This document shows, one piece after another, positions 1 through 64,000 of a stretch of 64,000 nucleotides of DNA. A program made the position numbers and the translations under genes. The notes below the pieces were generated by a model. That model was given only the letters and a program-made list of their open reading frames with translations. It was not told the origin of the DNA and did not search any database. Every line of letters begins with the position of its first letter. Position 1 is the stretch's first letter. Source of the stretch: Cyanobacteria bacterium CG_2015-22_32_23 (lineage in GTDB: Bacteria > Cyanobacteriota > Cyanobacteriia > Cyanobacteriales > Cyanobacteriaceae). The stretch spans positions 1-64,000 of the forward strand of contig JAACUG010000069.1 in assembly GCA_009993045.1 (NCBI GenBank), read 5' to 3'.

Positions 1-13
1 CACTGCGTAGCAG

Positions 14-43
14 CCCACCCGTTAATTTCAGTGGGACTTTTTT
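14..43 (+). terminator. Possible rho-independent terminator of an upstream transcript
   Basis: A CCCAC/GTGGG stem with a 12-nt loop is followed by a run of T. It would end a rightward transcript that begins outside the window, possibly a small RNA, because no open frame leads into it. The stem is short, so this is only a probable terminator. Confidence 0.4.
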
Positions 44-105
44 GTTGAGAAATTTAACGGGAGTCCTCTTTTGACATTTATGATAGAATATTTGAGAATG
101 AAAAT

Positions 106-1845
106 TTATTGATGACGAGATTCTTTAACGCCAATAATATCTAATTGAATAGATTTTTTGTCTAGCCATTCATTTTCTTTTAATTTATAAGCTATATCAA
201 CCACAGACGGTAAAGGATAATAAGGATTCCAATGCCAAGCAATGGCTTTTAAGGTGATGCCATTATGTAGTAATTTTAGCTGTAAATGTTCTCCTGTTTT
301 TGTTAATTTTTGCTCAATAATTTCCACATTAGAAGTGGAAAAAGTTGGGGTTTTATTTTCTATTCCCCAAGGATATAAACTATCAATTTCTTGAGATAAA
401 TTAAAAGTTATTTCGTTGAAGGTTATTTCTGCATCTATTTTTACTAAAGGTTGCAAATATTCAGGTATTAAACTTTGATGGGCAAAATCTCTTAATCTAC
501 TATGAATTAATGGTAAATTTTCACGATTAAAACTAAATCCTCCTGCCGCTTTATGTCCACCATATTTCTCTAATAAATCATCACAATATTGTAAAGCTAA
601 AAATACATTAAATTCTTCAATTCCTCTAGCCGAACCTCTTATTATATTAGGTTTTTCTTCTTCATAAGTACCGATAAAAACAGGAACTCCATATCTTTCT
701 AATAAACGAGATGCAACGATTCCGATTACGCCATGATGCCAATTTTCATGAATAATTAATAATACTCTATCTTCTTGCCAATTTAAAGGAGTTTCTTCAA
801 TTATTTTAATAGCTTCTTGTTGAATTTCTTTACATAAATTTTGACGAGTTTCATTAGTTTGCTCACATTCCATTGCCCTTGTCATAGCAATTTCTTCATC
901 TTCTGTGGTGAGTAATTCAATAACAATTTGAGGATTTCCAATTCGCCCAATGGCGTTAATTCTAGGGCCAATTTTAAAGCCTATATCATCTGAATTTAAG
1001 AGTTTTTTTTCTCCTCCAATTCCAGCAAATGTGCTTAAGGCTTTAATGCCTAAAATATCAGAATGGGGTAATAATTTTAAACCTCTTTTTAACCAACGGC
1101 GGTTAACTCCTGTCAAGGGTGCAAGGTCTGCTATGGTCCCAACGGTATATAATTCTAAAAGAGATTTTGTTAAACCTTGTAATTGGTTTAAATTTTGGGC
1201 TAGAGTGACGGCTAAAACGTAAGCAACACCAACTCCTGCTAAACCAGCATAAGGAGAATCTTTTGGTAATAATTTCGGGTTTAAAATAGCATCGGCAGGA
1301 GGTAATTGTAGCGGTAAATCGTGATGATCTGTAATAATTACTTGTAAGTTTAACTCTTTAGCCCTTGCGATGGCATCATAAGCAGAAATACCATTATCAA
1401 CGGTTAAAATCAAGCTAACTCCTTCTAGCTTAAATTCTTCCACGATACGACGATTAATACCATAACCATCAGTCATGCGACTAGGAATAGCATAATCTAC
1501 CTGAGCGCCTAAATGTCTTAAACCTCTCAATAATAGAGCGGTGCTAGTCATCCCATCAGCGTCATAATCACCACAAATAGCTATTTTTTGATGAGAAGCA
1601 ATGGCATTTTTCAGGATTTCAATACTTTTAGGTAAATCAGGAAATTCCGTTAAAGGAGAGGGTAAATCGATAATTTCAGGATTAACATAGCCTTGTGCTT
1701 CTTCTAAATTAACCATGCCACGATTTAAAATAACTTGAGCCATTATGGGAGATAATCCTAAACGATGCACTAAATCTTTAACTAAAGAAGGATTTTGAGG
1801 GTAAAATTTCCAACGTTGACGAGGTAAATTAAATTTTGATTCCAT
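106..1845 (-). CDS. recJ: Single-stranded-DNA-specific exonuclease RecJ
   Basis: This 579-residue protein matches RecJ, the 5'-3' single-strand DNA exonuclease used in recombination and mismatch repair. The DHH-family motifs are visible: GDYDADGMT at residues 92-100, TVDNG at about 148-152 and TDHH at 172-175, which bind the catalytic metals. A DHHA1 region follows (the GGHKAAGGFSF motif near residue 430), then a C-terminal OB-like region. Length is normal for cyanobacterial RecJ. The ATG lies 12 nt downstream of the stop codon of the Uma2-type gene, so the two are probably co-transcribed leftward. Confidence 0.95.
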   Translation of the reverse strand: MESKFNLPRQRWKFYPQNPSLVKDLVHRLGLSPIMAQVILNRGMVNLEEAQGYVNPEIIDLPSPLTEFPDLPKSIEILKNAIASHQKIAICGDYDADGMTSTALLLRGLRHLGAQVDYAIPSRMTDGYGINRRIVEEFKLEGVSLILTVDNGISAYDAIARAKELNLQVIITDHHDLPLQLPPADAILNPKLLPKDSPYAGLAGVGVAYVLAVTLAQNLNQLQGLTKSLLELYTVGTIADLAPLTGVNRRWLKRGLKLLPHSDILGIKALSTFAGIGGEKKLLNSDDIGFKIGPRINAIGRIGNPQIVIELLTTEDEEIAMTRAMECEQTNETRQNLCKEIQQEAIKIIEETPLNWQEDRVLLIIHENWHHGVIGIVASRLLERYGVPVFIGTYEEEKPNIIRGSARGIEEFNVFLALQYCDDLLEKYGGHKAAGGFSFNRENLPLIHSRLRDFAHQSLIPEYLQPLVKIDAEITFNEITFNLSQEIDSLYPWGIENKTPTFSTSNVEIIEQKLTKTGEHLQLKLLHNGITLKAIAWHWNPYYPLPSVVDIAYKLKENEWLDKKSIQLDIIGVKESRHQ

Positions 1846-1857
1846 TATATTTTTTTA

Positions 1858-2421
1858 CTAAAATTTTAACCAAGAGAAAATCTCTCCATTAGTTAATTTT
1901 AAGGCTTTAACAAAATCAGGTACTGGTAATACATCAGTATCGTCGTCAAAAAACTTTACTTGTTGAGGATAGTAAGCGAAAATAATTTTTTCTTTAGGAT
2001 CAATTATCCATGCTAACTTACAACCATATTCAAGAGCAAGGACTATTTTTTTTATAATTTTACTCTGACTTTGTTCGGGTGAAAGAATTTCAATCATCCA
2101 ATCTGGGGCAATAGAAACTACATTAGCAATATCTCCATTATCATCACGAGGAATGCGATCATAAGTTAATACCACTATATCAGGCACAATAGATTTACCG
2201 CCGAAAGTACATCTCAATTCAGGAAAAGCTAAACCAATTTTTTCAGGTTTAATAATTGAGTTGATAACAGTGACAAATTCACCTTGAATAAGACTATGTT
2301 TTCCTTGAGGCATGGGTTTTTGACTAATTTGATTATCAATATATTCTTGTGCGGGTTTAGTTTCAGGCAGTTGTAAAAAATCCTCTAAAGTTATCTGTTT
2401 TTGAGAGATTAACGTCACCAT
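1858..2421 (-). CDS. Uma2-family (DUF820) putative restriction endonuclease-like protein
   Basis: This 187-residue protein belongs to the Uma2/DUF820 family, which is greatly expanded in cyanobacteria and has a PD-(D/E)XK nuclease fold. The motifs VPDIVVL (residues about 79-85) and DWMIEILSPEQS (about 107-118) are the family signature and carry the predicted catalytic acidic residues. The canonical lysine that should follow the Ile-Glu-Ile strand is not obvious. Cellular function of the family is unproven; a link to mobile DNA or DNA processing is only suggested. It sits directly upstream of recJ on the same strand. Confidence 0.85.
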   Translation of the reverse strand: MVTLISQKQITLEDFLQLPETKPAQEYIDNQISQKPMPQGKHSLIQGEFVTVINSIIKPEKIGLAFPELRCTFGGKSIVPDIVVLTYDRIPRDDNGDIANVVSIAPDWMIEILSPEQSQSKIIKKIVLALEYGCKLAWIIDPKEKIIFAYYPQQVKFFDDDTDVLPVPDFVKALKLTNGEIFSWLKF

Positions 2422-2471
2422 AGTGTTTTTTTCTTATTTGGAGGAACATTCTTTAATTTTATCAATATATA

Positions 2472-3056
2472 ATGAAAAGAAATTTGGTAAAAAAAATGAG
2501 TAAACAAATTGAAGCCGAGAAAATTATTAGATCTCATGTACTTTGGGCTGTTGGTGGAGGATTGATACCAATACCATTAGTTGATTTTGCCGCCGTTACC
2601 GCTATTCAACTAGAAATGTTGCAACAATTAGCTAACCTTTATGAAGTTGATTACTCTCAAAATGTTGGTAAAAGTTTTGTATCAGCACTTACAGGCACAA
2701 CTATTGCTAGTATTGGGGCAAGTATGCTTAAAGCTATTCCGGGTATAGGCAGTATTGTCGGAGGAGTTTCGATGTCTGCCATGTCTGGAGCATCAACATA
2801 CGCCGTAGGACAAGTTGCAGTTAATATCTTTTCTGATTCGGGCTCATTAATCGATTTTAATATAGAAAGTGCAAAACAAGCCTATGAGTCTGCCTATGAA
2901 AAAGGAAAATCTTATGTGTCTGACTTAGAAGACAATAAAGCCAAAGCCGCTAATATTTATGAATCTTTGGAAAAATTAGGCAAATTGAAACAACAAGGAA
3001 TTTTATCCCAAGAGGAATTTGAAGCTAAGAAAAAAGAATTATTAGCTCGAATATAA
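2472..3056 (+). CDS. DUF697-like membrane-associated protein with C-terminal SHOCT domain
   Basis: The protein of 194 residues has a DUF697-type core (residues about 15-135): a glycine-rich hydrophobic segment with VGGGLIPIPLVD, followed by LKAIPGIGSIVGG, both typical of this family of membrane-associated proteins. The last 30 residues (LEKLGKLKQQGILSQEEFE onward) form a SHOCT short C-terminal helix-turn-helix. A second ATG nine codons in (2496) is an alternative start; no strong ribosome-binding site separates them. It is divergent from the Uma2-type gene. Molecular role is unknown. Confidence 0.75.
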   Translation: MKRNLVKKMSKQIEAEKIIRSHVLWAVGGGLIPIPLVDFAAVTAIQLEMLQQLANLYEVDYSQNVGKSFVSALTGTTIASIGASMLKAIPGIGSIVGGVSMSAMSGASTYAVGQVAVNIFSDSGSLIDFNIESAKQAYESAYEKGKSYVSDLEDNKAKAANIYESLEKLGKLKQQGILSQEEFEAKKKELLARI

Positions 3057-3154
3057 TAGGAGTTAGGAATAGTAAAATAAAAACTTGAGAGTTGTCTCTT
3101 CATTGATAAACAAGAAGTTTAAACAGGTTTTTACTTACTAATTCCTCATTACTT

Positions 3155-3177
3155 GGGTGAATGCCATTCACCCCTAC
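3155..3177. repeat. Dispersed GTAGGG-associated palindrome, copy 1
   Basis: GGGTGAAT and ATTCACCC form perfect 8-bp arms around a 3-nt GCC centre and are followed by CCTAC. It lies between the convergent DUF697 and gnd genes, so it may act as a stem-loop at both 3' ends. The same palindrome recurs at 62129-62147. Confidence 0.8.
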
Positions 3178-3184
3178 TTCCTCA

Positions 3185-4603
3185 TTAACCTATCCATTCG
3201 GTGTGGAAAAATTCACCTCGTGGTTTATCTGTACGCTCATAAGTGTGGGCACCAAAATAATCTCTTTGCGCTTGGGTGAGATTCTGAGGCAAACGTTCTT
3301 GTCTATAACTATCAAAGTAATTAAGAGAAGCACTAAAAGCAGGAACTGGAATCCCCATTTTATTGGCTAAAACTAAGACATCTCGCCACGCTTGTTGACG
3401 ATCAAGAATACTTTGTTTAAACTCAGAAGCTAGAAGTAAATTGGGCAAGTTAGGATTATCAGTAAAAGCTGTTTGAATTTTACCTAGAAAAGCCGCTTTG
3501 ATGATACAACCACCTTTCCAAATTCGGGCAATTTCAGGTAAATTAACGTTATAGTTATACTCCGATGAAGCCTTAGCAATTAAAGCCATACCTTGAGCAT
3601 AAGAACACATTTTTGAGCAATATAAAGCATCCCTAATTTTAGAAATATAGGTATCAACATCGCCATCAAATTTTGAGGTGATTCCTGTTAACTCCTTCGC
3701 TGCTAAAACTCGTTCTTCTTTGTAACTAGAAATAACTCTTGCATATACTGCCGCATAAATAGTAGGAATTGGCACTCCTAGTTGTAAAGAACTTACTACA
3801 GTCCAGCTTCCCGTACCTTTTTGCCCAGCAGCATCTACAATTAAATCAATTAAGTGTTTACCTGTTTCAGGATCTTTTTTCGGGAAAATATTGGCAGTAA
3901 TATCGATTAAGAAAGAATTTAACTCATCGGTAGTATTCCAATCCGTAAATACTTCTCCTAGCTTTTCATTACTCAATCCTAAGCCATTTTTCAATAAATC
4001 ATAAGCCTCTGCAATTAACTGCATATCGCCGTATTCAATGCCATTATGCACCATTTTGACGTAGTGACCTGCACCACGAGGACCAATATAAGTAACACAA
4101 GCACCATCATCTACTTGAGCGGCAATTTTGGTTAAAATCGGCTCTAATTCATGATAAGCGGCTTGAGTACCTCCGGGCATTAATGAAGGGCCATTTAAAG
4201 CACCTTCTTCGCCACCACTTACTCCCATACCCATAAACCCTAAACCAGTGGCTTCAAGCTCATTAGTACGTCTTTCTGTGTCTTCATAGAGGGAGTTACC
4301 ACCATCGATAATCATATCTCCTTCATCAAGTAACGGTTTAAGTTGTTGAATCACTGCATCTACGGGCGCACCAGCTTTTACCATTACTAATATTTTACGA
4401 GGGCGTTCGAGAGTTTGCACAAATTCTTCTAAAGAGTAAGCAGCTTTTACATCTTTACCTTGCGCTCGTGTTGCCATAAACTCTTCTGTTTTATTTGGGC
4501 TACGGTTATATACGGCGATGGGAAATCCTCTACTTTCGACGTTGAGGGCGAGATTTTCACCCATAACTGCTAATCCGATTACTCCAAAGGTTCTTTTTGT
4601 CAT
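3185..4603 (-). CDS. gnd: 6-phosphogluconate dehydrogenase, decarboxylating
   Basis: The 472-residue protein is 6-phosphogluconate dehydrogenase, which oxidises and decarboxylates 6-phosphogluconate to ribulose 5-phosphate with NADP, the third step of the oxidative pentose phosphate pathway. It has the N-terminal dinucleotide-binding motif [12 protein letters not shown] (residues 10-21), the substrate-binding VSGGEEGA near residue 130 and the catalytic segment [14 protein letters not shown] (about 180-193). The all-helical C-terminal domain with [12 protein letters not shown] is complete. Pgl, the preceding enzyme of the pathway, is encoded about 23 kb away. Confidence 0.97.
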
Positions 4604-4800
4604 AAATAATTCCGATCAAAATTGATTTATCTTTAGGTTAACTCGATCTTCTAATAATGGTTCACTAAAAAATTCTTAAGATTTATAAAATCAATACTTA
4701 TTAATCAAGCAAGTTGCAAGTTTCTTTCTATGATGAACTTTCGTGAACTATAAAAAACCTCAACAAATAAGGCTTTAAAAATAGTTACCTTCCAAATCTA

Positions 4801-4888
4801 TCTCCCCCTTTCCTTTCTAATTTCTAATTCCTAATTCCCCCTTTCCTTTCTAATTCCTAATTTCTAATTCCCCCTTTCCTTTCTAATT
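4801..4888. repeat. Heptanucleotide-type repeat array (CTAATTY) with CCCCTTTCCTTT blocks
   Basis: Units of CTAATTT and CTAATTC stand in tandem and alternate with three copies of a CCCCTTTCCTTT block, all within the gnd-proS intergenic region of about 360 bp. Apart from this array and the proS promoter region, nothing else was recognised in that gap. Confidence 0.75.
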
Positions 4889-4966
4889 TCCTCAGGGAAA
4901 ATTTTATAGTTTACTGGGCTGATAACAGTATAATCAAAGGTTGTGCTTTTATCTAAAATTTATATT

Positions 4967-6769
4967 ATGCGTTTATCTCAAATGTTATTGGTAACTTTGC
5001 GTGATGATCCTGCTGAGGCGGAAATTAAAAGTCATAAATTATTATTACGAGCAGGTTATATTCGTCGTATTGGTAGCGGTGTTTATGCTTATCTTCCTTT
5101 GATGTGGCGTGTTTTGCAAAAAATATCCCAAATTGTTCGAGAAGAAATGAATGCAACGGGAGCTCAAGAATGTTTATTACCTCAAATTCAACCAGCCGAA
5201 TTATGGCAAGAATCAGGGCGATGGGAGACTTATACTAAAGCTGAAGGTATTATGTTTTCTTTGGTAGATAGGCAACAACGAGAATTAGGTTTAGGTCCTA
5301 CCCATGAAGAAGTTATCACGGCGATCGCCAAAGATATGGTAAAATCTTATCGTCAGTTACCGACACATTTATATCAAATTCAAACTAAATTCAGAGATGA
5401 AATTCGCCCTCGTTTCGGGTTGATGCGCGGTAGAGAATTTATCATGAAAGATGGTTATTCTTTCCATAGTAGCGTGGAGAGTTTAAAAGAAACTTATCAA
5501 GATATGGATAAAGCCTATCGTAATATTTTTAGTCGTTGTGGTTTAAGTTTTCGGGCAGTGGAAGCAGACTCTGGAGCGATTGGTGGCTCTGGATCTCAGG
5601 AGTTTATGGTGTTAGCGGAAGCAGGAGAAGATGATATTGTTTATACTGCTGATGGTAAATATGCAGCCAACGTTGAAAAAGCCGTTTCTTTACCTGCAGA
5701 GGTGGTTAAATCTCCTTTTAATAGTTACGAAAAAAAAGCAACTCCGAATAGTGAAACTATTATTAAGGTAACAGAATTTTTAGGATGTTCAGCCACTAAT
5801 ATTGTTAAAAATGTTTTATATCAAGCCGTCTATGATTCAGGAAAAACAGTCTTAATTTTAGTAAATATTAGAGGAGATCAAGATGTCAATGAAGTTAAAT
5901 TAAATAATGAATTAGTCAAATTAGCTCCTAATTATCAAGCCAAAACTATCCTTAGTTTAACAGTTCCAGATCAAAATGCACAACAAAAATGGGCAACAAA
6001 TCCTTTACCTTTAGGTTATATTTCTCCTAATTTAAGTGATGATTATATTGCGAAATCTGACCAAATAGAAAGTACTTTTTTAAGAATGGCGGATAAAACC
6101 GTTGTAGATTTAGAAAATTTTGTCACGGGTGCTGATGAATCTGGTTATCATGTTATGGGTGCAAATTGGGGTAAAGAGTTTACCTTACCTTCTTTAATTG
6201 TTGATATTCGTAAAGCTAAAGTTGGCGATCGCGGGGTTCATGATTCTAGTCAAAGATTAGAAACCGCCAGAGGCATAGAAGTGGGGCATATTTTCCAATT
6301 AGGTACAAAATACTCTGAAGCCATGAATGCAACTTATACCGACGAAGATGGTACAGAGAAGCCTTTTGTCATGGGTTGTTATGGTATTGGAGTTTCTCGT
6401 TTAGCACAATCAGCCGTAGAACAATGTCATGATCAAGATGGTATAATCTGGCCTATTGCCATCGCACCTTACCATGTTACAATCGTTGTGCCAAATATTA
6501 CCGATGAAGGACAGATGAAAGTCGCTGAAAAACTATATCAAGAATTGAATCAAGCAGGAATTGAAGCCTTATTCGATGACAGAGACGAACGTGCTGGAGT
6601 AAAATTTAAAGACGCAGATTTAATTGGTATTCCTTATCGTATCGTGACAGGAAGATCTTTAAAAGAAGGAAAAGTAGAATTAGTAACAAGAAAGACAAAA
6701 GAATCTCAAAATATAGCTATCGAAGAAGTAGTGAAAATTTTGTTAGATAAACTCAAAAATAACTCATAA
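4967..6769 (+). CDS. proS: Prolyl-tRNA synthetase (bacterial type, with editing domain)
   Basis: The 600-residue product is a class IIa prolyl-tRNA synthetase charging tRNA-Pro. The N-terminal catalytic core carries class II motif 2 ([19 protein letters not shown], near residues 136-154). An inserted INS editing domain (about 225-395) is followed by motif 3 ([10 protein letters not shown]) and a C-terminal anticodon-binding domain ([11 protein letters not shown] onward). The ATG chosen gives the family N-terminus [15 protein letters not shown]; an in-frame GTG eight codons upstream (4943) is less likely. Confidence 0.97.
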
Positions 6770-6790
6770 TTAAAAATAAATAAACTATAG

Positions 6791-6829
6791 ATAATGAACA
6801 GTTACTTATAATAGCTCATAGTTCATTAT
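6791..6829. repeat. Inverted repeat downstream of proS
   Basis: ATAATGAAC and GTTCATTAT form perfect 9-bp arms separated by 21 nt, followed by T-rich sequence. Its place between proS and comFB suits a weak terminator or attenuator of rightward transcription; no other role is evident. Confidence 0.45.
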
Positions 6830-6856
6830 TTCATTATTTGTTGTCAAGATAAAAAT

Positions 6857-7393
6857 ATGACATTAGAAAAAAAACCTTATAGAAATGTAATGGAAATTTT
6901 CGTAGATGAAGAAATCCAATATCAATTAGCCAATAATAAAACTTTAACTCAGTCTGGAATGACTTTAAATTTAGTGGAAGTGGCAACTTTTGCGCTTAAT
7001 CGTCTCCCTAGTTTATATGCTTCCTCAAAAGAAGGAATTGAAAAACAAAAAGCGAAAGGAATAGTTCAATTAAAACCAAAAATAAGACAAGCTGTAGCTC
7101 AAGGATTTGCAGCAGTAGTAAGAGATCCTTTAAGAAGATCAACTCCCCTCCCAAAAGAAAAAGGTGATACAATTCTTGATGCTAAAAAAACTCTATCTAA
7201 TTTGAATGATTCTTTTCCGAAAGAAGAGTTAGCCGCTATCGTCAATTTTATGGAGTCATTTTTGAAAAAAGTTAAAAATGAACAAATGACCGAACAAGAA
7301 GCAATAAAATTATACTACTTGCTAGATTTTTACTGGGAAGAAGACGGGGAAGGCTTACTCTCAGCAAATAATAATGTTGTTTGGGTTGATTAA
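6857..7393 (+). CDS. ComFB-domain protein (late competence development family, probable cyclic dinucleotide receptor)
   Basis: The 178-residue protein shows the ComFB domain: YRNVMEIFVDEEI (residues about 8-20) and ALNRLPSLYASSKEG (about 46-60), usual for the cyanobacterial family. Cyanobacterial ComFB/CdgR proteins have been reported as c-di-GMP (and related dinucleotide) receptors that influence cell size, motility and competence; the same role here is inference. The C-terminal half, residues 100-178, is acidic and less conserved. It follows proS by 87 nt on the same strand and may be partly co-transcribed. Confidence 0.85.
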   Translation: MTLEKKPYRNVMEIFVDEEIQYQLANNKTLTQSGMTLNLVEVATFALNRLPSLYASSKEGIEKQKAKGIVQLKPKIRQAVAQGFAAVVRDPLRRSTPLPKEKGDTILDAKKTLSNLNDSFPKEELAAIVNFMESFLKKVKNEQMTEQEAIKLYYLLDFYWEEDGEGLLSANNNVVWVD

Positions 7394-7439
7394 GAATCAT
7401 AATTTTTCTGTATGGTTAAAATTAAAATATTTTGTGTCA

Positions 7440-7456
7440 TGATTGATAATCGATCA
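7440..7456. promoter_or_regulatory. Fur-box-like dyad upstream of exbB
   Basis: TGATTGATAATCGATCA is an imperfect palindrome (TGATYGAT-A-ATCRATCA), close in style to the 7-1-7 Fur motif. A second GATCAATGATAATTG segment follows immediately. It lies 58 nt before the exbB start, where iron control would be expected for a TonB-energising pair. Binding is inferred only from sequence. Confidence 0.4.
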
Positions 7457-7514
7457 GTGATCAATGATAATTGGTTAATGAAAACTAACTATTGAGACAG
7501 GGGAATTAAAATCA

Positions 7515-8156
7515 GTGACTTTAGCAGAATTAATTGAGAAAGGTGGTGTGTCAATCTGGCCTCTTTTATTCTTATCAATCCTAGCTTTGGGTACTATTAT
7601 TGAACGTATTTTCTTTTGGTCAAAAGTACTAATAAAAGAAGATCAAATCTTGAATAATATTCTCGATGCGGCTAGTACAAACTGGGAAAAAGCAGGGGAA
7701 ATTTCTTCTCGATACCGTAATCATCCTTTAGGTAAATTTCTTAATACTCCCTTACAATTAGAAAATGCAGATCCTGAAATCTTCCATTTAGCTTTAGAAA
7801 CCAGTGCTGATGATGAATTAATTTTAATGCGAAAAGGTGACAAAATTTTAGAAGGTGTTATTGCACTATCTCCATTATTAGGTTTATTGGGTACTGTTTT
7901 AGGGCTAATTCGTTCTTTAGGTTCAATTTCTTTGAGTGATTTAGGTACAGGAGCGACTTCAGGGGTAACTCAAGGTATTGGTGAATCTCTAATTTCTACC
8001 GCAGCAGGGTTGATTGTAGCGATTATTAGTGTGGTTTTTTATCGCTTATTTCAGGCTTTTTGGTTTAATCAAGTGCGGGTTTTTCGTAAAGCTGGAAGTG
8101 ATTTAGAAGTAATTTATCGTCAAAAATGGAATCAAGAACAAAATTTGACGGTATAA
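7515..8156 (+). CDS. exbB: MotA/TolQ/ExbB proton channel family protein
   Basis: The 213-residue protein is an ExbB/TolQ-type inner-membrane proton channel. A first membrane helix (residues about 12-28) is followed by a cytoplasmic domain, then the signature region [24 protein letters not shown] (about 115-138) and a third helix, [16 protein letters not shown] (about 162-177). ExbB pentamers with ExbD energise TonB-dependent outer-membrane uptake. A GTG start is used, with a purine-rich GACAGGGGAATT ribosome-binding region just upstream. exbD follows after 114 nt. No tonB gene is present in the window. Confidence 0.92.
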
Positions 8157-8270
8157 GTTAACCTAGAAATCAATCATTATCTTTTACTGTGGATTGAAAA
8201 AAAGTGCTGATGATTATTTAATTTTTTCACTGTTTTAAACATATATCTGTATTATCTCCTTTAATATCTT

Positions 8271-8921
8271 ATGACTCAATTATCTGCAAAAACGAAGGTA
8301 TCAGAAAAAGAAGTTAAAACTCCTTCCCATCATAAATATAGTGCTAAACCCTTTAAGCTATGGCAAGATATGAATGAACAGGAAGTCAGAATCGAAATTG
8401 TACCCATGATTGACGTTATTTTTTGTATTTTGACGTTTTTCATTTTGGCGGCTGTAGGTTTTTCTCGACAACAAGCTATGACTCTGAATCTACCTAAAGC
8501 TAGTACTGGGGAAGCACAAATGCGAGAAATGTTAGTGGTTAGCCTCGATAATAGGGGTCAATTATATCTTGAAAAACAACCCATTACTCAAGTACAACTT
8601 TATAGTGCTATCAAAAATTATCATAGTCTTAACCCCAGTGGGTTAATGGTACTTCACGCTTCCCAAGAAGTTCGTTACAGTCAGGTAATTGAAGTATTAG
8701 ATATGCTTAAAGAAGTGGGCGGAGAAAGGGTAGCTTTAGCGACTTTACCGGGTAAATCTCAAGCACCTTCTCAGACTACAAGTCCTTATCCTGGGTTTAA
8801 TCCTTATTATCCAAGTTATCCTGATTCTTCGGTGAATCAATCTCCGTCTCCTATTCCCACTCAACCTCCTAGCCCATCATTAACACCTCCTGCACCTCCT
8901 GCACTTCCTCCTTCTCCTTAA
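8271..8921 (+). CDS. exbD: ExbD/TolR family biopolymer transport protein with proline-rich tail
   Basis: The 216-residue protein contains the ExbD hallmark VPMIDVIFCILTFFIL (residues about 45-60): one membrane helix with the proton-carrying Asp. A periplasmic domain (about 75-160) ends in a Pro/Ser/Gln-rich tail of roughly 50 residues ending in PPAPPALPPSP. Such a long proline-rich tail is unusual for ExbD and may span or contact the peptidoglycan, as the Pro-rich part of TonB does; that is speculation. It pairs with the upstream exbB. Confidence 0.92.
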   Translation: MTQLSAKTKVSEKEVKTPSHHKYSAKPFKLWQDMNEQEVRIEIVPMIDVIFCILTFFILAAVGFSRQQAMTLNLPKASTGEAQMREMLVVSLDNRGQLYLEKQPITQVQLYSAIKNYHSLNPSGLMVLHASQEVRYSQVIEVLDMLKEVGGERVALATLPGKSQAPSQTTSPYPGFNPYYPSYPDSSVNQSPSPIPTQPPSPSLTPPAPPALPPSP

Positions 8922-9047
8922 ATAGAGGTTGTCTCATAGTTTTTTTAGAAAATAAAATCAAAAAAAGTAGCTCTAATTATCAAAAAAAATCCCTGAATCA
9001 CTTACTATAAAAGAAAAGAATAAATATTTATTACTAAAATTTAATTG

Positions 9048-9812
9048 TTAAGATTCTGTTATAATTTTGCATAAATCAACATTTTTTTCCAATAAACAAC
9101 AATGACCACTATGAGTAAGAATACTTATTTTTGCCTGAGAAAAAATACTTTTTAATCTTGTTGCTTCTTCTACCGAAGGTAATAATTTATCTTCTCCTCC
9201 TGCAATAATTAGGACTTCTTTTTCATATTGTTTTAATTTGTGTTGATTTATAGCAAATTTTTCTAACAAATTTATACGCCATGATACAATATTTGGAGGT
9301 AATAAAGTCATTACATTAAGTAATCGTTGACGTTCTTTCATCGTTAAGGCTTCTATTTTTGCTAAAAAAGGTAATAATAATAAGGTTGAATTTCGATAGA
9401 TAAAATCTGGCATGATTTGTGTAATATAAGTACCAAAATTTAACCAAGGGCGTTGATGGAATGCCGAAGCTGAGTTAACTAAAATTACTTTTGTGAAGAA
9501 ATTAGGCATTTTTTCCATTAATTTTAGTGCTAAACAACCGCCAAAAGATTCACCACATAGATAAATTTCTCTGTTATTATTAAGTTTTAATTGTTGTTGA
9601 ATTAAAGTAATTAATTGTTGGGTTAATTCTTGCCATTCGATACCATAATGAGGGGGAATTGCTAAACAACGGACATCAAAATTTTGCCAAATTTGAGTTT
9701 GACTTTTAAGAAGTTTACCACTGCCATCCATGCCGGGTAAATAGATAAAAAGCGGATTAGTGGTATTTATGGTTTTAGTAGGTAAAAATATCAAGAGATT
9801 AATCAATGTCAA
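9048..9812 (-). CDS. Alpha/beta hydrolase
   Basis: The 254-residue protein has an alpha/beta-hydrolase fold with a visible triad: nucleophile elbow GESFGG (Ser near residue 89), acid in AGGEDKLLP (Asp near 207) and His in SGHCCLLEK (near 236). The N-terminal IYLPGMDGSG is the oxyanion-hole strand. Related plant and cyanobacterial proteins act on esters of pigments or lipids, but the substrate here is unknown. No ATG is available at the N-terminus; TTG at 9812 is the best start in frame, so the start is uncertain. Confidence 0.8.
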   Translation of the reverse strand: MTLINLLIFLPTKTINTTNPLFIYLPGMDGSGKLLKSQTQIWQNFDVRCLAIPPHYGIEWQELTQQLITLIQQQLKLNNNREIYLCGESFGGCLALKLMEKMPNFFTKVILVNSASAFHQRPWLNFGTYITQIMPDFIYRNSTLLLLPFLAKIEALTMKERQRLLNVMTLLPPNIVSWRINLLEKFAINQHKLKQYEKEVLIIAGGEDKLLPSVEEATRLKSIFSQAKISILTHSGHCCLLEKNVDLCKIITES

Positions 9813-9907
9813 ATAAGTTTGTTATCTTTCTATTTTATCGAGTATAGTTACTCTTGGATAAATAACATTAGTGAAATTTGGAGTTTTTTTTTCTTTTAAT
9901 AGTAGAA

Positions 9908-9913
9908 TATAAT
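9908..9913 (+). promoter_or_regulatory. Putative -10 element for the sugar-binding lipoprotein gene
   Basis: A perfect TATAAT lies 22 nt upstream of the ATG at 9936 in the divergent region shared with the hydrolase gene. No convincing -35 was assigned, so this is a tentative promoter. Confidence 0.35.
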
Positions 9914-9935
9914 AGTAAAAAATATTATTGTAATT

Positions 9936-11255
9936 ATGTTTTCTGGGTTTTATTTATTTTATCGCCGTCAATTTTTTGTTAAGTCTATTAGTTTTATTTG
10001 TATTGTTAGTTTGCTATTTATTAGTGGTTGTCAAAATAGTGGTTTAAATTCTGACTCTTCAACTAATAATGAGGCGACTAAAATTACTTTTTGGCATGGT
10101 ATTAATCCTCCTGAAAATAGAGAAATTTTTAACGAATTATTAACTCAATTTAATGCAGAAAATCCGAAGATAAAAGTTGAGGCTTTATATGTCGGGCAAC
10201 CCGATGAACAATTACCGAAAATTATCGCTGCAGTAGCTGGGAATCAACCTCCTGATGTGCTTTGGTATGTACCGCAATTAACAGGTAAATTAGTGGAATT
10301 ACAAGCCTTAAAACCTTTACAAGAATGGTGGAATAATTCAGAAATAAAAGCAGAAATTGATCCTGCTATGTTGCCCACAATGGAGTTAGATAATAATATT
10401 TATTCTGTGCCTTTTGCCACTAATAATGCCGCTATGTTTTATCGTCCAAGTTTATTTGAAAAAGTGGGAATAAAAGATACTCCAAAAACTTGGGATGAGT
10501 TTAGAGAAGTTGCTAAAAAATTGACTATTGATACTAATAATGATGGTAAAATTGATCAAAATGGTGCTTTATTATCATCAGGAAAAGGTGAATTTACTGT
10601 ATTTGTATGGTTGCCTTTTATTTTCAGTGCTAATGGTGAAATAATCCAAAATAATCAAGTTAATTTAGTTAGTGAAGGAACAGAAAAAGCCTTACAATTA
10701 GGAGTAGATTTAGTTAAAGAAAAAAGTGCTATTTTATCCGCACCAGATCGAGGTTATGAGTTAGATAATTTTATTAATGGTAAAGTCGCAATGCAAGTTA
10801 CTGGTCCTTGGACTTTAGCACAATTAAAACAATCTGGCATTGATTATAATGTTTTTCCTATACCTAAAATTAATGAAAGTGCGGCAGTTTTAGGGGGAGA
10901 AAATCTATTTGTTTTTAAAACTAATTCTCAACGAGAAGAAGCTACTTTAAAATTTTTAGAGTTTATTTTAAGTAAAGAATTTCAAACTCAATGGGCATTA
11001 AAAACTGGTTATTTACCTATTAATATTGAAGCTCAACAAAGTTCTGAATATCAACAATTTATTAAAGAAAATCCTGTTATTAAAGTATTTTTAGATCAAA
11101 TGAAAGTAGCTAAATCTCGCCCTATTATCGCTGATTATCCTGCCATTTCTGAAAATTTGGGAAGAGCAATAGAATCGTCTTTATTAGGGGCAAAAACACC
11201 TAAACAGGCCTTAGAAGAATCTCAAAAAAGATTAAATTTAACAACCATAAAATAA
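9936..11255 (+). CDS. ABC transporter substrate-binding lipoprotein, family 1 (sugar-type)
   Basis: The 439-residue protein has a signal peptide ending in a lipobox, ISGC (Cys32), so it should be a lipid-anchored periplasmic protein. The mature part is a family 1 (UgpB/MalE-like) solute-binding protein: ITFWHG at the N-terminus, EALYVGQPDEQLPKI, then AVLGGENLFVF and the hinge and C-lobe. Cyanobacterial relatives bind glucosylglycerol, trehalose, glycerol 3-phosphate or oligosaccharides. No permease or ATPase gene is adjacent, so the partner transporter must be elsewhere and the ligand cannot be deduced. Confidence 0.9.
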   Translation: MFSGFYLFYRRQFFVKSISFICIVSLLFISGCQNSGLNSDSSTNNEATKITFWHGINPPENREIFNELLTQFNAENPKIKVEALYVGQPDEQLPKIIAAVAGNQPPDVLWYVPQLTGKLVELQALKPLQEWWNNSEIKAEIDPAMLPTMELDNNIYSVPFATNNAAMFYRPSLFEKVGIKDTPKTWDEFREVAKKLTIDTNNDGKIDQNGALLSSGKGEFTVFVWLPFIFSANGEIIQNNQVNLVSEGTEKALQLGVDLVKEKSAILSAPDRGYELDNFINGKVAMQVTGPWTLAQLKQSGIDYNVFPIPKINESAAVLGGENLFVFKTNSQREEATLKFLEFILSKEFQTQWALKTGYLPINIEAQQSSEYQQFIKENPVIKVFLDQMKVAKSRPIIADYPAISENLGRAIESSLLGAKTPKQALEESQKRLNLTTIK

Positions 11256-11466
11256 AAGAATATTTTAACTAAAATTAGCTTTAAGTATCATTATCTCTAA
11301 AGTAGTTATTATTTTATAAAAATACTACATACTTCTTAGCAAAATAATCATTATAAATCTATAAGTAAGGAGCTTAAGTCTCTTGTTAAATAAGAGGTTA
11401 AAATATATTTAATTAACTCAGCCGTAACAATGATGGTGTTTTACGATAAGATAATTAAGACAACTT

Positions 11467-11865
11467 CTAAACAGATTGAGATGTATTTATGTAGGGTAAA
11501 CTTAAGTTATTTTCTAGCTGATTATTAATTAATTGTTGATAAAATTCTGTCACTAATTCAGGATTAATTTGTTGTAAAGAAGTTAATAAATTATAGCTAT
11601 TTTCTAATAATTTACTTACATCAATATCAAAATAATCAGGCTCATATTCTCGCAATTTTTTACTCCCTTCTCCTAACAAAATAACAGCCCCTCGCCAATT
11701 ACTATTACTAAGATGGTAACAACCTACTGCTATTTGTAAAATTCCTTGATAAAATGTCTTATCAGGTTCAACAGAATCTAGCCAAATTTCTTCTAAAGTA
11801 TCATGACAAGCATAAAATTTTTGTTGGTTAAATTCTTCTATACCTCGCATCAAAAGTTCATTCAT
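11467..11865 (-). CDS. DUF309 domain-containing protein
   Basis: The 132-residue protein carries the DUF309 signature FNQQKFYACHDTLEEIWLD (residues 13-31), then FYQGILQIAVGCYHL (about 38-52), with conserved His, Glu and Trp. The family is all-helical and conserved in cyanobacteria and plastids, but without an assigned activity. Its start is 36 nt from that of the divergent ClC gene, so both promoters must overlap in this short region. The 211 bp downstream of it hold no recognisable gene. Confidence 0.88.
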   Translation of the reverse strand: MNELLMRGIEEFNQQKFYACHDTLEEIWLDSVEPDKTFYQGILQIAVGCYHLSNSNWRGAVILLGEGSKKLREYEPDYFDIDVSKLLENSYNLLTSLQQINPELVTEFYQQLINNQLENNLSLPYINTSQSV

Positions 11866-11901
11866 AGTAATAGTTAATAATTAATTATATTTTGTCTTAA
11901 A

Positions 11902-14523
11902 ATGATTAATAAATGGCGAAATTGGTTAAAATCTCAACATTTTGGAAAACGAGCTATTTCTACTCGTTATGCTTTAATAGAAGCCTGTTTAATTGGGATT
12001 TTTTCCGCCTTAGCGGCACTTTTATTAAAACAAGGTATTAATTTATTAGGTAGTTATCGCTTACAATTAGTTGATCGTTGGAGTGCGATCGCCATCTTAC
12101 CATTATTTGGCTTAATTTTTGGTGGATTAGCAGGGTTGTTAGTAGAAAATGTATCTCCAACGGCAGCAGGAGGAGGTATCCCCCAAGTAAAAGCAGCCTT
12201 AGCTAGATACAAAATACCCCTATCTTTACGAGTAGCGGTAGTTAAGATTATAGGCACAATTCTGGTTTTAGGCTCTGGTTTAACTTTAGGGCGTCGTGCG
12301 CCAACTGTCCATATAGGAGCGGCTTTAGCAGGAGAATTAACCCGTTTTGTACCGACTTCTCCCGAACATAGAAGACAAATGATAGCAGCGGGGGCGGCTG
12401 CAGGATTAGCAGCAGGGTTTAATACCCCCATCGCTGGGGTGATGTTTGTGGTAGAAGAGTTGATGAGAGATATTTCTAACTTAACCCTTGAAACAGCTAT
12501 TGTCGCCTCATTTACTGGGGCGGTGGTGTCATTAATTTTACAGTCTCCTAACTTAAACTTACCTGAAAGTATTATATCCATTGAGAATCTTACTTTTTCT
12601 CCCTCTGATATTCCTTTTTATCTGCTGTTAGGTATTCTCGCAGGAATTTTAGGAGCAGTTTTTAACCGTAGTGTCTTATTCAGTGTTAAATGGAATGATA
12701 AACTAAAAATACCCTTATCTGTGCGTATTGGGGTAGCTGGGTTAATTTCTGGCCTAATTATCGCCTTTTTACCGCCTTTTTTTCGGGATAACGCCGGATT
12801 AAAAGATTTTGTGATTCGTGGAGAATTAAGTTGGCAACAAACCGCTTTAGCATTTTTAGCCCATTATATCTTAACCATTCTAGCGGCAGGATCTGGTGCA
12901 CCCGGGGGATTATTTGCACCAGCATTGATTATGGGCTCAGCTTTAGGTTATTTAGTGGGAGATTTTGAAGGCTATATTTCAGGGGGTGAAAGGATTTCAA
13001 CTTTTGCCTTAGTGGGTATGGGGGCATTATTTACAGGAGTTGTCAGAGTTCCCATTACTGCCATTATGATTGTATTCGAGTTGAATGCTAATTTTAATTT
13101 AGTATTACCTTTGATGATTACTTGTGCAGTGGCTTATATTAGTGCCGAAACCTTTGAAAATGGCTCAGTATATCAACATTTATTGCGTAGTATGGGCATT
13201 GAATTAGAAAAAGAAGATAACAATACTCAAAACAATTTTTTAACTCATTTAACTGCCGCCGATGTGATGGAATCTCAGGTAGAAACCGTTACCGCAAATC
13301 TATCCATATCGGAATTATTAGAATTGATGACGACATCCCATCATCGAGGTTTTCCCGTGGTCGAAAATGGTGACATCGTAGGTATTGTTACTCAATCAGA
13401 TTTAGTCAAAGCAGAGACTTTTAATCCAGAGATTACCATTGATGAGATTATGACAAGAAATCCTATCACCGTCAAAAAAAATGTTCCTCTCAGTGATGTG
13501 TTATATCTTCTTAATCGTTATCAATTATCCCGTTTACCCGTTTTACACGATAATCGTCTAGTGGGAATTATCACTCGTACTGATATTATTCGAGTAGAGG
13601 TAAATGAGTTAAAAGCTGATGTCTTGACGAAATCTCAACCTGCTTATACTATTTATAAAACCCGTTCACCAGCCACAGGTAAAGGGCGTATATTAGTGCC
13701 AATAGAAGAAGATGACGATTTTAAAGCCTTATCAAAAATAGCTCTATCCATTGCTCGTTATTATCAATATGAGATAGAATTTGTACAGGTGATAAAAGTA
13801 GCGAAACATCAAAATCCCAGTACCGTTAAAGTTGATAAAAAAAATGCTCGTCATCTCATGCAAAATTTAGAGACCATGGGCAGGAAAGCGAAAATATCTG
13901 TACATACAAGCATAGTAGTAGGACATTATCGCAGTCAAATAATTTTAGACATCCTCCAACAACGACACATTAACTTATTAGTGATGGGATGGAAACAAAA
14001 TTTTTATGGACAAGAATTCGTTTTTTCCCAATTAATTGACAGTTTAATTAATCAGGCAACTTGTGAATTAATTTTAATTAGACTAGGCAAAAATAAGCAG
14101 TTTTATCCTTATAATATAAATTCTATTGGTAGTTGTTTAATACCTACTGCTGGAGGTCCAAATGCAGAAGAAGGTTTAAAATTATTACCTGCTTTTTTAG
14201 ATATTTATAAAGAAGGAAAATTACCTCCAGTTTGGCTAACAAAAGTCTATTCACCAGAAGCAAAAAACTTTGATAGTAATCAACTATTTACTACTACGAA
14301 AAAATTGCAAAATTTACTCAAAACTGAAGTAAAATCTTTAACCGTTTGTTCAAATTCTGTGGTGTCAGCTATTATTCAATTAGCGGAAATACAAAAATCT
14401 GAGTTAGTCATTTTAGGAGCATCTCGTGATAGTTTATTAAAACAAGCGTGGTATGGCAATATACCTGAATCTATTACATCTAAACTAGATACAACGGTAA
14501 TCATTATTCGTCTTCCCTCTTGA
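11902..14523 (+). CDS. ClC-type chloride channel/transporter fused to CBS pair and two USP domains
   Basis: The 873-residue protein starts with a complete ClC membrane domain (residues about 20-425). The ion-path motifs are GGGIPQVK (91-97), GRRAPTVHIG (130-139) and GAPGGLFAP (about 332-340). A CBS pair follows (about 450-565; SHHRGFPVVENGDIVGIV and LSRLPVLHDNRLVGIITR), then two universal-stress-protein-like domains (about 590-725 and 735-873). In CLC-ec1 the second motif reads GREGP; here Arg132 replaces the gating Glu, whereas the internal Glu pair FVVEEL (185-186) is kept. It could therefore work as a passive channel; CBS and USP parts suggest nucleotide control. Confidence 0.93.
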   Translation: MINKWRNWLKSQHFGKRAISTRYALIEACLIGIFSALAALLLKQGINLLGSYRLQLVDRWSAIAILPLFGLIFGGLAGLLVENVSPTAAGGGIPQVKAALARYKIPLSLRVAVVKIIGTILVLGSGLTLGRRAPTVHIGAALAGELTRFVPTSPEHRRQMIAAGAAAGLAAGFNTPIAGVMFVVEELMRDISNLTLETAIVASFTGAVVSLILQSPNLNLPESIISIENLTFSPSDIPFYLLLGILAGILGAVFNRSVLFSVKWNDKLKIPLSVRIGVAGLISGLIIAFLPPFFRDNAGLKDFVIRGELSWQQTALAFLAHYILTILAAGSGAPGGLFAPALIMGSALGYLVGDFEGYISGGERISTFALVGMGALFTGVVRVPITAIMIVFELNANFNLVLPLMITCAVAYISAETFENGSVYQHLLRSMGIELEKEDNNTQNNFLTHLTAADVMESQVETVTANLSISELLELMTTSHHRGFPVVENGDIVGIVTQSDLVKAETFNPEITIDEIMTRNPITVKKNVPLSDVLYLLNRYQLSRLPVLHDNRLVGIITRTDIIRVEVNELKADVLTKSQPAYTIYKTRSPATGKGRILVPIEEDDDFKALSKIALSIARYYQYEIEFVQVIKVAKHQNPSTVKVDKKNARHLMQNLETMGRKAKISVHTSIVVGHYRSQIILDILQQRHINLLVMGWKQNFYGQEFVFSQLIDSLINQATCELILIRLGKNKQFYPYNINSIGSCLIPTAGGPNAEEGLKLLPAFLDIYKEGKLPPVWLTKVYSPEAKNFDSNQLFTTTKKLQNLLKTEVKSLTVCSNSVVSAIIQLAEIQKSELVILGASRDSLLKQAWYGNIPESITSKLDTTVIIIRLPS

Positions 14524-14835
14524 CAAAATGCAAGTTAAACGGGTATGGTCGCTCGTAGCACTTTTCCTAATTTTAGGCTAACATTAAATGCTAATTTAGT
14601 ATAGTATAATAAACTATTGGTTTAGAGATTTAATGTATTCTTTATGTTTGTCATAGTTTACAATCTTCAATAAAATTTGATTTTCTTGATCTAGAATAAT
14701 AGCGATCGCTTTTTTCAAGGGAGTTTGCAGTGCGTGCAGCGTACCCATTGCTTTTTAATATTGTAAAGTATATATAATAATAGTATAGTGATCGTTTTTA
14801 GGATTAACCAATTATTAACAAGTAAAAGTCAGACT

Positions 14836-15096
14836 ATGTTAAAAACTTTTAACGCTATTTTGAAAAACAATTCTATTCAATGACTTGATGAAACTCCCAA
14901 AATAGAAGCAAATACGTCTGTAAAGGTCTATGTTACTTTATTGGAAGAAATGACAATAAATCAAACTAAATCTAATGGTCAAAAAATGGCAGAAGCCTTA
15001 AGTAAAATCTCTAAAAATAATATTTTTGCTAATATTAACCCCGAAAAATGGCAACAAGAAACACGTCAAGATCGTCTCCTTCCTAATCGTGATTAA
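14836..15096 (+). pseudogene. VapB-like antitoxin gene interrupted by an in-frame TGA
   Basis: An 87-codon frame reads MLKTFNAILKNNSIQ, then TGA at 14881-14883, then LDETPKIEANTSVKVYV and so on to QETRQDRLLPNRD and a normal stop. In related cyanobacterial antitoxins this position is usually Trp, so a TGG to TGA change is likely. The stop of the frame is 3 nt before the toxin ATG, the usual antitoxin-toxin spacing. An in-frame ATG at 14950 could still make a 48-residue C-terminal fragment, the part that normally binds the toxin. Assignment to the VapB group rests on the partner gene. Confidence 0.75.
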
Positions 15097-15099
15097 AAT

Positions 15100-15675
15100 A
15101 TGTTACTTGATAGCAATATTATCATTTATGCTGCACAGCAAGAAAATGAATTTTTAAGGGAATTCATTACTAATAATTCTCCTTATATATCTGCTCTTTC
15201 TTATCTGGAAGTATTAGGTTATCATCAATTAACTGATGAAGATAAAACCTATTTTGAGGAATTTTTTAATGCTTCTCAAATTTTACCAATTTCTCAAGCT
15301 GTAATTGATCAAGCAGTGAGACTAAAACAAATTAGAAGAATGTGTTTAGGAGACGCTATTATTGCAGGTACAGCGAAGATTTATGATTTAACTGGTAATA
15401 AACTTAGACCCGCTTTAGTTATTGCTATCCATCGAGAAGAAACCATTATTGTAGGAATATTCTCAAAAATACCTAATGAAAATTTACGAGAAACTTGGGT
15501 TCTGGTTTCTGATCAAGATGCTAAGTTTAAAGAAACTGGACTTAAGAAAAGTTCATTAATCAGAGCGGATAAAATAGCAACAGTTAATGAAGTTGTTTTT
15601 CAAAGAAAATTAGGGGTTTTATCATTAGAATTAATTGAAAAGGTAAATTTTATATTAGTGATGATGACTATTTAA
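15100..15675 (+). CDS. Chimeric toxin: VapC PIN-domain N-terminus fused in frame to a MazF/PemK C-terminus
   Basis: Residues 1-98 of this 191-residue protein are a VapC PIN domain: Asp4 in MLLDSN, Glu37 in SYLEVLG and Asp85 in CLGDAIIAGTA. The usual PIN end with its last acidic residue (a TRNxxDF-like segment) is missing. From DLTGNKLRPALVI (96-108) the protein reads as a MazF/PemK toxin: Arg103 at the catalytic Arg place, then WVLVSDQD, FKETGLKKSS and KLGVLSLELIEKV. The first MazF strands are missing. Both families commonly carry Asp-Leu-Thr at this point, so the join may be a microhomology deletion. The last 10 residues run out of frame into a third toxin-antitoxin remnant. Activity is doubtful. 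Confidence 0.8.
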   Translation: MLLDSNIIIYAAQQENEFLREFITNNSPYISALSYLEVLGYHQLTDEDKTYFEEFFNASQILPISQAVIDQAVRLKQIRRMCLGDAIIAGTAKIYDLTGNKLRPALVIAIHREETIIVGIFSKIPNENLRETWVLVSDQDAKFKETGLKKSSLIRADKIATVNEVVFQRKLGVLSLELIEKVNFILVMMTI

Positions 15676-15764
15676 AATCCCTCTCAGGAATGGTTGAAAG
15701 CATCAAAGAAGCTAGAAAAGAACCAATTGAAAATAGTGTTACCTTAGATGAATTAGATTGGTAA
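15648..15764 (+). pseudogene. Phd/YefM-type antitoxin remnant (C-terminal end only)
   Basis: In a different frame from the chimera, the DNA encodes SDDDYLKSLSGMVESIKEA and continues to SVTLDELDW before a stop. This resembles the C-terminus of Phd/YefM antitoxins paired with RelE/YoeB toxins. Upstream of the segment the frame is closed, so the N-terminal DNA-binding part is gone. Its stop codon overlaps the ATG of the following toxin remnant (TAATG), which preserves the operon junction. Confidence 0.65.
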
Positions 15765-15942
15765 TGTATAAGATAATTTTTATGACACAAGCACAGAAAG
15801 ATGCGAAAAATTTATCTTCTAGTGGATTGAAACAAAAAACATTGAAATTAATTGAAATTATAAGCAACATCGGTTAGTTTATGAAGTCATTGAAAAAGAA
15901 AAATTGATTAAAATATATCGGATGTGGAGTCACTACGAGTAG
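15764..15942 (+). pseudogene. RelE/YoeB-family toxin remnant with internal deletion and frameshift
   Basis: The start reads MYKIIFMTQAQKDAKN and SSGLKQKTLKLIEII, typical of RelE/YoeB-like toxins, then meets a stop. Shifted into another frame, the DNA resumes as QHRLVYEVIEKEKLIKIYR and ends in MWSHYE, the usual C-terminus of this family. The middle part, normally containing the LxGxxxGxxSRR region, is deleted. The gene is therefore dead, along with its antitoxin remnant. The 90 bp after it lead to brnT. Confidence 0.75.
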
Positions 15943-16031
15943 TGTAGTGAATTTTAGAAAGGCGATCGATCTTTTGGAGAGTTTTGAGGTACGATCATTG
16001 ATAATAAGTTTATTATTATTTGCCTTTATGT

Positions 16032-16304
16032 ATGAAATTTGAATGGGATCAACAAAAAGCAAAATTAAATTTATCAAAACATGGTATTTCATTTGAAGAA
16101 GCTCAAACTGTTTTTGATGATCCACTATATGTTGATTTTTATGATCCAGATCACTCAAAAAATGAAGATCGTTATATTATTTTAGGAGAATCATCAAACA
16201 GTCGTGTTTTGTTAGTCTCTTATACTGAAAGAGGCGATAAAATTAGACTTATTAGTGCTAGACAAGTTACCAAACAAGAATTAATTGCTTATCAAGAGAG
16301 ATAA
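16032..16304 (+). CDS. brnT: BrnT-family toxin (DUF497)
   Basis: The 90-residue protein begins MKFEWDQQKAKLNLSKHGIS and continues FEEAQTVFDDP, the BrnT signature; it ends with ISARQVTKQEL, which holds the conserved Arg of the RelE-like ribonuclease fold. BrnT toxins cleave RNA and are neutralised by BrnA. ATG at 16032 is preferred over an in-frame TTG four codons upstream because it gives the family N-terminus. The antitoxin gene starts 4 nt after its stop, giving the toxin-first order typical of this system. Length is normal and no damage is seen. Confidence 0.9.
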   Translation: MKFEWDQQKAKLNLSKHGISFEEAQTVFDDPLYVDFYDPDHSKNEDRYIILGESSNSRVLLVSYTERGDKIRLISARQVTKQELIAYQER

Positions 16305-16308
16305 AATA

Positions 16309-16512
16309 ATGGAAGATCAACTTAGAGAGGAATATGATTTAAAAACTTTAAAAGTTAGAAAAATAGGAGCTAAACGCCAAAAATTTGGTGATAATATTAT
16401 TAAATTAGATTCAGATGTTGCCGAAGTTTTTTCCAATGCGGAATCTGTTAATGAAGCACTAAGATTTTTAATTAGAATTACCAAAGAAAATAAAGATCAA
16501 GTTATATTTTGA
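16309..16512 (+). CDS. brnA: BrnA-like antitoxin
   Basis: The 67-residue protein (MEDQLREEYDLKTLKVRKIG onward) has a basic first half and a C-terminal LDSDVAEVFSNAESVNEALR motif, which resembles the ribbon-helix-helix DNA-binding end of antitoxins encoded after DUF497 toxins. Its place 4 nt after brnT supports pairing. The ATG is chosen because an upstream TTG would overlap the toxin gene. It probably represses the operon together with BrnT. Confidence 0.8.
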   Translation: MEDQLREEYDLKTLKVRKIGAKRQKFGDNIIKLDSDVAEVFSNAESVNEALRFLIRITKENKDQVIF

Positions 16513-16585
16513 GTACCATCGATAAATCAGAACAAATTGCTCAAAATATTATATCATCGCTTTTCTTTACAGATGTAATAGAAAC

Positions 16586-17014
16586 TTAGCAAATTAACTC
16601 AATCGGTAAATTATCAGTATCGGCAATAAAAGCCACTTCATAAACTTTATTACCAATCATTTGTTGTTGGGGTGGTAATAAGATTTTCAGAGGAGAAATT
16701 AAAGCAGGATTTTGATAATTACCTTCTTCAAATTTAGATTTTAATTGTTGTAACCATTGAGGTAAACTCATTTCACCATCTCCCACATCAAGACAAAAGT
16801 GATAATAACCAACATAATGTTCATCATAAAAGGCATCAGGAGAAGGTTTTGGTTCGGGTATTTGCATTAATTCGAGTCGGTTGCCTAATCCTTCTAACCA
16901 ACAAGCTAAAGTATAACCAGTGGTGAATCTTTCCTTAACACTAAACCCTAATAATTCATAAAATGCGATCGCTTTCATTATATCGGCTGTACGAATAGAA
17001 ATATGGTGTATCAT
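16586..17014 (-). CDS. VOC-family (glyoxalase/bleomycin resistance-like) protein
   Basis: The 142-residue protein has the vicinal-oxygen-chelate fold: MIHHISIRTADIMKAIAFYE at the start with a likely metal-binding His, GYTLACWLEGLGNRLELMQ in the middle (Glu ligand) and HFCLDVGDGEMSLPQWLQ in the second module. VOC proteins include glyoxalases, dioxygenases and binding proteins, so the reaction is unknown. ATG at 17014 gives the family start; ATG at 17023 or TTG at 17035 are alternatives. It lies immediately after the zinc-ribbon gene on the same strand and is probably translated from the same mRNA. Confidence 0.85.
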   Translation of the reverse strand: MIHHISIRTADIMKAIAFYELLGFSVKERFTTGYTLACWLEGLGNRLELMQIPEPKPSPDAFYDEHYVGYYHFCLDVGDGEMSLPQWLQQLKSKFEEGNYQNPALISPLKILLPPQQQMIGNKVYEVAFIADTDNLPIELIC

Positions 17015-17027
17015 AAACTTCATCAAT

Positions 17028-17537
17028 TTATTCAAATAAACGAAAATAAGGATAACGAGAAGGTGTACCTTTTTCCTTTTCTAAGATAAAATTAACAATT
17101 TCCCAACAAGGATCATCATTAGATTTACCACTAAATTCTACAGGTAAGCCATATAATTTATATACCTTATATTCTTGATCTCCAGTCCAACTATTACCTT
17201 TTTCTAAATAAGAACTAATTAAACCAGAATAACGTTCAGCTATAATGACTTTTGTGGCGCGATAGCCTTCGGTATAAAGCCTGTCTAAAGCCTCGTGAAT
17301 TTCAAATCGAATGCCATCGGGATGACTATGCTGTCGATACCATTTTTCTTCCCATAATCGCCAATGCCTACCTGATTGTAAATGTACTAAAATCTTTGTA
17401 TTTGGATCAGCTTCAAAAACACCATGACGAGGACATAAATAAGAGTCGGTAAGGGTTAATGCTTCTATTATTTGACGACAATGAGGACATTTAATTTCTG
17501 GGCCAAAAATAGGATACTGTAAATTAAGATCAGTCAT
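17028..17537 (-). CDS. Conserved cyanobacterial protein with N-terminal zinc-ribbon-like motif (TIGR02652-like)
   Basis: The 169-residue protein begins with a CPHCRQIIEALTLTDSYLCP segment, a possible C-x2-C...C zinc site with a nearby His (PRHG). It continues with HLQSGRHWRLWEEKWYRQH and ends with GTPSRYPYFRLFE. It resembles a family conserved in cyanobacteria and catalogued as TIGR02652; that assignment is from memory of the family. No activity is known. The VOC gene follows with almost no gap. Confidence 0.7.
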   Translation of the reverse strand: MTDLNLQYPIFGPEIKCPHCRQIIEALTLTDSYLCPRHGVFEADPNTKILVHLQSGRHWRLWEEKWYRQHSHPDGIRFEIHEALDRLYTEGYRATKVIIAERYSGLISSYLEKGNSWTGDQEYKVYKLYGLPVEFSGKSNDDPCWEIVNFILEKEKGTPSRYPYFRLFE

Positions 17538-17673
17538 AATGAATTATTTAAGGTAAAGTCAATGATTACCTAAGTTTACTTTTATTATAGTTTTATCTTT
17601 TGAAAAGTAAACATGACGAGAATTAATCTTCTTTTTTTATTGTATTGGTTTTGATCCAAATTTTGTGTAAACG

Positions 17674-18984
17674 CTATTTAGCATAAATTCTTTGAAGGAA
17701 AGACATATCTAAACTGCCAAAATTAACACTAAAAGCCACATTAACTTTTTCTAAACTTCTGACTAACCATGCAGCGCCATCTCTAGTAAAAGATTCATAG
17801 TGATTGAAAAGAATGGAAAATCTTTTTTCTAAATAAGGTTTAACTTTACTACAAACTAAGACCAATTTTAGTAATAAACCAATGGTTTTAGTTGTACCCA
17901 TATTACTAATCATATCCATAAAAACTAAATGACTAGGATTATTCGGACTTTCCACAATTAAATAATTAAATAATTGGCTATAAGTACGCATTTTCAAAAA
18001 TTCATCAGGTTGATGGTAATTATATTTAGGATACATTTGCTGTAATTTATCGTATAAACGTTTATTAAAGCTATGTTTTCCATATTTTCCTTCAATGGAT
18101 TGAGTTACATATTCATATAAATCATCTTTAAATAATTGATAATTGCGTACATCGCTAGTATGAGTTAAAAAACTGCGAGATAAATCTTTATAGGAGTGAC
18201 CATTTTCCACTGTACCGATATAATGTTTTAAACTTTTACCTAAATCTCGGTCACTTAACAAAGTAGGATTATTAGCAGGTTTAATAATACGATCTGCATT
18301 CAATTCCGCCATTTTTTGTCTTCCTGCTTGTGCTACTCTTATTTGATAAGTAACATATTTAGACAGTTTCGACTCAAATTGTTTTTCTAATTGATTTTTA
18401 ACTTTATAAACGGTTTCTTGTTGTTCTTTACTACTGTCAACACTTAAAAGACAATGATCATAAAGGTAAGGATATCTAGTAATTAAATTCCCCACTACTT
18501 CTTGTTTTTTACCTGGATTAGTTTTACCTTCAAGATTTTGACTAGCAATAGTTGCTAAACGTTTTAATTGTTTAAAATAATCAGTATCTAAAAACTCTCT
18601 TACTAATTGAACCATACGGTTAGAATAAGATCTAGCCTGACTTTTACCGACTCCGCAAGGAAGTAACTCAAATAAATCTAATAATTCTACCACATAACCT
18701 TGAGTGCTTGGTTGTAACTGCCAACGGTTAATTAAAATATGACAACAGCGATTTAAAATGAAGGGGAAGTTTTCTGAAGCCTTTTTATTGGCTATAATTT
18801 GTGCTAGTATTTCTAATACTTTTTGATTATCATAGTTTTTAGCGATAATAAATAAATATCTAAATCTATCTAGCACTTGCTCTGGTGACTGAGTTTTCAC
18901 ACATTCGAGCAAATGATCATAAACATACTGTTCGTTGCCAGTAAGATGTTGATTATGACGTTCTGATAGAGATGAGATATTCAC
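17674..18984 (-). CDS. Conserved hypothetical helical protein
   Basis: I do not recognise a named domain in this 436-residue protein. It is predicted to be mostly helical and soluble, without signal peptide or membrane helices, and is rich in Lys, Gln, Tyr and Leu. The frame is long, uses codons like its neighbours, starts with ATG (MNISSLSERHNQHLTGNEQY) and stands alone in a leftward unit, so it is a real gene. Similar proteins probably exist in other cyanobacteria, but this could not be checked. Confidence 0.75.
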   Translation of the reverse strand: MNISSLSERHNQHLTGNEQYVYDHLLECVKTQSPEQVLDRFRYLFIIAKNYDNQKVLEILAQIIANKKASENFPFILNRCCHILINRWQLQPSTQGYVVELLDLFELLPCGVGKSQARSYSNRMVQLVREFLDTDYFKQLKRLATIASQNLEGKTNPGKKQEVVGNLITRYPYLYDHCLLSVDSSKEQQETVYKVKNQLEKQFESKLSKYVTYQIRVAQAGRQKMAELNADRIIKPANNPTLLSDRDLGKSLKHYIGTVENGHSYKDLSRSFLTHTSDVRNYQLFKDDLYEYVTQSIEGKYGKHSFNKRLYDKLQQMYPKYNYHQPDEFLKMRTYSQLFNYLIVESPNNPSHLVFMDMISNMGTTKTIGLLLKLVLVCSKVKPYLEKRFSILFNHYESFTRDGAAWLVRSLEKVNVAFSVNFGSLDMSFLQRIYAK

Positions 18985-19140
18985 GGCAGTTCATGGTATT
19001 GTATATTTTTGATTAAAATTATTCTTATCTACTATTTTAAAGCAATTGTAAAGTATTGCTATCAGTTTATTTACTTAAATCTTAATCTATTTTGTCAATT
19101 TTACTATCAGCTAAATTACTGAATTTTTTGATTATTTTCT

Positions 19141-20493
19141 ATGAATTTTTTTACTAATCTCGAATCTATCCGTAAAATTACTGACTCTATTGAAATTAAT
19201 TTTTCTGAGGATGTTTTAAAGAAAGAATGTAGTGGAATTAATACGGATACTCGAACTCTTAAATCAGGGGAAATTTTTTTAGCTTTAGAGGGTGAAAACT
19301 TTAATGGTCATAACTTCATTTCTCAAGCAATTGAAAAGGGAGCGATAGCTTTAATAACTCAACAAAATTATAGTATCTCAGAAGAGGTAAAAATACCAGT
19401 TTTGAAGGTAAAAAATACTCTTGAAGCCTATCAAAATATTGCTCATTACTGGAGAGAAAGTCTTAATATACCTATTATTGGGGTGACGGGTTCGGTAGGA
19501 AAAACTACCACAAAAGAATTAATTACGGCAGTATTAAGTACTCAGGGAAAAGTATTAAAAACTGAAGCTAATTATAATAATGAAATCGGTGTACCAAAGA
19601 CTCTTTTACAAATAGATAAAAGTCATCAATATGCTGTGATTGAAATGGCTATGCGGGGGAAAGGAGAAATCGCTTTATTAACAGAAATTGTTAACCCAAA
19701 TATTGGACTAATTACGAATGTTGGTACTGCACATATTGGCAGATTAGGCTCACGAGAAGCCATCGCTAAGGCTAAATGTGAATTGTTAGAAAAAATGAAT
19801 GATTCTGGAGTAGCAATTCTTAACGGTGATAATGATTTATTAATTAAAACTGCTTCAAAAATTTGGCATGGTGAAACTATTACTTATGGTTTAAAATCGG
19901 GAGATTTAAGAGGAGAATTAATTAATTTTGACACTCTCAAAGTTGACAATAAAATGTATCCTTTACCTTTACAAGGAGAACATAATGCCCTTAATTATTT
20001 AGGTGCGATAGCTACGGCTAAAGTATTAGGTATTGATTTAAGCATTTTAGAAAACCAAATTGAGGTTACTTTACCAAAAGGAAGAGCAAAACGTCATGTA
20101 TTAGCCAATGATGTACAAATTTTAGACGAAACCTATAACGCAGGAAGAGAGTCTATGGTTGCGGCTTTAAATTTATTGAAACAAACAGAGGGTAAACGAA
20201 AAATAGCCGTTTTAGGCACGATGAAGGAGTTAGGAGAATATTCTAGTCAACTTCATCGAGAGGTAGGGGAAACCGTAAAAGCGTTAAATCTTGATATGTT
20301 GTTAATTTTAGCTGATGAAGAAGTTACTAAAAATATAGCTGAGGCGGCAAAAAATATTCCCACCGAAATTTATACTAATCACCAAGATTTATCACACCGT
20401 TTAACACAAATCATAACCAGTGGCGATCGCCTTTTATTCAAAGCATCTAATTCTGTGGGTTTAAGTAGAGTTGTTGATCAATTAATCAATTAG
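19141..20493 (+). CDS. murF: UDP-N-acetylmuramoyl-tripeptide--D-alanyl-D-alanine ligase
   Basis: The 450-residue protein is MurF, which adds D-Ala-D-Ala to the UDP-MurNAc-tripeptide in the last cytoplasmic step of peptidoglycan precursor synthesis. The N-terminal UDP-binding domain is followed by the ATP-binding P-loop GVTGSVGKTTTKE (residues 114-126), EMAMRGKGEI with catalytic Glu near 168, NVGTAHIGRLGS (about 193-204) and LDETYNAG of the C-terminal domain. The 207 bp downstream hold no recognisable gene. Confidence 0.96.
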   Translation: MNFFTNLESIRKITDSIEINFSEDVLKKECSGINTDTRTLKSGEIFLALEGENFNGHNFISQAIEKGAIALITQQNYSISEEVKIPVLKVKNTLEAYQNIAHYWRESLNIPIIGVTGSVGKTTTKELITAVLSTQGKVLKTEANYNNEIGVPKTLLQIDKSHQYAVIEMAMRGKGEIALLTEIVNPNIGLITNVGTAHIGRLGSREAIAKAKCELLEKMNDSGVAILNGDNDLLIKTASKIWHGETITYGLKSGDLRGELINFDTLKVDNKMYPLPLQGEHNALNYLGAIATAKVLGIDLSILENQIEVTLPKGRAKRHVLANDVQILDETYNAGRESMVAALNLLKQTEGKRKIAVLGTMKELGEYSSQLHREVGETVKALNLDMLLILADEEVTKNIAEAAKNIPTEIYTNHQDLSHRLTQIITSGDRLLFKASNSVGLSRVVDQLIN

Positions 20494-20700
20494 CTATCAA
20501 TTTTCAAGCAGGAATTACAGCTAATAATAATTTATTACCGAAAGAACATTAAAGAGTTCGTAAGCAAAATTAATTATATCTTTACTTTATGCTCATGCAC
20601 TCATGCAAGAAAGATTATTCATTATTTTATTAAAAATAAAAGTCCACAATCCCTAAATGCTTTAATACTTAAAAAGTACTGAAACTATCGTAATACTAAA

Positions 20701-21102
20701 TTATTTTATAAATAGTGATACTTCAACATGAAAAAATTGTGCTAAGGTTTTTGCTTGGTTTTTACTAATACTTCTTTTGCCGTTAACTACTTCCGAAACT
20801 ACTCCTCTTGAACCTATAATTCCTATTAAATCTTCTTGTTTGAGATTATTTTCTATCATCAAATGTTTTAATATATCATGGGGAGATCCTTCAGGAATTG
20901 GATAATTTTCTTCTTCAAATTGTTTTATTAATACTAATAAAAGTTCTAGTAAAGTTTCTTCTTCTTGGGTTAAATAAACACGATGTTCTAATTCTTGGGC
21001 AATAGCGATCGCTCTCTCGTTTTCTGCTTCTGTGGTAATGGGTTTGGGTTGATATTGCGCGAGTAATGTGCCGTATTTATCTGGACTAAAAATAAGGGTC
21101 AT
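20701..21102 (-). CDS. higA: HigA-type helix-turn-helix antitoxin
   Basis: The 133-residue protein has an N-terminal linker (MTLIFSPDKYGTLLAQYQPK) and a C-terminal XRE helix-turn-helix (LKHLMIENNLKQEDLIGIIG, residues about 85-104) with VSEVVNGKRSISKNQAKTLA. This is the HigA form found with HigB toxins. ATG at 21102 is chosen; an in-frame ATG ten codons upstream lies deeper inside higB. The genes overlap by 17 nt, which suggests translational coupling. It probably represses its own operon through the palindrome upstream of higB. Confidence 0.9.
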   Translation of the reverse strand: MTLIFSPDKYGTLLAQYQPKPITTEAENERAIAIAQELEHRVYLTQEEETLLELLLVLIKQFEEENYPIPEGSPHDILKHLMIENNLKQEDLIGIIGSRGVVSEVVNGKRSISKNQAKTLAQFFHVEVSLFIK

Positions 21103-21385
21103 TTTTCCAATCTCCTTTATCGTAATCTGCATGGGTTAATATGTACTTAATATAAATAGTTTGACGAGCATAAATGACATCAGCAATCAAACGGTAGTTA
21201 TTTCCTTTAATATTAAACACAGTAAAGTTGCCAACCGCTTCTGCCGTCGAGTAAGTTTGTTGAACTTCTATTAGGTTTCGCCATTGGGCTTTACTAGCAA
21301 TTTTATACCATTGCTCAAGGGCGGTACGAGAATTTGCTTGACGTTGACAAAACTCTCGTAGTATTTTGCGACTGATGATACGCAT
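21086..21385 (-). CDS. higB: HigB-type mRNA interferase toxin
   Basis: The 99-residue protein matches HigB: MRIISRKILREFCQRQANSR, LEQWYKIASKAQWRNLIEV, GNFTVFNIKGNNYRLIA and YIKYILTHADYDKGDW. These cover the whole RelE-like fold, including the C-terminal His-Asp-Tyr/Lys segment. HigB cleaves ribosome-bound mRNA when HigA is lost. The toxin gene comes first, as usual for hig modules, and no damage is seen. Confidence 0.93.
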   Translation of the reverse strand: MRIISRKILREFCQRQANSRTALEQWYKIASKAQWRNLIEVQQTYSTAEAVGNFTVFNIKGNNYRLIADVIYARQTIYIKYILTHADYDKGDWKNDPYF

Positions 21386-21413
21386 TTTTATTGGCTAGTT
21401 TTTACTTACTTAT

Positions 21414-21430
21414 ATTCTCATAATGAGAAT
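21414..21430. promoter_or_regulatory. Perfect palindrome, probable HigA/HigBA operator
   Basis: ATTCTCAT-A-ATGAGAAT is a perfect 17-bp palindrome located 28 nt upstream of the higB ATG. Size, symmetry and position fit an autoregulatory operator for a dimeric helix-turn-helix antitoxin. The same word was not noticed elsewhere in the window. Confidence 0.65.
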
Positions 21431-21525
21431 GTTCACTCAAGTTATAATTATTGCATTAAAGATTTGAATTGAACCACAATCACACCGTAAACGGCAGATT
21501 TTAATTCTCAGGATTTTTGATTAAA

Positions 21526-21918
21526 TTAATTCTTACTATGTTTAACTTCAATGACAGTATGAACATTTCCACGAGGAGAAAAATCACCTTTGACAGTTAT
21601 AGATAAAGGATCACAAGCGGCGACAAAATCATCTAAAATTTGATTAATAGATTCTTCATGAGAAATATAACGTTCACGGTAACTATTAATATAAAGTTTA
21701 ATGGCTTTTAACTCTACAACTTTCTCATCAGGGGAATAGTTAATATAAATAGTAGCGAAATCAGGATAACCAGAAAAAGGACATTTACAAGTAAATTCGG
21801 GAAGAGTAATATTAATATCATAAACTCTACCAGGGCGAGGATTAGGGAAAGTAATTAAACTACCTTCTTCAATGGCTCTTTCACCATATTTTACTTCAGG
21901 AAATTGATTTTCAGACAT
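21526..21918 (-). CDS. queF: NADPH-dependent 7-cyano-7-deazaguanine reductase (type I QueF)
   Basis: The 130-residue protein reduces preQ0 to preQ1 in queuosine synthesis for tRNA. It shows the QueF motif ELKAIKLYINSYRERYISHE (residues 69-88) and the active site FTCKCPFSGYPDFA with thioimide-forming Cys46 and general acid Asp53. Length is that of the single-domain, type I enzyme. It follows tig by about 155 bp on the same strand. Confidence 0.96.
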   Translation of the reverse strand: MSENQFPEVKYGERAIEEGSLITFPNPRPGRVYDINITLPEFTCKCPFSGYPDFATIYINYSPDEKVVELKAIKLYINSYRERYISHEESINQILDDFVAACDPLSITVKGDFSPRGNVHTVIEVKHSKN

Positions 21919-21939
21919 AATATTTTAAATTAAAAAAGA

Positions 21940-21958
21940 GGGTGATGCACTGTGCACC
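21940..21958. repeat. Dispersed GTAGGG-type palindrome, degenerate copy
   Basis: GGGTGATGCACTGTGCACC is a small imperfect hairpin between tig and queF that resembles the other short GGGTG...CACCC palindromes in the window. It lacks the GTAGGG flank, so membership is uncertain. Confidence 0.4.
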
Positions 21959-22073
21959 AAATATAAATTTGATTTACTTAGTTAATCATAAAAAAAGAAA
22001 CCTAGATTAATTGATTATTAATTATAAACATCAACAATTTAAGTTTCTAGGGGATAATTTTCGTTATTAAAAC

Positions 22074-23456
22074 TTAACTATCAGCGTTAGACTCTTCTTC
22101 AGAAATTTCCTCATCGGTAGATTCTTCCTCTTTAGTTAAACTACCAAAAGGCACTAATTCTACTTGAGTTTTTTCTTGTAACCAATCAAGGGTTTTTTCT
22201 GCCAATAAATCATGCTTAACATACTTTTGTAACTTAACCTCATCAACATCACGCTCTTTAAGAGTTGACTTGATTTCAATGGTTTTAGCCGTTACTTCCT
22301 CATCACTAACAGTAATAGATTCTTGTTCAGCAATTTTCTCTATAATCAGGGTTGTGTGAAGATTTTTACTAGCTTCAGGTTTAGCAGTTTCACGCATTTT
22401 AGTCACAACATCACGGGTGAAAAACTGGTTAACATCCATGCCATAACTCTGAAGTTGGTTAGCGGTTTGCATGAGGATATTTTGCACTTCTTCCTCTAGC
22501 ATTGTATGAGGTAAATCAATGGTAGTATGTTTTAACAATTCAGTAACGATGGCGGCATGAATACTTTGTTTAGTATCATTAGCGGCTTTTTCGTGATACT
22601 GCTTCTCTAAAGATTCTCTCAACTGCGCCATAGTTTCAAATTCGCTTACTTCTTTAGCGAAATCATCGTCTAATTCAGGCAATTCTTTCTCTTTCAAATC
22701 TTGAAGAGTAACGGTAAAAACAACGGTTTCTCCAGCTAAATCTTCCTGTGCGTAATCTTCGGGGAAAGTTAAAGTAAGTTTTTTTGTCTCACCAATATTC
22801 ATTCCCGCCACACCTTCAAGAAAACCGGGGATAAATTTACCTTCTGCTAATTCTATTTGATATTCTTTAGCTTCAGTGCCGGGGATAATTTCTCCTTCTT
22901 CTTCATTTTCTGTAGGTTTACGCCCAGCAAAATCAATTACAGCGACATCTCCCATTTGTGCGCTACGATTTTCTAAAGGGATTAAAGTAGCTAATTTTTG
23001 ACGACGCTCATCAATTAATTTATCAACATCTTCGGGGTTATAAAGCACTTCCTCTGCTTGGACTTGCAAACCTAGATATTGTCCTAAAGTTACTTCTGGA
23101 GGTACATCAACGGAGGCTTTAAAAGTAAAACTTTCATCGAGTTGATAGTTATTAACTAACTCTTCAAAATCAGAAATTAATTGATAGTTTCCTAAAACAT
23201 TAATAGATTCTTGTTCAACTGCTTTTTGGATACTTTCTTGGATTAATTCCTCTAAAACAGCACCTTTTATTCTTTGACTACCTAAACGTTGCAACAAAAT
23301 TGGACGAGGTATTTTTCCTTTCCGAAATCCGGGAATGTTGGTAGTTTTAGCTATTTCTTTAACAACTTTTTCGTAGGTATTTTTTGATATTTCTGCAGGA
23401 ATCTCGATTTCTAAACCGATTTGACTAGCAGGAAGTTTCTCCTGAGTTATTTTCAT
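22074..23456 (-). CDS. tig: Trigger factor (ribosome-associated chaperone/PPIase)
   Basis: The 460-residue protein is trigger factor. The N-terminal ribosome-binding domain contains the GFRKGKIPRPIL signature (residues about 40-51), which docks on ribosomal protein L23. The FKBP-type prolyl isomerase domain (about 160-250) follows, and then the helical C-terminal chaperone domain (about 260-430). The acidic tail, rich in Glu and Ser, is typical of cyanobacterial members. In many cyanobacteria clpP and clpX follow tig; here queF follows instead. Confidence 0.96.
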   Translation of the reverse strand: MKITQEKLPASQIGLEIEIPAEISKNTYEKVVKEIAKTTNIPGFRKGKIPRPILLQRLGSQRIKGAVLEELIQESIQKAVEQESINVLGNYQLISDFEELVNNYQLDESFTFKASVDVPPEVTLGQYLGLQVQAEEVLYNPEDVDKLIDERRQKLATLIPLENRSAQMGDVAVIDFAGRKPTENEEEGEIIPGTEAKEYQIELAEGKFIPGFLEGVAGMNIGETKKLTLTFPEDYAQEDLAGETVVFTVTLQDLKEKELPELDDDFAKEVSEFETMAQLRESLEKQYHEKAANDTKQSIHAAIVTELLKHTTIDLPHTMLEEEVQNILMQTANQLQSYGMDVNQFFTRDVVTKMRETAKPEASKNLHTTLIIEKIAEQESITVSDEEVTAKTIEIKSTLKERDVDEVKLQKYVKHDLLAEKTLDWLQEKTQVELVPFGSLTKEEESTDEEISEEESNADS

Positions 23457-23524
23457 AAAAATTACTATTTTTTCCTTTTGACGAATCGCGCTTTACGATA
23501 ACAATTTTACTTAAGTTTATTATC

Positions 23525-23540
23525 TGAGCAATTTTGCTCA
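23525..23540. repeat. Short perfect inverted repeat in the tig-rpsN divergent region
   Basis: TGAGCAA-TT-TTGCTCA is a 7-bp-arm palindrome 69 nt upstream of the tig start. It could be an operator or an mRNA hairpin; nothing else in the 273-bp gap was recognised apart from probable promoters. Confidence 0.35.
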
Positions 23541-23729
23541 ACTTTACTAGCATAACATAATTAAGAATTGAGAATAAAAAACCTTTAACTTAATCTCTAA
23601 CCACAAACTTCGGTAAACTGGAGATAAGTTTTTGGTTGCCTAATAAATATTAATGAAAATTATTCGGTAGATCGGTTATGATAGAGAATGTTGTGTTTAT
23701 ATTTAACTTAATATTCAAAAATAGTTTAA

Positions 23730-24032
23730 ATGGCTAAAAAATCAATGATTGCACGGGAAACAAAACGTGCCAAGTTAGTAGCTAAATATGCTGAAAAAAG
23801 AGCAGACTTGAAAGAAAAAATCCAGCAAGCGAGTGATCCTTTAGAAAAATTTGAGTTACAACGTGAATTCCAAAAATTCCCCTTAAATAGTTCTCGTCAC
23901 CGTCAACGTAATCGTTGTTGGGTAACAGGAAGACCTAGAGGTTACTATCGTGATTTTGGATTATCTCGTAACGTACTCAGAGAATGGGCTCATGAAGGTT
24001 TATTACCCGGTGTAGTAAAATCTAGTTGGTAA
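23730..24032 (+). CDS. rpsN: 30S ribosomal protein S14
   Basis: The 100-residue protein is S14 of the longer, zinc-free type: [20 protein letters not shown] at the start and [20 protein letters not shown] near residues 70-89, with one Cys instead of the CxxC pairs of the zinc form. As in other cyanobacteria the gene stands alone rather than in the spc ribosomal operon. Confidence 0.97.
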
Positions 24033-24035
24033 AAT

Positions 24036-24078
24036 TTTGATCTTTGCTTCTTTGTTTTAAAGAAGTTTCAAAATCAAT
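24036..24078 (+). terminator. Hairpin downstream of rpsN, possible terminator or stabilising stem
   Basis: CTTCTTT and AAAGAAG pair around a short loop, and an outer ATTTTGA/TCAAAAT pair extends the stem. It begins just after the rpsN stop. No clean T-tract follows, so it may protect the 3' end of the mRNA rather than terminate. Confidence 0.4.
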
Positions 24079-24082
24079 CAGG

Positions 24083-24106
24083 GCGTATTATGTTGCGCCC
24101 CTACCG
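24083..24106. repeat. Dispersed GTAGGG-associated palindrome
   Basis: GGGCG and CGCCC arms around about 10 nt, followed by CCTAC, so that the reverse strand begins GTAGGGGCG. It lies between the convergent rpsN and moaC genes. Confidence 0.65.
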
Positions 24107-24134
24107 ATTATCATTAAAATCACAATTTTTTTAA

Positions 24135-24611
24135 CTATAAAGACAAATAATCTGACTTTCCACCCTTTTTACTAACTAATTTAATGTCGGTAATGGTGAT
24201 TGATTTATCTATTGCTTTAGCCATATCATAAATTGTTAAAGCGGCAACGGATACCGCCGTTAAAGCCTCCATTTCTACTCCTGTTTCTGCTTTAGTTTTG
24301 ACGATAACTTCAATGTCATAACAAGCTAGTTGCTCATTCCCAGTAATTACTACAGCAATTTTTTGTAAGGGTAAAGGATGACATAAAGGTATTAAATTTG
24401 ATGTTTGTTTTGCTGCCATGATACCTGCTATTTTTGCCGTTGCGATAATATCTCCTTTCGGTGTATTGCCTAATTGAATTTGCTCAAAAGTTTCTTTTGC
24501 CATAACCACTTTTCCCGATGCAGTGGCTTCACGGATAGATTGAGACTTAGAAGAAACATCTACCATGTTAATTTCTCCTTGGTCATTGAGGTGAGATAAT
24601 TTATTTGTCAT
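24135..24611 (-). CDS. moaC: Cyclic pyranopterin monophosphate synthase
   Basis: The 158-residue protein is MoaC, which converts the cyclic GTP intermediate made by MoaA into cyclic pyranopterin monophosphate in molybdenum cofactor synthesis. Signature segments are [33 protein letters not shown] (residues about 70-84, with the catalytic Lys/His region) and [19 protein letters not shown] followed by AKAID. No other moa gene lies nearby. It diverges from pgm. Confidence 0.96.
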
Positions 24612-24786
24612 AGTTTGTTTGAAATTTTCCCGTTCTATAATTATAAAAGTAGTTAATAGGTAATAATAACCGCAGTTTCACCGTGTTTAAATTCTAATGT
24701 GATGAGGAAAAAGTAAAAATGTTTTTTTGATATTTAGATTTCTGACTTTTTACTGATACATTAAGGGCATAAACAGAAAAATTTAA

Positions 24787-26439
<1,653 letters not shown>

Positions 26440-26462
26440 GTTTTGTGCTTGTGCTGAAAAAG

Positions 26463-26553
26463 TATCAGGTTTCAGGTTTCGGGTTTCAGGTATCAGGTTT
26501 TAGGTTTTAGGTTTTAGGTTTCAGGTTTCAGGTTTCAGGTTTTAGGTTTCGGG
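26463..26553. repeat. Heptanucleotide array, 13 units of (T)TTYRGG type
   Basis: Thirteen consecutive 7-bp units are all variants of TTTCAGG and TTTTAGG, beginning TATCAGG and ending TTTCGGG, followed by a degenerate TTTTAAA. The array lies just downstream of pgm and 50 bp from a second array with a different unit. Confidence 0.9.
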
Positions 26554-26602
26554 TTTTAAATAATGAGTTTATAGACTATTCAACATTCTTCCCCGTTTCC
26601 TT

Positions 26603-26693
26603 CCTATCTCTTATCTCCTATCTCCTATCTCCTATCTCTTATCTCCTATCTCCTATCTCCTATCTCTTATCTCCTATCTCCTATCTCCTATCT
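26603..26693. repeat. Heptanucleotide array, 13 units of CYTATCT
   Basis: Thirteen tandem units of CCTATCT or CTTATCT are followed by a degenerate CCTAATT. CTTATCT recurs every fourth unit, giving a 28-bp higher-order period. The same unit occurs inverted at 35878-35898. Confidence 0.9.
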
Positions 26694-26705
26694 CCTAATT
26701 ATCTA

Positions 26706-27299
26706 TTACATTTTAAAGTCAAATATAAAACTAACTTTATCCTCTTTTCCCAAGGCAATGCGATCGCCAGACTTCAAACGGTGACGATTGCCTGTGGGTA
26801 AAGGAGTATGATTAATATAAGTGCCATTAGCACTACCTGTATCTTCAATGTAAAAATTACCATCTTCATAAATAATACTAGCGTGAATACGAGAGACTAC
26901 TTGGGAATTAGGAAAACCCGAAACATCAATATCAGGAGGAGTTTTATCGTTAGGTTTGCCAATATTAATCATATCTAATTCTGTGGGCAATTCTATAATA
27001 ATATTAGTTTGTACATGGGTGATAATTGCTTTTAAGGTTTGAATTTGAGTCTTAGTATCACCGATAATATCCGTAATCATGGAGAATGTATTTATTGTAG
27101 GTATATCTATATTATTTATTTCCTTCAAATCAGTAATAATATCATTAATAATTTCTCCTTCATTAATTAATGCCGTCACAATATTTGTGGTATTATTCTC
27201 GTTCAAATTTAAGGGGTTTTCTTCTAAATTGAAACCACATTCGGGACAATCATTAACATAATCTTCAACAAAAGCACCACAACTAGGACAAATAATCAT
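26706..27299 (-). CDS. Zinc-ribbon and FHA-domain protein
   Basis: The 197-residue protein starts with a zinc ribbon, CPSCGAFVEDYVNDCPECGF (C-x2-C, 11 residues, C-x2-C). It continues with an Asn/Ile-rich middle region and ends with a forkhead-associated domain (residues about 110-195) that has the phosphothreonine-binding elements VVSRIHASI and SANGTYIN. FHA domains read Ser/Thr kinase output, and two such kinases are encoded at 49.6-52.7 kb; a link is only a suggestion. ATG at 27299 puts the first Cys near the start; an upstream ATG at 27326 overlaps the spacing to pgl. Confidence 0.85.
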   Translation of the reverse strand: MIICPSCGAFVEDYVNDCPECGFNLEENPLNLNENNTTNIVTALINEGEIINDIITDLKEINNIDIPTINTFSMITDIIGDTKTQIQTLKAIITHVQTNIIIELPTELDMINIGKPNDKTPPDIDVSGFPNSQVVSRIHASIIYEDGNFYIEDTGSANGTYINHTPLPTGNRHRLKSGDRIALGKEDKVSFIFDFKM

Positions 27300-27329
27300 A
27301 TATATTTGAGAATTAAAAATTGACAATGA

Positions 27330-28022
27330 CTAATTACTAATAAACCAGATTAACTCTCCCCTAGGTTGAATTAGTTTACTAGGATATTGATTACTATCTC
27401 CTGTTTCACTAAAAACCTGTTGTAAAGCGTCTTGTTTATTACTTCCTGACACTAAGAAAATAACGCAATTTGCCTGATTAATCAATGGTACAGTAAAAGT
27501 TAATCTTAAACTATCTTCTTTATTTCCCATCGTAATTAATCTATCACGAACTTCTAAGGCTTTTGTCTGAGGAAAAAGAGAAGCGGTGTGACCATCATCA
27601 CCCATTCCTAGTAAGATAAGATCAAAAGTAGGAAAACCTGATGTGATGCCAAAAAAATCTAGTAACTCTTGATTATGTTTATCCGCATCAGTTTGAGGAT
27701 TGTTACTCATAGTCGGCATCGGGTGAATATTGTTGACAGGAAAATTTACTTTATCTAACCATGATTCCCTTGCCATTTTTTCGTTACTATCAGGATGATT
27801 TGGCAATACATAACGCTCATCTCCCCAGAATATATGAATTTTATCCCAAGGCAAATTTTCTTCGGCAATGGCTTCATAAATAGGTTTTGGAGTACTTCCT
27901 CCTGCTAAGGCTATAGTACAAATATCATTTTTGGCGATGGCATCTTTAATCTTATTGATAATCAATGGTGTAGCTTCGGTAATTAAAGCATTTTTATCGG
28001 CAACATTGTAAACTTTTGTCAT
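27330..28022 (-). CDS. pgl: 6-phosphogluconolactonase
   Basis: The 230-residue DevB-type protein hydrolyses 6-phosphogluconolactone, the second step of the oxidative pentose phosphate pathway. Signatures are ALAGGSTPKPIYE (residues about 38-50), IFWGDERYV (about 64-72) and LILLGMGDDGHTASLFP (about 135-151). It belongs to a tight leftward gene string after map and the cytochrome b561-like gene (27-nt gap). Confidence 0.95.
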   Translation of the reverse strand: MTKVYNVADKNALITEATPLIINKIKDAIAKNDICTIALAGGSTPKPIYEAIAEENLPWDKIHIFWGDERYVLPNHPDSNEKMARESWLDKVNFPVNNIHPMPTMSNNPQTDADKHNQELLDFFGITSGFPTFDLILLGMGDDGHTASLFPQTKALEVRDRLITMGNKEDSLRLTFTVPLINQANCVIFLVSGSNKQDALQQVFSETGDSNQYPSKLIQPRGELIWFISN

Positions 28023-28049
28023 AATTTTAATTAAATAGTTTGATCAATT

Positions 28050-28769
28050 TTATTTTAACCAAGCAAGGAGAATAATGAAAAAGATACCAGCTTCTAAAAT
28101 TTGAAAATGTAAAGGTAAATTTTGCCACTCTCGAATAATAAATAGTTTAATCACATTCAATTTTGTGCGCCAATTTAGTAGTAAATCTTTAATATTTTCT
28201 AGCCATAATTGAGGATTATCTTTTTCACGCCATTGATAATTAAGAATAGATAAAATGAGGGGAAAACCACCTATTTTGATATTAAAAAGAATATGTAAAG
28301 CAATGAAAAATATAATTATTAACAATGAGAATAGATGTAAAGAATACCAAAAATGATTTAACTCTCCTTTAGGTAACCATTTTTCATTCATCATTTTTCC
28401 ACTAAAAAGAGCAAAAGTTAGAGAAAAAATACTTAAAGTATTAACTGTACGATGTAAACTATACCACCAGATAGGTTTATTGATAACTTTTAACTGTTTT
28501 AAAGTATCATTTTGAACTAATTTTTTCCTCCCTCGATGAAAAGCATAAAGAAGAAAAAAGGGGAATATTAATAATGAGAATAAACCAAAAGTGCCATGAA
28601 TTCCCTCAATTTCCTTCCAATCGGGTAGAAAAATCTTTCCCCAACGTCCATCATAAGTATTGTAAGTCCAAATAGCCGTTAAGATAGCCAAAATAACGAA
28701 AATCCCTTGAAGATTATGGAAAATTCTCAATAGTAATGGTTGATAAGGAGACGATGGCTTATTCATCAT
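28050..28769 (-). CDS. Cytochrome b561-like membrane protein
   Basis: The 239-residue protein has about five membrane helices (roughly 15-35, 55-75, 105-125, 140-165 and 222-238) and conserved His in helices: HNLQG near residue 18, HGTFG near 58, HRTVN near 107, HLFSL near 145 and HILFN near 159. These fit a cytochrome b561 or hydrogenase-type di-heme domain; electron partners are unknown. It starts 3 nt after map and precedes pgl, so it is probably in one operon. Confidence 0.7.
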   Translation of the reverse strand: MMNKPSSPYQPLLLRIFHNLQGIFVILAILTAIWTYNTYDGRWGKIFLPDWKEIEGIHGTFGLFSLLIFPFFLLYAFHRGRKKLVQNDTLKQLKVINKPIWWYSLHRTVNTLSIFSLTFALFSGKMMNEKWLPKGELNHFWYSLHLFSLLIIIFFIALHILFNIKIGGFPLILSILNYQWREKDNPQLWLENIKDLLLNWRTKLNVIKLFIIREWQNLPLHFQILEAGIFFIILLAWLK

Positions 28770-28772
28770 AGA

Positions 28773-29627
28773 TTAATCTCTCATGGTTAAAATTTCATAA
28801 CCATCATTAGTAACTAAAACTGTATGCTCAAACTGTGCTGAAAGTTGTTTATCAGCAGTTACAACCGTCCAGTGATCTTTTAAAGTACGAGTGTGTTTTT
28901 TTCCCTCATTAATAATTGGCTCAATAGCTAGTGTCATTCCTGATTTCAATTGTACATTAGGTAAATCTTTTGTGCGAGTATTAAATACTGAAGGCTCTTC
29001 ATGTAAGTTTCTTCCTACACCATGCCCTACAAAATTTTCTACCACAGAAAAGCCATTTTTTTCCACATAATCTTGAATGGCGATGGCAATATCCATTAAA
29101 TAATTACCAGCTTTTACTTGCTCAATACCTTTATACATAGCAGTTTCAGCTACTTCTAATAATTTTACCGTGCTTCTTTTTACCTTACCAACGGGAAAAG
29201 TAATGCAAGAGTCACCATGAAAACCATTATAAAATGCCCCAGTGTCAATCTTAAGTATATCACCCATTTGAATTACCTTTTTCGGGCTAGGAATACCATG
29301 TACAACTTCATCATTAATACAAGCACAAATAGAGGCGGGAAAACCATGATAACCTTTAAAACTAGGAGTTGCACCCATTTCTCTAATTCTTTTTTCGGCA
29401 TACTCATCTAAATCTGCTGTTGTCATATTCGGTTTAGTAATTTCGCTAATTTCTTTTAAAACAGTAGCGACAATTTTTCCTGATATACGCATGGTTTCTA
29501 TTTCTGCTGCGTTTTTAATTTCTATCCCTTTCCCATTTTTTTTCATGGGAGGTAATCCTTTTGTTTTAGGGGGATTTTCTCGGTTATTTTTGAGGGAATT
29601 AAATAATAAATCTCGTAAATTTTTCAT
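28773..29627 (-). CDS. map: Methionine aminopeptidase, type I
   Basis: The 284-residue enzyme removes the initiator Met. Five metal ligands can be traced: Asp in [10 protein letters not shown], Asp in HGDSCITF, His in [12 protein letters not shown], Glu in AIEPIINEG and Glu in QFEHTVLV. The catalytic core starts near residue 36 ([13 protein letters not shown]); the preceding basic extension, [19 protein letters not shown], is short and lacks the zinc-finger Cys found in some relatives. First gene of the leftward map-cytb561-pgl-FHA string. Confidence 0.96.
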
Positions 29628-29797
29628 TGATTTTTATAATAAAAGTTAGCAGTAAATAATCTTAAATCTTGTGAATATTGATTAATAAGATAACATAGCA
29701 ATCCTATTTAAGTTGTCAGAAAACAATAAGTTAATTTTCCCTAAGTTAAGAGTCAAAATAACTCATAAATTATTTAGGTATATTAAAGTATTAATTG

Positions 29798-30229
29798 TTA
29801 ATTATTAATGGTTAATTGCCCTATCATTCCAGCCTCTTTATGGCCTTTTATGGAACAATATAATTGATAAATACCTTCTTTTTGTGGCACAAAAACCCAA
29901 TCTGCTGTACCTTCTGGCTTTAATTCTAACTCATGAATTGCTCCTTTTATTTCCACTTTTCCTGCTTGTACTTTTTGAGTCCAACTTGCATCAGCGAAGT
30001 CTTTTGCGGTAAAGTAGTGTTTTTCTGGACTAGGATTATCAAGGATTAATTTATATTTTTTCCCTACTTTAAAATCAAACTTATTAGGAATAAACTTTAA
30101 TTCTCCTTGGGCATTTCCTAAGCTAACATTTATTATTTCAATGTCTGTATTTGCTTCCACATTTAAGTTAAAAGTTAAGAAAAAAAAGCAACAAATAAAT
30201 AGGCTAATAATAATTTTTTTTATCTTCAT
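29798..30229 (-). CDS. Secreted cupredoxin (plastocyanin/azurin-like copper protein)
   Basis: A signal peptide (residues 1-26, hydrophobic core IIISLFICCFFFLTF, cleavage near VEA) precedes a 117-residue cupredoxin domain. Type I copper ligands can be assigned as His71 (KHYF), Cys125 (YCSIKGH), His130 and Met135 (EAGM). The Cys-x4-His-x4-Met loop and length differ from ordinary PetE plastocyanin, so it is probably another periplasmic or lumenal copper carrier. It is a single gene, with an operator-like palindrome upstream. Confidence 0.85.
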   Translation of the reverse strand: MKIKKIIISLFICCFFFLTFNLNVEANTDIEIINVSLGNAQGELKFIPNKFDFKVGKKYKLILDNPSPEKHYFTAKDFADASWTQKVQAGKVEIKGAIHELELKPEGTADWVFVPQKEGIYQLYCSIKGHKEAGMIGQLTINN

Positions 30230-30276
30230 TGTTTATATAAACTTACTATATATTTAAGTTAATTATAAGAAATTTT

Positions 30277-30294
30277 ATCCTCAAGATTGAGGAT
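30277..30294. promoter_or_regulatory. Perfect palindrome at the cupredoxin promoter
   Basis: ATCCTCAA-GA-TTGAGGAT has perfect 8-bp arms. On the reverse strand it is followed after nine bases by TATAAT (30262-30267) and then, 38 nt from it including the -10, by the cupredoxin start. It therefore covers the -35 zone, the right place for a repressor or activator site, possibly copper-responsive. Confidence 0.5.
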
Positions 30295-30406
30295 GTTTTA
30301 GCAAACAAAATCGAGTCATGATAATTCTTTTTTCTTCTGTCTCCTTTTTTCCTATCTTCATCGATAATTTTATGATTCAAGGATAATTAAATTATAAATA
30401 GAAATT

Positions 30407-30425
30407 GTGGGCAATGCCCACCCTA
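30407..30425. repeat. Dispersed GTAGGG-associated palindrome
   Basis: GTGGGCA-A-TGCCCAC with 7-bp perfect arms, followed by CCTAC. It lies 24 nt after the mtnP stop in the leftward direction, so it may end or protect the mtnP mRNA. Confidence 0.8.
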
Positions 30426-30448
30426 CAGATACAGAAAAGTTAAACTTA

Positions 30449-31321
30449 TTAAAGGTATTTTTTCAGTATTTCTGTCAATTTTTGTTTCGTCTCTATAGGC
30501 GCTTTATCTAAAGGAGTAAAAATCGCTGTTTTTAAGGCGGAATGTGCTTCACTAACAAAGGGTTTACGGTTAATTAATTTTACCGTTTCCCTAATCACTT
30601 TTTGAGCATTGACGGCGTTTTGATGTAAATTAGCGATAACGGTTTCAACTGTAACATGATCATGCTCTGGATTCCAACAGTCATAATCGGTAACTAAAGC
30701 TAAAGTAGCATAAGCAATTTCCGCTTCTCTAGCAAGTTTAGCTTCTGTTAAATTCGTCATCCCGATAATACTCGCACCCCAACTACGATAAAGATTAGAT
30801 TCGGCAATGGTAGAAAATGCTGGGCCTTCCATACATACATAAGTACCACCATGATGTAAGTCAATATCAGGAAAATCTAAATTTTTGATAGCTTCATCAA
30901 GAATATTTCCTAATTGATTACAAACAGGATTTCCAAAGCCGATATGCGCCACAATTCCATCACCGAAAAAAGTTGCTTCACGATTTTTTGTGCGATCAAT
31001 AAATTGATCAGGTATAACTAAATCTAGGGGTTTAATATGTTGTTGTAGTGAACCAACGGCAGAAGCTGATACAATATACTCCACACCTAACTGTTTTAAT
31101 GCGTAAATATTAGCTCGAAAAGGTAATTCTGTGGGTAATAGATGATGATTTTTGCCATGACGAGGAAGAAAAACTACTCTAGCATTATCTAATGTGCCAA
31201 CGATAAAATTATCCGAAGGTTTCCCAAAAGGCGTATCGAGGGTAATTTCTTCAATGTCTTGTAAGGCTTCCATTTTATATAACCCACTACCGCCAATAAT
31301 ACCAATTTTGATTGCTTCCAT
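30449..31321 (-). CDS. mtnP: S-methyl-5'-thioadenosine phosphorylase
   Basis: The 290-residue protein cleaves methylthioadenosine into adenine and methylthioribose 1-phosphate in methionine salvage. It shows [15 protein letters not shown] (phosphate binding, residues 7-21), [26 protein letters not shown] (split: [13 protein letters not shown], then NIYALK), [15 protein letters not shown] (about 160-174) and [16 protein letters not shown]. These motifs separate it from purine nucleoside phosphorylase. The gene stands alone. Confidence 0.95.
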
Positions 31322-31473
31322 TGCACTGTTTTAATATAAAAAATATCTCTATCTATATTACTAATATTTTGTACCTAATCCGCTAAAATTCATTTAGATA
31401 ATTAATTTAATTCTTTTAATATTAACTTTAAATTTACTATAATAATTTATAATTAGCTCACTTTAAATAAAAT

Positions 31474-32703
31474 ATGTTTAGGAAAATACGCAACATTATC
31501 AATTTATTTTTTAATAAATCAAGAAACATTAATAATGAGCCTGTTAATAAAGTAAGTTTAATAGTTATTATTATCATTGATTTGTTTATTTTAATTAACG
31601 TTTTTTCGGGATTAGATAGTATTAGTCGATGGTATTTAAGTCCTTATCAAGCCTATCCTTGTTATACTTCATGGCAAAATTATCAACAAAATAATAATCA
31701 AGATAGAGATTTTTTAATAGTAAGTGAAGCCTTAAATAATAATGTAAATTTACCTTCAAGTTATCAAGAATCTTCTCAAGGACATTTAGGGGAAATATCT
31801 TCAATTTGTGTTAATTTTACCAGTCTTAAAGAGCAAATAAATCAGCCTAATAATAAACTGATTTTTACCTCCATAGAAGATAAACAAAAACAAATAACTT
31901 CCCTTCAAGAAAAAAATAAAAATATTCGCAGTCAATATGATTCTACTTTATTAGAAAAAATTGCAGGGCAACCTAATAATTTATCTATAAATCAAGTTGA
32001 AGCTCAAAAAGCAAGGCTAGAATTAGATAAAAATAATCTTAATATAAGTAATCTTCAAGGAGAAATTAAAGACTTAAAACAACAATTATTAACAACTCCT
32101 GAAACCGTCAAATTTATTTCATTTTTAAATTCTGATACTAATTTTAATGAAGTAAAAAAAGGTTATGATCAAGCATCATTTTGGTATCCTAGTATTCAAA
32201 TTATTTTCCAACTTATTTTCTTATTACCTTTAATCTTTATTAGTTTATTTGTTCATAAATTTGCCATAGAAAAAGGATACGACTTACTTACTTTAATGAG
32301 TTGGCATTTATTAGTAATCTTTTTTATCCCGTTACTAATTAAAATATTTGAATTTTTACAGATAGGAGTTATTTTCAAATCTTTACTAGATATTATTACG
32401 ATAATTTTCGGTGGCTTAGTTTTTTTAATCAATTATTTATATATATTTATAATTCCAGCCATTGGTTTTGCTATCATTAAATTTTTTCAGCAAATCGTTT
32501 TTAACCCTAAAAATCAAGCTAGTAAAAGAGTTGAAAAATCTCGTTGTTTAAGTTGTGGAAAAAAAATTTATCATGATCATTTACATTGTCCCCATTGTGG
32601 TTATAGTCAATATGTAGAATGTCATAATTGTCATAATTTAACCTATAAATTAATGCCTTATTGCTCTCATTGTGGCATTACACAAAACATAAATATTTCT
32701 TAA
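31474..32703 (+). CDS. Membrane protein with C-terminal double zinc ribbon
   Basis: The 409-residue protein has one N-terminal membrane helix (residues about 27-47) and a large Gln/Asn-rich external or cytoplasmic region with coiled-coil character (about 125-200). Two or more helices lie between about 230 and 345. The tail is Cys-rich: CLSCG, CPHCG, CHNC and CSHCG (about 362-402), four knuckles that make two zinc ribbons. Function is unknown. Coding is supported by length and by Cys spacing. Its end lies 79 nt from a convergent gene. Confidence 0.75.
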   Translation: MFRKIRNIINLFFNKSRNINNEPVNKVSLIVIIIIDLFILINVFSGLDSISRWYLSPYQAYPCYTSWQNYQQNNNQDRDFLIVSEALNNNVNLPSSYQESSQGHLGEISSICVNFTSLKEQINQPNNKLIFTSIEDKQKQITSLQEKNKNIRSQYDSTLLEKIAGQPNNLSINQVEAQKARLELDKNNLNISNLQGEIKDLKQQLLTTPETVKFISFLNSDTNFNEVKKGYDQASFWYPSIQIIFQLIFLLPLIFISLFVHKFAIEKGYDLLTLMSWHLLVIFFIPLLIKIFEFLQIGVIFKSLLDIITIIFGGLVFLINYLYIFIIPAIGFAIIKFFQQIVFNPKNQASKRVEKSRCLSCGKKIYHDHLHCPHCGYSQYVECHNCHNLTYKLMPYCSHCGITQNINIS

Positions 32704-32781
32704 AGATTCGATTAAATTATTCTAGTTTAAAGACTTTTTTATTATTTAACCATCAGTTAAAAGACAAGGTAAATGCTGTAG

Positions 32782-33234
32782 TTATTTATTGTATAGTTTT
32801 TCTATTTTTTTTACATATTCAGCAGTGGTGCCACTTTTACAACCATTATAATTACCTGTCATCCACCAACAAGCCGTATTACGAATAGTTTGAGCTTCAT
32901 TTTGATTAGTTTGTTTCCATTGTTGATTTAATTCTCTTTGTGCGATACAAGTAACAGTTTTTTGGGCGGCAGTTTTATCTGCGTCAAAAGCTGTAGGAGT
33001 CAATTCTTTTCCTAAACATTGTTTTGTCCAACTAGGGATAATATTAGGTAATACTTGCCACTGGCTATACATTCCATCGTTAGGTTTAATGGGCGGTGCA
33101 GCTAATTTTAGTGCTTCCACAAAGGCGGTTACTTTTGATTCACTAATGTTAGCTTTTGCAGGTAAAGGGTTTAAGCCATAAATAGTTATTGTTACACCTA
33201 TAAATAAAAATTGGATAAATTTTGATGATTTCAT
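32782..33234 (-). CDS. Secreted hypothetical protein with conserved-looking cysteines
   Basis: A signal peptide (residues 1-28, hydrophobic FIQFLFIGVTITIYGLNPL with cleavage near AKA) precedes a domain of about 120 residues with four Cys: CLGKE, TCIAQRE, ACWW and GCKSG. They could form two periplasmic disulphides. No family was recognised. It is convergent with the zinc-ribbon membrane protein gene and divergent from raf1. Confidence 0.7.
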   Translation of the reverse strand: MKSSKFIQFLFIGVTITIYGLNPLPAKANISESKVTAFVEALKLAAPPIKPNDGMYSQWQVLPNIIPSWTKQCLGKELTPTAFDADKTAAQKTVTCIAQRELNQQWKQTNQNEAQTIRNTACWWMTGNYNGCKSGTTAEYVKKIEKLYNK

Positions 33235-33354
33235 GGTTAATTATGCTTTAAATTTGACCATCATATATTAACAATTCTTAGGGATAATTTTATAGTTCAA
33301 GGATGGTAGAATAGCCTCATATTTACTAACGTCTATCTCAATAATTATCACTTT

Positions 33355-34431
33355 ATGACAGAAAATAATAATCCCCTCAGTGTAGAAGAAAAAGAAAAAA
33401 TAATGACATCTTTGTTACATAAAGAAGGCTCTTGGGTAGATTGGGGAAAAGCCTGTCAAATATTGCAACTAGGAGGAGTTAATAGTCAAGAAATTTTTGA
33501 AAATACGGGATTACAAACCAGTCAACAAAATTTAGTCATCGTTGGGGCACAAGTTTATGATAGCTTAGTTAAAGGTGAAGCCCAAGAAGATTTATTAACT
33601 TATTATCAAGGACCTCGCAGTGATGTATTATATGAATTAAGGATTTTAAATCACCAAGAAAGACTCTCCGCAGCAATTTTAGCGAAGGAAAAACAGTTAG
33701 ATGTAGATGGTGCGAAGGAAATAGCTAAAGCTATCAAACATTTTTCTCATCTTTCTCAACCGCCAACGGGTTTTACTCTTCACCCCGGGGATGCCGTCGC
33801 TTATCAACATTGGAAAAATGCGCGTCAGAAAAAAACTTTAGCAGATAAAGCTCGATTAATTGCAGAAGGGTTAAAATTTGCTCATTCTTCTACTGCTAGA
33901 CAACAAATTGAGCAATTATTGACACAAGCCGCTAGTAGCGCATCGACAGCGACACAAAATGCCCCTTTATTGCCTCTTTATCGCATTGAAAATGACGAGC
34001 AATTACCCTGTATTTTACCCGTAGTTGGCACTTTTCCTTTAACGTCTTTAGATTTAAAAAAAGTTCCTATCTTTGAGCAAATCGAGCCTTTTGGCATGGT
34101 AAAAATTAAGGAAAATATCCCTATAGTTTCTATTCCTAGTTGGCAAGTAATTTTAAAGGCGAAAAAACCAGCCGTCATTATGTGTAAAACTGAAGATTTA
34201 CCGAAACTTCCTAGCACTAAATCTGAGGAATTATTAGTAGTAGTTGATTTAGATATTCAGGAATGGGATATAAAAAATTATTGGTTAATCGAAGACGAAA
34301 ATACACTAAAATTTGATTGGTTTCAATCTAACCCTAATGGTAAAATTTTAGGACAATTATTATTAATTTTACGTCCGAAAAAAATCCTTGATGAAGATAA
34401 TTTAACTCAACCTTGGCAAATGGATGATTAA
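33355..34431 (+). CDS. raf1: Rubisco accumulation factor 1
   Basis: The 358-residue protein is Raf1, a dimeric chaperone that brackets RbcL dimers during assembly of the Rubisco octameric core. The N-terminal alpha domain starts with EGSWVDWGKACQILQ (residues about 25-39) and VIVGAQVYDSLVKG. A helical region with YYQGPRSDVLYELRIL follows, then a flexible linker and a C-terminal beta dimerisation domain with FEQIEPFGMVKIKE. Length fits the cyanobacterial family. rbcLXS genes are not in the window. Confidence 0.93.
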   Translation: MTENNNPLSVEEKEKIMTSLLHKEGSWVDWGKACQILQLGGVNSQEIFENTGLQTSQQNLVIVGAQVYDSLVKGEAQEDLLTYYQGPRSDVLYELRILNHQERLSAAILAKEKQLDVDGAKEIAKAIKHFSHLSQPPTGFTLHPGDAVAYQHWKNARQKKTLADKARLIAEGLKFAHSSTARQQIEQLLTQAASSASTATQNAPLLPLYRIENDEQLPCILPVVGTFPLTSLDLKKVPIFEQIEPFGMVKIKENIPIVSIPSWQVILKAKKPAVIMCKTEDLPKLPSTKSEELLVVVDLDIQEWDIKNYWLIEDENTLKFDWFQSNPNGKILGQLLLILRPKKILDEDNLTQPWQMDD

Positions 34432-34535
34432 TAATTTTCTCAATTTTGGTAGCCATGAGAACATTAATCACTATAAACTATTCGTTATAAGTTATAGCTT
34501 GAGTTTCTTCTAGGGTAATAATTAATATTGACGAG

Positions 34536-35588
34536 ATGAGTAACGAATTTAGAGAATTATTGAAAAAAATCGGTAGTGGTGCCCATACCCATAAAGATTT
34601 AACTCGACAAGAAGCGGCTTTAGGGTTAGAAATGATGTTGACTGGAATAGCCACTCCTGCTCAAATTGGTGGTTTTTTGATTGCTCATCGTATTAAACGC
34701 CCTACAGGAGTAGAATTAGCTGGAATGCTAGATAGTTATACTAACTTAGGGGTGAAATTATCAACTATTGATAACTCTCAATATCCTCTCACTATTTTAG
34801 GTATTCCTTATGATGGTAGAACAAGAAGTGCCCCTATATCTCCCGTAACGGCTTTAATTTTAACGGCGATGAATATTCCTGTATTAATGCACGGAGGGGC
34901 AAAAATGCCCACAAAATACGGCTTAACTTTAGCTCAAATTTGGGCAAGTTTAGGTATAGATGTGACTCAATTGTCTTTAACACAAGTAGAGAAATCTCTC
35001 AATGAAACTAATTTTGGTTTTCTTTATTTACCCCAACATTTTCCCCTAGCACATAATTTTGTACAATATCGAGAAGAAATCGGTAAACGTCCTCCTATTG
35101 CTACTTTAGAGTTAATTTGGCAACCCTATCAAGGAAAAAATCATCTGATGGCAGGTTATGTACATCCTCCCACAGAAAAAATGATTAGAGAGGCTTTAAA
35201 ATTAAGACAAATAGAAAAATTTACTTTAATTAAAGGTTTAGAAGGTAGTGGAGATCTTAAATTAAATCAAACTAATATAATTGTAATAAATAATGATAAT
35301 TGTGAGGAAGGATTCCAATATTTGAAAGTTAATCCTCTTCATTATGATTTAAAAGGCAATGATGTTTTATTATCTAGTCATGAAGAATATTTTTCACAAT
35401 TAGAAAAAACTATTAGAGGAGAAAAATCAGCTTTAACTCTTAGTAGTATTCTCAATGGTGGTTTTTATCTTTGGCGATGTGGTGCGATAAATTCTTTGGC
35501 AAATGGTTTTAAAATGGCGCAAGAGTTAATCATAACGGGTAAATTACAAATTCAGCTTGAGAAAATTAAAACTTGTTTTGAACATTAA
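34536..35588 (+). CDS. Anthranilate phosphoribosyltransferase-like protein (TrpD2/YbiB type)
   Basis: The 350-residue protein has the TrpD fold: helical N-terminal domain (LGLEMMLTGIATPAQIGGFL) and phosphoribosyltransferase-like core. The PRPP-binding GTGGDG of true TrpD is replaced by GIPYDGR (residues about 90-96), and HGGAKMPTKYG replaces the HGNR region. It is thus a paralogue like E. coli YbiB/TrpD2, which binds nucleic acid, rather than the tryptophan enzyme. It follows raf1 by about 100 nt on the same strand. Confidence 0.85.
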   Translation: MSNEFRELLKKIGSGAHTHKDLTRQEAALGLEMMLTGIATPAQIGGFLIAHRIKRPTGVELAGMLDSYTNLGVKLSTIDNSQYPLTILGIPYDGRTRSAPISPVTALILTAMNIPVLMHGGAKMPTKYGLTLAQIWASLGIDVTQLSLTQVEKSLNETNFGFLYLPQHFPLAHNFVQYREEIGKRPPIATLELIWQPYQGKNHLMAGYVHPPTEKMIREALKLRQIEKFTLIKGLEGSGDLKLNQTNIIVINNDNCEEGFQYLKVNPLHYDLKGNDVLLSSHEEYFSQLEKTIRGEKSALTLSSILNGGFYLWRCGAINSLANGFKMAQELIITGKLQIQLEKIKTCFEH

Positions 35589-35598
35589 ATATTCATCA

Positions 35599-35844
35599 TT
35601 ACCATTTAAGCACACCTTGATCTTTTCCCTCTTCTATTTTCTTTTTACTATCTGTTTCCATCCATGTAATAATTTGCTCACTGGTTAAGTCATTGATGGG
35701 GATATTAAAATCTTGAGCGATAACTTGTAATAATCTTAAAGATGAAATAGTTAAACGAGTTAAAAATTTTTCTGAAGATGTTAGTAACGCTTTTTCGACT
35801 TCGAGGGATTCTTCTGGGGTTAAAAATTGTTGATTATCGATCAT
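35599..35844 (-). CDS. Small conserved hypothetical protein
   Basis: The 81-residue soluble protein is mostly helical: MIDNQQFLTPEESLEVEKAL, then SSLRLLQVIAQDFNIPINDL and a Lys/Glu-rich tail. I do not recognise the family. An ATG start, good codon use and a convergent position 10 nt from the trpD2-like gene support a real gene. It could be a small regulator or a partner protein, but nothing in the sequence decides this. Confidence 0.65.
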   Translation of the reverse strand: MIDNQQFLTPEESLEVEKALLTSSEKFLTRLTISSLRLLQVIAQDFNIPINDLTSEQIITWMETDSKKKIEEGKDQGVLKW

Positions 35845-35877
35845 AATTTAGGAGTTAAGAGATAAAAGGAAACGGGG

Positions 35878-35898
35878 AGATAGGAGATAGGAGATAGG
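35878..35898. repeat. Short heptanucleotide array, 3 units of AGATAGG
   Basis: Three perfect AGATAGG units, the reverse complement of the CCTATCT unit at 26603-26693. The flank AAACGGGG also corresponds to CCCCGTTT beside that array, so the two loci share more than the unit. Confidence 0.8.
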
Positions 35899-35938
35899 AG
35901 AATATGGAATAATTTATAAACTCATTATTCTCCAAGAA

Positions 35939-35955
35939 TCGGGCTAGAAGCCCGA
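35939..35955. repeat. Perfect 7-bp-stem hairpin in the glyA downstream region
   Basis: TCGGGCT-AGA-AGCCCGA is a compact hairpin without a T-tract on either side. It lies in a 357-bp region without a recognisable gene between the small hypothetical gene and glyA; the region also holds the AGATAGG array and the glyA terminator. Confidence 0.5.
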
Positions 35956-36166
35956 AATACCTAAAATAACGACTCCAACTAAATATTGTCACCTAAAAGT
36001 ACCGTAAAAGTTACTACTTGTTTTAAAGCATCAATTTATAGAATGTCAACGGCAGTTAAAGACGCTACCAATAAAATACTAACTAAAACAATCGCCCCTA
36101 CAATTTCGGCTGGAGTTTTATTGACAACGGTATATTAAGAGCATTGAAATTATATTTGTCATTCTT

Positions 36167-36195
36167 TTTAAAAGAAGTCCCCTCTCTCAAGGGGA
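36167..36195 (-). terminator. Probable rho-independent terminator of glyA
   Basis: On the reverse strand, CCCC and GGGG arms around TTGAGAGA begin just after the glyA stop and are followed by ACTTCTTTT. Position and shape fit a terminator. Confidence 0.65.
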
Positions 36196-36201
36196 TTACA
36201 T

Positions 36202-37485
36202 TTATGCTAAAGCAGGTACAGGGATTCTTAAATGAGGATAAAGTGGGAAGCGATCGCATAATGTTTTTACACGTTTAATACAATCTAATCTCACGGCTTC
36301 ATCTTCAGGATTTAAGAGTCTATCGGCGATAATGTTAGCAACCTCAGTAAATTCTGCTTCTTTTAAGCCTCTGGTGGTTTCTGCTGGTGAACCTAAACGT
36401 AAGCCACTGGTAACAAAAGGAGATTCAGGATCAAAAGGTACAGTATTTTTATTGGCTGTGATGCTAGTTTTACCTAATAATTGATCAGCAATTTTACCAG
36501 TCATACCGATAGAGCGCAAATCTACTAAGTTAAGGTGATTATCTGTACCGCCAGATACCAATTTAAAGCCACGATTTACTAATTGATTACCCAAAGTTTT
36601 GGAATTGAGAATAACTTGCTCACAATAGGTTTTAAATTCGGGTTTCAAGGCTTCTCCGAAGGCGACGGCTTTACCTGCGATAACGTGTTCAAGGGGGCCT
36701 CCTTGAGTACCGGGGAATACCGCTTTATTGAGTTGTTTGCCTAATTCTGCGTCACGAGTGAGGATTAAACCGCCTCTTGGTCCTCTTAATGTCTTATGGG
36801 TAGTCGTGGTTACAACATCGCAATAAGGCACGGGGTTAGGATGTAATCCTGTCGCTACTAAACCAGCAATATGGGCAATGTCTGCTAATAAATATGCTCC
36901 CACTTCGTCCGCAATTTGTCTAAATTTATCAAATTCTATGGTGCGAGGATAGGCAGAATAACCGCAAATAATGAGTTTCGGACGTTCTTTTAAGGCAATT
37001 TCTCTGATTTGATCATAATCTAAACGTTCGGTTTCTTTACTTACACCGTATTGACAAACTTCAAACCATTTACCAGAAACGTTTACAGGCGATCCATGGG
37101 TTAAGTGTCCACCGTGAGACAAATCCATCCCCATGATTTTATCACCCGGTTGGAGAAGGGTTAAAAATACTGCAAAATTAGCCTGTGCGCCTGAATGGGG
37201 TTGTACGTTGGCCATTTCTGCACCAAATAACTCTTTTGCTCGTGCGATGGCCAAATCTTCAGCTTGATCAACGAATTTGCAACCACCATAATAACGTTTT
37301 CCGGGTAAACCCTCGGCATATTTATTGGTTAAAACCGAACCTTGCGCAGCCATTACGGCAGGAGACGTAAAATTTTCACTAGCAATTAATTCTAAATGTC
37401 CTCTTTGACGTTGTAACTCGTTAGCAATAATTTCGGCGATGGCGGGATCTGTATCGGCTAAAAATTCTAAGTTAGTCTGACTCAC
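36202..37485 (-). CDS. glyA: Serine hydroxymethyltransferase
   Basis: The 427-residue PLP enzyme interconverts serine and glycine with tetrahydrofolate and also serves photorespiration in phototrophs. Signatures are [10 protein letters not shown] (residues about 37-46), [15 protein letters not shown] (about 53-67), the PLP-lysine segment [16 protein letters not shown] (Lys near 230) and the C-terminal [16 protein letters not shown] terminator follows. The heptanucleotide array lies upstream, at 37.6 kb. Confidence 0.97.
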
Positions 37486-37639
37486 GTTAATTTAATTTAA
37501 TTTTTTCTATAGATATACCTTAACTATGATAATAGATTGTTGCTTTATCATTCGATCAGAAGTTAAATATTACCTAAATTTACCTCCCTTCGATGGTTTC
37601 AATATCAGATTTAGGCAGGTATCAGGTTTAATTCCCTTG

Positions 37640-37807
37640 CCCTTTGCCCTTTGCCCTTTACTCTTTGCCCTTTGCCCTTTACTCTTTGCCCTTTGCCCTT
37701 TGCCCTTTACTCTTTGCCCTTTGCCCTTTACTCTTTGCCCTTTACTCTTTACCCCTTGCCCCTTGCCCCTTGCCCATTGCCCATTGCCCATTGCCCATTG
37801 CCCTTTA
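37640..37807. repeat. Heptanucleotide array, 24 units of CYCTTTR/CCCMTTG
   Basis: Twenty-four contiguous 7-bp units start with CCCTTTG, alternate with CCCTTTA and CTCTTTG, change to CCCCTTG (three units) and CCCATTG (four units), and end with CCCTTTA. It is the longest array in the window, about 110 bp upstream of gshA. Because 21 bp equal seven codons and no unit makes a stop codon, all rightward frames stay open through it; that does not indicate coding. Confidence 0.92.
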
Positions 37808-37914
37808 CCTCACGGAAGATTTTATCTCGAACTCAGGTCATTTTCATGCAAATATTGTCAAGAATACGATGATCAATGATAATTAAAATGTAGAGCAACC
37901 ATTGAGGAAAAAAT

Positions 37915-39069
37915 GTGCTGTTAACGAAAGGATTTGAAGTTGAAGTTTATACAGGCACTCCAGAAGGTAAAGTAATAGGTCTTTCTAGCCAAATTGTTAG
38001 GGATTTGCATGGTTTTGTGCGAGAGCCAGACAGTCGGAATGTGGAATATACTACTGCTCCTTTGTGCAATTATGATCGTTTACTATGTGCTTTATTGCGC
38101 CCTCGTCGAGATTTACGACAATATCTTCAAACTTTGGGTGATTATACCATTATTCCGGGGAGTACTTTATCTTTAGGGGATAGTAGTCAATTTTTTCGCT
38201 CAGATCCTGACAACCATTATCATGATTATATTGAACAAACCTATCATACAAAAATTGTTACTGCTAGTATTCATATTAATATTGGTATCGAAAACACAGA
38301 AAAATTAATTCAAGCCTATCGTTTAATTCGATTAGAAGCACCTTTATTACTCGCTTTGAGTGCATCTTCTCCTTTTTTGGATAATCAAGTAACAGGATTT
38401 CATTCTACCCGTTGGCGTTTATTTCCTCAAACTCCTGATCATGTTCCTTTATTTACCAGTCATCATCATTTTATTGAGTGGACAAAACAACAATTAATTT
38501 TAGGTACAATGCAAAATGTAAGACATTTATGGTCTTCTGTACGTCCTAATGGTGACAATCGCCCTTATAACCTCAATCGTCTGGAATTGAGAATTTGTGA
38601 TTTAGTTTTAAACCCCATTCATTTGTTAGCTATCACCGCTATTTTAGAAGCAAGAATCAATCAAATTTTACTCGATGATACCCTCGATCCTTTACAACAA
38701 AGTACCATTAATCACGGTGATTTAGAAACAGAATTACTAAAAATTACTCAATATAATGACCAAGCAGTTAGCGAAAATAGTTTAGATGCGCAGTTATATC
38801 GTTGGCAAGATGGTAGTAAAATCATTGCTCGTGACTGGTTAGAAGAGTTAATTAGCGAATTATATCCCATTGCTAAATCAAAAGGGTTTTCTTGTTTCCT
38901 TACCCCAGCTTATAAAATTCTTGAACATGGGAATCAAGCTCAACAATGGTTAACACAACATCAACAAGGATTATCTATCTCCGAAATTATGTATAATGCA
39001 ATTATTTCAGCTAATCAAGAAGAAAAAGACTTAGAAGATAAACTTTGCGAACAAATATTGATAGCTTAA
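37915..39069 (+). CDS. gshA: Glutamate--cysteine ligase, cyanobacterial type
   Basis: The 384-residue protein is the cyanobacterial form of glutamate-cysteine ligase, the first enzyme of glutathione synthesis. It starts LLTKGFEVEVYTGTPEGKV, with FEVE near residue 7, and shows EPDSRNVEYTTAPL (about 36-49, substrate/metal Glu), GSTLSLGDSSQFFRSDP and ASIHINIGI. NRLELRICDLV near 220-230 holds another ligand-type Glu. GTG is used as start; no upstream ATG is in frame. The upstream heptanucleotide array makes its promoter region unusual. Confidence 0.92.
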   Translation: MLLTKGFEVEVYTGTPEGKVIGLSSQIVRDLHGFVREPDSRNVEYTTAPLCNYDRLLCALLRPRRDLRQYLQTLGDYTIIPGSTLSLGDSSQFFRSDPDNHYHDYIEQTYHTKIVTASIHINIGIENTEKLIQAYRLIRLEAPLLLALSASSPFLDNQVTGFHSTRWRLFPQTPDHVPLFTSHHHFIEWTKQQLILGTMQNVRHLWSSVRPNGDNRPYNLNRLELRICDLVLNPIHLLAITAILEARINQILLDDTLDPLQQSTINHGDLETELLKITQYNDQAVSENSLDAQLYRWQDGSKIIARDWLEELISELYPIAKSKGFSCFLTPAYKILEHGNQAQQWLTQHQQGLSISEIMYNAIISANQEEKDLEDKLCEQILIA

Positions 39070-39241
39070 TTAAGTGTTTCACTGAAGCTATTTATTATGA
39101 GTTTAATCTTCAGTCGGCTTTAACAAATCCTAATTTAAGGGAGAAATCCTGATCATTTATCCTTAATTTTTGTTGTGGTATGGTAATGATTTAAGTAATT
39201 ATGATTGTTATGAGGGTTACGAGAAAACCAGAGACGAAAAA

Positions 39242-39388
39242 ATGGAATTATTGGGAGAAGGCGATCACGAAGTAGCACTGCCAGATACCATTAAACTTCT
39301 CAAGGGAATTATTTAACATCCTAATGTTACTCAAGAAATTTTAGATCAATTAACTAATTCTAATAACTCAGATGATGACATTCAGTAA
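39242..39388 (+). pseudogene. Possible gene remnant with in-frame stop
   Basis: The frame MELLGEGDHEVALPDTIKLL continues to KGII, meets TAA at 39314-39316 and resumes HPNVTQEILDQLTNSNNSDD to a second stop. One base change would reopen the frame. The family is not recognised, and chance cannot be excluded. Apart from this, the roughly 400-bp gap between gshA and the DUF4258 gene holds nothing identified. Confidence 0.35.
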
Positions 39389-39483
39389 GGTAAAAAAAAC
39401 TTAATCTGTAGCATCAAAAAAATTAAGTCAATGTTGCATAATTTCTCATTTCACTACTGATAAATAAATAAGAAGTGAAATTA

Positions 39484-39846
39484 ATGGTTGATAATACTAT
39501 GAAATTAAGCAAAATTTTGCATTCTCTTGTGGAAAAAGATGCCAAAATCGTGGCAATTCCTGAGTTTATCATTGCAGGTACATACCATGATGAAAACCAC
39601 GCTCAAAGAAGGATGCAACAACGAGCAATTAATGTCAATATGATTCGGGTAGCCTTGGCTTATGGGAAGTATCAATTCCATAGTCATGCTCGTACATGGA
39701 CACTTCTTGATAAATGTCTCAAGAATACCATCTACGATTCATTAATTGATGATTTACGGGGATTGCGAATTATTGCCCCCATAGATAAGGAGGAAAAATG
39801 TTTGTTTATTACTACTGTTTATTGGGATTTTAAACTTGCTAATTAA
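39484..39846 (+). CDS. DUF4258 domain-containing protein
   Basis: The protein of 120 residues shows the DUF4258 pattern HAQRRMQQRAINVNMIRVAL (residues about 40-59) followed by GKYQFHSHARTWTLLD and LRGLRIIAPIDKEEKCLFIT. DUF4258 proteins are often small and encoded near mobile or toxin-antitoxin genes; their biochemical role is unclear. ATG at 39484 is preferred; GTG at 39475 and ATG at 39499 are alternatives. It precedes the nuclease-helicase gene by 81 nt. Confidence 0.75.
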   Translation: MVDNTMKLSKILHSLVEKDAKIVAIPEFIIAGTYHDENHAQRRMQQRAINVNMIRVALAYGKYQFHSHARTWTLLDKCLKNTIYDSLIDDLRGLRIIAPIDKEEKCLFITTVYWDFKLAN

Positions 39847-39927
39847 CCGAAAGTATGCGGGTCATTTTTTTGATTCTGCATATTTTTTAACACCTCTTTT
39901 GATATGTAAATAGAAATAATAAAAACT

Positions 39928-41838
39928 ATGGCACAACTATTTCCTTCTTTAGAACAATTCCCTAATCTTCGTCAAAAACCCACAGATGGAGAATTACATT
40001 TAATCAATTTTTTAGTTGATAATTTAGATGATTCCTATGAGATCTATTTTCAACCTTTTCTTAATGGCGATCGCCCCGATATTGTTTTGATGAGGAAAGA
40101 TTCAGGGGTGATGATTATTGAGGTAAAAGATTGGCATTTACAACATTATAGAATTAATAGTAAAAAGCAGTGGGAAGTAACTCAAAATGGGAATAATTGG
40201 TACGTCATAAAATCTCCAATTGATCAAGTTTTAGCTTATAAACAAAACCTCTATGATTTACATATTGAGAATTTATTAGAGAAAAAAATAAAACAACCTA
40301 ATCATTGGGCAATCGTTACTTGTGCTGTTTATTTTCACTGGGAAACTGAAGAAAAAATTAACCACTTTTTAACAGCTAATTTTCAAGAAGATCAAAGTTA
40401 TCTTAACTTTTTAAGTCATCAAATAATATTAGGGAATAACTCTTTAATAAAAGAAAACTTGAAGCAAATTTTAGCTAAACATTATTTAAGTAGAAAATCA
40501 AAATATTTTGATGAGGAATTATACAACAGTTTTAAACGTCATTTACAACCTCCTTATCACACAAAAGAAGAAGGAAAAGAATTAAATTATACCCCTAAAC
40601 AACAAGAATTAATTATTAGTAAAATTGGTCAACAAAAAGCTAAAGGTGTTGCAGGTTCAGGAAAAACTTGTGTATTAGCTAAAAGGGCAGTAAATGCTTT
40701 AAAAAGAATAGAAAATGAATATATTTATCAACCTAAAATTATCATACTTACCTATAATATTACTCTAAAAAACTATATTCATGATCGAATTAGTGAAGTG
40801 AGAGAAGATTTTAATTGGGGCAATTTTTATATTACTAATTATCATGATTTTATTAAACAAGAATTAAATAATATAGGGATAAAAATCAATATTCCTGATG
40901 ATTTTGATGATTGGGATAGCAAAACTCGTTCAACATATTTGGAAAAAAACTATTATAGTAATGTTGATTTATTTAGGGAAAATATAGACAAAATTAATCA
41001 ATATCCTGTCATTTTTATCGATGAAATTCAAGACTATAAGAAAGAATGGGTAGAAATAATTAAAAAAATTTATTTACAAAATAATGGGGAATATGTAGTT
41101 TTTGGAGATGAAAAACAAAATGTTTATGAAAGAAAAATGGAAGAAGATAAAAAACCTTATACTGGTATAGGTGGCGGGTGGAATTTATTAAAACAATCTT
41201 TCCGTTTATCATCTAATATTGCTAGTTTAGCTAGTAATTTTCAACAAACATTTTTTATGGATAAATATGAGATAGAAAAAGTTGAAATTAGTGAGAATAA
41301 TCTCTTTTCTTCCTCAGAATATATCGAGTATATTCCTCTAGCTGTATTTTCTGTAAAAGATATAGCTAATTTAATTCAAGAAAAAGTAAATAAATATAGT
41401 ATTCATCCTAATGATATTTCCATTCAAAGCTCAAAAGTTGAAGTTTTAAGGAAAATAGATTACTCTTTTAGAAATAGTCAAAAACTGAAAACCACCAGAA
41501 TATTTGAAACTCAAGAAATTTATCAGATTTTAGCAAAAGAAAGTTTTAATAATAATCAATTAAAAAATGTTCTTGAAACTATTAGAAAGAATAAAAAAAA
41601 TAACTTTTGGATGAATACGGGGAATAGTAAATTGTCAACAATTCATAGTTTTAAAGGTTGGGAAATAGATACTTTATTTTTAATAATTGAAAAAGACTCA
41701 AAAGAAAATCCTTTTATGACGGATGAATTAATTTATACGGCAATTACTCGTTGTCGAAATAAATTATTTATCATCGATTTAGATGGAATTCGTTATCAAG
41801 ATTTTTTCCAATGTTTTTTATCCTCAATAATGGTATAA
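39928..41838 (+). CDS. NERD-nuclease/UvrD-like superfamily 1 helicase fusion
   Basis: The N-terminal NERD domain (residues about 15-180) carries a PD-(D/E)XK active site: Asp51 in GDRPDIVLM and Glu65-x-Lys67 in MIIEVKDW. An SF1 helicase follows: Walker A GVAGSGKT (240-247), Walker B VIFIDEIQDY (361-370), motif III FGDEKQNVY, motif IV-like QSFRLSSNI, motif V STIHSFKGWE and motif VI YTAITRCRNKL near the C-terminus. The helicase lacks large 1B/2B insertions, so it is compact at 636 residues. Such nuclease-helicase proteins may restrict foreign DNA or repair DNA; which applies here is unknown. It is AT-rich with codon use like its neighbours. Confidence 0.9.
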   Translation: MAQLFPSLEQFPNLRQKPTDGELHLINFLVDNLDDSYEIYFQPFLNGDRPDIVLMRKDSGVMIIEVKDWHLQHYRINSKKQWEVTQNGNNWYVIKSPIDQVLAYKQNLYDLHIENLLEKKIKQPNHWAIVTCAVYFHWETEEKINHFLTANFQEDQSYLNFLSHQIILGNNSLIKENLKQILAKHYLSRKSKYFDEELYNSFKRHLQPPYHTKEEGKELNYTPKQQELIISKIGQQKAKGVAGSGKTCVLAKRAVNALKRIENEYIYQPKIIILTYNITLKNYIHDRISEVREDFNWGNFYITNYHDFIKQELNNIGIKINIPDDFDDWDSKTRSTYLEKNYYSNVDLFRENIDKINQYPVIFIDEIQDYKKEWVEIIKKIYLQNNGEYVVFGDEKQNVYERKMEEDKKPYTGIGGGWNLLKQSFRLSSNIASLASNFQQTFFMDKYEIEKVEISENNLFSSSEYIEYIPLAVFSVKDIANLIQEKVNKYSIHPNDISIQSSKVEVLRKIDYSFRNSQKLKTTRIFETQEIYQILAKESFNNNQLKNVLETIRKNKKNNFWMNTGNSKLSTIHSFKGWEIDTLFLIIEKDSKENPFMTDELIYTAITRCRNKLFIIDLDGIRYQDFFQCFLSSIMV

Positions 41839-41943
41839 ATTTTTCGCAACTTTTAGTATTTATATAACAAAAATATGTGTTAATTAACTATTAAACTTAT
41901 AAGCAATAATTTATCGCCAACAGAAGTAACACAGCTAAGATTA

Positions 41944-42471
41944 TTAATCTAATAAGTTACCTGAAATATTGAGGGGATTTCCTTTTATATCCGTCACCAC
42001 TATATCCCATTGACCATTATTTGCTATTTCAAAAGTAATTCTTTCACCATTACTACTAATCATTGGGTTTCTAATTTCATTTTTTAATTGAGTAATTAAA
42101 GGTCGTTTTTGTTGAGTTGTGCGATCATAAAGATAAAGTCCAGATTTTCCCTGTTTAATGGCCATAAAGACTAAATAACGCCCATCTTCTGAAATAGAAG
42201 GATTTGAAGCTATTTCATCCATGGCATTTAATGCGGGTAAATCTATCAGACGACGATTTTTGGCATCAAATAAAAATATATCTTGAGAGCCATTACGATC
42301 AGATACAAAAGTAATATACTGTCCAGAAATAGAGGGATTTAATTCTGATGAGCGACTGTTAAAACTTCGGTTATTATCTGAAAAAGGGAAACTTAATAAT
42401 CGAGGATAATTACTACAACCTGTTAATAATAAAATACAAGTTAATAAATTAATTAGAAAAAATAATTTCAC
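41944..42471 (-). CDS. TolB-like beta-propeller lipoprotein
   Basis: A lipoprotein signal ends in LLTGC (Cys19). The mature 156 residues contain three WD40/PD40-like repeats: PSISGQYITFVSDRNGSQDI, PSISEDGRYLVFMAIKQGKS and PMISSNGERITFEIANNGQW. The short length gives only part of a propeller, so it may need to form oligomers or bind as a cap. It is the last gene of the leftward csaB-wecG string (13-nt gap) and could assist envelope polysaccharide placement. Confidence 0.85.
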   Translation of the reverse strand: MKLFFLINLLTCILLLTGCSNYPRLLSFPFSDNNRSFNSRSSELNPSISGQYITFVSDRNGSQDIFLFDAKNRRLIDLPALNAMDEIASNPSISEDGRYLVFMAIKQGKSGLYLYDRTTQQKRPLITQLKNEIRNPMISSNGERITFEIANNGQWDIVVTDIKGNPLNISGNLLD

Positions 42472-42484
42472 ACTCTTTTATAAT

Positions 42485-43192
42485 TTAAAGTATTGCTTTG
42501 AGGAAAAATTGAGGTAAAGCTAACATTCTTTTCCAGCGATAAGGTTCTTGATATAATCTATATAACCACTCTAAGTTATTATTGCAGAAAAATTCTGGCG
42601 CTCTTTCTTTGACACCTCCCCAAATATCAAAACTACCGCCAACACCAATCCACACAGCATTTGGCGCTAAATAGCGATGATTCATAATCCATAATTCCTG
42701 TCTTGGGACTCCTAAACCAACTAAAATTAACTTAGGTTGTTTTTCTTGAATAGTCTCACACCAAGCCTTTAATTCTCTTTCTGATAGATAACCATGATTG
42801 TAGATTATATTAATATTAGGTACTTTTTCCTGCCACATTTTAGCGGCATTTTCTGTGACACCCACACCGCCACCATAAAAACAAATGGGATAGTCTTTTC
42901 CTCGATTACCTAACTTTTGCAGTAAAGAAGACGCTAACTCAATTCCTGCGATTCGTTGTTGTTTTTGTCCTCTACGCCATAGATAAAGTATAATACCAGA
43001 ACCATCGGGTACGACTAAATCAGCTTTTGTGATAACGTGAAATAACTCCTCATTTTTTTGTGCCATAATAGCCATTTCAGAATTCATGGTTATAACATGA
43101 GTCGATTCACCGTTATCGATGCGATTTATTAGCCAATCTTCATAATTATCACTTAAGTGTACTGGTAAATTAAGCACAGGAAAAGTTTTCAT
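42485..43192 (-). CDS. WecG/TagA/CpsF family glycosyltransferase
   Basis: The 235-residue enzyme belongs to glycosyltransferase family GT26, which adds N-acetyl-mannosamine-type sugars to lipid-linked oligosaccharides. Motifs are THVITMNSEMAIMAQ (residues about 32-46), VVPDGSGIILYLWRRG (about 60-75, catalytic Asp), ICFYGGGVGVTENAA and LVGLGVPRQELWI. It lies between csaB and the TolB-like gene in a leftward string, and probably helps build a cell-surface glycan. Confidence 0.93.
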   Translation of the reverse strand: MKTFPVLNLPVHLSDNYEDWLINRIDNGESTHVITMNSEMAIMAQKNEELFHVITKADLVVPDGSGIILYLWRRGQKQQRIAGIELASSLLQKLGNRGKDYPICFYGGGVGVTENAAKMWQEKVPNINIIYNHGYLSERELKAWCETIQEKQPKLILVGLGVPRQELWIMNHRYLAPNAVWIGVGGSFDIWGGVKERAPEFFCNNNLEWLYRLYQEPYRWKRMLALPQFFLKAIL

Positions 43193-43231
43193 ATCATTAT
43201 TAATTTATCGACATTTATATATTGGTAAAAC

Positions 43232-44269
43232 CTAAATTACTGAATCGAATAATTTTTGATGTTGTAAAGCACTTTCTAAGAAATACTCTGTCTTATTATC
43301 TGATAAATTTGCTACATTTTCATAAATTTCTAACCATTTTTCTGTAATTATATCTACTCTATCAGGTAAATTATTTAATTCGTAACCATCAATGCTAATT
43401 TCTTTCATTAAATTAGTTACTTTAGGATCATAAGATAACGCAAAACATTTACATTGTTCACTTTTTGCCATAATTAAGCTATGTAAACGCATTCCTATCA
43501 TCATATCTATTTCTTGAAATAATCCTTTTAATTCTTGAGGATTTTCTATTATAGTAATTTGACAATTTTTTTTAATTTTTTCTCTTATTTGTTGACAAAT
43601 TTTTAAATCTTTTGATTTCTGAAAAGGGATTAATATAATATTTGTTTGGGTTTTTTCTTGAAACTTGATTAAACTTTGACTTATTATTTCTATTTTTCCT
43701 TGTGTTAAACTAGAATGACATCGTAGATTAACTCCTATTCTTGGTTTAGGTAATAAGGATAAATTTTCTTTAATTTTACTAGATAATGCCCATACTGGAT
43801 CAGCCGCAATTATATATTTTACTCCCCATTGTTTTAACATTTTAGCTGATGCTTTATCTCTAACACTAACACCATCACATTTTTTTAAAACTATTTTAGT
43901 TAACCATATAATAAAAGAAGTATTAATAGGGCCAATACCTTGGGCATAAGCAATAGTTTTTAAGCCCTTAAACTGTGCTAAAATCATTAAAGTTAAGTAA
44001 AATATCGCACTTTTTTTACTCGTAACATCTTGGATTAAACTTCCTCCTCCCCAAATAAATAAATCTTTTTTTCCTAATTTTAATATTTGTTTAAAAATTC
44101 CTAAGCGAGAATAGCTAATAACTCCATAATCTTGACTGGTTTTAGTCGGATTTCCTGACAAAATTATCGGTTGAAAACTATTAGGTAATCTTTCTAATAA
44201 ACAAATTAATAACGCTTCATCTCCCGCATTTCCTTGCCCATAATAACCGCAAATTAACGCTTTTCTCAT
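43232..44269 (-). CDS. csaB: Polysaccharide pyruvyl transferase CsaB
   Basis: The 345-residue protein begins ALICGYYGQGNAGDEALL, the CsaB signature, followed by FIWGGGSLIQDVTSKKSAIF and AYAQGIGPINT. Near the end MIGMRLHSLIMAKSEQ holds the conserved His/Arg of pyruvyl transferases. CsaB adds ketal pyruvate to wall polysaccharide, allowing SLH-domain proteins to anchor. The neighbouring WecG-type transferase and TolB-like lipoprotein genes support an envelope role. Confidence 0.92.
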   Translation of the reverse strand: MRKALICGYYGQGNAGDEALLICLLERLPNSFQPIILSGNPTKTSQDYGVISYSRLGIFKQILKLGKKDLFIWGGGSLIQDVTSKKSAIFYLTLMILAQFKGLKTIAYAQGIGPINTSFIIWLTKIVLKKCDGVSVRDKASAKMLKQWGVKYIIAADPVWALSSKIKENLSLLPKPRIGVNLRCHSSLTQGKIEIISQSLIKFQEKTQTNIILIPFQKSKDLKICQQIREKIKKNCQITIIENPQELKGLFQEIDMMIGMRLHSLIMAKSEQCKCFALSYDPKVTNLMKEISIDGYELNNLPDRVDIITEKWLEIYENVANLSDNKTEYFLESALQHQKLFDSVI

Positions 44270-44821
44270 ATTTTTTCTAATCTAATTTACTTAACTAAAC
44301 TATCCTTAAAAATTATACTAGATTTTATAGTTAATTATTAATTGTTTTAGTTTTATCTTATCTTATCAGAAAAAAAAATTAAGAAAAATTTTAACTGAAT
44401 ATAGAAATTAAAGTTAAGTTTTTGTTGGCTTTTACCAATATACTTATTGATAATAATAACTTCATCCGTAATAAGATTATTATTATAAATTAAGACTTTA
44501 TAAATATTAGTATTTAGACTAACTTTTATCTTATTTTTACTTTTTATCAAGTCATAAATATAATAATGTTTATAATAAATTTGAGTTACTTTTCTCCCTT
44601 GATATATAAATATATATGACTATTATTTCCCTTACTATCTTGATTCACCATTGCAGGATTAAAACCAAATTAGTTGTTTTAATGACTAAATTTTATCCTT
44701 TTATTTTATCAAAATACCCCTCAATTTTAATCTAAAAAAACGACATTATTATTAAAAATATCTAAAGTTTTATTATTTAACTATCTTTAACAAAAATTAT
44801 CTGTAATAATTAAAATTTTTA
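44270..44821. other. AT-rich intergenic region without recognisable gene
   Basis: This stretch of about 550 bp between csaB and the M16 peptidase gene is very AT-rich, has stops in most frames and shows no clear stem-loop with T-tract, tRNA-like structure or repeat. It must contain the csaB promoter. A 65-codon leftward frame at 44353-44550 has biased Lys/Asn/Ile composition and is not regarded as a gene. Confidence 0.5.
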
Positions 44822-46354
44822 TTAATTTTTAATGGTTTTAAGTCTGCCAATAGTTTTATTCTCAGAGGTAAAAGTTTCTTTGGCGACTCGTTGAATATCA
44901 TCGGCAGTGACGGCAGAAATAGCATCTAAACGAGTAAATAAATTCCGCCAATCTCCAGTTTTTCCTTGATATTCAGCTAGTAATCTTGCCATTCCAGCAT
45001 TGGAATTAACTCCTCTTAATAAACCAGTTTTAGCTTGAGTTTTTACCCTTTCTAACTCATCTTTAGTCACAGGTTGAGTTTTTAATTTCTCAATTTCTGA
45101 ATGTAAAGCGGTTTCTAATTCCTTCGCAGTACTATTGGGAGTTGACATGGCATAAAATAACATTAGGTTAGGATATTTATCTCCCGGAAAACCAGTGAAG
45201 CCTTCGGCGGTTAAAGCAATTTGTTTCTCTTCCACTAAAGATTTATATAGTCGAGAAGTACGCCCATCGCTTAAAATTGAACCAATCATGTCATAAACTA
45301 CATAATCAGGATGATTCCCGTCTGGAATATGATAACCTTCAAGATAAATAGGTTGAGACGGATATTCTACCGTTATTTCTTTAGTTTGATTTTGCTTTGG
45401 TTCAGTTATATTTAAGTTAGCTGGTTTGCTGGTAGTAGGAAAACTTCCGAAATACTTTTGTGCCATTAATTTAACTTCTTTCGGGTTTACGTCACCGACA
45501 ATGGCAATAGTAATGTTACTGCCACCATAGTAACTGTGGAAGAAATTTTGGACATCCTCTCTGGTAAGATTCTCTATGTCTGTCTGATAACCAATTACAG
45601 GGCGTTTATAAGGATGTTGGGTGAAAGCCGTATTTAAAAAAGCCTCAACCATCTTACCTACAGGGGAGTTATCCGTGCGTAGTTTTCTTTCTTCTAAAAT
45701 TACTTGTTTTTCCGTATAAAATTCTCTGAAAACTGGGTTTAAAAATCTATCGGATTCCAAATACATCCACAACTCTAATTTGTTACTAGGAAAATTATAA
45801 AAATACACAGTGGCATCAGCAGAAGTTGCGGCATTTAAACCAACTCCTCCTTCTAATTCGATAATTTTTCCTAATTCATTTTGATTGACAAATTTACTTG
45901 CTTGTGCATTTAATTCTCTAAATTGACTGTCTAATTCTGCTAATTTTTCTTGGTTATTCTCTTTTTTTGCTTCCTTTATTTCTTCAAAAACTTTATCTAA
46001 TTTATCTAAAATAATTTTTTCTTCTTGATAGTTATTAGTACCTATTTTTTTTGTACCTTTAAAGGCTAAATGCTCTAAAAAGTGAGCAACTCCAGTCTTT
46101 CCATCGGGCTCATTTGCACCGCCAACATCAACATAAGTTACAAAAGAAATAATTGGTGCATTTTTATTTTCTAAAACAATAAATTTGATATTATTATCTA
46201 AAGTAAATTCAGTAATATTATTTTTAACTTGCTCTAAATAAGGCTTTATTGATTGTGATTGATTAATTGACGGTGTTTTTGCTAAAGCTAAATGAGGCGA
46301 AAAATTCCAGAATAAAAGAGTTAATAAACACCAACCAAAAAGATTTTGTAACAT
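44822..46354 (-). CDS. M16-family zinc peptidase (secreted)
   Basis: From the ATG at 46354 the product is 510 residues with a signal peptide (MLQNLFGWCLLTLLFWNFSP, cleavage near ALA). The peptidase site is the inverted HxxEH motif HFLEHLAFKGT (residues about 93-103), with a later Glu in GGVGLNAATSADATVYF/ASE-type region. The second, inactive M16 domain (about 280-505) is complete, including GRTSRLYKSLVEEKQIA. It may degrade periplasmic peptides. Longer in-frame starts would overlap the upstream cpcS gene. Confidence 0.92.
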   Translation of the reverse strand: MLQNLFGWCLLTLLFWNFSPHLALAKTPSINQSQSIKPYLEQVKNNITEFTLDNNIKFIVLENKNAPIISFVTYVDVGGANEPDGKTGVAHFLEHLAFKGTKKIGTNNYQEEKIILDKLDKVFEEIKEAKKENNQEKLAELDSQFRELNAQASKFVNQNELGKIIELEGGVGLNAATSADATVYFYNFPSNKLELWMYLESDRFLNPVFREFYTEKQVILEERKLRTDNSPVGKMVEAFLNTAFTQHPYKRPVIGYQTDIENLTREDVQNFFHSYYGGSNITIAIVGDVNPKEVKLMAQKYFGSFPTTSKPANLNITEPKQNQTKEITVEYPSQPIYLEGYHIPDGNHPDYVVYDMIGSILSDGRTSRLYKSLVEEKQIALTAEGFTGFPGDKYPNLMLFYAMSTPNSTAKELETALHSEIEKLKTQPVTKDELERVKTQAKTGLLRGVNSNAGMARLLAEYQGKTGDWRNLFTRLDAISAVTADDIQRVAKETFTSENKTIGRLKTIKN

Positions 46355-46425
46355 TTTAAATAAGTAAAAGTGAAAGAATAAATAGGAGTAATATTGAGTT
46401 TTATAAAAAAAATTGTAGATAATTA

Positions 46426-46950
46426 TCAATTATTAATTACTCTGCGAATTTCAGAATAGAAACAAGTTTGAGTAACTTCTCCATTATTTTTCACAATAGT
46501 ATTGCGTAACCGTAAATTATCACTAGCAAAATAAATTCTTTCCTCCATAGATTGATTATTTTCTTCAATTATTAAAGTTAAAGATTCATCCTCAGCTAAT
46601 ATATATTTTCCCATTAAGGCTTTATCATCACTTAAAACTCGTAAAATTTTTCCTTGATTATGATTATTTTCATCAGCAAAAATCAACATTAAGCTATTTC
46701 CTTGTTGTTTTGGTTTACCCCAATCAGGAGAATTATCCCAATTTGAAGTCATCATCCCTAGACTTAAATCTAAATTTAGGTTATACTTTTCACAAAATTG
46801 CTCAACCTGTGAGTTATCATCGGACGATAAAAGATTAATAGTTATGTTCGCTTTACTGTTATCAACGTTATCTTGAGTAAGATTGTAAGTTGTACGTTGA
46901 GAAAACCAATCCCCAGAAGTTTTTTCTAAAAAAGTATTAATATCCATCAA
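46426..46950 (-). CDS. cpcS: CpcS/CpeS-family phycobiliprotein lyase
   Basis: The 174-residue protein has the lipocalin-like fold of S-type bilin lyases: MDINTFLEKTSGDWFSQRTTYNL at the start is diagnostic (split: DINTFLEKTSGDW, FSQRTTYNL), then MTSNWDNSPDWGKPKQQGNS and ERIYFASDNLRLRNT (residues about 136-150), ending CFYSEIRRV. CpcS attaches phycocyanobilin to Cys84-type sites of phycocyanin and allophycocyanin. No phycobilisome structural gene is nearby. It precedes the peptidase gene on the same strand. Confidence 0.92.
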   Translation of the reverse strand: MMDINTFLEKTSGDWFSQRTTYNLTQDNVDNSKANITINLLSSDDNSQVEQFCEKYNLNLDLSLGMMTSNWDNSPDWGKPKQQGNSLMLIFADENNHNQGKILRVLSDDKALMGKYILAEDESLTLIIEENNQSMEERIYFASDNLRLRNTIVKNNGEVTQTCFYSEIRRVINN

Positions 46951-47070
46951 TATCGAATTTTGTTTGTTATAGCATTATTAATTATAAAGTATTGGTTTCT
47001 TTCTCAAAAGACTTCTATAGATTAAAATGACATAAAAAGAAAACTTATTACTTTAACTAAATCAATAATT

Positions 47071-47259
47071 ATGATAATCTTACCCGGCACTATAGTTACA
47101 GTTACTAATGTTGATGATATTTATTACAGATTTGAAGGCTTAGTGCAAAGAGTTACCGATGGAAACGCAGCAGTATTATTTGAAGGAGGCAACTGGGATA
47201 AACTTATTACCTTTAGGTTATCAGAATTAGAGGTTGTCGATCCTAAAAATAAAAAATAA
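47071..47259 (+). CDS. ndhS: NAD(P)H-quinone oxidoreductase (NDH-1) subunit S
   Basis: This 62-residue SH3-like protein reads [20 protein letters not shown], then [11 protein letters not shown] and [20 protein letters not shown], matching cyanobacterial NdhS. NdhS lies on the stromal side of photosynthetic NDH-1 and forms the docking site for reduced ferredoxin in cyclic electron flow. Length is normal and the gene stands alone, as is common. Confidence 0.95.
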
Positions 47260-47330
47260 TCCATTAACTACGCAATTAACTATTAACAATTATTATTATT
47301 CTTTTTTTCATTAGACTTTTTGCAGAAGTG

Positions 47331-47358
47331 GAGTAATGAGTAATAAGTAATGAGTAAT
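47331..47358. repeat. Short heptanucleotide array, 4 units of RAGTAAT
   Basis: GAGTAAT, GAGTAAT, AAGTAAT and GAGTAAT in tandem, with a degenerate GAGTTAA behind. A close relative lies at 52796-52823. The surrounding 304-bp gap between ndhS and the pseudouridine synthase gene holds no other recognised feature. Confidence 0.75.
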
Positions 47359-47563
47359 GAGTTAAGAAATTAACGTTTTCCATCCTAAAATAGATTTTAC
47401 TTTTTATTTTACAAGAGATCTATTATAAGAATTAACAATTAAATTTTTTATACATTCACTCTTTCCATTTCCCCTGACATCTAACACCTTTTTCAAGGAA
47501 AAATTTATCCCCAACCCAAGTAAGAGAGTCATTTTTTTTCCTCTTATTTCCTTTTATTTCCTT

Positions 47564-49324
47564 TTAAAAGGGAGTTAAAGTTTTTAGGGATAGAGATTGT
47601 TGCGTCTGAGGATGACTAAAATTAATTTCTCGCGCATGAAGATGCAATCTAATCTTATTATCCTCTAATTTTCCATATAAGCGATCGCCTTTGATAGCTA
47701 TTCCTAAACCTTCAAGACAATGGATTCTTAGCTGATGAGTTCTTCCTGTGATAGGTTTTAATTGTAATCGTGTATGGCCATTTTCTATTCCCATGACCTG
47801 AAAATGAGTAACACTAGGTTTACCATAATCATAATTTACCTCTTGTCGTGGGCGTGTCAGTGGATTTGACCATAAAGGTAAATTAATCATTCCTTCTGAA
47901 GTAGAGATTAAACCATCTAACACCGCCTCATAAACTTTTTTAACCTGTCTTTGGGCAAATTGTCGAGATAAATTGACATAACATTCTTTAGTTTTTGCCA
48001 AAATTAATATGCCTGAAGTATCTTGATCTAATCTATGGACTGTGGTAATATAATGGTTACGATTATCCCTAGAAATCTGACTAAAACGACTAATCACACT
48101 GTCAAAATTTTCCCTTCCTCTACCTGATACTGATAATAACCCACTGGGTTTATTTACCACCAATAACCAATCATCCTCATAAATAATCGGGATAGATTCT
48201 TGAGTATCAAAAGGTGTAAAAGTAGGTAAACCCGATAACAAAAAGCCCATTAACGGCTGACATCTTTCCTCACAAGCAGGATAGAAATTACCTTCAATTT
48301 TTTCTCCATCTGGAGAATTTTCTCCCCACCAAAATTCAGCCATAGCAAGGGGTTGTAAATGATTTGTTGCCGCATAGTGTAATAGTTTCGGGGCGCAACA
48401 ATCTCCCGTACCTGTGGGAATAAAAGTTTTATTAAATAATTTGCCTACGCTTAAACTATCCCCTTTAAAATTAGTAATAGTATAGGCAGTTTGCATTTGT
48501 GCTTGTAACTGTTTTGATAATTCTTTTCGTTGTGATTTTAGTTGTTGAATTTTAAGACTATTTTGATTAATTACTTGTTTTAAAGGATTTAATTTTTCTT
48601 GCCATTTATATTTAAAATTACGTCTTTCCCAATCATCTTTTCTACTTTCTTGCTGTAAATTATACAGTTTTTTATCAAGATTATTTTCTAGTAATAGTTG
48701 ATAGTAAAATATAATATCTCTACTTTTTTGTGATAGTTTAGATAAAAATTCTGTCACCAAAACTATTATAAATTGATGATTTTGAAGACTATTTACATAT
48801 AAAATCCGTTTTTTATCTCTAACTTTTTTTCTTTCATTATGAATAACTTTTAATTCTTGCCATTGACTTTCATATTCTATATTTAGTTGTAAATATTCTT
48901 GATTAATAGATAAATTTGTGAGGGTAATAATCTCATTTTTAATATTATCTAATTGTTTAATAGTTAAATTTTCAGCTAAAGCAATAACAGAATTACTAGA
49001 AATTTGTGATACCCAACCATTAACTTCTTTTTGACTATTTAATAATCCTGAAAATGCTTTAATTACTCCTATTTTTCCTTGATTATCTTTTACTATTAAA
49101 ATTCCTAACATTTTTCCTTTGACGGTATAAAAGTTAATTTTTTTCAATTGATGATATAAATTTAAGGCAATTTTTTCTGCTAAATTTGTGCGAGGTAATT
49201 TAAGGGTAATTCCTGTTTTTGGGCAGATTCCCTCATAATAATAAGTGATAACCTCTTTTTCTTCTATTTCTACTAAAGAGATAAAATCTGTTAAAGGATG
49301 AAATAATTTATCTAAATGACTCAA
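47564..49324 (-). CDS. RluA-family pseudouridine synthase with long N-terminal extension
   Basis: The catalytic domain occupies roughly residues 375-586 of 586: YEDDWLLVVNKPSGLLSVSG, the active-site loop TVHRLDQDTSGILILAKT with catalytic Asp (near 435), GRTHQLRIHC and the C-terminal LHLHAREINFSHP. The first 370 residues include a long charged helical or coiled-coil region (about 160-280) and a Cys cluster, GTGDCCAPKLL and PACEERCQP (about 300-355), which might bind metal. Similar long forms occur in other bacteria. The RNA target is unknown. Confidence 0.9.
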   Translation of the reverse strand: MSHLDKLFHPLTDFISLVEIEEKEVITYYYEGICPKTGITLKLPRTNLAEKIALNLYHQLKKINFYTVKGKMLGILIVKDNQGKIGVIKAFSGLLNSQKEVNGWVSQISSNSVIALAENLTIKQLDNIKNEIITLTNLSINQEYLQLNIEYESQWQELKVIHNERKKVRDKKRILYVNSLQNHQFIIVLVTEFLSKLSQKSRDIIFYYQLLLENNLDKKLYNLQQESRKDDWERRNFKYKWQEKLNPLKQVINQNSLKIQQLKSQRKELSKQLQAQMQTAYTITNFKGDSLSVGKLFNKTFIPTGTGDCCAPKLLHYAATNHLQPLAMAEFWWGENSPDGEKIEGNFYPACEERCQPLMGFLLSGLPTFTPFDTQESIPIIYEDDWLLVVNKPSGLLSVSGRGRENFDSVISRFSQISRDNRNHYITTVHRLDQDTSGILILAKTKECYVNLSRQFAQRQVKKVYEAVLDGLISTSEGMINLPLWSNPLTRPRQEVNYDYGKPSVTHFQVMGIENGHTRLQLKPITGRTHQLRIHCLEGLGIAIKGDRLYGKLEDNKIRLHLHAREINFSHPQTQQSLSLKTLTPF

Positions 49325-49622
49325 AATAAGAATATTTTTTTGCTAATTAAACTATGTTTTAAAAAACTGGTGGGAGATGAAAAACTTAATGGATGTAGAA
49401 AAAATCAAACCTGAAACCGACTTAAATCGGATATTCAAACCATCGAACTGAGGTTAAGTTAGTATTTGACTATTAACTATAATCTATCAAGAAAAGACCT
49501 AGGTTAAAAAAAATCAGTAAAATTTTTCTAAACTTATTATTTGAGATTGAAAAATTACGATAAACTAAAGGTACATCTTGAGATGAATAATCACAATTAA
49601 CTCATTAGAGAAACGAGAGTGA
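49325..49622. other. Intergenic region upstream of the SpkB-like kinases
   Basis: About 300 bp between divergent genes. One small CCGA/TCGG hairpin is visible near 49419-49432; no tRNA, small gene or repeat was recognised. It must contain the promoters of both the pseudouridine synthase and the kinase gene. Confidence 0.5.
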
Positions 49623-51149
49623 ATGAGCGTTATTTATTGCCTCAATCCCCATTGCGAAGAACCAAAAAATGATACCAGAACAAAAAAGTGTCGGAGTTGT
49701 CAATCTAATCTGATACTCCATAAACGCTATGTTGCCATCAAAAAAATTGGGCGAGGTGGTTTTGGTACAACCTATTTAGCGGTAGATATGGCACAAAAAA
49801 ATCGCTACTGCGTTATTAAACAACTGGAATTGGCGGCGGCTAATCCTGACTCTCATCGCACTGCCCTTGATTTGTTTGCTAGGGAAGCAAAAACTCTGGC
49901 AAAATTAGATCATCCTCAAATACCGAAATTGTTAGATTATTTTGAAGAAAACGATCAATTTTATCTAATTCAAGATTTTGTGTTAGGGAAAGATTTAGAA
50001 AAAGAAATCAAAAAAGGTGGAATTTATCAGGAAAGTTCTGCAAAACAGTTTCTTCGTTTTATGTTGCCTGTTTTAAAGTATATTCATTCACAAAAAGTAA
50101 TTCATAGGGATATTAAACCCGGAAATATTCTTCGAGAAAAAGAGACTAACAAATTATTCTTAATTGATTTTGGGGCGGTAAAAGAACAAGCTAACACTCA
50201 GTTAATGAGTCAAAATCCTCAAAGTGCTTTTACAAAAATTTCCGTCGGTACGATGGGATTTGCACCGCCAGAACAATTAGCTATGCGTCCAGTGTATTCT
50301 AGTGATGTTTATGCTTTGGCTGCTACTTGTATTTATTTATTAACAGGAAAAGCACCAAAAGATTTATGTGACAATAATACTGGTGAATTAACTTGGGAAA
50401 AATATACTAATGTTAGTGCTAATTTTGCTAAAGTTTTAAACAAAATGCTGGAGTTAGATGTTCGTAAACGTTATGTTTCAGCGGATGAGGTTATTAAAGC
50501 CTTAGAATTAGTACCCTATGAACAAGAATTAGCTGGAAGTATGGTTAATTTAAGTAGTGGTAAAGATTCTAGTGACGATGAAGAACAAGATGTAACTATT
50601 GCTAGTTCAACTTCTCAAAATTTAGCGGATGCCATTAGAAAAAGAAAGGAAAAATTAGCAGGAAATAGTCCATCATCGAGAAGTCAACAAAATGTTTTAC
50701 CTTTGAGCCAACCTAAATTACAACTAACTCCTGAAATGATTATCCAAGATTATCGTCAAGGAAATCGTAATTTCAGTCAACAGGTTTTAAGTGAGTTGGA
50801 TTTACACGGTTTAAAGTTAGCTGGGGCTAGTTTTTCTCAAAGTAAATTAATCGGCGTAAATTTACAAAAAGCGAATCTTTATCGCACTAATTTTTATAAT
50901 GCTAATTTGGCACAAGCAAATCTTAAAGAGTGTAATTTACAAAGGGCAGAATTATATAAGGCAAATTTAAAAAATGCTGATTTACAGGGTGCTGATTTAA
51001 TGGGGGCAAATCTTAATAGTGCTATTTTAAAAGATGCTAACTTAGGAGGTGCTAATCTTAAGGGTGCAAAAGTAGATGATGAGCAACTTAAAACAGCAAA
51101 AACTAATTGGCGTACTATTTTCCCCGATGGTAAAAAACGATGGTGGTAG
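49623..51149 (+). CDS. SpkB-like Ser/Thr protein kinase with zinc-ribbon N-terminus and pentapeptide repeats
   Basis: The 508-residue protein begins with a Cys motif (Cys6, Cys11, Cys23, Cys26). The kinase domain follows: IGRGGFGTTYLA (residues 42-53), VIKQLE with the ATP-anchoring Lys, HRDIKPGNIL, DFGAVKEQ and SVGTMGFAPPEQLAMRP. After an acidic/basic linker, pentapeptide repeats A(N/D)LxxA fill about 395-490 (ADLQGADLMGANLNSAIL and others). The tail is FPDGKKRWW. Synechocystis SpkB has the same order and is tied to oxidative stress. A paralogous kinase gene follows after 63 nt. Confidence 0.93.
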   Translation: MSVIYCLNPHCEEPKNDTRTKKCRSCQSNLILHKRYVAIKKIGRGGFGTTYLAVDMAQKNRYCVIKQLELAAANPDSHRTALDLFAREAKTLAKLDHPQIPKLLDYFEENDQFYLIQDFVLGKDLEKEIKKGGIYQESSAKQFLRFMLPVLKYIHSQKVIHRDIKPGNILREKETNKLFLIDFGAVKEQANTQLMSQNPQSAFTKISVGTMGFAPPEQLAMRPVYSSDVYALAATCIYLLTGKAPKDLCDNNTGELTWEKYTNVSANFAKVLNKMLELDVRKRYVSADEVIKALELVPYEQELAGSMVNLSSGKDSSDDEEQDVTIASSTSQNLADAIRKRKEKLAGNSPSSRSQQNVLPLSQPKLQLTPEMIIQDYRQGNRNFSQQVLSELDLHGLKLAGASFSQSKLIGVNLQKANLYRTNFYNANLAQANLKECNLQRAELYKANLKNADLQGADLMGANLNSAILKDANLGGANLKGAKVDDEQLKTAKTNWRTIFPDGKKRWW

Positions 51150-51212
51150 GTAATTCTTGATTTTATTCTCTACTATAGCCTTTAAATTTATTCACCAATC
51201 CATGACAAAACG

Positions 51213-52745
51213 ATGATTATTAGTTATTGTGTTAATCCTAGTTGTTCTCAACCAAAAAACCACCCTAAATTAAAGAAATGTAATACTTGTGGTTCTAGTT
51301 TAATTTTAAATAATCGTTATCGAGTCATCAAGATGTTAGGCAAAGGTGGATTTGGGGCGACTTTTGTGGGAGTAGATTTAACGGTAGTAGGTGATCCTTT
51401 GTGTGTAGTCAAACAATTACGACCCATGGCTGATGATCCTCAAGCCCTGAAAACTGCTATTAGTTTATTTGAAAGGGAAGCTAAAACTTTAGGGAAAATA
51501 AGCCATCCTCAGATACCTAAGTTGATGAATTACTTTGCAGATCAAGGACAATTTTACCTGATTCAAGAATTAATTAACGGACAAAATTTACAGCGAGAAG
51601 TTAAAACTCAAGGGGTTTATGGTGAAATCGCTTTGAGAAGGTTTTTAGAAGAAATTACTCCTATTCTTAAGTATCTTCATTCGGAAAAAGTTATTCACCG
51701 AGACATTAAACCTGCTAATATTTTAAGACAAAAAAAAGATGGTAAATTAGTTTTAATTGATTTTGGAGCGGTAAAAGATCAAGTAAATACTCAATTAGCT
51801 AAAACTTTTGGGCAAACTGCCTTAACTAAATTTTCTGTAGGTACAATGGGTTACGCACCTCCAGAGCAATTGGCTATGCGTCCAATATATTCTAGTGATA
51901 TTTATGCTTTAGGGGCGACTTGTGTTTATTTGATTACGGGTAAATCACCGAAAAATTTTAATATTGATCCTGATACAGGACAACTACTTTGGCAAGAAGA
52001 TATTAATATTAGTGGCGGTTTGGTGAAAGTGATTAACAAAATGTTGGCTCAAGATACCCGTGAACGTTACAAAAGTATTGATGAGTTGATTGAAGCCCTT
52101 AATATTCAACCTTTTCAACAGAGTTTGAGTCAAAATATTGTCGGTAATCAAATTTCTAGTAACAACACCATTGATTTAAGTCAATTAGAAGTTCATGGTA
52201 CGGATGATAATATTACTCAAGTAACAAAAACAATTTCTACTACGGAAAAAATTCAAAAAGCAATTCAACAAAGACGGATGAATAAATCCTCTAAAAATCT
52301 CTCGATTAAATGGGATGAAGAAAAATTTTTCACTGCTTTTAATAATGGTAAAAAAGATTTTAGTGATCAAGATTTGCAAGGTTTAAATTTACAAGGTAGT
52401 AAGTTAAATAAATGTATTTTTCGTTATTCTCAATTACAAGGAATTACTTTCGCTGATGCTAATTTATCTCAAGGTAATTTCTATAGTGCAGATCTAAATT
52501 CTGCTAATCTTAGTAATGTTAATGCTTTTCAAGGATATTTTTCCAAAAGTAATTTAGAAAATGTGGATTTTAAAGGTGCAAATTTAGGAAGTGCAGATTT
52601 TACTAATGCTAACCTAAGCAATGCTAATTTATGTGGTGCAAATCTTAAAAATGCGAAAATAAATCAACAACAGTTAAAAGAAGCAAAAATTAACTGGAAT
52701 ACTATTTTTCCTGATGGTAGTCGCCGTTGGTGGAAAGTTTTTTAA
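51213..52745 (+). CDS. SpkB-like Ser/Thr protein kinase, tandem paralogue
   Basis: The 510-residue protein repeats the layout of its upstream neighbour: Cys-rich N-terminus (CVNPSCSQP and CNTCGSS), kinase domain with LGKGGFGATFVG, HRDIKPANIL, DFGAVKDQ and SVGTMGYAPPEQLAMRP, linker, and pentapeptide repeats (about 385-490, e.g. ANLSNANLCGANLKNAKI) and the tail FPDGSRRWWKVF. The strong similarity points to tandem duplication followed by divergence mainly in the linker. The pair is probably one operon; cross-phosphorylation is possible but unproven. Confidence 0.93.
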   Translation: MIISYCVNPSCSQPKNHPKLKKCNTCGSSLILNNRYRVIKMLGKGGFGATFVGVDLTVVGDPLCVVKQLRPMADDPQALKTAISLFEREAKTLGKISHPQIPKLMNYFADQGQFYLIQELINGQNLQREVKTQGVYGEIALRRFLEEITPILKYLHSEKVIHRDIKPANILRQKKDGKLVLIDFGAVKDQVNTQLAKTFGQTALTKFSVGTMGYAPPEQLAMRPIYSSDIYALGATCVYLITGKSPKNFNIDPDTGQLLWQEDINISGGLVKVINKMLAQDTRERYKSIDELIEALNIQPFQQSLSQNIVGNQISSNNTIDLSQLEVHGTDDNITQVTKTISTTEKIQKAIQQRRMNKSSKNLSIKWDEEKFFTAFNNGKKDFSDQDLQGLNLQGSKLNKCIFRYSQLQGITFADANLSQGNFYSADLNSANLSNVNAFQGYFSKSNLENVDFKGANLGSADFTNANLSNANLCGANLKNAKINQQQLKEAKINWNTIFPDGSRRWWKVF

Positions 52746-52761
52746 GGAAAGTAAACCTTAC

Positions 52762-52956
52762 ACTCATATCTTGCACCCCATTGACTGGTTAGGGGGAGTA
52801 ATGAGTAAGAAGTAATGAGTAATGAGTTTCAGAATTGATACTAACCGCTATAAAATTGATTACCTCACTTTAGAGTATTAAGTATTTTTGTTCTGGTGCA
52901 AGATCTCAGTTACACCCCTACTATCTGTCACCTTTTATTTAGTGCAAGATGTGAGT
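52762..52956. mobile_element. MITE-like segment with inverted 15-bp ends
   Basis: ACTCATATCTTGCAC at the left and GTGCAAGATGTGAGT at the right are inverted copies (14 of 15 match), 195 bp apart. A third copy, GTGCAAGATCTCAGT, stands inside at 52896-52910. No open frame is inside. It lies between the second kinase gene and ilvE, and contains the GAGTAAT array. A non-autonomous transposon remnant is the simplest reading. Confidence 0.55.
52796..52823. repeat. Short heptanucleotide array, 4 units of RAGTAAK
   Basis: GAGTAAT, GAGTAAG, AAGTAAT and GAGTAAT in tandem, nested in the MITE-like segment. It is nearly identical to the array at 47331-47358. Confidence 0.75.
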
Positions 52957-52976
52957 TTTATAAATGTTACTTTTAA

Positions 52977-53888
52977 TTAAACGTCAATAACGGTAATCCA
53001 ATCTTGATACTCAACGTCTCTATTTTCAGTAATGGCGGTTAGCTTTTCTTTAATTTTATTAGTAATAATTTTCTCTTCGGGAAGAGGATAATTTTCGACT
53101 CTTTTGACAGGGGTAATTTTCGCCGCCGTGCCACATAAAAATACTTCATCGGCAATAAATAATTCTGTTTTATCTATTTCTCTTTGCTCAATTTCTATGT
53201 TAAAATTTTTCGCAATGGTCAAAATACTATCTCTGGTAATACCTTCTAAAATATCTTGATCAAAACTAGGAGTAATTAATTTATTATTTCTTACCATAAA
53301 AATATTCATTCCTGTGGCTTCACAAACTTTTCCTTGAGAATTCATCAAGATTGCTTCATCAAAACCACTATCTACGGCTTCGGTTTTTGCTAAAGCTGAT
53401 GTAATATAAGCACCACTAATTTTTCCTCTTAAGGGTAAACTACGATCTTCTTGACGATACCATGAACTTAAACGACAATTAATACCATCAGGAGAAAGAT
53501 AATCACCCATTTCTAAACCATAAACAAAGAAGTTTTTTTCAATGTTATGAAGTCGTGGCGCAATGCCTAAATCTGAGGTATAAACAAAAGGACGAATATA
53601 AAAAGCATTAGTGGGTTTATTTTTACTAACGAAATCCTTAATTACTTCTTCAATTTTAGTGGGAGAAAGATCATAATGTAAGTATTTGGCACTATTACTT
53701 AATCTCTGACAATGACGATCTAAACGAAATAATAACACTTGTTGGGGATTAGCGGGGTTAATTGTCCCTCTCAATCCACCAAACGCACCTGTACCATAAT
53801 GTAACGCATGGGTAGCAATGGAAATATTAGCTTCGACAAAAGGAATAAACTTACCTTCAAAATAAGCGATGGGTAAAAAATCTGGCAT
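52977..53888 (-). CDS. ilvE: Branched-chain amino acid aminotransferase
   Basis: The 303-residue fold-type IV PLP enzyme transfers the amino group in the last step of Ile, Leu and Val synthesis. Signatures are HALHYGTGAFGGLRG (residues about 27-41), FYIRPFVYTSDLG, the PLP-lysine segment LRGKISGAYITSALAKTEA (Lys near 157), EATGMNIFMV, and FLCGTAAKITPVKRV. Length is normal. It is a single leftward gene. Confidence 0.95.
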   Translation of the reverse strand: MPDFLPIAYFEGKFIPFVEANISIATHALHYGTGAFGGLRGTINPANPQQVLLFRLDRHCQRLSNSAKYLHYDLSPTKIEEVIKDFVSKNKPTNAFYIRPFVYTSDLGIAPRLHNIEKNFFVYGLEMGDYLSPDGINCRLSSWYRQEDRSLPLRGKISGAYITSALAKTEAVDSGFDEAILMNSQGKVCEATGMNIFMVRNNKLITPSFDQDILEGITRDSILTIAKNFNIEIEQREIDKTELFIADEVFLCGTAAKITPVKRVENYPLPEEKIITNKIKEKLTAITENRDVEYQDWITVIDV

Positions 53889-54220
53889 GATTTATGATTT
53901 TATAGTCTAATAAATATATTATTTACATATACTAATTAATCGTATCATTAAAGGAATAAACAATAGACCTCTTGCAAAATTAATAATTAACATGAAAAAA
54001 TAGTAGAATAAGATAAATTGTTAGCGGACTCTCAGCGCCACTTTGTGGACGTCTTCAATTTAATCAAAAGAAATAAGTACGTTTATAGAGTTAATCATAA
54101 TTTTTAATTATATAGCTTTAGCCTAGTAAAAGTAAATACCACTAGTGGAAAAATACACAAATTAATTCTTAGGATTTTTTGAATTTATTTTGAGATAATA
54201 ATCATCTCTTTCTGCTCTAT

Positions 54221-54367
54221 TTAATAATTATAAATTTCAGTAATTAAGTTAAATCTTAACCCAAATCTTTTTCTTTTATTTCTATATTTTTCTGATAGTA
54301 TTTTGACTATTTTCAGTTTTTTATTTATATGTTCAATTACGATTCTTTGTCTATTTAACTCTCTATT
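54221..54367 (-). pseudogene. IS5-family transposase remnant (C-terminal end)
   Basis: The reverse strand encodes RELNRQRIVIEHINKKLKIV followed by EKYRNKRKRFGLRFNLITEIY and a stop, recognisable as the C-terminus of an IS5-group DDE transposase with its catalytic-Glu region (RIVIEHIN). Upstream the frame breaks inside an A-rich run and the remaining gene is missing. It lies in an 876-bp gene-poor region between ilvE and the RTX gene. In this region nothing else apart from the neighbouring MITE-like segment was recognised. Confidence 0.7.
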
Positions 54368-54387
54368 TTTTCTTTTTTAGTTAATTT

Positions 54388-54516
54388 TCTGACGTTGCTG
54401 ATGTAAGCTATGAACGTTATGGTAACGATACATCTTTCCAGTGAAAATAATGTATTAAGAGGCGTAAATTATTTTCCAGACTATTTTAATTTATATCTTA
54501 AATCAGCAACGCCAGA
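54388..54516. mobile_element. MITE-like segment, 129 bp, with TCTGRCGTTGCTGAT ends
   Basis: TCTGACGTTGCTGAT and ATCAGCAACGCCAGA are inverted with one mismatch in 15. No open frame is inside. TCTGGCGTTGCTGA-like ends look like insertion-sequence termini, so this is probably a non-autonomous or decayed element. It interrupts the 5' side of the IS5-type remnant. Confidence 0.6.
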
Positions 54517-54764
54517 CTTAAATATTATTAAGGAAAACCTAATTATTTATTTTTGTTAAATCCTGATTTTACTTCAAAATTTTTATTATTAAAACTTTGT
54601 TGAAATATTATCAAAGGCTTTATAAAAAAATATTTTTTAGGGATAATTATTTTTGATAAATTGATGATTTATTCTTAATTTTAAATAAAAATAAATTGAA
54701 AATAAATAGTTTTTAATGCCTTATAATAGTTATTATTAAACGTTTTAACATAGTAATTTTTTTT

Positions 54765-55700
54765 ATGGCTATAATATCAGGCTCAGGTTTGATCAATGGA
54801 ACTATAGACGATGATATTATTACAGGCTCAATGTCTATAGATATTATTTTTGGCAATAACGGTAATGATTCTATCAAGGCACTAGGCAATGATGATATTA
54901 TAAATGGTGGTGATGGTAATGATACTGTGGATGGAGGAAATGGTGTTGATGTTATTTCAGGAGATGATGGTAACGACAGCATCGATGGTGAAGAAGGTAA
55001 TGACATAATAACTGGAGATATTGGAAATGATATTCTTCGTGGGGGAAACGGAGATGATATTCTTCGTGGGGGAAACGGAAGTGACACTATTTTCGCAGGA
55101 GGAGATAATGACTCTATCTTCGGTGATGGTGGTGACGACTTTATCGTAGCAGCTGAGGGTAATGACTCTATAGAAGGTGGTATTGGTCGTGATCGTATTT
55201 TCGCAGGAAGAGATAACGACTCTATTTTCGGTGGAGATGATAGTGACTTTATCAATGGTGATGGTGGTGGTGATGAAATAAATGGAGATGCTGGTAATGA
55301 CGATATCAATGGAGGTGATGGTAATGACGAAATCTTCGGTGCTGTCGGAGATGATCTTATTAATGGTGGAAAGGGTACTGATAGTTTGACGGGGGGTAAA
55401 GGAAATGATCTTTTATTTCTTGGTACGAGTCCTACAGATATTGATATATTATTATATAGTTCAGGTGATGGTAGTGATACCGTTAATGAATTTATAACCA
55501 ATGATCAATTCTTGTTTACAGGCATCAATAATATTGACGTTGTGAAAGTTGGTTTTAAGACTGAACTAAGATTGGGTAACGGCATCGCAGAAGATCCTAA
55601 TTTTGGTACGGGGGATCTACTAGCTACGTTGTTTAATTTTAACAACTTTACTACCAATAACTTAGCAACGGGTAGTAGTGGCACGTTATTCTTTAACTAA
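54765..55700 (+). CDS. RTX-type calcium-binding repeat protein
   Basis: The 311-residue acidic protein is made mostly of GGxGxDxux nonapeptides (residues about 10-215), for example INGGDGNDT, LRGGNGDDI and INGGKGTDS. They fold as a Ca2+-binding parallel beta-roll. A non-repeat end (about 225-311) with SGDGSDTVNEF probably serves as C-terminal signal for type I secretion; there is no N-terminal signal peptide. No ABC/MFP secretion genes are near. A perfect 27-bp-period DNA repeat at 55027-55079 and a 108-bp period show recent internal duplication. Function outside the cell is unknown. Confidence 0.88.
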   Translation: MAIISGSGLINGTIDDDIITGSMSIDIIFGNNGNDSIKALGNDDIINGGDGNDTVDGGNGVDVISGDDGNDSIDGEEGNDIITGDIGNDILRGGNGDDILRGGNGSDTIFAGGDNDSIFGDGGDDFIVAAEGNDSIEGGIGRDRIFAGRDNDSIFGGDDSDFINGDGGGDEINGDAGNDDINGGDGNDEIFGAVGDDLINGGKGTDSLTGGKGNDLLFLGTSPTDIDILLYSSGDGSDTVNEFITNDQFLFTGINNIDVVKVGFKTELRLGNGIAEDPNFGTGDLLATLFNFNNFTTNNLATGSSGTLFFN

Positions 55701-55723
55701 GAAAAAGCAAATTTGATTTCGTG

Positions 55724-55780
55724 GGGTTTCTTTGATGGTTTGTAGTTTCTAACTCAATGAAACCCTTTTCTTATTTTTTC
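55724..55780 (+). terminator. Probable terminator downstream of the RTX gene
   Basis: GGGTTTC and GAAACCC arms (55724-55730 and 55759-55765) are followed by a T-rich tract (TTTTCTTATTTTTTC), soon after the RTX stop. Confidence 0.6.
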
Positions 55781-55789
55781 TCTCCTAAA

Positions 55790-55813
55790 TCCCCAGTTAT
55801 GGGGACTTTTTTC
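55790..55813 (+). terminator. Strong rho-independent terminator (RTX/aroF convergent region)
   Basis: TCCCCA-GTTA-TGGGGA is a perfect 6-bp stem with tetraloop followed by CTTTTTTCT. It is a second stop for rightward transcription, and its stem may also act on leftward aroF transcription. Confidence 0.75.
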
Positions 55814-55818
55814 TAAAG

Positions 55819-56877
55819 CTAAACTAAAACAGGTACAGAGGTTTCCCAACGCTGAACGGCTTTTCCTATTACTGCTAATTCTGTCGTTAAACGATCAAAA
55901 GCATCAGGGGTTAAGGATTGTGGGCCATCCGATAAGGCTTTCGCTGGGTTTGGGTGTACTTCTATCATTAGAGAATCAGCACCTCCAGCAATGGCAGCCA
56001 TAGCCATACTAGGTACATATTCCGCTTTACCTGTACCATGACTAGGATCAATCATGATGGGTAAATGAGTTAAAGAACGTAAAACTGGAATCACAGATAA
56101 ATCTAGTACATTACGAGCATACTCTCTATCAAAAGTGCGGATTCCTCTCTCACAAAGAATAACGTTGGTATTTCCCCCAGCAAGAATATACTCTGCCGCC
56201 ATTAACCATTCAGCAATAGTTGCAGACATACCTCTCTTAAGTAAAACAGGTTTAGGTTGTGCTCCAACTTTTTTTAACAGGGAGAAATTTTGCATATTTC
56301 TTGCCCCTACTTGAATTATATCAGCGTATTCGACAATTTTATCTAAATCCGCAGTGTCCATTACTTCCGTAACAATACCTAATCCAGAAGCATCCCTAGC
56401 GGTGGCTAGTAGTTCTAATGCACTTTCGCCATGACCTTGAAAGGCATAAGGAGAAGTACGAGGTTTATAAGCGCCTCCTCTTAAAAATTTCGCTCCAGCG
56501 GCTTTGACTCTCATGGCAGTTTCCACGATCATCTCTTCGTTTTCCACGGAGCAAGGACCTGCTACCATAACGATGGGATGATTCAAGCCAAAAACTACTT
56601 CACCGTTAGGAGTTGAGACAACTACATCACTAGGTTGTCCATTGCGATAATCTAAACTAACTCGTTTAAAAGGTTTTTCTACTCTTAAAACGGTTTCAAT
56701 CCAAGGGCTTACTTCTTGAATTTGTTCTGGGTTAAGGGAAGCAGTTTCTCCCACTAAACCAATAACTACTTTACTTTGTCCGATAATTTTTTCTGGTGCT
56801 AAACCCCAGGTGGTTAATTCATCTCCAATACGATTAATTTCGACTTCAGGAGTTCCCACTTTCATTACAACGATCAT
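55819..56877 (-). CDS. aroF: 3-deoxy-7-phosphoheptulonate synthase (type I, AroF/AroA-beta class)
   Basis: The 352-residue enzyme condenses phosphoenolpyruvate and erythrose 4-phosphate, the first step of aromatic amino acid synthesis. An N-terminal ferredoxin-like regulatory domain (residues 1-75, MIVVMKVGTPEVEINRIGDE) precedes the barrel: VMVAGPCSVEN (about 102-112), LRGGAYKPRTSPYAFQG (about 132-148), PVLLKRGMSATIAEW and IMIDPSHGTGK. Domain order is that of the Bacillus/Thermotoga class. It follows PAM68 and rpsO on the same strand after 116 nt. Confidence 0.95.
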   Translation of the reverse strand: MIVVMKVGTPEVEINRIGDELTTWGLAPEKIIGQSKVVIGLVGETASLNPEQIQEVSPWIETVLRVEKPFKRVSLDYRNGQPSDVVVSTPNGEVVFGLNHPIVMVAGPCSVENEEMIVETAMRVKAAGAKFLRGGAYKPRTSPYAFQGHGESALELLATARDASGLGIVTEVMDTADLDKIVEYADIIQVGARNMQNFSLLKKVGAQPKPVLLKRGMSATIAEWLMAAEYILAGGNTNVILCERGIRTFDREYARNVLDLSVIPVLRSLTHLPIMIDPSHGTGKAEYVPSMAMAAIAGGADSLMIEVHPNPAKALSDGPQSLTPDAFDRLTTELAVIGKAVQRWETSVPVLV

Positions 56878-56993
56878 AATTGATTTACCTTTATGAATTA
56901 ATATGCTAAGGCGAGTATTTGGTTATAGTTGTTAATTTTTTATGTGTAAGTATTTTCTAGGAAGTGACTCGTTCAAAATAGCTGAATAATTAA

Positions 56994-57467
56994 TTATTTA
57001 TTAATAGACTCTTGTCGAGCATTTTTCCAAGCAGAAGTAAATCTACGAAAATTGACGGTAAAATCTGACCAACCCCACCAAGTACCTTCTCTTTCTTCAT
57101 CCCAAGATGTGGAAAGAACGCCATAACTTAAACCTAACACACCTAGCCCAAATAAACCCATCGTCACTAACAAAACTGCTGTATTCGGTACTTTTAACCA
57201 TTTTTGGGTAACGACAACATAAGAAGCAAAAAATGTAAAAATACCCATTCCTGTTGGAATACCGCTAAAAATAGCGATTCTTTTTAACATTCGGTTGCTA
57301 ATTACTTCGGGAATTGCCGCCTCGGAGGTACTTTGTTTTTTACCCTGAGAATCTTTACTCGATAAGTTTGTTGACTTTTCTAGGGGATTATGAGAGGGTT
57401 TTTTGGTGATTTTTTTATTCTTTTTTGGTTCAAAAGGTAGGGAATCTCGATTTGATGACGATGGCAT
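56994..57467 (-). CDS. PAM68-family photosystem II assembly protein
   Basis: The 157-residue protein has a basic, Lys/Ser-rich N-terminus, then EVISNRMLKRIAIFSGIPTG and two membrane helices (residues about 65-85 and 95-118), ending GTWWGWSDFTVNFRRF. This matches PAM68 (DUF3464), which in cyanobacteria and chloroplasts assists early photosystem II assembly and CP47 insertion. It starts 21 nt after rpsO, a pairing that suggests co-expression with the ribosome. Confidence 0.9.
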   Translation of the reverse strand: MPSSSNRDSLPFEPKKNKKITKKPSHNPLEKSTNLSSKDSQGKKQSTSEAAIPEVISNRMLKRIAIFSGIPTGMGIFTFFASYVVVTQKWLKVPNTAVLLVTMGLFGLGVLGLSYGVLSTSWDEEREGTWWGWSDFTVNFRRFTSAWKNARQESINK

Positions 57468-57488
57468 GATTATTTATGAATATGGATT

Positions 57489-57758
57489 TTAACCACGAAT
57501 ACCTAACTTTTTGATTAAGTCTTGGTAGCCTTGGACGTTTTCTTTTTTAATGTAACTTAATAAACGTTTCCGTTGACCGATGATTTTTAAAAGTCCACGA
57601 CGAGAAGAATGATCTTTTTTATTAACTTTTAAGTGTTCGGTAAGTTGAGTAATTCTAGCGGTAAGTAATGCTACTTGTAAAGCAGATGATCCTGTATCAG
57701 TTTCATGTACTTGATATTCTGTGATAATTTCTTGTTTTTTTTCTAAGGTTAAGCTCAT
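57489..57758 (-). CDS. rpsO: 30S ribosomal protein S15
   Basis: The 89-residue protein is S15: [20 protein letters not shown] (residues about 10-29), [20 protein letters not shown] and [15 protein letters not shown]. It binds the central domain of 16S rRNA early in 30S assembly. It is the first gene of a leftward group with PAM68 and perhaps aroF. Confidence 0.97.
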
Positions 57759-57863
57759 TTTTCTTTAAAAGTTTAAATACTGCAATCTAACATTATATCA
57801 TATCTTGATGTTAAGAATTGAAAAGAAATCATAAAAGAGGTTTAAGGTTTTTCCTCCTTTCCA

Positions 57864-58358
57864 TTATTCATTATCAACTATTTTTTTGACATTTCCTGAT
57901 TTAATCCAGCCTTCTTCGCCACTATTGGGAATACGCACTTTTTGCCATTGGTTATCATTACTGGTACTTAAAATAATTAATTCTGAATTATAACCGACTC
58001 CTCCGACTCTTTCTGCGTCTTTACTAGGATTTGAACGTAAACTTAAACCTGTTGACCATGTTACTGTTGCTTTATATGCTCCTTTTGGTAAAGTTTCTGT
58101 CTCTTCGGGTTTTTCAGATTCTGGTTTTTTTGTTTCCAAGGTGGCTGGTTTTGTTTCTTCTTTGGTAACAGCAGCAGAGGGTTTTGTTTCTTTTTCTTTG
58201 GAGGGTTTTTCTTCTGAGAATACTGGTTTAGAGGTATTTCCTGCGACATTGGTAAGGAAAAAGTAAGCTCCTCCTGCAATTCCTGCACCGAATAGGATTA
58301 TACCTAAGAAAAAACCAATAATAAATTGAAATAGACTTGATGGATTCATAGTTGACAT
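57864..58358 (-). CDS. Membrane-anchored SH3-like domain protein
   Basis: The 164-residue protein has an N-terminal membrane helix (residues about 11-35, FIIGFFLGIILFGAGIAGG), a Pro/Glu/Lys/Thr-rich flexible linker (about 42-90) and a C-terminal bacterial SH3 domain (VTWSTGLSLRSNPSKDAERV and ILSTSNDNQWQKVRI with GEEGWIKSG). Such proteins usually sit in the periplasm and may bind peptidoglycan or partner peptides. No enzyme domain is present. Its promoter region holds a GTAGGG-type palindrome. Confidence 0.88.
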   Translation of the reverse strand: MSTMNPSSLFQFIIGFFLGIILFGAGIAGGAYFFLTNVAGNTSKPVFSEEKPSKEKETKPSAAVTKEETKPATLETKKPESEKPEETETLPKGAYKATVTWSTGLSLRSNPSKDAERVGGVGYNSELIILSTSNDNQWQKVRIPNSGEEGWIKSGNVKKIVDNE

Positions 58359-58709
58359 ATAAGATTTAATGGTGTGAACAATGAACAGTTAGTTATATGA
58401 TTTAAACTTTGGAAGTTAGACAAAATTACTATTTTCTGAGTTTTTAATACTCTTTGTCGTGGGTTGTGGGCATTACCCACCCTACGTTTAGAGTTAGTGC
58501 ATAATTTTTAGACTTTTTCTAATAAGTTGATCAATAGCAATCTATGGACATTGATTTATCTCATTATTGAGTTAAAAATAGCCTTATTATGAATAAGTAT
58601 ATTCTATTAAAAATATTTAGTCGTGAATAATATTAACTGCTAATGGATTATATAAAAATTAGAATTAAATTATATCTATTTATTTTATTACCTTAAGAAA
58701 TTTATCATC
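58359..58709. other. Divergent intergenic region upstream of larE
   Basis: About 350 bp between the SH3-protein gene and larE. It contains the short palindrome listed separately and otherwise AT-rich DNA. An ATGAACAGTTA word near 58381 echoes one in the proS-comFB gap at 6795. No tRNA, riboswitch or small gene was recognised. Confidence 0.5.
58466..58484. repeat. Dispersed GTAGGG-associated palindrome, imperfect copy
   Basis: GTGGGCATTACCCAC followed by CCTAC. One base in the arm breaks the symmetry seen in the related copies at 30407 and 61014. It lies between two divergent genes, unlike most other copies. Confidence 0.65.
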
Positions 58710-59516
58710 ATGATTGAGCAAAAATTAATACAATTAAGAAATCTTTTTCAAGACATGAATCAGGGCTTAATTGCATATTCTGGCGGTATTGATAGTACTT
58801 TAGTGGCAAAGGTTGCTTATGATGTTTTAAGACATCGTAGTGTTGCTATTACGGCGGTATCTCCTTCTCTATTACCTGAAGAATTAGATGAAGCTCAACA
58901 ACAAGCTAAATTTATCGGTATTAACCATGAATTAGTCTATACAGAGGAGATGAATAATCCTAACTATACTTCAAATCCTGTTAATCGTTGTTATTTTTGT
59001 AAAAGTGAATTACACGATAAACTTAAACCTCTTGCTTTACAAAAAGGTTATCCTTATGTGATAGATGGAGTTAATGCTGATGATTTACAAGATTATCGCC
59101 CAGGTATTCAAGCTGCTAAAGAACGAGGTGTGCGATCGCCATTAGCAGAATTAGGTATAACGAAAATGGAAGTAAGAGAAATAACGAAAATATTAGGGTT
59201 GCCTTGGTGGGATAAACCTTCTCAGCCTTGTCTTTCATCTCGTTTTCCCTATGGTGAAGAAATTACCTATGAAAAATTACATCGTGTTGGTAGAGCAGAA
59301 ATCTATCTCAGAAATTTAGGTTATAGTAATCTTAGAGTGAGATCTGATGGTGATACGGCACGAATAGAGTTATTACCAGATCAAATTAATGATTTTGTTA
59401 AGCAAACTAATCTTAATGAACTTGTTAATTATTTTCAATCCTTGGGGTTTATTTATGTGACTCTCGATTTAGAAGGTTATCGTAGCGGTAAATTAAATCA
59501 AGTCATCAAAAATTAG
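58710..59516 (+). CDS. larE: ATP-dependent sacrificial sulfur transferase LarE
   Basis: The 268-residue protein has the PP-loop YSGGIDST (residues 23-30) of adenylating enzymes, then RCYFCKSELHDKL (Cys94, Cys97) and the LarE motif KPSQPCLSSRFPYGE with Cys174, equivalent to the sacrificial Cys of Lactobacillus LarE. LarE supplies sulfur atoms to the nickel-pincer nucleotide cofactor. LarB and LarC genes are not adjacent, so either they lie elsewhere or this protein serves a different thiolation. Confidence 0.92.
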   Translation: MIEQKLIQLRNLFQDMNQGLIAYSGGIDSTLVAKVAYDVLRHRSVAITAVSPSLLPEELDEAQQQAKFIGINHELVYTEEMNNPNYTSNPVNRCYFCKSELHDKLKPLALQKGYPYVIDGVNADDLQDYRPGIQAAKERGVRSPLAELGITKMEVREITKILGLPWWDKPSQPCLSSRFPYGEEITYEKLHRVGRAEIYLRNLGYSNLRVRSDGDTARIELLPDQINDFVKQTNLNELVNYFQSLGFIYVTLDLEGYRSGKLNQVIKN

Positions 59517-59621
59517 AAATTATCAATGAAAATGTATGGTTAATCACTCTGAAATCTAATTTAATCCTATAATCTAGTATTCAACGGACAAACAAGGAAT
59601 ACTAAAAAATTCATATAGGTT

Positions 59622-60989
59622 ATGTATAATTCTCGAAAAACATCGGATTTGCCCCATGTCGTTATCGTTGGTGGTGGTTTTGCTGGTTTATATGCGGCAA
59701 AAGAGTTAGGAAAAGCACTGGTGAAGGTAACATTAATTGATAAGCGCAATTTTCACCTTTTTCAACCTCTTTTATATCAAGTAGCCACTGGCAGTTTATC
59801 CCCTGCGGAAATTTGTTCTCCTTTGCGGTTAGTGGTGGGTAAAAATAAAAATACCCATGTCATTTTAGATGAAGTTATCGACATCAATCCTGAAGAAAAA
59901 CAGGTAATTATGCGTGAAGGTATTTTAAATTATGATTATTTGATTATCGGTACAGGTGTAAGTCATCACTACTTCGGAAATGATCAATGGGAAAAAGATG
60001 CCCCTGGATTGAAAAGTATCGAAAATGCCCTTGATATTCGTCGTAAAATCTTCCTTGCCTTTGAAGAAGCGGAAAAAGTATCTTCTATGGAAGAAAAAGA
60101 AGAATGGTTAACTTTTGCTATTGTCGGTGGTGGCCCTACAGGGGTAGAATTAGCTGGTGCGATCGCCGAAATTGCCCATAGAATCATTAAAGATGACTTT
60201 AAAGAAATAGACACAACCAAAGCTAAAATTTTCTTAATTGAAGGGATGAATCGGATTTTACCACCTTATCCCGAAGATTTATCTCAAAAAGCGAAAGAAT
60301 CCTTAGAATATTTAGGGGTAACAGTGTTAACTAATCGGATGGTGACAAATATTGAGAAAAGTAGGGTAAATATACGTTATGGAGAAGAAGAAGAAACAAT
60401 CAAAGCTAGGACAATTTTATGGGCTGCGGGGGTAAAAGCCTCTAGTTTAGGAAAAATTATTGTGGAAAAAACTAACGCCGAAAGTGATCGAGTTGGTAGG
60501 ATTATCGTTGAGCCTAATTTAAGTATCAAAGATTATCCTAATATTTTCGTGGTGGGTGATTTAGCTAATTTCTCCCATCAAGACAATAAACCCTTGCCCG
60601 GCATTGCACCCGTAGCCATGGCTCAAGGGCAATATATGTCAAAATACATTAAAGCACAGATTAAAGGTGAAACCATCCCACCATTTCGTTATGTGGACAA
60701 AGGAAGTTTAGCCGTAATTGGGGATAATCATGCCGTTGTGAATCTTGGATTTATGAAATTATCGGGCTTTATTGCGTGGTTAGTATGGGTATTTGCGCAC
60801 ATTTATTACTTAATCGAATTTGATAGTAAATTAGTAGTGATGATTGAATGGGGATGGAATTACATTACGAGAGGAAGAGGTGCAAGATTAATTACTGGAG
60901 AAATTAGTGAGAAAAACTTGATTAATGAATCCTTTAATAATGACCATTATGCTTCTTCTTTAACGGAAAAAGAAAAAGTTGAAGTGTAA
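59622..60989 (+). CDS. Type II NAD(P)H dehydrogenase (NDH-2)
   Basis: The 455-residue flavoprotein has an FAD-binding VVIVGGGFAGLYAA (residues 13-26) and an NAD(P)H-binding FAIVGGGPTGVELAG (165-179), then ILWAAGVKAS, the FAD-contacting FVVGDLANF (about 303-311) and a quinone-binding AQGQYMSKYIK. The C-terminal 70 residues contain an amphipathic or membrane-contacting segment (FIAWLVWVFAHIYYLIEF). It oxidises NAD(P)H and reduces quinone without proton pumping. Which of the Ndb paralogues it represents cannot be decided here. Confidence 0.93.
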   Translation: MYNSRKTSDLPHVVIVGGGFAGLYAAKELGKALVKVTLIDKRNFHLFQPLLYQVATGSLSPAEICSPLRLVVGKNKNTHVILDEVIDINPEEKQVIMREGILNYDYLIIGTGVSHHYFGNDQWEKDAPGLKSIENALDIRRKIFLAFEEAEKVSSMEEKEEWLTFAIVGGGPTGVELAGAIAEIAHRIIKDDFKEIDTTKAKIFLIEGMNRILPPYPEDLSQKAKESLEYLGVTVLTNRMVTNIEKSRVNIRYGEEEETIKARTILWAAGVKASSLGKIIVEKTNAESDRVGRIIVEPNLSIKDYPNIFVVGDLANFSHQDNKPLPGIAPVAMAQGQYMSKYIKAQIKGETIPPFRYVDKGSLAVIGDNHAVVNLGFMKLSGFIAWLVWVFAHIYYLIEFDSKLVVMIEWGWNYITRGRGARLITGEISEKNLINESFNNDHYASSLTEKEKVEV

Positions 60990-61013
60990 TAATTAGGAAA
61001 GAGAATATAGTCG

Positions 61014-61030
61014 GGTGGGCATTGCCCACC
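61014..61030. repeat. Dispersed GTAGGG-type palindrome, perfect copy
   Basis: GGTGGGCA-T-TGCCCACC has perfect 8-bp arms. It lies 25 nt after the NDH-2 stop, between convergent genes, and may act as a stem-loop at the 3' end. Confidence 0.8.
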
Positions 61031-61177
61031 AAATCAATGGTTTAGTCTTGTTTTATTCTTGATAGAATTTCTAAATAATTTGTGAGAATTTTCGCTCCCT
61101 AACCTTCTAATTTTCGGATAAATTAACTCATTATTTTCTTACGACTCAAATCGGATTAATATATCTATTATTAATTT

Positions 61178-62044
61178 TTAATTACAGTTTTCTTGATTAG
61201 ATAAAGAATCATTATTTATGGTATTAAACCAGTTATTAATAACTTGCTTTTTTTCTTGAGAATTTAAAACGGAGTTAACAAAATTTTCCCAATTTGGATC
61301 ATTGTTAGGAAGAATTAAACCATATTTTTCACAAGTAAAAGGAGGTTGAGGAATTAAAACATATTCTTGATTATTTCCGATCAATATTTGTTGTGCTAGA
61401 GATTCTCCTATTAATAAAATACCATCATTAGCAAAACCATCAATTCTTCCTTGTCTTAAAGCTTGTAAAGCTCTTTGTGTACCCTTTATTCCTTGAAATA
61501 ATTGGAATTGTGCTTGAGGATATTTTTCTTTAATTAATGTTTCTGTATTGGTGAAAAGTAATAAACCAATAGTTAAGTTTTTACCATCAGAATTAAGAAA
61601 TTTTGAGGCGTTATCTTGTCGAGTAATAAACTGAATACCTGAGATAAAAAAAACATCAGAAAATATTACTTTATCATCATCTAAGGCTCTAATAGTATTA
61701 GGCCCACATTCTAAATGTACAACTTTATCTTCTACAATAGAAAACCGATTTTGTAAACTAGATATAACCACTGTAACTGTGATAATATTGCGATCAATTT
61801 TCTGGGATAATTTTTCTCTAATTAAAGCGACTAAATCAAAACAGATTCCTTGTAATTCACCATTATTATTACGATAACCAAAAGGAATTGCATCACTTCT
61901 AATGCCTACTTTTAATAATCCTGTGCGATTAACTTCTTCTAAAATAGATTCATTTTCAGCATTAACATTAAAGGGAATAAATAACATTAAAATAGTGGAA
62001 ATAGTAATGCTAATAAGTTGATCAATTATCTTAAATTTAATCAT
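61178..62044 (-). CDS. Family 3 (amino-acid-type) solute-binding protein
   Basis: The 288-residue protein has an N-terminal signal sequence (residues about 8-30) and a bacterial extracellular solute-binding family 3 domain: LKVGIRSDAIPFGYRNNNGE (about 44-63), LQGICFDLVALIREKL, ECGPNTIRALDDDKVIFSD and GRIDGFANDGILL. The Cys that would make it a lipoprotein is missing. No permease gene is adjacent. Polar amino acids are the usual ligands; here the ligand is unknown. It is downstream of argC on the same strand, but a palindrome separates them. Confidence 0.88.
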   Translation of the reverse strand: MIKFKIIDQLISITISTILMLFIPFNVNAENESILEEVNRTGLLKVGIRSDAIPFGYRNNNGELQGICFDLVALIREKLSQKIDRNIITVTVVISSLQNRFSIVEDKVVHLECGPNTIRALDDDKVIFSDVFFISGIQFITRQDNASKFLNSDGKNLTIGLLLFTNTETLIKEKYPQAQFQLFQGIKGTQRALQALRQGRIDGFANDGILLIGESLAQQILIGNNQEYVLIPQPPFTCEKYGLILPNNDPNWENFVNSVLNSQEKKQVINNWFNTINNDSLSNQENCN

Positions 62045-62124
62045 TTCTTATTCAGTATTTAGTCAAAAATGATCATTTTTTTATAGTAACTTGACATTAA
62101 CAATCAACGATGGATTAGAAATTT

Positions 62125-62147
62125 GTAGGGGTGAATGGCATTCACCC
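62125..62147. repeat. Dispersed GTAGGG-associated palindrome, copy like 3155
   Basis: GTAGGG leads into GGGTGAAT-GGC-ATTCACCC with perfect 8-bp arms. It is the inverted equivalent of the copy at 3155-3177, and lies 24 nt downstream of the argC stop in the leftward direction. Confidence 0.8.
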
Positions 62148-62171
62148 AAAAGATTAACAATCAGCAATATT

Positions 62172-63230
62172 TTATGGATAAAAAGCTAAGGTAGGTAAAC
62201 CTAAATCTTCACTCCATCCCATCATTAAGTTTAGACATTGAATAGCTTGTCCTGCTTGTCCTTTGATTAAGTTATCAATAGCAGACATAACAATTACTCG
62301 TCCAGTACGGGGATCAACTTCAATACCAATATAAGCTAAATTAGTACCACAAGCCCATTTTGTTTGAGGATAAATACCATTACCCAAAACTTTAACAAAA
62401 CTAGAGTTACGATAAAAAGCGTTATAGATAGTGAGTAAGTCTTCTGTAACTAATCCAGGATCTCTTAAAGTACCATAAACGGTAGATAAAATTCCTCTAG
62501 GCATGGGAATTAAATGAGGGGTAAATTGTACTTTTACTTCACTTCGGGCTAAATCTGAGCAAATTTGTTCAATTTCGGGGGTATGTCGATGTTTTGCAAC
62601 GCCATAAGCACCAAATGAACTATCTGCTTCTGCTAACAGTAAATTTATTTTAGCTTGTCTGCCACCGCCAGAAGTGCCTGATTTGGCATCAATAATAATA
62701 GTATCAGGCAAGACTAAACCTTGTTTTAACAGGGGTGCAAGAGCGAGTAAACTAGCAGTGGGGTAACATCCAGCACAGCCAATTAAGGTACTATTTCTAA
62801 TTTGTTCTCTATATAATTCAGGCAACCCATAAACCGCCGTAGCTGCAATGTGATGATCTTTTCTTTGAGTTTTATACCATGCTGTATAGGTGTCTAAATT
62901 TTTAAAACGATAATCAGCAGATAAGTCTAAGACTTTACATCCTTTTTCGATTAATGAGGGTGCAAAATCACAAGCCAATCCGTTAGGTAATCCTAAAAAG
63001 ACTACTTGACAACGAGAAGCGATAATATCTAAGTCTATAGGCTCAATTTTTATTTTTACCCGATGTTGTAAATGAGGATATAAATCACCGTATTCTTTTC
63101 CTGCACTACTATCACCGCCAAGATAAACAATCTCAACCTGAGGATGTTCTAATAACATTTTGACTAATTGTACACCACCGTAACCCGATGCACCCACAAT
63201 ACCTACGGATATTTTTTGCGACTCATCCAT
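62172..63230 (-). CDS. argC: N-acetyl-gamma-glutamyl-phosphate reductase
   Basis: The 352-residue enzyme reduces N-acetylglutamyl phosphate to the semialdehyde in arginine synthesis. NADP-binding [15 protein letters not shown] (residues about 9-23), [18 protein letters not shown] with catalytic Cys (near 156), [13 protein letters not shown] and [10 protein letters not shown] identify the type 1 enzyme. Length is typical. It diverges from rubA. Confidence 0.96.
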
Positions 63231-63382
63231 GATTATTAATCTATAATTTCGATATTTTCAGCAATTTTAGTATGAAATTAGTTTTTTAGATCAATAGATA
63301 TTCCACGAGAAGAATCAATTAATTGTTCACTGTTTATGTAATAATTCTTAAAGAACTTTTAAGATTTGCTTAACATATCGTC

Positions 63383-63730
63383 ATGAGTGAAGCAGCCAAA
63401 GAAAAAACTTTAGCCGAAATGGCGCCTCCTAGTTATGAATGTCGTTCCTGTGGTTATATTTACGCACCTTCTAAGGGTGATAGTAAAACAAAGATAGCTG
63501 CAGGTACGTTGTTTACTGATTTACCCAGTAATTGGCGGTGTCCAGTGTGTGGTACTAATAAAACAGCATTTACGAATATTGGGGCTCAAGATGCACCGTC
63601 AGGATTTGAAGAAAATTTAGAATTTGGTTTTGGAGTTAATAAATTAACACCCGGGCAAAAAAATTTACTAATTTTCGGTGCTTTAGCTTTAGGTGTCTTA
63701 TTCTTTCTTAGTTTATACGGATTGAACTAA
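63383..63730 (+). CDS. rubA: Membrane-anchored rubredoxin RubA
   Basis: The 115-residue protein has a rubredoxin domain with iron ligands Cys20/Cys23 (YECRSCGYIY) and Cys53/Cys56 (WRCPVCGTNK), and a C-terminal membrane helix (residues about 92-112, LLIFGALALGVLFFLSLYG). In oxygenic phototrophs RubA is needed for photosystem assembly (both photosystems have been implicated). The following ycf48 gene, 45 nt away, gives the conserved rubA-ycf48 order that usually continues to psbEFLJ beyond this window. Confidence 0.96.
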   Translation: MSEAAKEKTLAEMAPPSYECRSCGYIYAPSKGDSKTKIAAGTLFTDLPSNWRCPVCGTNKTAFTNIGAQDAPSGFEENLEFGFGVNKLTPGQKNLLIFGALALGVLFFLSLYGLN

Positions 63731-63775
63731 CCATTGATTAAGACTAATTGATCAAATTATATATTGGAACTAAAA

Positions 63776-64000
63776 ATGAATCTGTTATTGAATCGACTAA
63801 AACAAATTTTAGTATTGATAGTAGTCAGTTTTTTGTGCATTAGTTGTGTTCATTTACCTTCTATAGCTCAAAATCCTTGGCAACTAATTAATTTAGAAAC
63901 AGAAGCTACTTTTGCGGATTTAGCTTTTACTAGCAACTCTAATCACGGTTGGTTAGTAGGTACACAAGCTACTTTATTTGAAACCGAAGACGGTGGAGAA
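63776..64000 (+). CDS. ycf48: Ycf48 photosystem II assembly factor (5' end only; continues past the window)
   Basis: The 75 codons seen give a signal sequence (residues about 10-24, [14 protein letters not shown]) with Cys24 as probable lipidation site, followed by [20 protein letters not shown] and [18 protein letters not shown], the first blade of the Ycf48/Hcf136 propeller. Ycf48 binds precursor D1 during photosystem II reaction-centre assembly. The gene is cut by the window edge, not broken. Its place after rubA supports the name. Confidence 0.93.

Follow-up and report, generated by a model that had tools for sequence, protein, structure and literature searches.

GTAG-tagged REP palindromes of two families, their RAYT clades and their placement at gene ends in a cyanobacterial genome

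The described repeats closest to those treated here are GTAG-12, GTAG-15 and GTAG-16, cyanobacterial members of the GTAG REP superfamily, whose hosts include Anabaena/Nostoc and Cyanothece. In the passages of Di Nocera 2013 (PMC3733652) that deal with them, these elements carry GTAG at one end, have a short covarying stem, occur in tens of copies, lie mostly between convergent or same-direction genes and often supply the TAG stop codon. The palindromes that we analysed resemble them in each of these respects, including the previously reported stop codon, which is the TAG of the tag itself in 4 of the 34 tabulated own-genome sites; the likeness is drawn from described features.

The window, by which we mean the whole analysed stretch of 64,000 nucleotides, is part of one contig (C57) of a 3.27 Mb genome in 142 contigs (99.83% complete, GC 32%). 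One of its proteins fits the cyanobacterial glutamate-cysteine ligase model TIGR02048 (632 bits), on which ground we take the host for a cyanobacterium. Rfam gave no match to the window at the gathering score. Its tagged palindromes are very probably mobile GTAG-tagged REPs of a known type, forming two families, A and B, that were moved by RAYT transposases, with a minority of B copies before a T-run kept as terminators. The terminator part of this explanation is weak.

Two families of palindromes in the window and the genome

The family A sequence (GTAGGGGTGAATGGCATTCACCC) is 23 nt long with a stem of 8 and a loop of 3, and that of family B (GTAGGGTGGGCATTGCCCACC) is 21 nt long with a stem of 7 and a loop of 3. 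The six palindromes that an initial annotation had placed at 3155, 24083, 30407, 58466, 61014 and 62125 are all present, with shifts of a few bases. Two are exact family A copies. One (3155..3177, minus strand) lies tag-first, 7 nt past the stop codon of a 6-phosphogluconate dehydrogenase gene (3185-4603, minus strand); the other (62125..62147, plus strand) is absent in four relatives of the genus, G001 having another repeat type there. A degenerate A-type REP with 6 pairs and a long loop (GTAGGGGCGCAACATAATACGCCC; 24081..24104, minus strand) stands tag-first, 30 nt past the moaC stop. Family B accounts for the remaining three: GTAGGGTGGGCATTGCCCACA (30406..30426, minus strand), tag-first, 22 nt past the stop of a phosphorylase-family gene (30449-31321, minus strand); GTAGGGTGGGTAATGCCCACA (58465..58485, minus strand), which has 3 mismatches and lies between divergent genes, where there is no 3' end; and GTCGGGTGGGCATTGCCCACC (61010..61030, plus strand), with the tag altered to GTCG, 20 nt past the stop of an NDH2-like gene (59622-60989, plus strand) and with a convergent gene opposite. 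A further degenerate A-type REP, GTAGGGGTGTAACTGAGATCTTGCACC (52895..52921, minus strand), is tag-first, 55 nt past a branched-chain transaminase stop.

The weaker palindrome reported at 21940 exists as a hairpin (21940..21965, minus strand), but it is terminator-like, with a T-rich tail and no GTAG/CTAC tag, and we judged it to lie outside the REP families. The GTAGGG-type flank ascribed to most of the palindromes is borne out as GTAG on five of the six tagged ones, 61010 being the exception. What did not survive is the idea of one family for all seven, since A and B track different RAYT clades and 21940 is untagged. GTAG next to a strict stem of at least 6 pairs occurs 4 times in the window, against a mean of 0.4 and a maximum of 2 in 20 dinucleotide shuffles; for at least 7 pairs the figures are 2 and 0 (again 20 shuffles).

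In the own genome, we found 18 rows for family A and 70 for family B at up to 3 mismatches, against 0 for either reversed-pattern control. The A rows include one palindrome counted again from the other strand, and 14 of the B rows are, by coordinates, the same palindrome read from the other strand, leaving about 56 places. GTAG REP elements are characterised by tens or more copies per genome, a tag (GTAG or GTGG) 0-2 nt before the stem, a short palindrome of 20-40 nt with a covarying stem, and an extragenic position mostly behind genes. A and B show these features, the exceptions in position being 58465 and a few copies inside ORFs. Across 824,332 bases of this genome, GTAG preceded a 7-bp hairpin at 2.3 per 1000 (10/4286) against a tetranucleotide median of 0.23, an absolute count inflated by the roughly half of the stretches that came from contigs known to carry A; GACC (2/691) and GTCG (4/1440) ranked above it.

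The compensating arm changes noticed in the initial annotation were confirmed as covariation in family A. Among 13 distinct own-genome A sequences, collected mostly by sequence similarity (two came through searches requiring or allowing pairing), 94.2% of cells pair, compared with 87.2% after shuffling, and the covariation score is 0.229 compared with 0.112, a value reached in 0 of 500 shuffles. Changes occur on both sides in 3 of the 8 pairs, and sliding the partner abolishes the signal. Alignment A2 was excluded from these statistics because its rows had been chosen for pairing. The cores differ while the GTAGGG flank stays the same because tag and stem foot are common and the distal stem diverges with compensation.

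Another dispersed repeat in the window, about 110 bp long, is unrelated to the palindromes (61071-61175 and 29681-29777; 71-83% identity; core ATTTGTGAGAATTTT...TTTTCTTACGACTCAAATAGGATTACTATA). The sampled part of the own genome has about ten more copies, and relatives have 31-bp cores; the repeat occurs in either orientation and in every kind of intergenic region.

RAYT clades and the spread of the repeats

The own genome has six matches to Pfam Y1_Tnp, and two of them, L023 and L024, are RAYTs (94.9 and 107.8 bits on NF047646, cut-off 80). Each is located at the start of its contig, after a short tandem array of ~30 bp units (C108:1-110 and C62:1-90, respectively) that probably broke the assembly there. 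L023 adjoins, by eye, hairpins of a third sequence. We rejected the two as likely movers of A and B, since L024 is flanked by another, GTAAAACAGGCTTCTAGCCTGT-like repeat type and neither RAYT groups close to the clades described next.

In G001, a sister species of the same genus, one RAYT (P0001) is enclosed by a pair of exact B copies in inverted orientation, and another (P0002) lies among A-type copies. Inverted flanking pairs were seen for B in G001 and for A-type repeats around P0002-clade genes; in the window's own genome, no such pair of A or B was found. On NF047646 REP_Tyr_transpos, which has a cut-off of 80, P0001 reaches 179 bits, and it matches a solved TnpA-REP chain (4er8_A, E 2e-30); P0002, with 68.6 bits, stays under that NCBIfam cut-off. 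At E 1e-10, relatives of P0001 occur in 67 of the 148 genomes of the order, distant matches included, and relatives of P0002 in 73. The same threshold returned no member of either clade from the own genome, a 142-contig assembly in which losses at contig ends are possible. The RAYT association anticipated by the initial annotation therefore holds in relatives such as G001 and not in the genome itself.

Each repeat type goes with its own RAYT clade. Our tree holds 46 RAYTs (60 fetched loci, less 14 without an intact ORF and two long ORFs, giving 44, plus the 2 own RAYTs), and the two repeat types never mix between its two main clades. A recognised tagged repeat lies within 450 bp of 31 of the 44, and none within that distance of the other 13. 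All 18 RAYTs with GTAGGGG repeats belong to the P0002 clade, and the P0001 clade holds all 8 with GTAGGGTG and all 5 with GTAGGTTG; repeat labels change 13 times on the tree, against a shuffled mean of 23.9. Such clean pairing makes these genes a natural set in which to study how RAYTs read a hairpin. A-type repeats also lie within P0002-clade RAYT ORFs (L279, L285, L286, L288, L289, L293, L296, L302, L305 and L308).

On our reading, the RAYT, a single-strand Y1/HUH transposase, would recognise GTAG together with the foot of the hairpin and would have distributed the repeats in trans. In the window's genome, A and B now look like orphan families, their cognate clades being either absent or hidden in assembly gaps. 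The related genome G004 has a broken P0001-type remnant (G004:C210:6375-6614; residues 1-80, one stop) and keeps 42 B rows; it possibly represents a stage of RAYT loss.

E. coli REPs are binding sites of DNA proteins such as gyrase, and copies kept as sites for such a protein (gyrase or a nucleoid protein), for the sake of chromosome structure, would have a known precedent there. DNA gyrase is likewise mentioned in a passage of Di Nocera 2013 (PMC3733652). The sequence of each repeat type is better explained by its link to its own RAYT clade, and we regard a role of this kind as very improbable.

Family B occurs in 13 of the 15 genomes of the host's family (2 mismatches). Its exact sequence is also found in 12 viral-contig stretches (L192-L203, IMG/VR), a possible route of spread. 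The GTAGGGGYGAATGGCATTCRCCC pattern, an A-type 23-mer, has exact matches in named genomes in at least 97 stretches, which, among the matches listed, are mostly from Okeania, Trichodesmium, Oscillatoria and other cyanobacteria. Ten of these stretches (L099, L101, L104, L138, L140, L147, L156, L172, L175 and L189) come from MAGs assigned to other phyla, with titles of Desulfobacteraceae, Dehalococcoidia, Bacteroidetes/Bacteroidales, Falkowbacteria and Gammaproteobacteria; this could be due to lateral spread or to MAG contamination. In two Okeania loci (L134:7282-7442 and L162:3221-3357), exact A-type repeats stand four in tandem, with periods of 46 and 38 bp, and a repeated terminator-like unit, CTCTTTTTTT, comes after every unit of the L162 array.

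Placement, orientation and turnover at gene 3' ends

According to the initial annotation, nearly all palindromes lie at 3' ends or between convergent genes. In the window, three are convergent (3155, 24081 and 61010) and two tandem (30406 and 62125), in keeping with that statement, and 58465, which is divergent, is not. Our genome-wide placement count covers 47 loci, to which 58465 does not belong; four of its eight rows scored as inside genes are artefacts of contig-end cuts (L066, L072, L081 and L092). The 39 intergenic own-genome copies divide into 22 convergent, 17 tandem and 0 divergent, compared with 257, 998 and 497 among 1752 random intergenic points. Random placement without covarying arms, named at the outset as the pattern that would speak against a selected or mobile element, is the opposite of what we observe: the copies are distributed in a strongly non-random way, and their arms do covary.

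The copies also have a preferred orientation. Near a 3' end, tag-first copies outnumber tag-last ones by 26:3 (B) and 11:3 (A) in the own genome, 13:5 (B) in G008, 10:6 (B) in G005 and 26:8 for A in foreign loci. Copies that lay within an ORF, at the edge of a locus or more than 100 nt from a 3' end do not enter these ratios (3/32, 1/15, 2/20, 0/16 and 91/125, respectively). Pooling the first four sets, from three genomes, gives 60:17 with p 9e-7, a value that is too small since some sites are orthologous. Within 15 nt of the stop codon, the five sets together have 52 tag-first and 10 tag-last copies. Most copies appear to become established, or to persist, in the tag-first orientation and no more than about 15 nt from the stop. 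In the literature that we searched, we saw no report on the strand orientation of REPs relative to gene ends or on their turnover at the gene ends of cyanobacteria, which does not prove its absence.

The orientation could arise at insertion: if the coding strand is exposed as single-stranded DNA at gene 3' ends and the RAYT joins the element to it, polarity would come from transcription and not from later selection. This concerns the cause of the bias only and is compatible with REP identity. Family A is biased as well, in the own genome and in foreign loci, though little conserved and without T-runs, and the related IS200/IS605 elements are described as single-strand and strand-specific in a passage of PMC8266576. 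On the other hand, no target tetranucleotide is common at the tag side among copies other than those lying tag-first near a stop, and the present data do not separate insertion from survivorship; we consider the idea possible but somewhat doubtful. The closeness to stop codons could also mean that copies within 15 nt stall ribosomes and are selected as regulators of translation, as for E. coli REPs, for which an effect near stop codons is reported in part of PMC12306157. The 52:10 count fits, but a near-symmetric hairpin would be expected to stall either way round and the majority of near-stop sites are unconserved, which makes selection for stalling unlikely.

Selection for termination is not supported as the cause of the bias. 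T-runs follow 15/49 tag-first and 3/14 tag-last B copies and 0/11 tag-first A copies; because they are not clearly commoner tag-first and A has almost none, terminator selection fails to explain the whole orientation bias. The arrangement of an intrinsic terminator, a GC hairpin with a U-tract immediately after it, is found in a subset of B and not in the repeats overall, and 30406 alone among the window's tagged copies passes a simple terminator scan.

We then compared retention at 34 own-genome gene ends with a tag-first copy up to 40 nt from the stop (10 A and 24 B, 23 of the latter with an ortholog), counting a copy as kept if it was tag-first in at least one of the genus relatives G001-G004. 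The automatic orientation label assigned the opposite strand to a few copies that are near-palindromic or decayed (genes 8, 10 and 2.10), and these were left uncorrected. A copy is kept at 11 of 23 B ends and 1 of 10 A ends (p 0.054). Among B copies, those followed by TTTT are kept at 6 of 7 ends, compared with 5 of 16 for the others (p=0.027, a small test).

It is tempting to read the palindromes as ordinary intrinsic terminators, alike by convergence and without mobility. They do sit behind stop codons and between convergent genes, and B copies at genes 10, 12 and 18 have T6-T8 at their end and persist in relatives though the tag or the loop decays. (Gene 10 we take, from its C-terminus, to resemble groEL.) Convergence would not readily give tens of identical 21-23 nt copies with a nearly invariant GTAG, nor would it readily place exact copies on both sides of RAYT genes in inverted orientation; the T-run is missing from most copies, and A is rarely found at the same gene end in relatives. 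We consider this reading quite improbable. It seems far more likely that the palindromes are mobile REPs, among which a minority of B copies before a T-run is kept across species boundaries, most likely as intrinsic terminators, the remaining copies being probably weak 3'-end hairpins or neutral.

Turnover at gene ends is seen in the replacement of one repeat by another. The asd gene end has A in the own genome and a GTAAAACGGGC repeat in G001, similar swaps were seen by eye at genes 1 (G008), 13, 15, 17 and 20, and from one species to another a gene end can carry unrelated REP families. These swaps fit mobile elements sharing one niche, some later retained as terminators. We sought exact empty sites of A and B in relatives and obtained none, because the relatives' intergenic DNA is too diverged; no insertion was observed directly.

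Significance and comparison with known REP systems

The mobile, REP-like character that the initial annotation had offered as one option is supported by the GTAG tag, the copy number, the extragenic placement, the covarying stem and the exact copies flanking RAYTs in a sister species. The repeats are of a known kind; their strict placement and the apparent loss of the mover enzyme are worth a closer look. We would suggest, with more doubt than confidence, that gene 3' ends form a polarised niche in which unrelated RAYT-driven REPs arrive tag-first behind stops and replace one another, those with a T-run becoming fixed as terminators. If so, RAYT elements would continually provide new transcript ends, and hairpins that land in a fixed orientation, some of them becoming terminators, would offer an origin for transcript 3' ends that can be tested. 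According to a passage of a 2026 study (PMC13289151), canonical termination accounts for a minority of operons in one member of the phylum, Synechococcus elongatus.

Family B has a near counterpart in Haemophilus influenzae and H. parasuis, where the REPs quoted in part of Nunvar 2010 (PMC2817692), GTAGGGTGGGCTTcAGCCCACC and GTAGGGTGGGTCTTGACCCACC, are almost the same as B and flank a RAYT. Those hosts are Gammaproteobacteria, whereas here B resides in cyanobacteria and its cognate RAYT is undetectable in the own genome. The RAYTs themselves fall near two TnpA-REP subclasses characterised in the relevant sections of Quentin 2018 (PMC6006769): P0001 has the DHLH..YIHYNP motifs of subclass 2.2 and P0002 the NHFH..YIINNP motifs of subclass 2.4. 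The latter is described there as abundant in Cyanobacteria with REPs inside the gene, as in the in-ORF repeats seen here; subclass 2.2 is tabulated as Proteobacteria, in contrast to the 67 of 148 genomes of this order with P0001 relatives (E 1e-10, distant matches included). The E. coli REP/BIME system likewise has hairpins outside genes and close to stop codons, in association with TnpA-REP. It differs in forming BIME arrays, whereas the copies here are mostly single units (an impression from the alignments), and in its host, ours being a cyanobacterium, of a phylum reported in a passage of PMC13289151 to lack Rho.

Follow-up and report, generated by a model that had tools for sequence, protein, structure and literature searches.

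At positions 15100-15675 on the forward strand of the window (the whole 64,000-nucleotide stretch of contig JAACUG010000069.1 that was analysed), a single open frame of 191 codons without internal stop joins VapC residues 1-98 in frame to MazF/PemK residues 17-107. The vapC (PIN) part (15100-15393, forward strand) is identified by Pfam and by relatives of up to 87% identity, and the mazF (PemK) part (15385-15650, forward strand) corresponds to MazF residues 17 to about 105 and is 65-76% identical to intact MazFs. Pfam places PIN (PF01850) at chimera residues 1-97 (E 1.2e-7, profile positions 1-105 of 120, 32.8 bits against a curated cut-off of 23.6) and PemK_toxin (PF02452) at residues 100-183 (E 3.1e-7, profile positions 19-102 of 109, 31.0 bits against a curated cut-off of 23.1). 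Both domains are recovered, above their cut-offs, whether the whole frame or each half separately is used as the query. When 391 genomes of the same order were searched in six frames, the VapC half found relatives, up to 87% identical, whose match ends at chimera residue 98; the MazF half found relatives, up to 76% identical, whose match starts at residues 94-96 and spans residues 94-186. DNA alignment resolves the region as a mosaic of vapBC (14809-15394, about 85% match to locus L055), mazF (15380-15650, 82% match to L033; the mazF of L032 matches at 86% over 15379-15626), relB/relE (15651-15848) and remaining relE (15860-15940). The same cut point emerges from Pfam, the 391-genome protein search and the DNA alignments, which bear out the uninterrupted VapC::MazF frame described in an earlier note on this DNA: the chimera is real, with two unrelated toxin genes in one frame.

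Upstream lies a vapB antitoxin gene remnant (14836-15096, forward strand) of 86 codons, with full-length relatives 58-74% identical. Its codon 16 (14881-14883), which encodes Trp in relatives, is an in-frame TGA, and an intact co-encoded VapB is therefore absent from the locus; translation could conceivably restart within vapB, whose second half is open. Relatives of this vapB lie directly upstream of vapC in seven loci (L021, L022, L023, L024, L026, L029 and L007). PIN toxins depend on four clustered acidic residues (PMC3834315), of which D4, E37 and D85 are present in the VapC half; the fourth position is gone, together with the last PIN strand and about 25 C-terminal residues that include TRNxxDF. 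Residues T101, R102, N103, D106, F107 and W109 and the NPF motif, invariant in all 11 VapC relatives aligned, are missing from the chimera, and this alignment agrees with the earlier description of three retained acidic residues and a missing last strand. The C-terminal half of the frame is not a normal VapC end, as intact VapC relatives instead run into the conserved TRNxxDF...NPF.

The MazF half has no start codon of its own, no strand 1 (IWLVSFPF) and no last residues. Intact MazF relatives open with a conserved IWLVxFxFS strand, which occupies residues 7-11 in the predicted intact relative and is absent from the chimera; the beta-barrel lacks this strand together with half of the beta1-beta2 loop, which in MazF is one of the main points of contact with MazE (PMC7354611). 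Catalytic Arg and Thr/Ser residues are required in MazF (PMC7354611), and their counterparts Arg103 and Ser122 are kept and align with invariant residues. The earlier observation that the MazF Arg remains and the first MazF strands are missing is thus confirmed, the loss being strand 1 plus half of the beta1-beta2 loop. A mazE gene lies beside intact mazF relatives and is absent from the chimera locus. The only other match in the genome to either piece of the chimera is a mazF on contig C117 (67% identical), part of an intact mazEF relative with MazE present; it was considered as the source of the MazF part and ruled out, its protein identity being 67% versus 76% for mazF genes of other genera. 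Among the best matches listed, the strongest MazF-family matches of the order are ordinary frames of 105-139 codons.

The vapC/mazF join falls in an 11-bp segment (TGATTTAACTG, 15384-15394, forward strand) common to the closest vapC (L055, L025) and mazF (L032) relatives. The shared DNA is 11 bp with these relatives and 6-11 bp for other relative pairs, values estimated from relatives as the actual parent genes are gone. The Asp-Leu-Thr that the earlier note had the two parts share lies at 15385-15393 as it reported, within this somewhat longer stretch of shared DNA. The position of the join comes from the alignment, and a microhomology deletion would fit it. The proposal that such a deletion fused neighbouring toxin genes is borne out as regards the microhomology at the join; the neighbourhood finds no parallel, since in none of the relatives' loci examined does vapC lie beside mazF, and genomes in the 391-genome search that contain both carry them far apart or on separate contigs. 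It is plausible that vapC and mazF were once neighbours.

A second join lies at 15650/15651 (forward strand), where the 3' part of mazF passes into relB from about codon 36. Similarity to relB starts at 15651, the position at which the relB/relE match begins both in L053 (genome G013) and in an Annamia dubia plasmid. The join is out of the relB frame, and the chimeric frame stops in relB DNA at 15673-15675; its last residues, FILVMMTI, are out-of-frame relB DNA and not MazF. The MazF identity previously assigned from residue 96 onward accordingly stands up to 15650 and fails for these residues. The relB antitoxin 3' part (15651-15764, forward strand; about residues 36-72) has no start of its own and is followed by a relE toxin remnant (15764-15942, forward strand), which, by comparison with the 86-aa relE that is intact on Annamia dubia plasmid AP025633, has lost about 82 bp from its middle and is broken in frame. 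The same 1.1 kb thus holds, as further lesions, the mazF::relB joint, the frame-breaking deletion in relE and the vapB stop, and complete copies of vapB, vapC, mazE, mazF, relB and relE have all been lost from the locus. Elsewhere, L053 (G013:C1:990000-998000) contains relBE and mazEF head to head at 3161-4103, its relE also frameshifted, and in L099 (G001:C1:3401800-3404900, 1435-1653) relB ends after about residue 39 and is followed by unrelated sequence.

The decayed cluster is flanked by a ClC channel gene (11902-14523) and a glyoxalase-like gene (16586-17035). Relatives have retained both genes, but separated by 100 kb or more or located on other contigs, so the intervening stretch is variable and specific to this genome. 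Directly behind the cluster, the brnT toxin gene (16030-16302) is intact; within 16030-16511 it is followed by a small gene in the antitoxin position. An ancestral vapBC-mazEF-relBE row was not found among the relatives examined; in G013 relBE adjoins mazEF, but in divergent orientation, and on the Annamia dubia plasmid the neighbour of relBE is an unrelated PIN gene.

Orthologous hybrids in related genomes, or a family of full-length homologues, had been suggested as a check on the chimera. None was found in the six-frame search of the 391 genomes, in a pattern scan of genome contigs that included the junction peptide IYDLTGNK, on plasmids (where the MazF half alone was matched, in Planktothrix) or in phages; close relatives of the vapC or mazF parents were likewise not found on the viral contigs searched, nor was a VapC-MazF fusion found in the literature searched. 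One candidate second hybrid, G260:C752, which matched over residues 71-183, proved to be a plain mazF, and the few longer alignments, where checked, turned out to be mazF genes aligned along with DNA upstream of them, or weak matches interrupted by many stops.

AlphaFold2 modelled the intact MazF relative with a pLDDT of 91.7, and its best PDB matches were MazF structures. The chimera gave a mean pLDDT of 47.3, with values mostly of 43-68 in the MazF part, which alone is informative: there the homologues aligned were mostly those also used for the control, whereas no homologue of the VapC half entered the alignment and the low pLDDT of that half carries no information. Given the loss of the last PIN strand and the fourth acidic position, and of the first MazF strand and half of the beta1-beta2 loop, the product is probably unable to fold or to cut RNA. 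Compared pairwise with relatives, both halves have a dN/dS of about 0.09-0.31, similar to values among intact relatives, although these figures are largely a record of evolution that preceded the join. Differences seen in the chimera alone are few (7 synonymous and 11 replacement in the VapC half; 6 and 7, respectively, in the MazF half), too small a number to demonstrate relaxed selection.

We interpret the chimeric frame as a pseudogene that arose through decay of a toxin-antitoxin row (vapBC, mazEF, relBE), with a probability of about 0.86; the earlier note had allowed that the gene may be dead, and this is the option that the data now favour. A deletion at the 11-bp microhomology would have removed the end of vapC, mazE and mazF up to codon 16, a second deletion would have fused the mazF end with mid-relB sequence, and a third would have broken relE, while vapB gained its stop, a loss that was presumably tolerated because VapC activity had gone. 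The vapC/mazF join stayed in frame, a chance of about one in three, leaving one 191-codon frame. The locus has the marks of a pseudogene formed by deletion, namely truncated relatives of intact genes, nearby lesions and no hybrid orthologue in the collections searched; counting against this reading are a frame without stop, a dN/dS like that of intact relatives (subject to the reservation given above) and the retention of three PIN acidic residues and both MazF catalytic residues.

Some of these features would also suit a working chimera, that is, an RNase or a decoy able to titrate antitoxin (the MazE of the C117 mazEF, or a VapB), and the frame is indeed open, keeps MazF Arg103/Ser122 and PIN D4/E37/D85, and has in the intact mazEF relative of the genome a MazE to bind. 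However, both folds have lost core strands, the model is of low confidence against a confident control, half of the loop that forms a major MazE contact (PMC7354611) is gone, no orthologue was found in the genomes searched, and the genome has no second vapBC of this close family whose VapB could be titrated. With the vapB stop and the two additional deletions, this disfavours the new hybrid RNase or antitoxin decoy put forward in the earlier note, which we regard as improbable. Fainter still is the prospect that the chimera is expressed and still binds MazE (of the C117 mazEF) or RNA as a new regulatory protein; were the chimera active, it would represent a kind of toxin-toxin fusion not found in the literature searched. 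The VapC part alone might be partly folded and bind VapB, with the MazF tail as ballast, considering that residues 1-98 are up to 87% identical to relatives and that the open second half of vapB could permit an internal restart, but the conserved C-terminal TRNxxDF strand is missing and vapB is stopped at codon 16, which makes this the least probable of the readings considered.

An assembly error between two separate loci could likewise produce such a join, and the draft nature of the genome (142 contigs) and the absence of the join from every other genome searched would be compatible with it. Against this, the locus lies inside a 93.5-kb contig, no long repeat is present at the joins, and the genome has no second copy of either piece (the other match being the 67% identical mazF). 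The junction overlaps, 11 bp at the first and a few bp at most at the second, are below usual assembly overlaps, and two joins plus the relE deletion would require several independent errors. We therefore consider an assembly error, which needs several joins of about 11 bp or less overlap within that contig, unlikely.

The chimera thus appears to be an ordinary case of decay, whose one unusual feature is that each partner is a toxin. As a product it is of little importance, and its value lies in illustrating the decay of a toxin-antitoxin row: short-homology deletions may leave unique in-frame hybrids, which annotation pipelines could mistake for new multidomain toxins. Among about 50 relatives of the VapC half in the 391-genome search, about 14 look cut, stopped or interrupted (manual count). 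L050 (G293:C1:917500-925500) carries two vapBC copies 2 kb apart (2697-3062 and 4776-5378), one being an in-frame VapB::VapC with VapB 1-24 joined to VapC from residue 15, and the other, fuller copy having a vapC that stops at DDFR. The 137-codon VapB::PIN::XisH frame of L049 (G161:C1:1132500-1135500, 1195-1608) starts with VapB 1-36, continues with a VapC stretch that runs from around residue 50 as far as DDFR, and ends in the C-terminal portion of XisH; the xisI gene that follows is intact. In L048 (G174:C1:1232000-1235500, 270-1862), an IS605-type tnpB is inserted in vapC, and its frame continues with no stop into the VapC sequence at about residue 11, to give 530 aa. Long frames were deliberately sought, and the share of in-frame joins therefore does not represent a rate.

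Compared with the VapC type II toxins (PF01850), the chimera is alike in its N-terminal 98 residues, with D4, E37 and D85, and in the vapB-like gene upstream, and differs in lacking the last strand and TRNxxDF and in the stop within vapB. It resembles the MazF/PemK type II toxins (PF02452), whose relatives have a predicted MazF fold, in MazF residues 17 to about 105 and the catalytic Arg and Ser, but has no start of its own, no strand 1 and no mazE, and its C-terminal residues are replaced. The decayed vapC genes of L048, L049 and L050 are similar in that a truncated vapC is joined in frame, each in one genome, although their partners are vapB, xisH or tnpB rather than a second toxin. Slr1999 of Synechocystis 6803, reported as a unique fusion of HicA with HicB and interpreted as a one-off gene fusion (PMC4963859), is likewise a case of toxin-antitoxin genes fused in a single cyanobacterial genome, but unites the toxin and antitoxin of one module, whereas the chimera described here unites two truncated toxins from different modules.
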